DNA from: Blastococcus sp.
GTDB lineage: Bacteria > Actinomycetota > Actinomycetes > Mycobacteriales > Geodermatophilaceae
NCBI GenBank assembly: GCA_025965715.1
Contig: JAOPWJ010000153.1
Coordinates: 1 to 33,854 of the forward strand
DNA: 33,854 bases
Reading direction: 5' to 3'
Part shown: in pieces, positions 1-33,854 of the stretch
How positions within the stretch are numbered: the first letter of the stretch is position 1
Layout: every line of letters begins with the position of its first letter
Notes under the pieces: model-generated
Seen by the model: only the letters and a program-made list of their open reading frames with translations
What the model was told of the DNA's origin: nothing
Databases searched by the model: none
Made by a program: the position numbers and the translations under genes

Positions 1-528
1 AAGGCCGTGGGTCTGGGCTTCCAGGTCGGCAACGACACCCAGTCCAACTACGAGCGGATGAAGCTCAAGGTCAACGAGGAGCTCAAGCAGCACTTCCGGC
101 CCGAGTTCCTCAACCGCATCGACGACATCGTCGTGTTCCACCAGCTGACCGAGGACCAGATCATCACGATCGTCGATCTGATGATCGCCCGCGTCGAGAC
201 GCAGCTGGCCAACAAGGACATGGCGCTGGAGATCACCCCGGCCGCCAAGAAGCTGCTGGCGCACCGCGGCTTCGACCCGGTGCTGGGTGCCCGCCCGCTG
301 CGGCGGACCATCCAGCGCGAGATCGAGGACGCGCTGAGCGAGAAGATCCTCTACGGCGAGCTGTCCGGTGGACAGATCATCGTGGTGGACGTCGACGACG
401 CGGAGGGCGCGGCGCAGAAGTTCACCTTCCGCGGTGAGCCGAAGCCGGTCGACCTCCCCGACACCCCGCCGGTCGCCCTGTCGGGCGCCGAGGGTGACGA
501 GGAAGGCCCGGCCGCAGCCGCCGAGTAG
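1..528 (+). CDS. clpC: ClpC-type AAA+ unfoldase, C-terminal part (5' truncated by window)
   Basis: This is the last 175 codons of a Clp/Hsp100 ATPase, open at the left edge. ClpC unfolds proteins and feeds them to ClpP in the cytoplasm. The visible part is the end of the second AAA+ module and the ClpB D2-small domain: the run KQHFRPEFLNRIDDIVVF carries the sensor-1/arginine-finger region. Farther on, GFDPVLGARPLRRTIQREIE is the sensor-2 GAR motif. The protein ends in an acidic, alanine-rich tail typical of actinobacterial ClpC1. The TAG stop is at 526-528, followed by a strong hairpin. ClpC rather than ClpB or ClpX is inferred from the tail and from the mutY-disA-radA neighbourhood, which matches the ClpC1 region of mycobacteria. 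Confidence 0.93.
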   Translation, partial: KAVGLGFQVGNDTQSNYERMKLKVNEELKQHFRPEFLNRIDDIVVFHQLTEDQIITIVDLMIARVETQLANKDMALEITPAAKKLLAHRGFDPVLGARPLRRTIQREIEDALSEKILYGELSGGQIIVVDVDDAEGAAQKFTFRGEPKPVDLPDTPPVALSGAEGDEEGPAAAAE

Positions 529-543
529 TTCCGCGCGGCCGAC

Positions 544-581
544 GAGGGGCCCCTCCGCTCACCAGAGCGGGGGGGCCCTTC
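544..581. terminator. Hairpin terminator between clpC and the convergent GNAT gene
   Basis: Arms 544-560 and 565-581 pair over 17 positions, with two G-T wobbles, around a 4-base loop. It lies 15 bases after the clpC stop. There is no long T tract, which is common in high-GC actinobacteria. The symmetry lets it serve the convergent gene ending at 698 as well. Confidence 0.75.
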
Positions 582-697
582 GCGGCTCCGGCGCCGAGTG
601 TCGAGTTCTCGTCGCCGCAGTCGGCGCGTCGGGCCGTGTCGTCGACATCAACTCCGCACTCGCCAGGATCGGGCGCAGCTCAGGCAGCGGGCTGGGC

Positions 698-1627
698 CTA
701 ATCCGCCCGGGAGAGCTCGACGGCGCGGTGCACCCAGGTGCTGGTGACGACCATCCCGACCCGTTCGTAGAGGCCGAGGGCGCCGGTGCGCGAGTCGGTG
801 GACAGCTCGCAGCGCGTGGCGCCGTGCTCGCGGGCGTTGGCAAAGGCGTCCGCCAGGAGGGCCCGGGCCAGCCCGAGCCCCCGCCGGTCCCGGTGCACCG
901 CGACCATGGCGACGTAGCCGATGTCGCCGCTGAGGATCAGGAAGCAGGCGCCGACCGCGTTTCCCTCGGCGTCCCCGACGATCCGCAGATGCCACGGCTG
1001 GAACCCCGGCCGGCGGAGGGTCATCGCGGAGAAGTCCTCGAAGGACCGCCGTTGCCGCTCCGACCATTCGAGGAAGGCGTCCTCGATCACGGTCCAGGCG
1101 GCGCGGTGATCCGTGTCGCTCTCCGCGGTTCGGATCGAGCATCCCTCCGGCAGGGGGTGGGTGGCGATCCGTCTGCCCTCTGGCAGCTGCATCGCCCACG
1201 AGTTCCACCGGATGAAGTAGCCCAGGCCCTCCAGTAGCACGTCGGCCGGAGAGCCCTGGGGCACCGCCATCCCGAACACCGAGGCGCCGCGCTCGCGAGC
1301 GAGCTCCTGCGTCCAGGCGGCCAGTGCCGTGCCGATGCCCCGCCCGCGGTACCGGGGGTGGACCGCGGCGTCCCCGGTGCCCTCGTCATCGACCTCGGCG
1401 TAGGCCACAAGACGATCCCCGTCGAAGATTCCGACCGTACTTGCCGAGACGTCGAAGCTCGGCCGCTGCCAGTCGCCCACGATGTCGGCCTCCTCGGTCT
1501 CGACCGTGCCGAGGTCGTGCAGTTCCTGGGCAGCCATCACCTCGAAGACGGCGCGGGCATCGGCCTCGGTCAGGGGCCGGGCAGAAAGATCCGCAGGGAG
1601 CTGCACGGGTGGAAGTGAACCGTGCAC
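698..1627 (-). CDS. Two-domain GNAT N-acetyltransferase
   Basis: A 309-residue protein with two tandem GCN5-related acetyltransferase domains. Each has an acetyl-CoA pyrophosphate-binding loop: HPRYRGRGIGTALAAW in the N-terminal half and HRDRRGLGLARALLADA in the C-terminal half. The closing segment GALGLYERVGM is the usual GNAT beta-bulge/tyrosine region. Length and double-domain layout resemble mycothiol synthase MshD, but nothing in the sequence or neighbourhood proves that substrate, so only acetyl-CoA-dependent acyl transfer is claimed. The start is GTG at 1627. The gene converges on clpC and lies 54 bases downstream of mutY, so it may be read with mutY. I do not recall a counterpart here in the M. 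tuberculosis clpC1-disA region. Confidence 0.85.
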   Translation of the reverse strand: MHGSLPPVQLPADLSARPLTEADARAVFEVMAAQELHDLGTVETEEADIVGDWQRPSFDVSASTVGIFDGDRLVAYAEVDDEGTGDAAVHPRYRGRGIGTALAAWTQELARERGASVFGMAVPQGSPADVLLEGLGYFIRWNSWAMQLPEGRRIATHPLPEGCSIRTAESDTDHRAAWTVIEDAFLEWSERQRRSFEDFSAMTLRRPGFQPWHLRIVGDAEGNAVGACFLILSGDIGYVAMVAVHRDRRGLGLARALLADAFANAREHGATRCELSTDSRTGALGLYERVGMVVTSTWVHRAVELSRAD

Positions 1628-1681
1628 CGACCCCGTTCCACCACCGAATTGGCGCCCGGCGTCGCCGCTGCGGACGCTCGG

Positions 1682-2647
1682 TCAGTGCGGCAAGCGGAAG
1701 CACCCGTCGGGGGTCTGCTCGACCAGTCCGTCGGTGAGCAGGGAGTCCACGCACCGCGCGCGCTGCACGGGATCGGTCCACGCGGTGTCGAGCTCCTCGG
1801 CGGTCACGGGGTGTCGGGCCGACCGCAGGACGTCGAGCAGTCGGCCACGGACCTGTCGGTCGGTGCCACTGAACTTCTGCACGCGACGCGGCGGGCCGGC
1901 GTGCGGCGGGCAGCCGGCGAGCCGCCAGGCGCACTCGTTCCGGACGGGGCAGGCCGCGCACCGCGGGGTGCCCGCGACGCACACCAGCGCTCCCAGCTCC
2001 ATCGTGGCCACCGAGAACCGCACCGCCCGCCCGGCATCCGCCGGTGCGAGCGCCCCGATGTCGGCGAGATCAGCGGAGCGGGCGTTCCCGGCCTCCGCGC
2101 GCCCGTGGACGAGCCGGGCCACCACGCGCCGGACGTTGGTGTCCACGACCGGCTGCGGGGAGCCGTAGCCGAAGCACGCGACGGCACGAGCCGTGTATGT
2201 CCCGACCCCCGGGAGGGCCTCGAGCTCGGGCACGCCCCGGGGGACCACCCCGCCGTGCCGCTCCACGATGGCGGCCGCGGCCTCCCGCAGACGCAGGGCC
2301 CGCCGCGGGTACCCGAGCTTTCCCCAGGCGCGGATGACGTCGGCCGGCGTCGCCGCCGCCAGATCGGCCGGCGCCGGCCAGCGCACCGTCCAGTCCCGCC
2401 AGACCGGCTCCACGCGTGCCACCGGCGTCTGCTGCAGCATGACTTCGCTGACCAGCACCGCCCACGCGTCGACGCCCGGTCGGCGCCAGGGGAGATCGCG
2501 CGCTGCGGTGGCGTACCAGTCCACGATCACGTCGCCGACCGCCGGCCCGACGGGCGCAGCGACGGCGGGTAAGGAGCCGGGTCGGTGCGGCGCCGGAGGA
2601 CTGGTCACGGAAGTCCAGTCTGCCGTCCCGCCGGTGCGGCGCGCCAC
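1682..2647 (-). CDS. mutY: A/G-specific adenine DNA glycosylase MutY
   Basis: MutY removes adenine mispaired with 8-oxoguanine. The helix-hairpin-helix glycosylase core is complete: DLPWRRPG, then the catalytic-glutamate segment SEVMLQQTPVARVEPVW (Glu68), the HhH loop LPGVGTYTARAV (145-156) and the catalytic Asp169 in VVDTNVRRVVAR. The iron-sulfur loop is intact as C-x6-C-x2-C-x5-C (Cys223, 230, 233, 239). The protein is 321 residues. After the cluster only about 80 residues remain, and I see no recognisable full NUDIX-like 8-oxoG recognition domain, so it is a short actinobacterial form. The GTG start at 2647 gives a 35-residue disordered leader, so a later start is possible. It diverges from the membrane protein gene at 2686 with 38 bases between. 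Confidence 0.95.
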   Translation of the reverse strand: MARRTGGTADWTSVTSPPAPHRPGSLPAVAAPVGPAVGDVIVDWYATAARDLPWRRPGVDAWAVLVSEVMLQQTPVARVEPVWRDWTVRWPAPADLAAATPADVIRAWGKLGYPRRALRLREAAAAIVERHGGVVPRGVPELEALPGVGTYTARAVACFGYGSPQPVVDTNVRRVVARLVHGRAEAGNARSADLADIGALAPADAGRAVRFSVATMELGALVCVAGTPRCAACPVRNECAWRLAGCPPHAGPPRRVQKFSGTDRQVRGRLLDVLRSARHPVTAEELDTAWTDPVQRARCVDSLLTDGLVEQTPDGCFRLPH

Positions 2648-2685
2648 GAGCCCGCCGTGGTCGCCGGAGCACTACGGTTCGCGGC

Positions 2686-3375
2686 GTGTGGCACCCGGTC
2701 GGCGAGCTGCCCGCCGCGGTCTACTGGCGGCGGCGCCTGGTGGTGACCGCCGTCCTGCTGGGTGTTCTCGCCGGCTTCTCGTGGGTGGGTGTGACCCTGC
2801 TGAGTGGACGGTTCTCCAGCGACGCGTCCGACACGTCGGTCGGCACCTCGGGGAAGGCCGCCGTTCCGGCGCCCGCGCTGGAACGGGTCGTGCCTTCGCT
2901 CACCGCCCTGCGCACCCCGACCCCGCCGCTCCCTGCCCCGGTCGCGAAGTCCGTACCGGCGCCGACCGCAGCCGCACCGGTGGCCGGCGGGCCGTGCGCG
3001 GACGGCATCCTCGGGCTCGTGGTGCGCGCCCCGGCGGCCATCGACGTGGGCAGCAGACCCACGTTCCAGCTGGTCGTCCAGAACACGTCGGGGGTGCCCT
3101 GCGTGCGGCCGCTGCACAGGGCCCTGCAGGAGATCGTCCTGCTCGACGGGCGCGGCACACGGCTGTGGGGCAGCAACGACTGCTTGTCAGGGGCCGGCCC
3201 GGACACCCGCACGCTGCTGCCGGGCGTCGCCGTGTCGTTCCCCCTGCTGTGGGACGGCCTCACCAGTGAGCCCACCTGTAGCGCCGCCCGCGTACCCCCG
3301 GCGGCGGGTGCTTACCTGCTGCGTGGCCGGCTGGACACGAAGAGGACGCCGGACCTCCAGATCGTCCTGCAGTAA
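2686..3375 (+). CDS. Membrane-anchored Ig-like extracytoplasmic protein, function unknown
   Basis: A 229-residue protein I cannot name. It has a short cytoplasmic start (WHPVGELPAAVYWRRR) and one transmembrane helix at about 18-39. A Pro/Ala/Ser/Thr-rich linker of about 60 residues follows, then a beta-rich domain from residue 104. This domain looks like an Ig-like or DUF4232-type fold, with four cysteines (104, 139, 166, 198) that could form two disulfides outside the cell. The start is GTG at 2686. It lies between mutY and disA, converging on disA with a 16-base gap. The same position in M. tuberculosis holds the membrane protein Rv3587c, so this is probably the positional equivalent. That is inference from gene order, not from alignment. 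Confidence 0.8.
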   Translation: MWHPVGELPAAVYWRRRLVVTAVLLGVLAGFSWVGVTLLSGRFSSDASDTSVGTSGKAAVPAPALERVVPSLTALRTPTPPLPAPVAKSVPAPTAAAPVAGGPCADGILGLVVRAPAAIDVGSRPTFQLVVQNTSGVPCVRPLHRALQEIVLLDGRGTRLWGSNDCLSGAGPDTRTLLPGVAVSFPLLWDGLTSEPTCSAARVPPAAGAYLLRGRLDTKRTPDLQIVLQ

Positions 3376-3391
3376 GGACCCGTCGCAGGCC

Positions 3392-4477
3392 TCAGCTGTA
3401 GCGGTCGAGGATCGAGGTCTCGGCCAGCCGGGACAGCCCCTCGCGAATGCCCCGCGCCCGTGCCTCGCCGACGCCCTCGACGGCCAACAGATCCTCGATG
3501 GTGGCGGCCAGCAGCTTCTGCAGCCCGCCGAAGTGGTCGACCAGTCGGTCGATGATGCCGCCGGGCAGTCGTGGCACCCGGTTGAGCAGTCGGTACCCGC
3601 GCGGGCTGACGGGGGAGTCCAGTGCGTCGGGCGACGTCGGCAGGCCGTAGCAGCGGGCGACCGCGGAGAGGTCGAGCAGTTCGGTGGCCGACAGAGCGCG
3701 CAGGTCGGTGAGCACCTGCTCGATGCTGCGAGGACGGCGCCCGGCGCCAGGCAGGTAGTCGCGGACGAGCAGTCCACGGTCCTCCTCGACCCCGGCCAGC
3801 ATCTCGTCGAGCTGGAGGGCGAGCAGCCGGCCATCGGTACCCAGCTCGACGACGAAGCCCTCGATCTCGTCGGCGATGCGCCGGACCATCTCCAGGCGCT
3901 GACTGACGCTCATCGCGTCGCGGACCGTGACGAGGTCCTCGATCTCCAGGGCGGACAGCGTGCTGGCCACCTCGTCGAGGCGCAGCTTGTAACGCTCGAG
4001 GGCGGCGAGGGCCTGATTCGCCCGGGCGAGGATCGTGGTCGGGTGCTCGAGGGTGTAGCGGCGACCGGCGACGTACACGCTGATGATGTGCATCGACTGG
4101 CTCACCGAGATGACCGGGAAGCCGGTCTGCAGCGCCACTCGCTCGGCGGTGCGGTGCCGGGTGCCCGACTCCTCCGTGGGGATGGTCGGGTCGGGCATCA
4201 GGTGCACGCCGGCCCGGACGATCCGCATGCCGTCGTAGGAGACGATGACTGCGCCGTCCATCTTGGCGAGCTCGCGCAGCCGGGTAGCGGAGAGAGCGAC
4301 ATCGAGCGCGAAGCCACCGGTGCACAGCGACTCGACCACGCGGTCGTGGCCCAGCACGATCAGCGCGCCGGTGCGGCCGGCCAGGATGCGCTCCAGACCG
4401 TCGCGCAGCGCCGTCCCAGGGGCGATGCGGCCGAGCAGCTCGCGCAACGCGACCTCGGGGTCCACCTCGGCGGGCAC
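3392..4477 (-). CDS. disA: DNA integrity scanning protein DisA, diadenylate cyclase
   Basis: DisA makes cyclic di-AMP from two ATP and binds branched DNA. The 361-residue protein has the N-terminal DAC domain with DGA (74-76) in [12 protein letters not shown] and RHR (107-109) in [11 protein letters not shown], the two catalytic/ATP-binding signatures. A helical spine follows, then a C-terminal helix-hairpin-helix DNA-binding region ending in [16 protein letters not shown]. The start is GTG at 4477, preceded at 5 bases by AGGAG on the minus strand. It lies 102 bases downstream of radA on the same strand. RadA is known to interact with and inhibit DisA in other bacteria, so linkage supports joint function. 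All key residues are present. Confidence 0.97.
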
Positions 4478-4579
4478 GAGCGCTCCTGACGGTCGAATGG
4501 TGCGGAGGCTGAGTCTACGTGGCCCCGATGAACGAGGGTCGGGCTCGGTGTTCTGTCACTGAACCGAGACTCTACGGTG

Positions 4580-5947
4580 CTAGAACAGGCGGGCGAAAGC
4601 GGCACCCAGGTCGGGCACCTCGATCAGCCGCATGCCGCCTGGCGCCGATCCGGCATCCACCGGAACCAGGGCGATCTTGTAGCCCTGACGGGCAGCCTCG
4701 GCCAGCCGGCGACCCATGCCACCCACCCGGCGGATCTCCCCGGACAGCCCGACCTCGCCGATGGCGACCGTGCCGGACGGCAGTGCCCGGTCCTTCGCCG
4801 CCGACGCGATGGCGAGGGCGAGGGCGAGGTCGGCAGCCGGCTCGGCGATGCGTACGCCACCGACCGAGGCGGCAAAGACGTCGGCGTCAGCCAGCTTGAC
4901 CCCACCGCGCCGCTCGACGACGGCGTTGACCATCGCCACCCGCTGGGAGTCCAGGCCGCTCACCGCCCGGCGAGGTGAGCCCCCGCCGGACGTGCTCGCC
5001 ACCAGTGCCTGTACCTCCGCGAGCAGGGGGCGGCTGCCCTCGAGCGTGACCGTCACGCAGCTGCCGGGCACGGGCGCTTCGCGCCGCGAGACGAACAGCG
5101 CCGACGGGTCGGGCACCCCGACGACACCTCCGTCGCCGATCTCGAAGCAGCCGATCTCGTCGGCCGGGCCGAACCGGTTCTTGGTGGCCCGCACCAACCG
5201 GAGGGTCGAGTGCCGCTCGCCGTCGAAGGAGATGACCACGTCGACGAGGTGCTCCAGGGTGCGCGGTCCCGCGATCGCGCCGTCCTTGGTGACGTGCCCG
5301 ACCAGGATGGTGGTCATGCCGCGGCTCTTGGCCACCGCTGTCAGCGCGCTGGCCACGGCCCGCACCTGGGTGGCGCCGCCGTCGGTGCCGTCGACGGCGG
5401 GGGAGCGCACCGTCTGGACGCTGTCGAGGATGAGCAGCGACGGATTGACCGCCTCGACGTGCGCCAGGACGGCGGACAGCTCAGTCTCCGCCGCGAGGTA
5501 GAGCTGCTCGTGCAGGGCGCCGATCCGCTCGGCGCGCAGTCGCACCTGACCGGCGGACTCCTCACCCGAGACGACCAGGGCCGGACCGTTGGACGCGGCG
5601 ACGCGGTGGGCGACCTCCAGCAGCAGCGTGGACTTGCCCACGCCCGGCTCGCCCGCGACCAGGAGGACCGCACCGGGCACCAGCCCACCGCCGAGCACCC
5701 GGTCGAACTCGGGGATGCCGGTGGGTACGGCGCGGGCTCCGGCGAGCTCCACCTCCGCGATGGGCCGGGCGGGCGCGGTCACCGGACCGGCCGACACCGA
5801 CCGCAGTGGCGTGCTCGGCGCCCCGAATTCCTGCACCGTGCCCCAGGCCTGGCACTCGGGGCACCGGCCGACCCACTTCGGGGACGCGAAGCCGCACTCG
5901 GTGCAGCGGTGGGCGGGACGTGCGGACTTCACTCCGGGGGCGGGCAC
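4580..5947 (-). CDS. radA: DNA repair protein RadA (Sms)
   Basis: RadA is a RecA-like helicase that drives branch migration during recombination. The 455-residue protein shows a C4 zinc finger (Cys15, 18, 29, 32), Walker A GEPGVGKST (99-107), Walker B LLILDSVQTV, and the RadA-specific KNRFG motif in ATKNRFGPADEIGCF. The C-terminal Lon-protease-like domain includes AVSGLDSQRVAMVNAVVER and GEVGLSGEIRRVGGM. Length and domain order are standard. The GTG start at 5947 places the zinc finger 15 residues in. The gene follows the lipoprotein gene ending at 6012 by 64 bases and precedes disA, so the three may form one transcription unit. Confidence 0.97.
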   Translation of the reverse strand: MPAPGVKSARPAHRCTECGFASPKWVGRCPECQAWGTVQEFGAPSTPLRSVSAGPVTAPARPIAEVELAGARAVPTGIPEFDRVLGGGLVPGAVLLVAGEPGVGKSTLLLEVAHRVAASNGPALVVSGEESAGQVRLRAERIGALHEQLYLAAETELSAVLAHVEAVNPSLLILDSVQTVRSPAVDGTDGGATQVRAVASALTAVAKSRGMTTILVGHVTKDGAIAGPRTLEHLVDVVISFDGERHSTLRLVRATKNRFGPADEIGCFEIGDGGVVGVPDPSALFVSRREAPVPGSCVTVTLEGSRPLLAEVQALVASTSGGGSPRRAVSGLDSQRVAMVNAVVERRGGVKLADADVFAASVGGVRIAEPAADLALALAIASAAKDRALPSGTVAIGEVGLSGEIRRVGGMGRRLAEAARQGYKIALVPVDAGSAPGGMRLIEVPDLGAAFARLF

Positions 5948-6011
5948 TCCGCGACGCTAACCGCAGGGGCCGACAGTTCCCGGGAGGGCATGGACCGCGG
6001 GTGCGGTCGGC

Positions 6012-6629
6012 TCAGCCCGGGCCGTCCTGGCCGCCCGAAGCCTCCCCGCTCGACTGGTGGAAGTCGAAGCCCTCGCCGCGCTCCACCTCGTCGTCGGGGG
6101 TGGCGACGGGCGCCATGACGGTGAGGTCGCCGGCGTTCTGGAAGGTCAGCGTGAGCTCGAGGGCCTGGCCGGTGGTCAGGTCGTCGTCCAGGCCGGTCAG
6201 CATGATCGTGACGCGGTCCTCGCCGACGTAGACGGTGCTGCCGGCCGGGATCTCGATCTCCTCGGGGGCGGCGGTGCCGGTCCCGCCCGCGCCGGCCGAA
6301 GCGGTGGCGGGGGACGCGGCGGCCGGGGCGCCGCTGATCTCGGCGGAGGCGAACCCGTCGCCCCCGACCGCGGTGAGCGTCTCAGTCTCCGAGCCGGTGT
6401 TCACGATCGCCAACCGCAGTTCGGCGTCGTCCCCCGCGTCGTAGCTGCCGCCCCGGGGGTACTCGAGCTCCGCCGCGCGGAGGGTGATCCCGCCGGCCTT
6501 GGCCTGGCCGCCCGTCTTGTCGCGGTCCTGGGTGGCCGTCTGGGTCACCTGCCCCGCACTGCACGCGGAGAGCGCGACGGGGGAGAGGAGCAGCACGCCC
6601 ATCGTGGCGGCGCGCAGCGCGCGGTTCAC
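6012..6629 (-). CDS. lpqE: LpqE-like lipoprotein with a ligand-less PCu(A)C-type fold
   Basis: A 205-residue secreted lipoprotein. The start is GTG at 6627-6629 with GGAGG about 9 bases upstream. The signal peptide ends in a lipobox LSAC with Cys23. The mature domain follows the PCu(A)C copper-chaperone pattern: a beta strand TLRAAELEYP, AELRLAIVNTGSETETL, the segment EIPAGSTVYVGEDRVTIMLT and the closing GQALELTLTFQNAGDLTVMAPV. The His/Met copper ligands expected near the HxMLxGL stretch are absent. An acidic/Gly-rich tail follows. Gene order (lpqE-radA-disA) matches mycobacterial Rv3584-Rv3586, which is why I use the LpqE name. Copper binding is therefore doubtful and the role unknown. The open frame runs much farther upstream, but that extension is antisense to the sigma factor gene and is not coding. 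Confidence 0.85.
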   Translation of the reverse strand: MNRALRAATMGVLLLSPVALSACSAGQVTQTATQDRDKTGGQAKAGGITLRAAELEYPRGGSYDAGDDAELRLAIVNTGSETETLTAVGGDGFASAEISGAPAAASPATASAGAGGTGTAAPEEIEIPAGSTVYVGEDRVTIMLTGLDDDLTTGQALELTLTFQNAGDLTVMAPVATPDDEVERGEGFDFHQSSGEASGGQDGPG

Positions 6630-6854
6630 AGCCGTCGACCTCCAGCAGGGAACGTTCCGGCCACCGGGGGATCGGTGGCTCGCGAATGCTGCGGAGCCTA
6701 TCGGGCGCCCAGCGGCGTCGCCGGGCAGGGAAGCGCCCCGACGCCCCGGCCGCCTCGGCGGCCGGCGCCGTCCCCGGTCGGGGCGCCGACGTCCGGCTTC
6801 CCGGCCCGACTGCCGATCAGAAGAGGAGCAGGCGGTCGAGGCGGAGGTGACGGA

Positions 6855-7469
6855 ATGCCGGCGGGTTCTCCGTTCGACGACGTCCTGGCCGCGGCCCAGG
6901 CCGGCGCCCCGTGGGCGTTCGAGGTGCTCTACCGGGACCTCGCCCCGGCGCTCACCGGATATCTGCGGCTGCACGGCGCCGCGGAACCCGACGACCTCGC
7001 CAGCGAGACCTTCCTGGGCGTCTTCACCGGACTGAGCGGGTTCACCGGCGATGCGGGCGCGCTGCGCGCCTGGGTGTTCACGATCGCGCACCGTCGGCTG
7101 GTCGACGACTGGCGCAGGCGAAGCCGCCGCCCGCAGGTGACCGACGACTCGGCCGGCCTGGCCGAGCACCTCGGTGGGAACGTCGAGGACGACGTCCTCG
7201 TGCGGGTGGGCGCGGAGAGGGTTCAGCGGCTGTGCGGCGGCCTGCCCGCCGACCAGCGCGCGGTCCTGTTGCTGCGCATCCTGGCCGACCTGACGGTCGA
7301 CCAGGTGGCGCAGGTGCTCGGGCGGTCCGAGGCGTCGGTGAAGGCACTCCAGCGCAGGGGCCTGCGGACCCTGCGGGAGCGCATCGAGGCGGCCCCGGCC
7401 ACATCGGGACAGCAGCGACCGGAAAAAGTTGGTGCCGGAGCGCACCCCTACGGGCCGTCCCGGCGATGA
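6855..7469 (+). CDS. ECF-type RNA polymerase sigma factor
   Basis: A 204-residue sigma-70 family protein with region 2 and region 4 only. Region 2 includes FEVLYRDLAPALTGYLRL, DDLASETFLGVF and the -10 recognition helix WVFTIAHRRLVDDWRRR. Region 4 includes LPADQRAVLLLRILADLTVD and the helix-turn-helix VDQVAQVLGRSEASVKALQR. The ATG at 6855 has GGAGG at 6843-6847, 7 bases upstream. The gene diverges from the lipoprotein gene (225-base gap) and is followed after 10 bases by a single-span membrane protein that I take to be its anti-sigma partner. The target promoters cannot be told from this window. Confidence 0.93.
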   Translation: MPAGSPFDDVLAAAQAGAPWAFEVLYRDLAPALTGYLRLHGAAEPDDLASETFLGVFTGLSGFTGDAGALRAWVFTIAHRRLVDDWRRRSRRPQVTDDSAGLAEHLGGNVEDDVLVRVGAERVQRLCGGLPADQRAVLLLRILADLTVDQVAQVLGRSEASVKALQRRGLRTLRERIEAAPATSGQQRPEKVGAGAHPYGPSRR

Positions 7470-7479
7470 CGGGGATGAG

Positions 7480-8487
7480 ATGACCACAGCAGCCGACGAC
7501 GCAGCCGTCGAGGACGCCTTCGAGGCGTACCTCGCGCGGCGGCCCGTCCCCGGTGCGGCAGCCGACACCTTCCCCGGTCTGGTTGCCTTCTCGGAGGCGG
7601 TCCGGGCGACGGCCACCCAGCCGGGCCGGCCGAACGCCGCCCTCGCCGAATTGCTGGTCACGGGTCTTCTCACCGACCAGCCAAGCCCGTCCACCGCGAC
7701 GGCCAGATCGGCCGGGAAGCCGCCCGCACGGCGGCCCACCCGCGTCCGGATACGGAGACGTACCGCCATGTTCTTCCCCGCCCTGTTCGCCAAGCTGTTG
7801 TCTGCCGGCGCCGCCGCCCAGGCCTGCGCCGGAGCGGGTGTCGCCCTCGTCGCGTTCACCGGTGCCGGCGCCGCAGGCGTGTTGCCCGGCCCCGTGCAGA
7901 ACACGGTCTCCAGCGTGGTCGAGACCGTGACGCCCTTCCGGATGCCCTCCGGCGAGAAGTCGGTCGCCGACGAGCCGGCGACCGAGGAGTCCGCGCTCGA
8001 GCAGCCGGAGCCCGGGCAGCCGGTCGTGGAGCCGTCGGTCGTCGAGCAGCCGGAGACCGAGCAGCACGTCGGGGGAACCCGCGCGGAGTTCGACGCGGCC
8101 GTGTGGGCCGCGGAAGGCCCGGACGCCTATCCCTCCTTCGGCGACTGGGTCAGCGACGGCGCCAGCCACCGGGCGTTCAAGGACGAGCGCGGCCGCTTCG
8201 GCCAGATCGTCAGTGCCCAGGCCCGGAACAAGGGGCTCGATGACGGCGATCTCGAGGACGAGGGCGTGGACCTCGACGAGTTGAGGGGCGACGCTTCCAC
8301 CGAGCCGACTCCGCGGGTCAAGCCCGAGACCTTGGACGCCGACGACGACGATGCCGCCACCAAGCACGGCGACGGCGACGGCGACGGCTACGGCCGCGGC
8401 GACGGCCACGGTCAGGGCAGCGGCAGGGAGACCGGCGGCAGCCAGGACAACCGCCACGGCGGCGGCAAGGGCGACGGCCACAACTGA
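7480..8487 (+). CDS. Putative membrane anti-sigma factor with His/Asp/Gly-rich outer tail
   Basis: A 335-residue protein with a cytoplasmic part of about 98 residues, an Arg-rich stop-transfer segment (84-94), one transmembrane helix (about 106-134) and a long exposed C-terminal region. The outer part is Glu/Pro-rich (about 150-190). It then has a small conserved-looking block (FDAAVWAAEGPDAYPSFGDW) and ends in a low-complexity tail of Asp, Gly and His. The start chosen is ATG 7480, since an upstream GTG at 7429 would overlap the sigma gene. Position directly behind an ECF sigma gene and the topology suggest an anti-sigma factor, but no zinc-binding HxxxCxxC motif is present. The role is inferred from context only. 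Confidence 0.72.
   Translation: MTTAADDAAVEDAFEAYLARRPVPGAAADTFPGLVAFSEAVRATATQPGRPNAALAELLVTGLLTDQPSPSTATARSAGKPPARRPTRVRIRRRTAMFFPALFAKLLSAGAAAQACAGAGVALVAFTGAGAAGVLPGPVQNTVSSVVETVTPFRMPSGEKSVADEPATEESALEQPEPGQPVVEPSVVEQPETEQHVGGTRAEFDAAVWAAEGPDAYPSFGDWVSDGASHRAFKDERGRFGQIVSAQARNKGLDDGDLEDEGVDLDELRGDASTEPTPRVKPETLDADDDDAATKHGDGDGDGYGRGDGHGQGSGRETGGSQDNRHGGGKGDGHN
8368..8385 (+). repeat. Short GGCGAC tandem repeat inside the anti-sigma tail
   Basis: Three exact copies of a six-base unit encode Gly-Asp pairs. Degenerate copies continue to about 8475 and encode the GDG/GHG-type tail. Replication slippage could change the tail length without changing the reading frame. Confidence 0.7.
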
Positions 8488-8494
8488 GGACGAC

Positions 8495-8519
8495 GGGCGG
8501 TCGGTGGGACCGGCCGCCC
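8495..8519. terminator. Bidirectional hairpin between convergent genes
   Basis: Arms 8495-8505 and 8509-8519 pair over 11 positions, with one G-T wobble, around a GGG loop. It sits in the 38-base gap between the anti-sigma stop (8487) and the stop of the convergent prenyltransferase (8526). Confidence 0.75.
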
Positions 8520-8525
8520 GGCGCC

Positions 8526-9383
8526 TCACGCTACGGAGGCTCCGCCCAGCAGGAGCAGCACGACGTCGAGCACCGTCAACAGCATCACGGCCGGGAACGC
8601 GAGCCGGCGGAAGCGGTCGGTACCGGCCAGGGCGGCCACGACGACGGCCGGGAGGGCGAGGGCGAGGGCGAGCCAGCCGGCAGGCGTCGGCCGTCCCGCG
8701 GGCGCGGCCACGAGCACGATCGAGGCCGCGCCCAGGAGCAGGGCCCCGGCCGCCGCGGACACCCGCGGGCCCAGCCGGTGCGGCAGGCCGCGGATGCCGG
8801 TCGCCAGATCGTCCTCGAGATCGGGTGCGACGTTCGCGAGATGCGCCGCCGCACCGAGCGCCCCTCCGGCCACCACCAGCCACCACGGTGCGGCGGGTGC
8901 GCCCGGCGCCGCGGCCACCACACCGGCGGGCAGGGCCCCGAAGCCGACGACGTAGCCGATCCACGAGCCCCAGGTGCGCTTGAGACCAGCGTTGTAGGCC
9001 CAGCCGCCGGCGACGAGGACGAGCAGCAGCGCGCCGGGCACCGCCCCGAGGAGCAGCGACAGGACGACGGCGAGCGCGACCGCGATCACCGCCGCGGAGC
9101 GCAGCTGCCCGGGTCGGACGGCGCCCTGCACGACCGGCTTGTCGCCCCGCGCCACGGCGCGGTCGCGATCGGCGTCCAGCCAGTCGTTGCTCCACCCGAT
9201 GGACGCCTGACCTGCGAGGACGGCCGCGAAGACCAGCGCCGTGCGCCCGCTCGGCAGCCCGGCGGCCACGGCCAGGAGGGTCGCGACGACGGTCACCGCG
9301 ACGACCGGTCCGGGATGGGTCGCGTCGACCAGTGCGCGCACCGCGGGGCGCCCCTCAGGTCCCCGCGCAGGCACATCCGGCAC
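8526..9383 (-). CDS. UbiA-family membrane prenyltransferase
   Basis: A 285-residue, mostly hydrophobic protein with about eight or nine transmembrane helices. The first Asp-rich motif is SNDWLDADRDRAVARGDKP (Asn66, Asp67, Asp70, Asp74). The second is APDLEDDLATGIRGLP (Asp188, Asp191, Asp192). These bind the Mg-diphosphate of a prenyl donor in the UbiA superfamily. The acceptor cannot be deduced: quinone head groups, heme or polyprenyl sugar acceptors are all possible, and nothing here marks it as MenA. The start is GTG at 9383. The gene diverges from carD across about 120 bases. The nearby MEP-pathway genes ispD and ispF supply precursors for prenyl donors, which may or may not be meaningful. 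Confidence 0.88.
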   Translation of the reverse strand: MPDVPARGPEGRPAVRALVDATHPGPVVAVTVVATLLAVAAGLPSGRTALVFAAVLAGQASIGWSNDWLDADRDRAVARGDKPVVQGAVRPGQLRSAAVIAVALAVVLSLLLGAVPGALLLVLVAGGWAYNAGLKRTWGSWIGYVVGFGALPAGVVAAAPGAPAAPWWLVVAGGALGAAAHLANVAPDLEDDLATGIRGLPHRLGPRVSAAAGALLLGAASIVLVAAPAGRPTPAGWLALALALPAVVVAALAGTDRFRRLAFPAVMLLTVLDVVLLLLGGASVA

Positions 9384-9471
9384 GCTGTGTCAACCCCTCC
9401 ACTGTCCCTCGCCAGGCTCCTGACCTGCAGATTTACGAACCCGAGCCGAGTCGTTCGTCAGTCTGCCGTGG

Positions 9472-9477
9472 TAACCT
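9472..9477 (+). promoter_or_regulatory. Candidate -10 element for carD
   Basis: TAACCT fits the actinobacterial TANNNT -10 consensus. It lies 28 bases before the carD ATG and only 4 bases before the in-frame GTG at 9481. Transcription would then start at or after that GTG, which argues for the ATG. No convincing -35 hexamer is seen. Confidence 0.45.
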
Positions 9478-9504
9478 GGGGTGAGCGAAAGGGGTCACAT
9501 CCAC

Positions 9505-9987
9505 ATGGGCTTCACTGTCGGCGAGACCGTCGTTTACCCGCACCATGGTGCTGCGCTCATCGAGGCGATCGAGCAGCGGACCATCAAGGGCGTCGAGCGC
9601 GCCTACCTCGTGCTGAAGGTCGCCCAGGGCGACCTCACCGTGCGCGTGCCGGCTGACAACGCTGAGATCGTCGGCGTGCGTGACGTCGTCGGGCAGGAAG
9701 GCCTGGACAAGGTCTTCGAGGTGCTCCGTGCCCCGCACACCGAAGAGCCGACCAACTGGTCCCGTCGCTACAAGGCCAACCTCGAGAAGCTGGCCTCGGG
9801 CGACGTCAACAAGGTCGCCGAGGTCGTCCGCGATCTGTGGCGTCGCGACAAGGACCGCGGGCTGTCGGCAGGGGAGAAGCGCATGCTCTCCAAGGCGCGG
9901 CAGATCCTGGTCAGCGAGCTGGCGCTCGCCGAGGGCACGAACGAGGACAAGGCCGAGATCCTTCTCGACGAGGTCCTCGCTTCCTGA
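9505..9987 (+). CDS. carD: RNA polymerase-binding transcription factor CarD
   Basis: CarD binds the RNA polymerase beta subunit and stabilises open promoter complexes; it is essential in mycobacteria. The 160-residue protein has the Tudor-like RNAP-interacting domain ([19 protein letters not shown] and [17 protein letters not shown], with Arg25 and Arg47). Its basic helical DNA-binding domain carries the minor-groove tryptophan Trp85 in [18 protein letters not shown]. The sequence is close to the mycobacterial protein along its length. I chose ATG 9505, preceded by GAAAGGGG, over the in-frame GTG 9481 because family members begin with [15 protein letters not shown]. It heads the run carD-ispD-ispF-cysS-rlmB. 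Confidence 0.97.
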
Positions 9988-10034
9988 CCCCGAGCACCAC
10001 CACCCTTCACCTCAGAGACACCCAGACCGCTCCC

Positions 10035-10697
10035 GTGCGCGCTGCCGGCATCGTCGCAGCGGCCGGGAGCGGTGTGCGTCTGGGGGCGGACATGCCCAAG
10101 GCCCTCGTCCCGCTGGCCGGCCGGCCGCTGGTGCGCTGGGCGGTCGACACCCTGCTCGCCGGCGGTGTGGCCGAGGTCGTCGTCACCGTTCCGCCAGGCC
10201 AGCGAGAGGCATTCGCCGCCGCCCTGCCCGAGGGCGTTCTGCTCGTCGACGGCGGACCCACCCGCACCGCGTCGGTGCGGGCGGGGCTCGCGGCGGTCAG
10301 TGACAGTTCCGACGTCGTGCTCGTGCACGACGCCGCGCGCCCCCTGACCCCGCCGGACGTCGTGGCCCGCGTCCTGGCCGCCCTGGCCGACGGTGCCCGA
10401 GCCGTCGTTCCGGTGCTGCCGGTCGTCGACACCACGGTCGCGGTCGGGCCGGACGGCTTGATCACCGGCGCGCTGCCCCGTGAGCAGATCCGCCGCGTGC
10501 AGACCCCGCAGGGATTCCACCGCGCCACCCTGGTGGAGGCATACCAGCGCCTGCCGGCCCACGCCGAACTTCCCGACGACGCCGCGGTGGTGCATTCCGC
10601 CCGCGTCCGGGTGGCCACCGTCGCCGGCGACGAGCGGGCCGCGAAGGTCACCGTCGCCCACGACCTGGTGCTGGCCGAGCTCCAGGTGCGCGGATGA
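10035..10697 (+). CDS. ispD: 2-C-methyl-D-erythritol 4-phosphate cytidylyltransferase IspD
   Basis: IspD joins CTP to MEP to give CDP-methylerythritol, the third step of the MEP isoprenoid pathway. The 220-residue protein begins with the nucleotide-binding loop [15 protein letters not shown] (9-23). [30 protein letters not shown] and [15 protein letters not shown] follow, all typical of IspD. The GTG start at 10035 lies 47 bases after the carD stop and has no clear Shine-Dalgarno sequence. The open frame continues upstream into carD, but only as an overlapping unused frame. It is followed after 25 bases by ispF, the usual ispDF order, although IspE, which acts between them, is not in this window. 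Confidence 0.96.
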
Positions 10698-10722
10698 CTG
10701 CCGCGAAGCCCGGAGTCCGGCG

Positions 10723-11229
10723 ATGACACTGCCTCGAGTCGGCATCGGTACCGACGTGCACCCGATCGAAACGGGCCGCGCCTGTCATCTCGCCGGGCTG
10801 GAATGGCCGGGCGCCGACGGCTGCGCCGGGCACTCCGACGGCGACGTCGTGGCCCACGCGCTCACCGACGCCGTTCTCTCCGCCGCGGGCCTGGGTGACA
10901 TCGGCTCCCTGATCGGGACAGACGACCCCCGGTGGGCCGGTGCCGCCGGTACCGCCGTCCTCCGGCACGTGCGCGAGGTGCTCGCCCGGGAGGGCTGGCA
11001 CGTGGGCAACGCATCGGTGCAGCTGATCGCGACCACTCCCAGGCTCGGGGCTCGACGGGCCGAGGCGGAGGCGGCGCTGTCCCGAGCGCTCGGGGCCCCG
11101 GTGAGCGTCACGGCCACCACGACCGACGGTCTCGGTCTCACCGGCCGCGGGGAGGGGCGGGCCGCGGTGGCCACCGCGCTGGTCGCCCGGCATCCCGGCA
11201 CGCCGGGCGCCGTAGACTCCGAGCAGTGA
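10723..11229 (+). CDS. ispF: 2-C-methyl-D-erythritol 2,4-cyclodiphosphate synthase IspF
   Basis: IspF cyclises CDP-methylerythritol 2-phosphate, releasing CMP. The 168-residue protein has the zinc ligands Asp11 and His13 in GIGTDVHPI and His45 in [15 protein letters not shown]. Also present are the signature [13 protein letters not shown] and the C-terminal [14 protein letters not shown] substrate loop. Family length is about 160, and the extra C-terminal residues look unstructured. The ATG at 10723 lies 25 bases behind the ispD stop. Its TGA overlaps the GTG start of cysS (GTGA, 11226-11229), so translation of the two is probably coupled. Confidence 0.97.
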
Positions 11230-12629
11230 GCCTCCGCCTCTACGACACGGCCGCCCGCGCGGTCCGCGACTTCACGCCCATGCGTGCCGGCCGTGCCTCG
11301 ATCTACGTCTGCGGGCTCACCGTCCAGGGGCGGCCGCACATCGGTCACGTCCGCGCCGCCCTCGCCTTCGACGTCCTCCGCCGGTGGCTGACCGCCAGCG
11401 GGCTCGACGTCACCTACGTCCGCAACGTCACCGACATCGACGACAAGATCCTCGCGAAGGCCGACGCCCACGGCGTCCCCTGGTGGGCGTGGGCGTACGA
11501 CAACGAGCGAGCCTGCACCCGGGCCTACGACGTCCTGGGCGTGCTGCCGCCGACCTACGAGCCGCGCGCCACCGGCCACATACCCGAGATGGTCGCCCTG
11601 ATTCAGCGCCTGATCGACCGCGGCCACGCCTACGCCGCCGACGGTGACGTCTACTTCGACGTGCGGTCCTTCCCCGCCTACGGCGAGCTGACCGGGCAGA
11701 AGCTGGACGACCTGCAGTCGGCCGCCGACACCGACACCGACGACCGCAAGCGCGACCCCCGCGACTTCGCCCTCTGGAAGGCGCACAAGGACGGCGAGCC
11801 CGCGACGGCGTCCTGGGACACCCCGTGGGGCCGCGGCCGGCCTGGGTGGCACCTGGAGTGCTCGGCCATGGTCGGCAAGTACCTCGGCGACGAGTTCGAC
11901 ATCCATGGCGGCGGCCTGGACCTCCGCTTTCCGCACCACGAGAACGAGCAGGCGCAGTCGAGGGCGGCCGGCGACGCGTTCGCCCGCGTCTGGATGCACA
12001 ACGGCTGGGTCACCCTCGGGGGCGAGAAGATGAGCAAGTCGATGGGCAACACCGCCCTCGTCGACGAGGTCGTCACGCGGGTCCGCCCGGTCGAGCTGCG
12101 CTACTACCTGGTCGCGCCGCACTACCGCTCGACCATCGAGTTCACCGACGCCGCGCTCGACGAGGCCGCCACCGCCTACCGCCGGCTGGAGTCCTTCATC
12201 CGGCGGGCCGCCGAGCGGGTGGGCGCCGACGCGGGCGACCGGGTGCTGTGCGCCGACTTCACCAACGCCCTGGACGACGACCTGGGCACGCCGGCGGCGA
12301 TCGCCGTGATCCACGACCTCGTCCGTGTGGGCAACACCGCGCTCGCCGACGGCGACGAGAAGGCCGTCGCCGGCGTGCTGGGTTCGGTCCGTGCCATGCT
12401 CGGCGTCCTCGGCCTCGATCCGCTCGACCAGCAGTGGGTCACGGACGGCAGAGACCAGCAGCTCACCTCGGTCACCGGCGGTCTCGTCTCACTGGCGCTC
12501 GAGCAGCGGCAGGCGGCCCGGGCGCGCAAGGACTTCGCCGCGGCCGATGCGATCCGTGACCAGCTCACCTACCTCGGCGTCTCCGTCGAGGACACCCCGC
12601 AGGGACCCCGATGGGAGCTGACCCGCTGA
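11226..12629 (+). CDS. cysS: Cysteinyl-tRNA synthetase
   Basis: This class I synthetase of 467 residues charges tRNA-Cys. It shows the HIGH motif (38-41) in [20 protein letters not shown] and KMSKS (268-272) in [11 protein letters not shown]. The four zinc ligands are in the expected places (Cys29, Cys212 in WHLECSAM, His237 and Glu241 in [12 protein letters not shown]). A C-terminal DALR-type anticodon region and tail follow. The homologous MshC (mycothiol cysteine ligase) is shorter, about 410 residues, and lacks this tail. The ispF-cysS-rlmB order also matches mycobacterial CysS1. The GTG start overlaps the ispF stop by 4 bases, and the stop overlaps the next ATG by one base. Confidence 0.96.
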
Positions 12630-13588
12630 TGGCCGGCAACAGCCAGCGCCGCGGCCGCACGACCGGCGCAGGTAAGAAGACCGCAACCGCCGGCACCGGC
12701 GGCAAGAACCGCCGGTCCCTGGCCGGCCGCGGCGCCACTCCACCTGCCGAGGCACGGCCCGGGCACCCCGCGCAGCGACGGGCCGCCGTCGAGCAGCGCC
12801 AGCGGGCCGATCGGGCCCGCGCCCGGGCCCGATCCGAGGAGACCCCCGAGCTGCTGCTCGGGCGCAACCCCGTGGTCGAGGCGCTGCGGGCCAAGATCCC
12901 GGCGAACGCGCTCTACGTCGTCACCGGCGACAACCAGCGTGCGGCCGACGAGCGGATCGCCGAGGCCATGGCACTGGCCGCCGACAGGGGCCTGCCGCTG
13001 CTCGAGGTCGGCAAGGCGGAGTTCGACCGAATGTCGCAGGGGGCGCTGCACCAGGGCATCGGCCTGCAGGTGCCGCCCTACGACTACGCGCACCCCGACG
13101 ACCTGCTGGACCTGGCCCGCAACTCCGGTCGCCCCCCGCTGATCGTGGCGATGGACGGCGTGACCGACCCGCGGAACCTCGGCGCCGTCGTCCGGTCGGC
13201 CGCCGCGTTCGACGCGCACGGCGTGGTCGTCCCGCAGCGCCGGGCCGTCGGCATGACGGCATCGGCCTGGCGGACCAGTGCCGGTGCCGCGGCGCGGATC
13301 CCGGTCGCCCGCGCGGTCAACCTCGCGCGCGCCCTGGCCTCCTACCAGGACGCCGGCCTGCAGACCGTCGGCCTGGCCGGTGACGGTGACGTCGACCTGA
13401 CCGACTACGACGGCTTCGCCGACCCGGTCGCGCTGGTGGTCGGGGCGGAGGGCACCGGACTGTCCCGGCTGGTGCGGGAGCGCTGCGACGTCGTCGTCCG
13501 GATCCCGATCGACCGGGCCACCGAGTCGCTCAACGTGAGCGTCGCCGCCGGCATCGCCCTCTACGCCGCGGGGGCGGCCCGCCGCTGA
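12629..13588 (+). CDS. rlmB: SPOUT-family 23S rRNA 2'-O-ribose methyltransferase, RlmB-like
   Basis: A 319-residue protein of the SpoU/TrmH class, which methylates a ribose 2'-OH in 23S rRNA (G2251 for E. coli RlmB). The first 75 residues are a basic, Gly/Ala/Arg-rich disordered extension common in actinobacterial members. The RNA-binding substrate domain starts at [13 protein letters not shown]. The three SPOUT motifs follow: [35 protein letters not shown] and [20 protein letters not shown], which form the knotted SAM site. The ATG at 12629 overlaps the cysS TGA (TGATG), so translation is coupled. The exact methylated nucleotide is inferred from the family. Confidence 0.93.
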
Positions 13589-13595
13589 ACGGGCC

Positions 13596-14876
13596 TCAGC
13601 CGAGGAGCTGGGCGACCGTGTAGATCACCAGGCCGGCGAGGCCGCCGACGACGGTGCCGTTGACCCGGATCCACTGCAGATCCCGGCCGACCTGCAGCTC
13701 GATCCGCTGGCTGGTCTCCTCGGTGTCCCAGCGCGCGACGGTGCTGCTCACCAGGTCGGCGAGGTCGCCGGAGAACCGCTCGACGAGATATCCGGCGACG
13801 GTGTGGGAGTGCCGCTGCACCAGCTCGCGCAACGTGGGGTCGTTCTGCATCGAGCGCGCGAGTTGGGCGATCATCCCGGCGATGCGCGTCCGCAGCTCGG
13901 ACCCGGGATCGGCGGCGGCGGTCAGGACGGCGTTCTTCGCGTTGGACCACAGCGACCCCGACCAGGTGCGGACGGCGGGGTGCTCCAGGAGCTCCTTCTT
14001 CAGCTCCTCGATCCGGCCAGCGGTGTCCGGGTCGGTGCGCAGCGCGTGCACGTAGGTGCGCAGCCGTGCGTCGTAGGACCGCCGCAGCTCGTGGCGCGCG
14101 TCGGCACCGACCTCGTCGAGGAAGCCCTGCAGCCCGGCGAACACCCGGTCGAACACTCGGTCGTCCACCCAGTCGGGTACCCAGGCCGGCGAGGCGTCGC
14201 CGAGCTGCGCCCGGAACACCAGCCGGTTCTCCTCCAGGAACCGCGCCAGCAGGTGCAGCGCCGCGGACAGCACCTCCTGGTGCCGGTCACCCTCCACCAC
14301 GAGTTCGAGAACCCGGGCCAGCACCGGCGCAGCAGGGGTCTCGTGCAGCTTCCGGTCGACGATGGCCGCGACGGCCGGTTCCACATCCTCGTCACGGAGC
14401 AGCTCGGTCAGCGCGGTCAGCAGCGTCGAGGCGTCACCGGCCAGGCGCTCGGCGCGGCCGGGCGCGGCCAGGAAGCCGCCCAGTCGACCGGGGACGTCGA
14501 TGGTGGTCAACTTCTCCTCGACGACAGCCCTGGTCAGGAAGTTCTCCTGCACGAAAGTGCCGAGGCTCGCGCCGATCTGGTCCTTCTTGCGCGGAATGAT
14601 CGCGGTGTGCGGAATGGGCAGCCCCAGTGGGTGCCGGAAGAGGGCGGTCACCGCGAACCAGTCGGCCAGGGCACCGACCATCGAGGCCTCGGCCGTGGCC
14701 CGGATGTAGCCCACCCAGGCGCCGGCGTCCGAGCCGAGCAGGACGCAGGCGAGGAAGACGGCCGCGGCGAAGACGAAGAGCCCCGTGGCCAGCCGCTTCA
14801 TGCGGGCCAGGTCGCGGGCCCGTTGCGGATCGTCGAGGGAGGCCGTCAGGGAAGTGGACGGTCGGGGTGCCGGCAC
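13596..14876 (-). CDS. DUF445-family membrane-associated protein
   Basis: A protein of about 426 residues matching DUF445. It has an N-terminal hydrophobic helix (ATGLFVFAAAVFLACVLLG), then the family's conserved stretch EASMVGALADWFAVTALFRHPLGLPIPHTAIIP. A long helical, probably coiled-coil body follows, and a final hydrophobic helix (TVVGGLAGLVIYTVAQLL) ends the protein. Function is not established for the family. I place the start at GTG 14876. An in-frame GTG at 14927 is possible, but its first codons would lie in the loop and arm of the htrA terminator hairpin. The ATG at about 14801 is a further option. It ends 7 bases after the convergent rlmB stop. Confidence 0.85.
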   Translation of the reverse strand: MPAPRPSTSLTASLDDPQRARDLARMKRLATGLFVFAAAVFLACVLLGSDAGAWVGYIRATAEASMVGALADWFAVTALFRHPLGLPIPHTAIIPRKKDQIGASLGTFVQENFLTRAVVEEKLTTIDVPGRLGGFLAAPGRAERLAGDASTLLTALTELLRDEDVEPAVAAIVDRKLHETPAAPVLARVLELVVEGDRHQEVLSAALHLLARFLEENRLVFRAQLGDASPAWVPDWVDDRVFDRVFAGLQGFLDEVGADARHELRRSYDARLRTYVHALRTDPDTAGRIEELKKELLEHPAVRTWSGSLWSNAKNAVLTAAADPGSELRTRIAGMIAQLARSMQNDPTLRELVQRHSHTVAGYLVERFSGDLADLVSSTVARWDTEETSQRIELQVGRDLQWIRVNGTVVGGLAGLVIYTVAQLLG

Positions 14877-14898
14877 CCGCAGCAGCCTAGAGAAAGGA

Positions 14899-14953
14899 CC
14901 CCCCGCCCCCCACCGCTCACCCGTCACGGCGGGCGATTGCGGGGGGCGGGGGG
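14899..14953 (-). terminator. Strong GC hairpin after htrA
   Basis: Arms 14899-14911 and 14941-14953 are 13-base perfect complements (six C, G, six C against six G, C, six G) with a 29-base loop. On the minus strand the hairpin is followed by a pyrimidine-rich run TCCTTTCTCT, as expected of an intrinsic terminator for htrA, which ends 20 bases upstream. Confidence 0.75.
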
Positions 14954-14972
14954 CCCGGGGCAGGGGCCTCGA

Positions 14973-16484
14973 TCAGCCGGTCCTGCCGAGGGTGACGTCG
15001 ACCTTCTGCGTGTCGTTCCCACGCCGGACGGTCAGCGTGACCGCGTCGCCGGGTGAGTGGCTCCGGACAGCGGCCGTGAGCTCGGTCGAGGTCGTCACCG
15101 GGCGGTCGTCGACGGCGGTGATGACGTCGCCGACCTCGATGCCCGCCTTCTCCGCGGCGCCGCCCGATTCCACGGAGACGATGCCGGCGCCGTTGCCGAC
15201 CGCGCTGCTGCCGTCGGCGCTGTCGGTCCGGGCGCTGACTCCCAGGTAGGCCCGCGTCGCCTTTCCGGTCTTGATGATCTCGTTGGCGATCCGATCGGCG
15301 GTGTTGCTCGGGATGGCGAAGCCGACGCCGATGTTGCCGCTCTCCGACTGCCCGCCGGGCACGCCGGAGGCGACGGTGGCGATGGCGGTGTTGATACCGA
15401 TGACCTCGCCCGCGCCGTTGACCAGCGCGCCGCCGGAGTTGCCCGGGTTGATCGCCGCGTCCGTCTGCAGGGCGTCGATGACGGTCGAGTCGTTCTCGGT
15501 CGAGCCGGTGGCCACGGCTCGGCCGGTGGCGCTGATGATCCCGTCGGTCACGGTGTTCGACAGGCCGAGCGGCGCTCCGATCGCCACGGCGACGTCACCG
15601 ACCTGAACCTTGTCGGAGTCGGCGAAGGTCGCGGGGGTCAGCCCGTCGACGCCGTCGACCTTCACGACGGCCAGGTCGGAGGAGGGGTCGGTGCCGACGA
15701 CGGTGGCGTCGTAGAGGGTGCCGTCGGCGGTGCGCACCCGGACCGTGCCGGTGGCGGTGCTGTCCAGGGTGACCACGTGGTTGTTGGTGAGCACGTAACC
15801 GTCCTCGGTGAGGACGACGCCGGAGCCGCTGCCCGAGCTGGAGCTGCTCGCCACGTAGATCGTCACGACGCTCGGTGAGGCCTTCGCCGCGGCCGCCGTC
15901 GCGGTGGTGGCTGTCTCCGGATGCTGGATGACGACGCTCTGCGCGGAGGCCGGGTTGTTGCTCGCGCCGGACGAGTGGTCGAGCAGGGTGGCCGCGCCTG
16001 CGCCGGCGCCGCCCCCGATCAGGGCGCCGGCGACGAGTCCCGCGACGCCGATGCGCATCCGGCCCGCGCGGCGCTTCGGGACCGGCGCAGCCTCGGGAGC
16101 TGCGGCGAAGCCGTAACCGCCCCCGGCGGGATCCTGGGGCCGGGGGGCGCCGGGGAACGGCGTTCCGCCGGTGTAGGGCGTGCCGTAGGGCTGCCCCGCG
16201 CCGTAGGACGGGCCTGCGCCGTAGGACGGCCCATAGCCGGGGCCGGGGGCCGGGGCCGGGCCGGGGCCGGGGGCCGGGTACGCGGGCGGGGATGGCTGCG
16301 CCGGCGCCCAGACAGAGGGTTCCTGGGTATTGCCCACGACGGGCCGGCCCTGCGGAGTGGTCTGCGCCGCGTCGAAGCCCGGCGCGGGCGCGGCCGGCTG
16401 ACCGGCAGCCCCCGACGGCTGTGCGACCTCGGGTTCACGCCCGGCGGAGGAGCCCGACGGATCCGGCTGATCGTGTGCACTCAC
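14973..16484 (-). CDS. HtrA/DegP-family membrane-anchored serine protease with PDZ domain
   Basis: A 503-residue envelope protease for misfolded exported proteins. The N-terminal 140 residues are cytoplasmic, disordered and rich in Pro, Gly, Ala and Tyr, with GPSYGA-type repeats. One transmembrane helix (about 143-167) follows. The trypsin-like domain carries the triad His236 (LTNNHVV), Asp270 (DPSSDLAVVKVDG) and Ser350 (NPGNSGGALVN). A C-terminal PDZ domain starts at RAYLGVSAR and includes GAAEKAGIEVGDVI. I chose GTG 16484 because GGGAGGA lies 8 bases upstream of it; the in-frame ATG at 16511 lies in the loop of a hairpin and has no such site. It is comparable to mycobacterial HtrA/PepD proteins. 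Confidence 0.94.
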   Translation of the reverse strand: MSAHDQPDPSGSSAGREPEVAQPSGAAGQPAAPAPGFDAAQTTPQGRPVVGNTQEPSVWAPAQPSPPAYPAPGPGPAPAPGPGYGPSYGAGPSYGAGQPYGTPYTGGTPFPGAPRPQDPAGGGYGFAAAPEAAPVPKRRAGRMRIGVAGLVAGALIGGGAGAGAATLLDHSSGASNNPASAQSVVIQHPETATTATAAAAKASPSVVTIYVASSSSSGSGSGVVLTEDGYVLTNNHVVTLDSTATGTVRVRTADGTLYDATVVGTDPSSDLAVVKVDGVDGLTPATFADSDKVQVGDVAVAIGAPLGLSNTVTDGIISATGRAVATGSTENDSTVIDALQTDAAINPGNSGGALVNGAGEVIGINTAIATVASGVPGGQSESGNIGVGFAIPSNTADRIANEIIKTGKATRAYLGVSARTDSADGSSAVGNGAGIVSVESGGAAEKAGIEVGDVITAVDDRPVTTSTELTAAVRSHSPGDAVTLTVRRGNDTQKVDVTLGRTG

Positions 16485-16501
16485 TGCTGCTGTCCTCCCT
16501 T

Positions 16502-16521
16502 CCGCGGCCATCCGGCCGCGG
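16502..16521 (-). other. Perfect 8-bp hairpin in the htrA leader
   Basis: CCGCGGCC and GGCCGCGG flank ATCC. The hairpin ends about 17 bases upstream of the htrA GTG, just before its ribosome-binding site. It could be a leader RNA structure or an operator dyad; no similar sequence is seen at other promoters in the window. Confidence 0.5.
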
Positions 16522-16628
16522 CGATGACTCCACTGTGCGACCGCCCGCTGGCTCGGCGCTGGAGGCTGGCTGTGAGATTGCTGAGGGTCGCGGCGCAGCG
16601 TCTCGGCACGGCGTTCCCGTGCGGGGTC

Positions 16629-17405
16629 TCAGGGCGGGACGGGCCCCAGCAAGGCTCCCCGGGCGACGAGCTCGGTGACCGCCCAGACGGCGAGGACCTC
16701 GGCTGCCAGCAGTCCGATGAGAACCAGCAGCTGAGCCGCGCCCGCCTCGAGCGGTGTGCCGCCGCCGAGGAGCACGCCGACGAACGCGCCCGGCAGCGTG
16801 ACCAGCCCGACGGTGCGGGTCTGGTCCAGCGGCGGCACGAGCGCGGTGCCGGCCACCCGCCGGGCGACCAGCAGGACGGCGTCCCGGCGGAGGAACCCCA
16901 GCGCCAACGCGGCCTCCACCTCGCCGCGTCGGCTCGTCAGCTCGTCGCGGAGCCGCCGCCCGGCCAGGGATGTCGCCGTCATCGCGCCGCCGACGATGAT
17001 TCCGGCGATCGGGATGACCGCCGTCCCCCGCAGGGGGACGGTGCCGCTGCCGAGGACGAGCGCCACGACCGGGATCGCGCCGCCGACGATCGGAACAGCG
17101 GTCCACAGGAGGCGGCGGCGGGCGCCCGCCGCCCGCAGGGGCAGGCCGGTGACCCGCCCGGCGGCGGTCAGCGTGGCGACGCTGACCATCAGCAGGACGA
17201 ACGCGGCCGACAGCACCAGCGAGTGGACGACGGCCAGCAGGACGGCGGAGACCGCCGCGAGCTGGACCGTGGCGCGGACGGCGGCGATCAGGATCGGCCG
17301 GTCCTGCGCCAGCCCCGACGCCCGTCCGGCGACGGCGCCGATCACCGCGAGCGCGACCAGGGCGACGGCCAGGCGCGGACCGACGTCCACCACGGAGGAA
17401 CCCAC
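16629..17405 (-). CDS. FetB/UPF0014-family ABC transporter permease (orphan)
   Basis: A 258-residue integral membrane protein with about seven hydrophobic helices. The family signature is near the C-terminus: ALVPPLDQTRTVGLVTLPGAFVGVLLGG, with the preceding cytoplasmic stretch RRGEVEAALALGFLRRDA, matching the UPF0014/FetB permease. In E. coli FetAB is involved in iron export and peroxide resistance. No FetA-type ATPase gene adjoins it; the neighbours are htrA and a universal stress protein. The start is GTG at 17405, with AGGA about 8 bases upstream; a second GTG lies a few codons in. The substrate is unproven, and the ATPase may be encoded elsewhere. Confidence 0.85.
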   Translation of the reverse strand: MGSSVVDVGPRLAVALVALAVIGAVAGRASGLAQDRPILIAAVRATVQLAAVSAVLLAVVHSLVLSAAFVLLMVSVATLTAAGRVTGLPLRAAGARRRLLWTAVPIVGGAIPVVALVLGSGTVPLRGTAVIPIAGIIVGGAMTATSLAGRRLRDELTSRRGEVEAALALGFLRRDAVLLVARRVAGTALVPPLDQTRTVGLVTLPGAFVGVLLGGGTPLEAGAAQLLVLIGLLAAEVLAVWAVTELVARGALLGPVPP

Positions 17406-17447
17406 GGGAGCGATCCTGCCCCGCGGGGCCGGGGTGCGGTCCGGCGG

Positions 17448-18380
17448 TCAGCCGATCGCGATGATCTCCTCGCGTGGGTCGAGCTCCCGGCGGTGCACCG
17501 GCGGAACGAGGGCCAGCGGCGACGTGCAGTGCCGCAGGAGCCAGCGGTGCGGTCCGTCGAGAGTGCGGTGCAGCAGGTGGCCGTGGCCGGCGCTGAGCAC
17601 GAGCAGGGGAGAGGGACAGGCGGCGCTCAGGAGGTCGCCGGCCGACGCCCGCGCCAGCTCGGTGCGGCGCACGTCCAGGTCGGGTTCCCGCCGGGTCCAC
17701 TCCTGCAGGTCGTCGGCCCAGGTCTGCGCCGCCGTGCGTCCGGTGGAGCGGGTCTGGAGGAGAGCCAGCGGTACTCCCGAACGACGTGCGGCCGCCGCGG
17801 CGAAGGTGGCCACTGCCTCGTCGTCCTCCGGGTCACCGATGCCCAGCACAGCAGTCACGGGACGGCCCGCGGGTGTGCCGCTCCGCTGGCGGGGGACCAC
17901 GACGACCGGCTGGGGCGACCGCGCGGCCAGGCGCGCGGTGACCGGCGCCAGCACCAGTTCATCGGCGGCGCCCGTGGTGGAACTGCCCAGGACGACGAGC
18001 TGGCCGGCCGCCGCGGCGCGCAGGAGCGTGCCGACGGGGTCGCCGGGCACCACCTCCGTCGAGGCCCGCACATCGTGCTCGGAGTGGCGGGCGACGGTGA
18101 AGGCCTGGCCGGTGATGTGCCGGGCGCGGGTGAGCTCCGCCGACTGGGCGCCGGCGGCCCGCCGGCGGTTCAGGTAGGTGGCGGCGTGGACGATGCGCAG
18201 GGGAGCGTTCCGCCGGGCCGCCTCGTGCGCCGCCCAGCGCACGGCGCGCAGCCCGCACTCGCTGCCGTCCACGCCGACGACGACCTCGCGGACGGGTGGG
18301 TCCTGCGGAACCGGTCGGGCCCCGGCTCGGGCGTCGGCGTCCGCAGCGTCGGGCGGGGCGATCGGGGTGGACGTCGGCAC
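17448..18380 (-). CDS. Universal stress protein with two USP domains
   Basis: A 310-residue cytoplasmic protein with tandem UspA folds. Domain 1 begins at VREVVVGVDGSECGLRAVRWAAHEA and ends at LVVLGSSTTGAADELVLAPVTARLAARSPQP-type sequence. Domain 2 begins at RPVTAVLGIGDPEDDEAVATFAAAAARR and ends near LLVLSAGHGHLLHR. The ATP-binding signature Gly-x2-Gly-x9-Gly-Ser/Thr is imperfect in both (LAPV replaces the usual LGSV in domain 1), so ATP binding is uncertain. The start is GTG 18380, with GGAGG 6 bases upstream; a longer open frame beyond it is antisense to the next gene. Such proteins are often induced by stress or hypoxia in actinobacteria. Confidence 0.92.
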   Translation of the reverse strand: MPTSTPIAPPDAADADARAGARPVPQDPPVREVVVGVDGSECGLRAVRWAAHEAARRNAPLRIVHAATYLNRRRAAGAQSAELTRARHITGQAFTVARHSEHDVRASTEVVPGDPVGTLLRAAAAGQLVVLGSSTTGAADELVLAPVTARLAARSPQPVVVVPRQRSGTPAGRPVTAVLGIGDPEDDEAVATFAAAAARRSGVPLALLQTRSTGRTAAQTWADDLQEWTRREPDLDVRRTELARASAGDLLSAACPSPLLVLSAGHGHLLHRTLDGPHRWLLRHCTSPLALVPPVHRRELDPREEIIAIG

Positions 18381-18566
18381 GACGCACCTCCAGGAGCAGG
18401 GCGATTCCGTCTGGTGCCCAGGGTCCTCGCCGCGGGTGGCCGAAGGAAGACCTCCGGGCGCGACCGGGGTGCATCGGAGCTGAGAAGTGGGTAAGGGGGC
18501 CCCCGACGATCGGTTGCCGGCCGGTTCCCGGGCGTCGTCCCTTCCCGGTGTGCCTGGAGGCTGCCC

Positions 18567-19238
18567 GTGCCCGATCGAGGTCCTCTCTTCCGCTCTGTCG
18601 TGGTCCTCGGTGCCGTCGTCGGTGGGGCTCTCGCCCTGGCCGGCGGGCTGGCGCTGCGCGGCCCCGGTCTGACTGCGGTGGGGGTGGCGGCGCTGTTCGC
18701 CGCCTGCCTGTGTGCGGCGATCGCGCACGAGGAGCACGACGGGAACCTGCGGTCGAGCATGGCCGCCGGTCTGCAGGCGGCGGCGTGGACGGTGGCTGTG
18801 CTGCTCGCCATCGCGGGCACGGCCGGGCTGGCCGGCGGCGTGATCGCCGCGCTGCTCGCCGGCACCGCGGTCATGGGCGGGGCGGCATTCTGGCTGGTGC
18901 GCGCCTCGCGTGCCGAACGGGCCGCCGCCGCGACGGCGCAGCCGCGCGGAGCGTCCCCCGCCGTTGCGCTGCGGCCCGCGGAGCTGCTGTCCCCGGTGTC
19001 TCAGCTCTCCACCCGCGCGCTCGGGCAGGAATGGTTGCGCACCTCCGCGGTGCTGGCCGGACGGCTCGACCCCTCGGTGCGAGCATCCCTGGTGCGCCGG
19101 CGACAGGAGGCCCTCGACGAGCTGGAACTGCGCGATCCCGCCGGGTTCGCCCGGTGGCTGATCGCCGGGCCGGGGCCGGGGAGCGACCCGGCCGACTACG
19201 TGCAGCGCGACCGGACCGCGGGCACCGACGCCGCCTGA
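18567..19238 (+). CDS. Membrane protein with hydrophobic N-terminal half, unknown function
   Basis: A 223-residue protein I do not recognise. Hydrophobic segments at about 9-30, 34-52, 70-88 and 90-107 suggest two helical hairpins. A charged loop (EEHDGNLRSS) lies between the first and second pairs. The C-terminal half is soluble and helical, with an Arg/Glu-rich stretch SLVRRRQEALDELELRDPAGFARWL that could mediate protein contacts. The start is GTG 18567, with GGAGG 6 bases upstream. It diverges from the universal stress protein gene across 186 bases and ends 48 bases before tRNA-Thr. No domain was identified. Confidence 0.78.
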   Translation: MPDRGPLFRSVVVLGAVVGGALALAGGLALRGPGLTAVGVAALFAACLCAAIAHEEHDGNLRSSMAAGLQAAAWTVAVLLAIAGTAGLAGGVIAALLAGTAVMGGAAFWLVRASRAERAAAATAQPRGASPAVALRPAELLSPVSQLSTRALGQEWLRTSAVLAGRLDPSVRASLVRRRQEALDELELRDPAGFARWLIAGPGPGSDPADYVQRDRTAGTDAA

Positions 19239-19286
19239 CCGTTCCGGCTGCACCTACGATCGACGCGGCCACCGGCGGTGGTCGCC

Positions 19287-19359
19287 GCCGGCGTGGCGCA
19301 ATTGGTAGCGCACCCGACTTGTAATCGGGCGGTTCGGGGTTCGAGTCCCCGCGTCGGCT
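19287..19359 (+). tRNA. tRNA-Thr (anticodon TGT)
   Basis: 73 bases fold as a full cloverleaf. The 7-bp acceptor stem has one G-T pair, and the D stem is GCGC/GCGC. The anticodon stem is CCCGA/TCGGG around CTTGTAA, with anticodon TGT reading ACA. There is a 5-base variable loop and a T arm CGGGG-TTCGAGT-CCCCG. CCA is not encoded. ACA is a rare codon in this GC-rich DNA. Confidence 0.95.
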
Positions 19360-19422
19360 CTGTGCCCGGATCTGTGGCCCCGTTCCGGAGGCCGGTCCCC
19401 GCGCCGGAATCTGGACGCATCC

Positions 19423-22221
19423 GTGCCGGCGGGGGACCATGACCGAGTGATCGGGGCGGGGACTGCGCTCCCGTACATCGGCCGGGTGGCGCAGCGCGCC
19501 GTGGTCGCGGCGGCCTTCCGGGAGCCGGGGCACATCGTCGTGCTCTCCGGCGAGGCGGGGGTGGGCAAGTCCTCGCTGGTGGCCGTCGAGCGGGCGGCGG
19601 CGGTCACCGAGGTGATCGAGGGATCCTGCCTGCAGCTGGCCGGTCAGGCCCTGCCGCTGGCCGCGCTCGAGCAGATCTTCGACGCCCACGGCGGGTGGCC
19701 GGCCGCCGCCGACGGCGCCGAGCAGCAGTCGGCCGAGCAGCGCCTCCGAGCGGTCCGCGTGTGGGCCGATGCGCTGGCGCCCAGCGGTTCCCCCACCGCC
19801 ACCACCCTGGTGATCGACGACCTGCACTGGGCCGACGAGACCACCTGCGACTTCCTGGTCTACCTGGCCTGCACCGCCGCGCGTCGCCGGCTCAGCCTGG
19901 TGCTCACCCTCCGGGACGACGAGACCCCCATGGTCGGGCGCGTGCAGCAGGCCGTGGACGAGCTGACCAGGCTGCCCGGCGCCCAGTGCGTGGAGCTCCA
20001 GCGGCTGGACCGGGCGGAGACCCGCGAACTCGTCGCCGCCTTGGCCGGCGACTCCGACGTCGACGCCTGGTACGAGCAGACCAAGGGCAACCCGTACCTG
20101 CTGGGCGAGCTGGTGAAGGACCCCGGCGCCCGGCGGGTGAAGGACGTCCTGCTGTCCCGCGTCCGCAGTCTCGGTCCCGATGCCGCCGGGCTGATCCGCC
20201 TGGCGGCCATCTTCGGGCTCTGGGTGCCCGACGAGCGCCTGTGCCGGGCCTCGGAACTCCCGCCGGACCGCTATGGCGCCGCCGTCCGTGAGGCCGTGGA
20301 CGTCGGGGTGCTCGTCGTCGAGGGTGCCGACTACGCGTTCCGGCACAGTTTGATGTGCGACGCGGTGCTGTCCCAGCTCCTGCCCTTCGAGCGACGGCGG
20401 CTCCACGAGCAGGCGGCGCGAGCACTCTCCACGGACGCCGCCGACGACGTCGTCACCGCGGCGGCGGTGAGCCTGCACTGGGCCGCCGCCGGAGTGAACG
20501 ACGAAGCCGCCGATTGGAGCGTGCGCGCCGCCCGCAAGGCCCGGCGGCTCAACGCGTTCGCCGAGTCCTGGGCGCACTACCAGCGGGCACTGCAGGTGGG
20601 CCGGCCGGACACCGACCCGGAGGCGCGGCTCGAGCTGGTGCTCGAGGTTGCCGGCACGGCCCGGCTGGCCGGCGACCCCAAGGCCGCGGCCGCCCTCCTC
20701 GAGCAGGCGCTGGGGGCCGGCGGCATCGGCCGGCCGGCGCGCGCCAGCGCGCTGGAACGGCTGGGCTGCTTCCTGTGGGAGGCCGGCCTGACCGGCCGCA
20801 GCCGGGCCGCGTACGCCGAGGCCGCCGCGACCCTGGATCCGGAGGTCACCGCCTGTCACGCCCAGGTCTGGGGGGCGATGGCGCGTGGTGCCTTCATCAT
20901 GGCGGAGTTCGAGGAGGCCGTACGGAGCGCCGACCGGGCCATCGCCGCCGCGCGCGAGCACGGGACGACGGCGGTGCTCGCCGATGCGCTCACCACCCGG
21001 GGAACCGCCGGGACGTTCCTCGGTGACCGCAGCGCGGTGGACCTGCTGCGCGAGGGCGTGCGCCTTGCCCGGGACGTCGAGGACCGGGTCGTCCTCTGCC
21101 GCGGCTACGCCAATCTCATCGTGGCCTACGAGTTCTCGGGGATGCCGGCGGAGGCCTCGGTGGCGGCGCTGGAAGGCCTGCGCCTGCTCCCCGAGTACGG
21201 CCTGGAGCTGGCCGTCGGGGCGGCACTGGCGTGCAACGCGGCCAACATGCTGATCCGGCGCGGCCACTACGCCCGCTGCGAGGAGGTCCTCGCCGAGCTG
21301 CTGGACGGCCGGATCGTGCAGGGTCAGGGCCTCCACCTGCACCTCGAGCGAGCGGAGCTGCACCTGGCGATGGGCAACACGGAGGCGGCCCGCGCCAGCC
21401 TGGCTGCGGCGTCGTCCCTGTCGGAGACCGATGAGCCGACGGTGGTCGCCGCCCTCGCCGCGGCGACGGCCGGCATCCAGGCGCAGGTGGGCGACCGCGA
21501 CGGGTGCTACCGGACCGTCGACGGGGCGCTGCGGCGACTGTCGTCGACCGAGGACAGGCACTCCCGGGTCGAGCTGTTGGTGATCGGGCTACGCAACGAG
21601 GCTGACCGCTCCGGTGCGGTGGCGGGCCGCCCCGACCGGGAGACCGCGGCGCGGCTGGACCGGCTGACCGCCGAGCTGGACCAGCTGGGCCTCGCCGATC
21701 CCGACGACCTCAACTTCGCCGCCGATCTCCGCACCGCGCGCAACGAATGCGCCCGCGCGGGGGGAACCGCCGACGCCGCCGAGTGGGCCGAGGCGGTCGC
21801 ACTCTGGCGCGCGGCGGACCGTCCCCGCGAGGAGGCCTACTGCCTGTTGCGCGAGGCGGAGTGCCACGTGGCTGCCCGGCAACGCGCCAAGGCCGCCGCC
21901 ACGGCGACGGCAGCGCGCGAGATCGCGGAGCGGCTGGGCGCGGCCCCGATCCTCGGCGACGTCGACGCGCTCCTGAGCCGCACGCGGATGGTGCCCGCCC
22001 CTGCTCCGCGCGCCCCGGCCGAGGATCGGCCCTATGGGCTCACCGACCGGGAGTACGAGGTGCTGGCGCTGCTGGGCACCGGTGCCACCAACCGCCAGAT
22101 AGCCCGAAAATTGTTCATCAGCGATCGCACGGTCGGGGTCCACGTCTCGAGAGTCCTGCATAAGCTCCAGGTGGCCAACCGGGCGCAGGCGGCTGCCGTA
22201 GCCGCCAAGGTCGCCCGGTAG
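19423..22221 (+). CDS. Large ATPase (STAND/MalT-type) LuxR-family transcriptional regulator
   Basis: A 932-residue regulator of the LAL type. The N-terminal AAA/NTPase domain has Walker A GEAGVGKSS (43-51) and Walker B TTLVIDDLHWADE. A long helical middle resembles TPR/signal-sensing repeats (for example AARLAGDPKAAAALLEQAL and RASALERLGCFLWEAGLTG). The C-terminal LuxR helix-turn-helix runs from LTDREYEVLALLGTGATNRQIARKLFIS to TVGVHVSRVLHKLQVANRAQ. It probably acts as an ATP-controlled activator; inducer and targets are unknown. GTG 19423 has little ribosome-binding sequence. GTG 19447, preceded by a G-rich stretch, is a serious alternative start that keeps all domains. The small gene at 22248 is the nearest candidate target. 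Confidence 0.93.
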   Translation: MPAGDHDRVIGAGTALPYIGRVAQRAVVAAAFREPGHIVVLSGEAGVGKSSLVAVERAAAVTEVIEGSCLQLAGQALPLAALEQIFDAHGGWPAAADGAEQQSAEQRLRAVRVWADALAPSGSPTATTLVIDDLHWADETTCDFLVYLACTAARRRLSLVLTLRDDETPMVGRVQQAVDELTRLPGAQCVELQRLDRAETRELVAALAGDSDVDAWYEQTKGNPYLLGELVKDPGARRVKDVLLSRVRSLGPDAAGLIRLAAIFGLWVPDERLCRASELPPDRYGAAVREAVDVGVLVVEGADYAFRHSLMCDAVLSQLLPFERRRLHEQAARALSTDAADDVVTAAAVSLHWAAAGVNDEAADWSVRAARKARRLNAFAESWAHYQRALQVGRPDTDPEARLELVLEVAGTARLAGDPKAAAALLEQALGAGGIGRPARASALERLGCFLWEAGLTGRSRAAYAEAAATLDPEVTACHAQVWGAMARGAFIMAEFEEAVRSADRAIAAAREHGTTAVLADALTTRGTAGTFLGDRSAVDLLREGVRLARDVEDRVVLCRGYANLIVAYEFSGMPAEASVAALEGLRLLPEYGLELAVGAALACNAANMLIRRGHYARCEEVLAELLDGRIVQGQGLHLHLERAELHLAMGNTEAARASLAAASSLSETDEPTVVAALAAATAGIQAQVGDRDGCYRTVDGALRRLSSTEDRHSRVELLVIGLRNEADRSGAVAGRPDRETAARLDRLTAELDQLGLADPDDLNFAADLRTARNECARAGGTADAAEWAEAVALWRAADRPREEAYCLLREAECHVAARQRAKAAATATAAREIAERLGAAPILGDVDALLSRTRMVPAPAPRAPAEDRPYGLTDREYEVLALLGTGATNRQIARKLFISDRTVGVHVSRVLHKLQVANRAQAAAVAAKVAR

Positions 22222-22234
22222 GCGGCCGGACCCT

Positions 22235-22248
22235 TGGAAGGACTTCCA
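22235..22248 (+). promoter_or_regulatory. Dyad over the ribosome-binding site of the 63-residue gene
   Basis: TGGAAG-GA-CTTCCA is a 6+6 base inverted repeat spanning GGAAGGA and reaching the A of the ATG. A regulator or RNA structure there could affect translation. The repeat is short, so chance is possible. Confidence 0.35.
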
Positions 22249-22439
22249 TGCCTGTCATCAAGCTCTCGCTGTTCGGTCAGGGCAACGAGCCGCACGAGAC
22301 GGTCGAGCTCGACGAGGACCTGGTCGGTCAGCTCCGGGCCACGGTCGACGCGCAGCCCGACCTGACCCTGGACGAGGCCTTCCGGCGCGGTATCCAGCAC
22401 GTCGTCGACAACGGTCCGCTCGGCGGCGGCCAGCAGTAG
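22248..22439 (+). CDS. Small acidic protein, 63 residues, unknown function
   Basis: Starts at ATG 22248 with GGAAGGA 5-8 bases upstream, a good ribosome-binding site. The sequence begins with a hydrophobic beta strand (VIKLSLFGQG), then an acidic central part (ETVELDEDLVGQLRATVDAQPDLTLDEAF-like, with many Asp/Glu) and a short helix RRGIQHVVDNG. There is no signal peptide, transmembrane segment or metal motif. It lies 26 bases after the LuxR-family regulator on the same strand and ends one base before the convergent ECF sigma factor stop. The layout suggests a small regulatory or ribbon-helix protein, but I do not recognise the family. Confidence 0.72.
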   Translation: MPVIKLSLFGQGNEPHETVELDEDLVGQLRATVDAQPDLTLDEAFRRGIQHVVDNGPLGGGQQ

Positions 22440-22440
22440 C

Positions 22441-23070
22441 TCAGGCGAAGCTGGGCATCAGCTGCGCGCGCAGCGACTTGATCGCCCGCCCGCGCAGCGG
22501 TCCCAGGCTGCCGCGAGGCATCGCCAGTTCCTGGCTCAGGGAGTCGTAGGACTGCTCGCCACGCAACATCGCCTGGACCACCATCCGCTGGGTGGCCGGC
22601 AGGGTGTCCACCGCGCGCAGGAGCGCCGACCGCAGTTCCAGGCGCATGAGTGCACCGGCCATGTCGGCGTCCTCCGGTGCGACGTGGTCCCCGACGTCCT
22701 CGGTCGGGACGGCGCGCTGCTGGGCGCGCACGATGGCCAACGCCTCGCGCCGGGCGGTGGTCGACAGCCAGCCGGGCAGGGCCGCGGCGTCGTTGATGCG
22801 GGCCGCGTTCTTGAACAGCAGCACCCAGGTGCGCTGAACCGCCTCGTCGACGTCGGCGTCGCTGCGCAGGACTCCGCGCGCCGAGGACCGGAGGAGGCGC
22901 TCGTACCGCCGCACCGTGGTCCGCCAGGCCGCGTCGTTCCCCGCGGCGAGGTCGGCCAGCAGCCGGTCGCCGGCCTGCCGCTCCGCCGTACGGGCGGACG
23001 TGCGGGCGGGGGACGTGGCGTCCTCGATGGTGGCGTCGGCGGATGCGTCGGCGTAGGCGAGAGCGGGCAT
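22441..23070 (-). CDS. ECF-type RNA polymerase sigma factor (second)
   Basis: A 209-residue sigma factor. Region 2 includes YERLLRSSARGVLRSDADVDEAVQRTWVLLFKNAARI and PGWLSTTARREALAIVR. Region 4 includes LPATQRMVVQAMLRGEQSYDSLSQELAMPRGSLGPLRGRAIKSLR. The region 4 helix SxxLxMPRGSLGPxRxRAxxxLR is a recurrent actinobacterial ECF subgroup. I chose ATG 23070 because AAGGAG lies about 8 bases upstream; the open frame continues to 23265, but that extension is Arg-rich and unlike sigma factors. No anti-sigma gene adjoins it. It diverges from the dodecin gene over 215 bases that contain a 14-base palindrome. Confidence 0.92.
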   Translation of the reverse strand: MPALAYADASADATIEDATSPARTSARTAERQAGDRLLADLAAGNDAAWRTTVRRYERLLRSSARGVLRSDADVDEAVQRTWVLLFKNAARINDAAALPGWLSTTARREALAIVRAQQRAVPTEDVGDHVAPEDADMAGALMRLELRSALLRAVDTLPATQRMVVQAMLRGEQSYDSLSQELAMPRGSLGPLRGRAIKSLRAQLMPSFA

Positions 23071-23104
23071 CTGAGGGGCTCCTTCGGCGGTGTGTGGTAC
23101 GCCG

Positions 23105-23115
23105 CGAAGTCTTCG
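23105..23115. promoter_or_regulatory. Small dyad upstream of the second ECF sigma gene
   Basis: CGAAG-T-CTTCG, 35 bases upstream of the sigma factor start codon, in a position suited to an operator or 5' leader hairpin. Short, so tentative. Confidence 0.3.
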
Positions 23116-23166
23116 GCGGACGCCTTCCCGTGACGTCCGTCGGACGACGTATTCCGGGCGGCCGGA

Positions 23167-23180
23167 ACGACGTACGTCGT
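23167..23180. promoter_or_regulatory. Perfect 14-base palindrome in the sigma/dodecin intergenic region
   Basis: ACGACGTACGTCGT is its own reverse complement. Its left half, ACGACGTA, occurs again in direct orientation at 23144-23151. A palindrome plus a repeated half-site between divergent genes is typical of a regulator's binding region. Confidence 0.45.
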
Positions 23181-23285
23181 CCTCCTCGTGGCGTACGCGG
23201 ATCCGTTCTCCGGGAGGCTCGACCGCGCGCCGGAAGTCGGGGCGTGCCAGGGTCGGGGGCGACATGGACGAGGCGAGGAGGCCAC

Positions 23286-23492
23286 GTGAGCGACCACGTG
23301 TACGGGCTCAGTGAGGTCGTCGGCAGCAGTCCGACGAGCGTGGACGAGGCGATCCGCAACGCGATCCGCAAGGCCGGGGGCACCGTCCGGAACATCGAGT
23401 GGTTCCAGACGCAGGAGATCCGCGGCCAGGTGGTCGACGGCGACGTCGCCTACTTCCAGGTCACCTTGAAGTTCGGCTTCCGGATCGAGTGA
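23286..23492 (+). CDS. Dodecin family protein
   Basis: A 68-residue protein matching dodecin, a hollow dodecamer that stores flavin (and in some bacteria coenzyme A). VYGLSEVVGSSPTSVDEAIR is the first strand and helix. TVRNIEWFQTQEIRGQV holds the conserved tryptophan that stacks on the ligand, and DGDVAYFQVTLKFGFRIE is the closing strand with the conserved Gln. The GTG start at 23286 has AGGAG about 5 bases upstream. It diverges from the second ECF sigma gene, which may control it. Length is exactly as expected. Confidence 0.93.
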   Translation: MSDHVYGLSEVVGSSPTSVDEAIRNAIRKAGGTVRNIEWFQTQEIRGQVVDGDVAYFQVTLKFGFRIE

Positions 23493-23518
23493 GGCCGCGT
23501 CCCGAGGCTCGCGCCGGG

Positions 23519-23553
23519 CTCGCAGGGGTGAGCCGGACGGCGGCCCCTGCGGG
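23519..23553 (+). terminator. First hairpin after the dodecin gene
   Basis: Arms 23519-23528 and 23544-23553 pair over 10 positions with one wobble, around a 15-base loop, 27 bases after the dodecin stop. Confidence 0.5.
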
Positions 23554-23555
23554 AA

Positions 23556-23584
23556 CCCCCCGCGAGCCCGCGAGCGGCGGGGGG
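23556..23584. terminator. Second hairpin between dodecin and DUF5313 genes
   Basis: CCCCCCGC (23556-23563) pairs perfectly with GCGGGGGG (23577-23584) around a 13-base loop. The region after it on the plus strand is pyrimidine rich. It lies between convergent genes, so it may serve both. Confidence 0.65.
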
Positions 23585-23598
23585 CAGCGGGTCCTTCT

Positions 23599-24012
23599 TC
23601 AGTCGAAGCTTCCGGCGCCGTCCCTGCGGTAGGTGGACTTCCGTTCGACGCGTTCCCGTTCGGCCCGCTCCCCGCGCAGCCGGGCGGCCGTGCCCGGGGG
23701 GTACCCGGCCTTGCGTGCCCGGTGCTCGATGGTCTCGGTCATGAAGGCCATCGAGAAGAGCAGTCCGAGCATCAAGCCGCCGGCGGCTGCCGACACGCGG
23801 TAGCTCACGGGCACCGGGACGGCCAGCAGGCAGACCGCCAGCACCGGCAGCATCTGGACGACGGCGCGTACCAGGTGCCGCCAGATCCAGGTCCGTCGCG
23901 TGATGTCGGCCAGTACCCAGGGGGAGAGGTCGCGCGGCAGGCCGCCGCCGAGCGCGTACCAGACCCACTGCGCGGGGTTCGGGCGCGTGGCGGGGTTCGG
24001 GCGCGTGCGCAC
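23599..24012 (-). CDS. DUF5313-type membrane protein
   Basis: A 137-residue protein with the sequence style of actinobacterial DUF5313: TRPNPAQWVWYALGGGLP, then WVLADITRRTWIWRHLVRAVVQ. Two hydrophobic helices follow (MLPVLAVCLLAVPVPVSY and AAAGGLMLGLLFSMAFM), then a basic/acidic tail ending in TYRRDGAGSFD. Function is unknown. The hexapeptide TRPNPA occurs twice in tandem at the N-terminus, encoded by an 18-base duplication, and the family usually begins at the second copy. The start used is GTG 24012. The gene converges on dodecin and diverges from the CBS protein. Confidence 0.8.
   Translation of the reverse strand: MRTRPNPATRPNPAQWVWYALGGGLPRDLSPWVLADITRRTWIWRHLVRAVVQMLPVLAVCLLAVPVPVSYRVSAAAGGLMLGLLFSMAFMTETIEHRARKAGYPPGTAARLRGERAERERVERKSTYRRDGAGSFD
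23973..24008. repeat. 18-base tandem duplication in the DUF5313 N-terminus
   Basis: 23973-23990 and 23991-24008 match at 17 of 18 positions (the last base differs). On the coding strand they encode TRPNPA twice. The near identity points to a recent slippage or duplication that kept the frame. Confidence 0.85.
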
Positions 24013-24143
24013 CCCCTGACGGTAGGCCGCCCGCGGGTGTGGGGGAGGGCTGCGCGCGCCCCGGGAACACCTGATCGGGTCGCCGTTGCCTGCGGCTGAT
24101 CAGCGGGTGCAGACTCCCCGCACCGTGCCATGAGGAGGCCGCC

Positions 24144-24575
24144 GTGCAGATCAGTTCCCTGTTGCGCCACAAGGGCCACGAGGTGGCCACCATCGACGGC
24201 TCGGAGAGCGTGCGCGCCGCGCTCGCCGTGCTCGCCGACCAGGGGATCGGTGCGCTGGTCGTGTCCTCCGACGGCCGCCGGGTGGAGGGCATCGTGTCCG
24301 AGCGAGACGTCGCACGCGGACTGCACGAGCGGGGCGCGGCACTGCTCACGGACCCGGTCTCCAGCCTGATGACTGCGCAGGTGCACACCTGTCCCTCCGA
24401 GGCGAACGTGCACGCGCTGGCGCAGACGATGACCGACCACCGGGTCCGGCACGTGCCCGTGGTCGACGACGGCGTCCTGGTGGGGATCGTCTCGATCGGT
24501 GACGTCGTGAAGGCCCGGCTCGACGAGCTGGAGGCGGAGCGCAAGCAGCTGGTCGACTACATTCAGACCGCCTGA
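24144..24575 (+). CDS. Stand-alone two-CBS-domain protein
   Basis: A 143-residue protein made almost entirely of one CBS pair (Bateman module). CBS1 spans about 8-62 (VRAALAVLADQGIGALVVSSDG and GIVSERDVARGL). CBS2 spans about 73-128 (VHALAQTMTDHRVRHVPVVDDG and GIVSIGDVVKARL). A helical tail follows. Such proteins bind adenine nucleotides such as AMP, ATP or SAM. Here G-I-V-S-x-x-D-V is present in both domains, which fits ribose/phosphate binding. No effector domain is attached, so it presumably acts on a partner. The GTG 24144 start has AGGAGG about 5 bases upstream. Confidence 0.92.
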   Translation: MQISSLLRHKGHEVATIDGSESVRAALAVLADQGIGALVVSSDGRRVEGIVSERDVARGLHERGAALLTDPVSSLMTAQVHTCPSEANVHALAQTMTDHRVRHVPVVDDGVLVGIVSIGDVVKARLDELEAERKQLVDYIQTA

Positions 24576-24672
24576 GAACCGGACTCGGGTCCCACCCCTC
24601 GCCGGCTCCGGGCGGGACCCGGAACGGGGCCACGACTCCGGGAGCCGGGGGCCGTCGGCGTACCGTGCGGCC

Positions 24673-25590
24673 GTGGACGAGCGTCGCCTGGGGATGGCCT
24701 CCGGGCTGACCGCCTACGCCCTCTGGGGTCTGTTCCCGCTGTACTTCCCGCTCCTGGAGCCGGCCGGCGGACTGGAGATCGTCGCCCACCGCGTGCTGTG
24801 GTCGCTGCTGTTCGTCGGCATCCTGCTCACCGTCCTTCGCCGGTGGGGGCAGGTGCGCACGCTGGTCAACGATCCACGCCGGCTCCTGGTGCTCGCCGGC
24901 GCCGGGGTGCTGATCGCCGTCAACTGGCTGGTCTTCGTCTACGGCGTGAACTCCGGGCACGTCGTCGAGACCTCGCTCGGCTACTTCATCAACCCGCTGG
25001 TGAGCGTGCTCCTCGGGGTGGTCGTCTTCTCCGAGCGGCTGCGACCGTTGCAGTGGGCGGCGGTCGGCATCGCGGCCGTCGCCGTCGCCGTCCTCACCGC
25101 CGACTACGGCCGCCTGCCGTGGATCGCCCTCTGCCTGGCGGCCACCTTCGGCCTCTACGGCGTGATGAAGAAGCTGGTCCGCGTCGAGGCGGCCCCGGGG
25201 CTCTTCGTCGAGACCGCGATGGTGGCGCTCCCTGCGGCCGTCGTCCTGGGGTTCCTGCATGCCGGCGGATCCGGCACCTTCGCCGCCGTCGGGGCCGGGC
25301 ACGCGCTCCTCCTCGCCAGCTCTGGTATCGCCACCGCCATCCCCCTGCTGCTGTTCGCCGCCGCGGCCCGGCGGATCCCGCTGTCCACCGTGGGCCTGTT
25401 GCAGTACCTGACCCCGCTCATGCAGTTGGCGATCGGCGTCTTCGTCTACGACGAGGACATGCCGCCCGCCCGGCTGGCCGGTTTCGTGATCGTCTGGGTC
25501 GCCCTGGCGGTGTTCACTGCCGACAGCCTGCGACACGCCCGGACGGCGAGTCGCCGCTCGGGCACGGAGGCCGTGTCCGCCGGCCGCTGA
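24673..25590 (+). CDS. rarD: RarD/EamA-family transporter
   Basis: A 305-residue integral membrane protein of the drug/metabolite transporter superfamily, RarD subgroup. It has about ten transmembrane helices. RarD-like features are the N-terminal GLTAYALWGLFPLYFPLL, EIVAHRVLWSLLF, the stretch NWLVFVYGVNSGHVVETSLGYFINPL, and the C-terminal PLSTVGLLQYLTPLMQLAIGVFVYDE. The substrate is unknown; the family is annotated with chloramphenicol-sensitivity in E. coli but is probably a metabolite exporter. The start is GTG 24673, 97 bases after the CBS gene. The cytoplasmic tail is basic. Confidence 0.93.
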   Translation: MDERRLGMASGLTAYALWGLFPLYFPLLEPAGGLEIVAHRVLWSLLFVGILLTVLRRWGQVRTLVNDPRRLLVLAGAGVLIAVNWLVFVYGVNSGHVVETSLGYFINPLVSVLLGVVVFSERLRPLQWAAVGIAAVAVAVLTADYGRLPWIALCLAATFGLYGVMKKLVRVEAAPGLFVETAMVALPAAVVLGFLHAGGSGTFAAVGAGHALLLASSGIATAIPLLLFAAAARRIPLSTVGLLQYLTPLMQLAIGVFVYDEDMPPARLAGFVIVWVALAVFTADSLRHARTASRRSGTEAVSAGR

Positions 25591-25718
25591 GTGCCTTCCC
25601 GCACCTGCTTCCCGTGGCCGGGGAGGCGGTCGCCGGAACATGTCGGTGTCCCCGGCTACGGTCGCGACAGAGCCGTCCGGAGCCGTGGGCGGCGGGTTGG
25701 GCAGGAGATGAACGAGCG

Positions 25719-26042
25719 ATGAGCAGCGACCCCGTTCCCGCGGTCACCCCACCCCGGGCCGACGGGTCAGGGGAGGTATCGACGCAGGTCGTTCCCCTGG
25801 GGCTGTCCCGGCGGGACCACGAGATGCTCATCTTCGAGCGGCAGTGGTGGCGCCGGCCCGGTGCCAAGGAGACCGCCATCCGCGACCAGTTCGGCGTGAC
25901 GCCGACGCGCTACTACCAGGTGCTCAACGCGTTGGTGGATCGGTCCGACGCCCTGGCCGCCGATCCGCTGCTCATCCGCCGCCTCCGCCGGTTGCGTTCC
26001 TCACGACAGCGACAGAGATCTGCTCCAGGTGCTGGGCATTGA
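25719..26042 (+). CDS. DUF3263 protein (small putative DNA-binding protein)
   Basis: A 107-residue protein. After about 30 disordered residues comes the DUF3263 domain: RRDHEMLIFERQWWRRPGAKETAIRD, FGVTPTRYYQVLNALVDR, then ALAADPLLIRRLRRLR. The helix-turn-helix-like region and basic end suggest DNA binding, but the function is not established. The start is ATG 25719 with AGGAG at 25703-25707. A four-codon open frame at 25708 overlaps it and looks incidental. It is followed after about 28 bases by a LytR_C protein, the same pairing as Rv0430-Rv0431 in M. tuberculosis. Confidence 0.9.
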   Translation: MSSDPVPAVTPPRADGSGEVSTQVVPLGLSRRDHEMLIFERQWWRRPGAKETAIRDQFGVTPTRYYQVLNALVDRSDALAADPLLIRRLRRLRSSRQRQRSAPGAGH

Positions 26043-26054
26043 GAGTTACAACCG

Positions 26055-26060
26055 TTAGAT
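26055..26060 (+). promoter_or_regulatory. Candidate -10 for a leaderless LytR_C transcript
   Basis: TAGATT fits TANNNT. It lies 9 bases before the GTG at 26070, which has no Shine-Dalgarno sequence. The surrounding bases are unusually AT-rich for this genome. A start of transcription near or at the GTG would make the mRNA leaderless. Confidence 0.45.
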
Positions 26061-26069
26061 TTGCTCACT

Positions 26070-27650
26070 GTGGGCAGGCACGCGGAGTCAGGCAGTGACG
26101 GAGTCGACTGGGGCGAGATCCCGGTCGCTGCTGGGCGTCGCCGGACGGACGGCCCTGACGGGCTGTGGAGCGCACCTCCGGCCGGTGGCCTGAGCGAACA
26201 GCGGACCGACATCGGCCGCGTCCGTGTCGACCGCCGCCGGGACACCCTCCTGGACACCCTGCTGGACTCCCCCCCGGAGTCCGGTCGCCGTCTCTCTGCC
26301 GGTCCCCCCGCCGGCGGCACCCGCGCCCCGGACGCCGTCCGCCAGATCTCCCGCGCTCGGCTGCCGCTCCCGCCGGTGCCGTCGGGTCCGCGCACCACTG
26401 TCGCCCCGTTCCAGGCCGTTCCGTCCCCGGAGATCCCCGCCCCTGCTGCGGCCGCGGATGTTCTGGTGGCGGCTCCGGTGCCGGCCGGCACGCTTCTGGA
26501 CCGGCGCCGCTCGAGTGCCGTCGAGGCCGCACCCGCCGCCCGCCCCGGCCGTTCGTGGCGTTCCGGTGACCGTGCCCAGAGCAAGGCTGCCCTGCCGGAG
26601 GCCGAGGCCCGAGGCGACCGCGCGTCGGCCCCCGCCCCGAGGGTGCCCCGGCAGGCTGGAGCCGCCGGCACGTCCTCGCCCGCCGGCACGTCCTCGCCCG
26701 CCTACGGCGACTGGACCAAGCCTTCCCGTGCCGACATCGCCGAGATGGCGGCGGCCGACGAGGCCGACTACCTCTCTGGCCCCATCGGGGCGGCGCGGCT
26801 GCGCCCCGCCCCCGCCACCAGCCTCATTCCTGAGCGGTCCGTCGCCGGCCGCCGCGCGCGGACCGAGGAGGACCTCGACGACCGCGTCCTGGGCGACGAC
26901 CTCCCCTTCGACGACGACCTCGGCGATCGCCACCTCGCGCACGGCGAGCTCGACGACGCGCCGTCCGCGACGTCCCCGTCGACCGACGCTTCCTCCCGCG
27001 GGGGCAGCGGTGGGCCGGTCACCGGTGGTGGGCGGGCCACCCGCCGCGCGGAGCTCCAGGCGGCCGACCACGCCCGCAAGGAGGCGGCCAAGCGCAACGG
27101 CACACCGATCGTCAGCCCGCTCGACGAGGAGGGCACGCCGCGCAGGTCCCGCGTGCTCATGGGCGTGGCCGCCATGGTCGTGGTCGCCCTCGGCGTGCTG
27201 GGCGTCTATCAGTTCACCTCACCCGACGCCGACGAGGCCGCGGCGCAGACGTCCACGTCGGCGACCTCGGCCCCCGTGGTCCCCGACGCCGCCGCGCTGC
27301 CCACGCTGCCGACGGCCCCCAGCGTCGTCGAGCCGCCGGTCTCCCCGGACGCCAAGGCGCCGGTCACGGTCCTCAACGCCACCCAGACCACCGGTCTGGC
27401 CAAGAAGGTCGCCGACTCGATGGCGGCCAAGGGCTGGCAGACCCCTGCGGTCGGCGCCTACACCGGCACCGACGTCGCGGCCTCCACCGTCTACTTCACC
27501 GAAGGCGACGAGACGCAGCGTCAGGCGGCGGTGAACCTGGTCAACCAGTTCCCGCAGCTCGCCGGTCCGGCACCCCGGTTCTTCGACGTCCCGGCCGACG
27601 TCGCCGCTCCGGGCATCGTCGTCGTCACCACCGGCGACTGGCTGCCCTGA
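26070..27650 (+). CDS. LytR_C-domain membrane protein (VirR-like)
   Basis: A 526-residue protein. The cytoplasmic N-terminal ~355 residues are disordered, rich in Arg, Pro, Ala and acidic patches. They include a small duplicated TSSPAG segment and the conserved-looking GDWTKPSRADIAEMAAADEADYL. One transmembrane helix follows (about 357-380, SRVLMGVAAMVVVALGVLGVY). An exported Ala/Pro linker and a C-terminal LytR_C domain complete it (about 431-523: VTVLNATQTTGLAKKVADSMAA to APGIVVVTTGDW). In mycobacteria the partner of a DUF3263 gene is VirR, which affects envelope and vesicle properties. The start could be TTG 26061 or GTG 26070; I prefer GTG. Confidence 0.88.
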   Translation: MGRHAESGSDGVDWGEIPVAAGRRRTDGPDGLWSAPPAGGLSEQRTDIGRVRVDRRRDTLLDTLLDSPPESGRRLSAGPPAGGTRAPDAVRQISRARLPLPPVPSGPRTTVAPFQAVPSPEIPAPAAAADVLVAAPVPAGTLLDRRRSSAVEAAPAARPGRSWRSGDRAQSKAALPEAEARGDRASAPAPRVPRQAGAAGTSSPAGTSSPAYGDWTKPSRADIAEMAAADEADYLSGPIGAARLRPAPATSLIPERSVAGRRARTEEDLDDRVLGDDLPFDDDLGDRHLAHGELDDAPSATSPSTDASSRGGSGGPVTGGGRATRRAELQAADHARKEAAKRNGTPIVSPLDEEGTPRRSRVLMGVAAMVVVALGVLGVYQFTSPDADEAAAQTSTSATSAPVVPDAAALPTLPTAPSVVEPPVSPDAKAPVTVLNATQTTGLAKKVADSMAAKGWQTPAVGAYTGTDVAASTVYFTEGDETQRQAAVNLVNQFPQLAGPAPRFFDVPADVAAPGIVVVTTGDWLP

Positions 27651-27685
27651 TCCGCCGCTCCGGCCCAGATCTCCTGGGGCGGAAC

Positions 27686-30604
27686 ATGCCCCGCCCCCCG
27701 ACCGTTGGCCGCTTCGTGCGTGCCGTCCGCGGGCCCGTGCGTCCCCGCCCGCGCCTCGGCGCCCGCGGGACGCTGGCGCTCCTCCTGCCTCTCGTGTCCG
27801 TCACCGGACTCCTCGTGCTCGCACCGCCGGCAGCCGCCGCGGACGACGTCCGGACCGAGGAGGCGCGGGTCCCCTCCGGTTCCGGGGCCGACGCGGTCGA
27901 ACTCGACACGACGCTGTTCGTCCCGGCGTCGGCCGCCGACGAACCGGCACCGGCAGTCGTCCTCGCGCACGGCTTCGGGGGCAGCAAGCAGTCGGTGGCC
28001 GACGACGCCCGCGATCTGGCCGATCGGGGTTACGTCGTCCTCACCTACTCCGCCCGCGGGTTCGGCCGCAGCACCGGCCAGATCGGGCTCGACGACCCCC
28101 GATACGAGATCGCCGACCTGTCCACGCTCATCGATCTGCTGGCTGATCGCGACGACGTCCTCCTCGACGGGGACGGCGACCCGCGCGTCGGCGTGGCCGG
28201 CGGCTCGTACGGAGGGGCGCTGGCGCTGCTGGGCGCTGCCTACGACGACCGCATCGACGCGATCGCGCCGCAGATCACCTGGAACTCGCTGACCTCGGCG
28301 CTCTTCCCGTCCCAGGAGGGCGTGGAGGATTCGGGCACGCCCGCTGCGACGCCGGAGGGCTCCGATGCCGGCGTCTACAAGCGGTTGTGGGCCGGGCTCT
28401 TCTTCGGGGTCGGCTCGGCCCCGGGCGACGGTCTGCTCGGTGCCCTGGGCGGCGGGGACGGCGCTGCGGCGGGCGCCCCGCTCGACCCGTCCTCGCCCGA
28501 CCCGTCCTCGGCTGACCCGTCCTCAGCCGACCCCGCCGTCGTCGAGCAGGCGCTGACCTGTGGCCGCTTCCGCGCGGACATCTGCGCGGCCTATCAGTCG
28601 GCGGCGGCGACCGGAACGCTCACCCCGGAGATCCGCGCCGTCCTGGACCGCAGCAGCCCGGCGCGGGTGCTGGACCGCATCCACGCGCCGACCCTGCTGG
28701 TGCAGGGCACCCAGGACTCGCTGTTCGGCTTGGGGCAGGCCGACGCCAACGCCCGGGGCATCGCGGCGACCGGGACGCCGGTCAAGGTGGTCTGGTACGC
28801 CGGTGGTCACGACACCCAGGCCGACGACCGCGTCACCGCCGACCTCCGGGACCGCGTCGCCGGATGGTTCGATTTCCACCTGGGCGGCACGGGGGAGGAC
28901 CCGGGTACCGGTTTCGAGTTCCCCGCGCCGACCGGGCTGGGCGGCGGCGGAGTGGGGACCGTGCAGGGCGGAACGCAGAGCGTGCGCGCCGGCACCTATC
29001 CCGGGCTGGCGGGCGCCGACCCGGTGCAGCGGACGGGGGTGCCCGTGACGGGGCCGACGCAGCCCGTCGTCACGCCGGCCGGAGGCACACCGGCGGCGAT
29101 CACCACGGTGCCCGGGCTCGGTTCGCTCGGCGCGGTGCTGGGTGGCACGGCGGTCGAGATCCCCGGCCAGTTCGCGGCGTTCGGCAGCGAGCCGCTCGAC
29201 TCCGCCGTCGAAGTGGTCGGAGCGCCGACGGTCGAGCTCGCCGTCGCCTCGCCGAGCGGTTCGGCCACCCTCTTCGCCAAGCTCTACGACGCCGGTCCCG
29301 ACGGCGGGCTGACCCTGCCGTCGGGTCTGGTGGCGCCGCTGGCGCTCACCGGTCTGTCCTCCGACCCGTCGGCACCCACGCAGGTCGAGGTGACGTTGCC
29401 CGGCATCGTGCACCGCTTCGAGGCAGGCCACACGATGCGCGTGGTGGTCTCCTCGACCGATCAGGCGTTCGCCCTGCCGGCCGAGGCCGCGGTCTACTCC
29501 GTCGGCCTGGCCGGACCCGGCGTGGACCTGTCCGTGCCGCAGGTCGCAGGGCAGGTCCAGACCGACGCCGGCACCTCCCGCTGGTGGATCCTGCTCGCCG
29601 TCGTCGCGGGCCTGGGGCTGCTCGGCTGGGGTGTGGCGACACTGTGGGGTCGCCGCCGGCGACGCCGCGTCTCGGCGGTCGAGCCGGACGGCGAGGACGT
29701 GCCGCTCCGCTTCGAGGGCGTGACCAAGGCCTACAAGGACGGCTTCGTCGCCGTCCGTGACCTGTCCTTCGAGGTACGCCGGGGGCAGGTGCTGGGGCTG
29801 CTCGGTCCCAACGGCGCCGGCAAGACGACCTCGCTTCGGATGCTCATGGGCCTCATCCGGCCCACCGAGGGGCGGATCAGCATCTTCGGCCATGCTGCGG
29901 GTCCGGGTGCGCCCGTGCTGTCACGACTCGGCTCCTTCGTCGAGGGCACGGGGCTGCAGCCGCACCTGTCCGGGCGCGACAACCTGCGGCTGTACTGGGC
30001 GGCGACCGGCCGGCCGGACGAGGACGCACACATGGACGACGCGATCGCGGTCGCCGGCCTCGGCTCCGCCATCGACCGCCCGGTCCGGCGGTACAGCCAA
30101 GGCATGCGCCAGCGGGTGGCGATCGCCCAGGCGATGCTCGGCCTGCCCGATCTGCTGGTGCTCGACGAGCCGACGAACGGGCTGGACCCGCCGCAGATCC
30201 ACGCCATGCGGGAGGTCCTGCGCTCCTACGCGGCCACCGGTCGCACGGTGATCGTCTCCAGTCACCTGCTCAGCGAGATCGAGCAGACCTGCAGCCACGT
30301 GGTCGTCATGGCGAAGGGGCAGAAGATCGCCCAGGGCACGGTCGAGGAGATCGTCGGCACCGGCGGGGCCGTCTCGATCGGCCTCAGCGACGACGCCGAG
30401 ACCGACCGCGCCATCGCCGTCCTCGTGGCGCTGCCCGGCGTGACCGCGGGCCGCACCGACGAGGGGCTGGTGGCCGACCTGGACGGTGTCGGGCGGGCGG
30501 CAGCGCTGCAGGCGCTGGTGTCCGCAGGCATCGGCGTCGACGAGTTCACGCCGAGGCGTCGGCTCGAGGATGCGTTCCTCGCACTGGTGGGGGAGAGCTC
30601 GTGA
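27686..30604 (+). CDS. Fusion of secreted S15/CocE-type hydrolase, membrane helix and ABC ATPase
   Basis: A 972-residue fusion. A signal-like helix (about 28-52) leads to an alpha/beta hydrolase of the X-Pro dipeptidyl-peptidase/CocE type. Its parts are VLAHGFGGSKQ, nucleophile Ser174 in GGSYGG, Asp344 in QGTQDSLF, and His375 in YAGGHDTQ. A PepX_C-like beta domain ends near 620 (HRFEAGHTMRVVVSS). A helix at about 633-655 followed by RRRRRR puts the rest inside the cell: an ABC ATPase with Walker A GPNGAGKTT (707-715), signature YSQGMRQR (803-810), Walker B LLVLDEPTNGLD (823-834) and H-loop His860. The stop overlaps the permease start (GTGA). The inferred role is an export pump coupled to an outer hydrolase; the substrate is unknown. 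Confidence 0.93.
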   Translation: MPRPPTVGRFVRAVRGPVRPRPRLGARGTLALLLPLVSVTGLLVLAPPAAAADDVRTEEARVPSGSGADAVELDTTLFVPASAADEPAPAVVLAHGFGGSKQSVADDARDLADRGYVVLTYSARGFGRSTGQIGLDDPRYEIADLSTLIDLLADRDDVLLDGDGDPRVGVAGGSYGGALALLGAAYDDRIDAIAPQITWNSLTSALFPSQEGVEDSGTPAATPEGSDAGVYKRLWAGLFFGVGSAPGDGLLGALGGGDGAAAGAPLDPSSPDPSSADPSSADPAVVEQALTCGRFRADICAAYQSAAATGTLTPEIRAVLDRSSPARVLDRIHAPTLLVQGTQDSLFGLGQADANARGIAATGTPVKVVWYAGGHDTQADDRVTADLRDRVAGWFDFHLGGTGEDPGTGFEFPAPTGLGGGGVGTVQGGTQSVRAGTYPGLAGADPVQRTGVPVTGPTQPVVTPAGGTPAAITTVPGLGSLGAVLGGTAVEIPGQFAAFGSEPLDSAVEVVGAPTVELAVASPSGSATLFAKLYDAGPDGGLTLPSGLVAPLALTGLSSDPSAPTQVEVTLPGIVHRFEAGHTMRVVVSSTDQAFALPAEAAVYSVGLAGPGVDLSVPQVAGQVQTDAGTSRWWILLAVVAGLGLLGWGVATLWGRRRRRRVSAVEPDGEDVPLRFEGVTKAYKDGFVAVRDLSFEVRRGQVLGLLGPNGAGKTTSLRMLMGLIRPTEGRISIFGHAAGPGAPVLSRLGSFVEGTGLQPHLSGRDNLRLYWAATGRPDEDAHMDDAIAVAGLGSAIDRPVRRYSQGMRQRVAIAQAMLGLPDLLVLDEPTNGLDPPQIHAMREVLRSYAATGRTVIVSSHLLSEIEQTCSHVVVMAKGQKIAQGTVEEIVGTGGAVSIGLSDDAETDRAIAVLVALPGVTAGRTDEGLVADLDGVGRAAALQALVSAGIGVDEFTPRRRLEDAFLALVGESS
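28484..28528 (+). repeat. Three 15-base tandem repeats inside the hydrolase domain
   Basis: Three near-identical 15-base units encode DPSSP, DPSSA, DPSSA. They sit in a Gly/Ala/Pro-rich insert between the nucleophile and acid regions of the hydrolase, a likely surface loop. Copy number changes would stay in frame. Confidence 0.8.
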
Positions 30605-31473
30605 CGCTGTCGGAGCACGTGCAGCCCACGGGGGCGGTGGCCGGCTACCGCCCGGAGCGCACGCTGCGGCTGTCGGTGGAGCTGCGCCGCCAGTTCAAGC
30701 GGCGGCGCACCATCGGGATCTTCGCGCTGATGGTGGCGCTGCCGCTGATCCTGATCGGGGCGCTCCAGCTGGGCGGCAGCGAGGACGCGGGGGACAACGC
30801 CCGGATCAACCTCGTGGACGTCGCGACGTCGAGCGGCCTGAACTTCACGCTGTTCGTGCTCTTCGCGACGACGGGGTTCTTCCTCGTCGTCGTCTTCGCG
30901 CTGTGCTTCGGCGACTCCGTGGCGAGCGAGGCCCAGTGGGGCTCACTGCGGTACACCCTGGCCACCCCCGTGCCACGGATGCGGCTGCTCCGCCAGAAGT
31001 GGATCGCCGCCCTGGTGCAGTCGGTCGGTGCCCTGCTGACGCTTGCGACGGTCGCCGTGGTGGCCGGCGGGATCACGTTCGGGTTCGAGGACATCCAGAC
31101 CCCGGTCGGCGTCACGCTCGACCAGCGTGAGGGACTGCTCCGGCTGGTGGGGATGCTCGGCTACCTCGCCGTACACCTGCTGGTCGTCGGCGCCCTCGCG
31201 TTCTGGTTCTCCACGATCACCGATGCGCCGCTGGCCGCGGTCGGCGGTGCGGTGTTCACGATGTTCGTGTTCGCCATCCTGGACCAGGTCGAGCAGCTGG
31301 GCTCCATCCGCGACTGGTTCCCCACGGCGCAGGAGTACGCCTGGACCGACCTGCTGCAGACGCCGGTCGACTCGGCGGACCTCTTCCGCGGCGTGGTGCA
31401 GTCGCTGGTCTACGCCGCCGTCTTCACCGCGCTCGCCTTCCGCCACTTCGCTCGCCGCGACGTCACGTCCTAG
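30601..31473 (+). CDS. ABC-2-type transporter permease
   Basis: A 290-residue membrane protein with about six transmembrane helices. A cytoplasmic N-terminus (SVELRRQFKRRRTIG) leads to IFALMVALPLILIGALQL. A further helix is FVLFATTGFFLVVVFALCFGD, followed by the ABC-2 coupling segment EAQWGSLRYTLATPVPRMRLLRQKW. Four more helices end in the basic tail RHFARRDVTS. It partners the ATPase domain of the preceding fusion protein, whose TGA overlaps its GTG start by 4 bases, giving translational coupling. Homodimers of both would form a complete exporter. The substrate is unknown. Confidence 0.93.
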   Translation: MTLSEHVQPTGAVAGYRPERTLRLSVELRRQFKRRRTIGIFALMVALPLILIGALQLGGSEDAGDNARINLVDVATSSGLNFTLFVLFATTGFFLVVVFALCFGDSVASEAQWGSLRYTLATPVPRMRLLRQKWIAALVQSVGALLTLATVAVVAGGITFGFEDIQTPVGVTLDQREGLLRLVGMLGYLAVHLLVVGALAFWFSTITDAPLAAVGGAVFTMFVFAILDQVEQLGSIRDWFPTAQEYAWTDLLQTPVDSADLFRGVVQSLVYAAVFTALAFRHFARRDVTS

Positions 31474-31482
31474 CGGAGTGCG

Positions 31483-31505
31483 AGAGCGCGGGGAACTTGC
31501 GCTCT
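31483..31505. terminator. Weak hairpin between convergent permease and HAD genes
   Basis: AGAGCGC (31483-31489) pairs with GCGCTCT (31499-31505) around a 9-base loop in a 41-base convergent gap. Confidence 0.5.
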
Positions 31506-31514
31506 GGCCCTGCG

Positions 31515-32348
31515 CTAGATGCTCGCGCGCACCGCCTGGGCCCAGCCCTCGCCCATCGCGCCCTCGGTCACGGTCGCGTTCGGCACGGCGGCCAGCAGCG
31601 CGGCCATCCCGTCGACCGCGGCCCCGTTCGCCGTGATGTACAGCCGGCCGACCGCGGGTGCCATGTCGAGGTCACTGACGCTGTCGCCGATTGCCACGGC
31701 GTCGGCCGGCGTCAGACCCCGGCGCTGGAGGTCCCAGGCGATCGCCGCGCCCTTGGAGATGCCGCGCGGCATCAGGTGGTAGACCCGCGGCTGGCGCGGA
31801 TCGGCGTCCAGGGTCATCCGGGACGTCGCCGGGAACGCGCCGTTGTCCTTGAGGGTCAGCCAGCCGAACCCCTGCCGCGCGAGCCACGCGTCGACGGCCA
31901 GCGGGTCGACCCGGCCCCGCAGCAGGGCGTCGGTCGTGTGTGTGGCGTGCCAGGGCGCGTGCCACTCCAGCCGGCCGGGATGCTCGGCGATCAGCCGCTC
32001 GACGACGGCGAGGCCTGCCATCACCTCCATCGGCGTCCGGCCCGCATGCTCGGCGGGCAGCTCGCCGGGAAGTCGGTGCGTTCCGCGGCCCGCGTCCCAG
32101 CTGATCGTTGCGCCCAGCTCGGCGATGGCGCCGTCGGCGGCGAAGATGCGGGCGGCCTCCACGACCTGCTCGGAGGTGCGGCCGCTGACCAGCACCAACG
32201 GGATCCCGGCCCGGTGCAGTTCCAGCAGCGCGCCGGCCGGCCCGTCGGTCAGCTCTCGTCCGGCGGTGTGCCAGAACGATCCCCGCGGGCCCACCATCGT
32301 GCCGTCGAGGTCGGTGTAGACGATGCGCGCGGGCGGGGGTGCGGTCAC
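31515..32348 (-). CDS. HAD-superfamily phosphatase (Cof-type, IIB cap)
   Basis: A 277-residue soluble phosphatase. The four HAD motifs are present: DxDGT with Asp13 (nucleophile) and Asp15 in VYTDLDGTMVG, Ser55 in LVLVSGRTSE, Lys199 in PRGISKGAA, and Asp222/Asp226 in AIGDSVSDLDM. The stretch between motifs II and III forms a large C2B-type cap. The family acts on sugar phosphates or other small phosphate esters, such as mannosyl-3-phosphoglycerate; the substrate cannot be read here. The GTG 32348 start has AGGA 7 bases upstream; the longer open frame runs over the riboswitch in antisense. It diverges from the SAM-riboswitch gene over 199 bases. Confidence 0.9.
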   Translation of the reverse strand: MTAPPPARIVYTDLDGTMVGPRGSFWHTAGRELTDGPAGALLELHRAGIPLVLVSGRTSEQVVEAARIFAADGAIAELGATISWDAGRGTHRLPGELPAEHAGRTPMEVMAGLAVVERLIAEHPGRLEWHAPWHATHTTDALLRGRVDPLAVDAWLARQGFGWLTLKDNGAFPATSRMTLDADPRQPRVYHLMPRGISKGAAIAWDLQRRGLTPADAVAIGDSVSDLDMAPAVGRLYITANGAAVDGMAALLAAVPNATVTEGAMGEGWAQAVRASI

Positions 32349-32390
32349 CGGCCCATCCTGGCCAGCAGCGGGGGCCGGTCCGGGACTGGG

Positions 32391-32396
32391 TACAGT
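32391..32396 (+). promoter_or_regulatory. Candidate -10 for the SAM-riboswitch transcript
   Basis: TACAGT fits TANNNT, 14 bases before the riboswitch P1 stem. A start near 32403 would give a leader that contains the whole aptamer. No clear -35. Confidence 0.5.
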
Positions 32397-32409
32397 CGTG
32401 CATGTTCCA

Positions 32410-32533
32410 CTCATCCAGAGGGGCAGAGGGACACGGCCCGTTGAAGCCCCGGCAACCGCCGCTGCGCACCGTTGCAGCGGGAGGTGCCAATTCCGTCCCG
32501 CGCGGCTCGACGGCCCGATGCGGGGAAGATGAG
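32410..32533 (+). ncRNA. SAM-I (S-box) riboswitch aptamer
   Basis: Full S-box architecture can be drawn. P1 is CTCATC (32410-32415) with GATGAG (32528-32533). P2a is GGGGC (32420-32424) with GCCCC (32446-32450), and the kink-turn carries AGAGGGAC and TTGAA. P2b is GGG/CCC. The L2 bases ACGG (32433-32436) form a pseudoknot with CCGT (32493-32496). The invariant GCAACC is at 32452-32457. P3 is CCGCTGC (32459-32465) with GCAGCGG (32474-32480), followed by the consensus GGTGCCAATTCC (32483-32494). P4 is CCCGC/GCGGG (32497-32501, 32520-32524). The 3' strand of P1 shares GAG with the Shine-Dalgarno sequence GAGGAGG (32531-32537) of the following gene, so SAM binding should block translation. Confidence 0.95.
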
Positions 32534-32547
32534 GAGGTAGTCGTCGT

Positions 32548-33849
32548 ATGACTCTGACCGCTCCCGGTTCGACCCAGGCGGACTCCAGCGCCGGTGGACC
32601 CACGTTCGCCAATCCCGCCCGCGGGCTCGTCTGCCGCAACTGCGGCGCGACCTTCGGGCTGATCGCCGAGCACGCCTGCGCCGAGTGTTTCGGGCCCCTG
32701 GAGGTCGACTACGACCCCGAGCTCATGCGGGCGGTCACCCGCGAGCAGATCGAGGCCGGTCCGCAGAACATCTGGCGCTACGTCGCGCTGCTCCCGGTGG
32801 GCCACGACCCAGCCGCGCGGGTCAGCCTGGACCCGGGCCTGACCCCGCTGATCCGGGCCGACCGGCTCGCGGAGGAGCTGGGCCTGACCGGCGGACTGTG
32901 GGTGAAGGACGACTCGGCCAACCCCACGCACTCGTTCAAGGACCGCGTGGTCAGCATGGCCGCGACCGCCGCGAAGGGACTGGGCTACCGCAAGATCGCG
33001 GCCGCCTCGACCGGCAACCTGGCCAACTCGGTCGCCGCGCACGCGGCGCGCGCCGGCATCCCCTCGTTCGTCTTCATCCCGTCCGACCTCGAGCCCGGCA
33101 AGGTCGTGCAGTCGGCGGTCTACGGGCAGACGCTCGTCGCGGTCGACGGCTCCTACGACGACGTCAACCGGCTGACCAGCGAACTCGCGGAGACCGACGA
33201 GTTCCAGGACACCGCGTTCGTCAACCAGAACGTGCGGCCCTACTACGCCGAGGGCTCCAAGACGATGGGCTACGAGATCGCCGAGCAGCTCGGCTGGCGC
33301 ATCCCGGCCCAGGTCGTCATCCCCATGGCGTCGGGCTCGCTGCTGACCAAGGTCGACAAGGCATTCCGCGAGCTGACCGCCGCCGGCATCGTCGAGGCCA
33401 CCGAGTGGGCGATCTTCGGCGCCCAGTCCGCCGGCTGCGACCCGATCGCCACCGCGTTCGACAACGGATGGGACGTCGTCAAGCCGGTGAAGCCCTTCGG
33501 CATCGCCAAGTCGCTGAACATCGGCAACCCCGCCGACGGCCCGTACGCGCTCGACGCGATCCGCCGCACTGGAGGCGCCGTCGGCCGCGTGGGGGACGAC
33601 GAGATCGTGCAGGGCATCCGCGACCTGGCCCGCACCACGGGCGTCTTCGCCGAGACCGCCGGCGGCGTGACCGTCGCCGTCCTCCGGCAGCTGGTGGAGA
33701 ACGGGCGGCTGGACCCCAGCAAGGAGACCGTCGTCCTGAACACCGGCGAGGGCCTCAAGACCCTCGACCCGCTCGAGCCGGTCGTCGGCCCGACGCACCA
33801 CGTGCAGCCGTCGCTGAGGTCGCTGCGCGACGCCGGCCTGATCGGCTGA
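32548..33849 (+). CDS. thrC: Zinc-ribbon threonine-synthase-like PLP enzyme under SAM riboswitch control
   Basis: A 433-residue fold-type II PLP enzyme. An N-terminal zinc ribbon (Cys29, 32, 44, 47) precedes the catalytic domain. The PLP lysine is Lys131 in NPTHSFKDRVVSMA. STGNLANSVAAHAARAGI is the substrate/PLP phosphate-binding loop region. IPMASGSLLTKVDKAF and FAETAGGVTVAVL are further threonine synthase features, and NTGEGLK lies near the end. The ATG at 32548 has GGAGG 10 bases upstream. Threonine synthase converts O-phosphohomoserine to threonine. Yet the upstream SAM-I riboswitch suggests a methionine-linked role, that is, homocysteine formation from O-phosphohomoserine as described for the homologue MetM. 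The symbol thrC is a family label. The stop is 5 bases from the window edge, so a partner gene cannot be seen. Confidence 0.9.
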   Translation: MTLTAPGSTQADSSAGGPTFANPARGLVCRNCGATFGLIAEHACAECFGPLEVDYDPELMRAVTREQIEAGPQNIWRYVALLPVGHDPAARVSLDPGLTPLIRADRLAEELGLTGGLWVKDDSANPTHSFKDRVVSMAATAAKGLGYRKIAAASTGNLANSVAAHAARAGIPSFVFIPSDLEPGKVVQSAVYGQTLVAVDGSYDDVNRLTSELAETDEFQDTAFVNQNVRPYYAEGSKTMGYEIAEQLGWRIPAQVVIPMASGSLLTKVDKAFRELTAAGIVEATEWAIFGAQSAGCDPIATAFDNGWDVVKPVKPFGIAKSLNIGNPADGPYALDAIRRTGGAVGRVGDDEIVQGIRDLARTTGVFAETAGGVTVAVLRQLVENGRLDPSKETVVLNTGEGLKTLDPLEPVVGPTHHVQPSLRSLRDAGLIG

Positions 33850-33854
33850 CCGCA

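Follow-up and report, generated by a model that had tools for sequence, protein, structure and literature searches.

A SAM-I riboswitch precedes a probable MetM-type threonine synthase homologue in Blastococcus sp., in a lineage with no metO gene beside metM

A gene of Blastococcus sp. that matches threonine synthase models stands directly behind a SAM-I (S-box) riboswitch aptamer, which raises the question of whether its product would make threonine or, like MetM of Streptomyces, homocysteine, and from which donor it would then take its sulfur. Threonine synthase (ThrC) uses O-phosphohomoserine as substrate. The gene lies at the end of the window, i.e., the whole stretch of 33,854 bases that was analysed, which is an entire contig and ends 5 nt past the stop codon of the metM-like gene; the genome assembly to which it belongs is 80% complete. 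The features of the locus are given in Table 1. A PHROGs search gave no result.

Table 1. Features at the metM-like locus of Blastococcus sp. (positions in the window).
Feature	Position	Strand	Basis or remark
SAM-I (S-box) riboswitch aptamer, complete	32408..32535	+	RF00162, 74.8 bits, E 5.7e-16, model positions 1-108
P1 helix, 5' strand CACUCAUC; two outermost pairs non-standard	32408..32415	+	Rfam alignment
P1 helix, 3' strand GAUGAGGA (32528-32535), with Shine-Dalgarno overlap	32528..32537	+	Rfam alignment; predicted fold pairs this region
metM-like gene, 433 aa, predicted O-phosphohomoserine-dependent homocysteine synthase	32548..33849	+	Sequence family, Pfam, NCBIfam "threonine synthase"
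Zinc-ribbon-type cysteines C29, C32, C44 and C47, N-terminal	32632..32688	+	No variation across an alignment of 46 MetM proteins
NPTHSFKDRVV motif, K131 being the presumed PLP lysine	32920..32952	+	Bacterial ThrC form NPTGSFKDRG
RPYYAEGSKT motif	33235..33264	+	ThrC form R(I/L)EGQKT; clearest difference between MetM and ThrC
Divergent neighbouring gene, HAD-phosphatase-like by eye, outside the system	31672..32346	-	No Pfam match

The first-pass annotation had placed a complete S-box directly before a zinc-ribbon, threonine-synthase-like gene, and this was borne out by a full-length covariance model match to RF00162 above the gathering threshold of 44.4 bits, the earlier coordinates starting two bases into the aptamer. 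It is the only match to RF00162 found in the assembly; among 14 control genomes the same search gave matches in three, including B. subtilis. The energy of the predicted leader fold is not unusual when compared with shuffled sequences (z -0.68); the case for the aptamer rests on the covariance model.

Regarding the mode of control, the P1 helix (CUCAUC/GAUGAG) continues into the Shine-Dalgarno-like sequence GAGGAGG (32531-32537), which overlaps the 3' strand of P1 and lies 10 nt upstream of the ATG, and the predicted fold of the leader extends the pairing across the Shine-Dalgarno region toward the start codon. The aptamer ends 12 nt before the start of the metM-like gene, and at 63 other loci the distance between the aptamer and the first in-frame start ranges from 0 to 205 nt with a median of 13 nt, being 30 nt or less at 62 of them; the match at locus L141, 205 nt from the start, is probably misplaced. 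With so few bases between them a terminator would hardly fit, which favours translational control. The Shine-Dalgarno core overlaps the last eight bases of the aptamer at 46 of the 63 loci and, by the pattern used, does not do so at the other 17, a count without a proper control since GAUGAG is itself part of the conserved P1. The aptamer and its overlap with the Shine-Dalgarno sequence can be read directly from the DNA; the leader would be expected to respond to SAM, and the switch on metM probably acts at translation. SAM-I control of methionine synthesis that is primarily translational, together with sensing of uncharged tRNA, is reported in the accessible part of a study of the Xanthomonas met operon (PMC7270179), in which, as predicted for the window although in another phylum, a SAM-I RNA governs methionine synthesis.

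The same arrangement was found in relatives. MetM genes were detected in 53 of 61 related genomes (the copy in G030 being a fragment), and for 52 of these 53 genes an RF00162 match was located 2-63 nt upstream of the MetM protein match, while in the remaining genome, G041, the S-box and metM lie close to the ends of two different contigs. With 52 of 53 MetM genes directly behind an S-box, the pairing is not due to chance. When the positions of all 60 S-boxes were compared by eye with those of canonical thrC genes, none of the S-boxes adjoined a canonical thrC; eight of the 60, including that of G041, do not precede MetM. By eye, two of these (L222, L223) are upstream of metN-type transporter genes, one (L221) is upstream of a sulfonate-type transporter gene and two (L225, L226) are upstream of metX/metB-like genes, the other two being L220 and L224. 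At L220 (G056:C75), a SAM-I and a SAM-IV aptamer, at 3093-3182 (-) and 3347-3461 (+), lie about 165 nt apart and point outward. In the class as a whole, MetM was detected (E <= 1e-90) in 189 of 296 sampled genomes, and twenty of the genomes listed as lacking it come from a single family, f8. All 40 class-level loci that were scanned, of which 32 were fetched stretches and 8 came from the 29 automatic loci L139-L167, gave RF00162 matches above gathering, the weakest being L141 and L146 with 49.1 and 47.0 bits.

Regarding the identity of the enzyme, the window protein belongs to the PLP-dependent PALP family (PF00291, 228 bits), as do the canonical ThrC enzymes of known structure (2zsj, 1uim, 6cgq and 2d1f), and its AlphaFold2 model, for which 45 proteins of the window and the loci were aligned, reaches a mean pLDDT of 92.0 and a pTM of 0.90. 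Its score exceeds the cut-off of the NCBIfam threonine synthase (thrC) model TIGR00260 (240.7 vs. 167.1) and falls below that of PRK08197 (284.8 vs. 303), a pattern shared by the metO-linked MetM of locus L188. Unlike ThrC, the window protein has an extra zinc ribbon, changed motifs and an S-box upstream of its gene. NPTGSFKDRG and R(I/L)EGQKT, or motifs close to them, occur in all four of these bacterial structures, the plant threonine synthase 1e5x being more divergent, whereas the window protein has NPTHSFKDRV and YAEGSKT. Across the MetM family the forms that contrast with ThrC are NPTHSFKDRVV vs. NPTGSFKDRGM, STGNLA vs. STGNTS, RPYY(A/G)EGSKT vs. FRIEGQKT, and ETAGG vs. EPASA. Residues V134, L158, R230, Y233, S237, S262, K268, G372 and G373 are invariant in an alignment of 46 MetM proteins, and the ThrC encoded elsewhere in the Blastococcus genome differs from the MetM type at all nine. 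MetM-specific residues are likewise missing from the bacterial ThrC proteins of known structure.

This ThrC was recovered in a search of the genome for homologues of the window protein, which gave two further homologues at E <= 0.01, one being a weak match of 28.8 bits and the other, on contig C85, a ThrC of 358 aa that is 37-39% identical to the window protein and flanked by genes encoding homoserine dehydrogenase and a GHMP kinase, in the order hom-thrC-thrB. No riboswitch match was obtained at this locus in an Rfam scan, and the second, riboswitch-free thrC to which the first-pass annotation had pointed as a check is therefore present. In a tree built from 83 MetM rows with a single ThrC, the window protein falls in one family with metO-linked genes, apart from ThrC, and its identity to the MetM proteins encoded by six f31 genomes (a family presumed to be Streptomyces), in which the next gene encodes a MetO-like carrier, is 58-60%; membership of the MetM family was judged without the sequence of S. 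albulus MetM itself. For S. albulus metM, the accessible part of a later study reports control by a SAM riboswitch and a role as homocysteine synthase (PMC12172450, citing Hasebe 2024). The separate thrC without an S-box, the MetM-type residues, the MetO-linked relatives and this precedent agree with the first-pass annotation in making it very likely that the window gene is of the MetM type and not ThrC, and the predicted activity of its product is homocysteine synthesis.

Methionine synthesis in this genome need not depend on such an activity, since MetX and MetY are present as well. The genome encodes MetY (PRK07812, 810 vs. a cut-off of 703), MetX (NF047917, 498.6 vs. 475) and a cystathionine gamma-synthase-type protein (PRK07811, 663 vs. 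513), and a SAM-IV aptamer of 86.5 bits is located upstream of metY-metX (L135, positions 5377-5492 of contig C102). Given MetX and MetY, MetM would constitute a parallel route to homocysteine. A SAM-IV match of 65.7-90.2 bits was also found upstream of metY (L297-L316) in all 20 relatives of family f1 that were tested, drawn from 26 other f1 genomes counted as having metX; in this family, a SAM-I aptamer thus precedes metM and a SAM-IV aptamer precedes metY-metX, as identified by covariance models. Six further metX loci (L127-L132) gave one truncated SAM-IV match and none at the other five, in stretches that may end before the leader, and none was detected at the three metX loci of other families (L127-L129) within the available stretch.

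Mutual exclusion of metX and metM was considered and not found, MetM being present in 32 of 36 metX-positive and in 21 of 25 metX-negative genomes, with metX called by an ad hoc line of 300 bits; scores in the searched and control genomes all stayed below the TIGR01392 cut-off of 500. MetM is missing from four metX-negative genomes, G020 (79% complete), G038, G046 and G059, the last three of which have weaker MetX-like matches. The first-pass annotation had named metX and metY as genes bearing on the role of the enzyme; both are present here, under a SAM-IV riboswitch that it had not foreseen, and 12 related genomes with a carrier-less MetM have no detected metX, metA or HcyBio, the metX search giving nothing better than E 1e-20 in ten of them (G017, G021, G023, G032, G042, G045, G048, G051, G052 and G055) and nothing at 1e-30 in the other two (G067 and G078). 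Among the 34 genomes searched for MetA and HcyBio, the former gave one match, a fragment in G060, and the latter none, while the same searches matched 8 and 3 of 14 control genomes, respectively. MetM would therefore be the only recognised entry to homocysteine in these 12 genomes, unless they have a cystathionine gamma-synthase that uses O-phosphohomoserine, as the plant enzyme does, or require methionine.

Regarding the sulfur carrier, a MetO-like protein is encoded after metM at 30 of 191 tabulated loci of the class, which include many duplicates or close kin; these are Nonomuraea (L138) and 29 more, all in other families. The proteins in this position have about 91-97 aa and a C-terminus of Gly-Gly or Gly-Gly-Cys, and a cold-shock gene lies further downstream at 16 of the 30 loci. 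The first-pass annotation had suggested that the carrier gene, if present, would lie just outside the window, and the relatives speak against this: metO was detected after metM at none of the 78 usable loci among 80 named ones (at least 852 nt readable downstream, two being too short), which are nearly all from Geodermatophilaceae or Micromonosporaceae, and at 39 of the 41 closest loci (L006-L045, L071) the start of a cspA-like gene is no more than 250 nt from metM. Short open frames with a Gly-Gly end were also sought, and those returned all looked like chance.

In the MetM tree, the 83 rows of which comprise 30 linked, 50 unlinked, two too short to score and the window, the window protein falls in a clade of 33 rows, supported at 95/92, in which 31 rows are carrier-less and two are unreadable. 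Mapping the carrier-less label on the whole tree gave 10 changes, at least six of which are forced by well-supported branches, so that linkage of metM and metO has changed several times. At seven positions, most carrier-less MetM proteins differ from most of the linked ones; these were rejected as a signature of carrier dependence, as they follow the tree and not the presence of metO. The carrier-less proteins of L169, L178, L180, L205 and L211 have linked-type residues, save at variable positions such as 100, and the metO-linked protein of L206 has residues of the carrier-less type. As the residues that distinguish the two big MetM subclades follow ancestry, no trace of the loss of linkage can be seen in the enzyme.

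Since metO is absent beside metM in the relatives, MetM may borrow sulfur from a carrier that also serves cysteine synthesis. The Blastococcus genome has a mec-cysO-cysM operon, the same as that of the Mycobacterium tuberculosis CysM-CysO-Mec system, in which CysO (L133) ends in Gly-Gly. The best PDB match of this protein is chain B of 4n6e, named "ThiS/MoaD family protein" and presumably from the BexX complex, and it matches with 116 bits chain C of 3dwg, whose PDB name is culture filtrate antigen and which we take to be CysO; its CysM matches 3dki (cysteine synthase B/O-phosphoserine sulfhydrylase) with 499 bits. Every counted PF02597 match was read in 17 genomes, namely 15 with a carrier-less MetM (G017, G023, G025, G032, G037, G040, G042, G045, G048, G051, G055, G058, G107, G133 and G142) together with the Blastococcus genome and G044, in both of which the readable stretch downstream of metM is too short to score metO linkage. 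CysO was present within mec-cysO-cysM in 16 of the 17, the exception being G042, which has a carrier-less MetM and instead of this CysO a CysO-like protein that extends beyond the Gly-Gly. A second protein grouping clearly with MetO was not found in any of the 17. In the carrier tree (92 columns), CysO (86/66) and MoaD (100/99) stand apart from the part that contains MetO, the base of which is poorly supported; carriers read later were assigned outside the tree by identity to one reference each (CysO 71-93%, MetO 49-56%). A further carrier that is neither clearly CysO nor clearly MetO by tree or identity was detected in the Blastococcus genome (L134, contig C42, around 3725-4018, with a Gly-Gly end) and in G017, as well as in the partly read G021 and G071. 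If the enzyme is a MetM, we consider the chance that CysO is its sulfur donor to be about even.

The explanation that we favour, and hold with good confidence as a whole, is that of a MetM switched by SAM-I, with CysO as the likeliest donor and a parallel MetX-MetY route. At high SAM, the aptamer and its P1 helix would be stabilised and part of the Shine-Dalgarno sequence would be held in the 3' strand of P1, so that metM would not be translated, and at low SAM the enzyme would be made. MetM would then replace the phosphate of O-phosphohomoserine, supplied by ThrB as a pool common to MetM and ThrC, by sulfur to give homocysteine. As MetO is not encoded with metM here, the sulfur would most likely come from thiocarboxylated CysO of mec-cysO-cysM, which also serves cysteine synthesis, with the second route via MetX and MetY running in parallel under its SAM-IV riboswitch. 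The more general proposal, that across the carrier-less branch CysO feeds both CysM and MetM from one thiocarboxylate pool and that in Geodermatophilaceae SAM-I and SAM-IV gate a carrier-dependent and a sulfide-dependent route to homocysteine, is tentative and falls somewhat short of an even chance.

Alternatively, MetM of this lineage may use free sulfide directly, in the manner of MetY and with no need for MetO or CysO. This would fit both the lack of linked metO at all 78 usable loci and the absence from G042 of a CysO within mec-cysO-cysM; however, CysO is present in the other 16 fully read genomes, and the residues of the enzyme are unchanged upon loss of linkage, although a new source of sulfur might leave a mark, and we regard direct use of sulfide as unlikely. 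Somewhat less probable still is service by another unlinked carrier, either L134 or a promiscuous MoaD or ThiS. L134 falls in the poorly resolved part of the carrier tree that contains MetO, and proteins of its kind occur in G017 and G021, but four genomes with a carrier-less MetM (G023, G025, G032 and G045) have nothing like it among the listed PF02597 matches, and its neighbours in the Blastococcus genome encode a BNR/sortilin-like protein and an acyl-CoA dehydrogenase.

Two further explanations concern the reaction itself. A cyanobacterial homologue, the gene of which adjoins a metO-like gene, is reported in the accessible part of PMC12172450 both to form threonine in vitro and to act on it as a deaminase, the M. 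aeruginosa protein being 51.6% identical to S. albulus MetM, and the window protein could accordingly combine homocysteine synthesis with threonine synthesis or act as a threonine deaminase. The separate hom-thrC-thrB operon, the replaced ThrC motifs and the retained S-box make this improbable, and the cyanobacterial gene is described, in the same part of that source, as having no SAM riboswitch. That the protein is a true threonine synthase isozyme, with the S-box controlling threonine for other reasons, is the least probable of all; its passing the TIGR00260 equivalog cut-off and the threonine reportedly formed in vitro by the M. aeruginosa homologue speak for it, and the same three features speak against it.

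When compared with known systems, the window and the Streptomyces MetM/MetO route (Hasebe et al., 2024, Appl Environ Microbiol 90:e01247-24, as cited in PMC12172450) have in common a threonine synthase homologue with a SAM riboswitch upstream and, as predicted here, O-phosphohomoserine as substrate; in contrast to that system, the lineage of the window has no linked metO, and the window genome carries metX-metY under SAM-IV. CysM, which shares the proposed donor, makes cysteine, while the product of MetM would be homocysteine. BexX of Amycolatopsis orientalis, as far as the accessible part of the source describes it, borrows sulfur carriers of primary metabolism (PMC11323500) and would resemble MetM as an actinobacterial enzyme on borrowed carriers, although it forms a 2-thiosugar for an antibiotic and not an amino acid. 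A literature search returned no report of MetM without metO or of CysO serving MetM, which the primary MetM paper could discuss, and, with partial coverage, none of SAM-I and SAM-IV paired on metM and metY-metX. Three points may be new: the carrier-less MetM branch, the likely role of CysO as donor to it, and the pairing of SAM-I with SAM-IV. The TIGR00260 label "threonine synthase" would hide a likely entry point to methionine in those genomes of the class that have MetM (189 of the 296 sampled), and the carrier-less branch makes it testable whether one ubiquitin-like sulfur carrier serves the synthesis of both cysteine and methionine. With SAM-I and SAM-IV in one genome, two SAM sensors can be compared, each on its own route to the shared product.

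Regarding the termini of the carriers, the chain of many CysO proteins continues past the Gly-Gly, in some cases by no more than Ala-Arg or Ser-Arg, and Gly-Gly-Cys is the terminus of several MetO and CysO proteins (L228, L229, L231, L232, L234, L237, L238, L241, L243, L247, L248 and L283); these extensions would presumably have to be removed before a thiocarboxylate can form. Within the set used for the carrier tree, tails after the Gly-Gly of CysO occurred in 8 of 10 metO-linked and 3 of 10 carrier-less genomes, and were dropped as a signal of linkage because the numbers are too few and confounded by ancestry. In L270 (G133:C1, around 2193362), a CysO-like domain with PAVAGG is followed in frame by a region that is cytochrome P450-like by eye, both in a single open frame of 504 residues, and the C-terminus of CysO in L279 (G032:C133, around 8767-9024) consists of four successive VAGG repeats. 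Past the linked metM-metO pair of L204, a c-di-AMP riboswitch of 71.2 bits is located at 1085-1261 (+), on the opposite strand.
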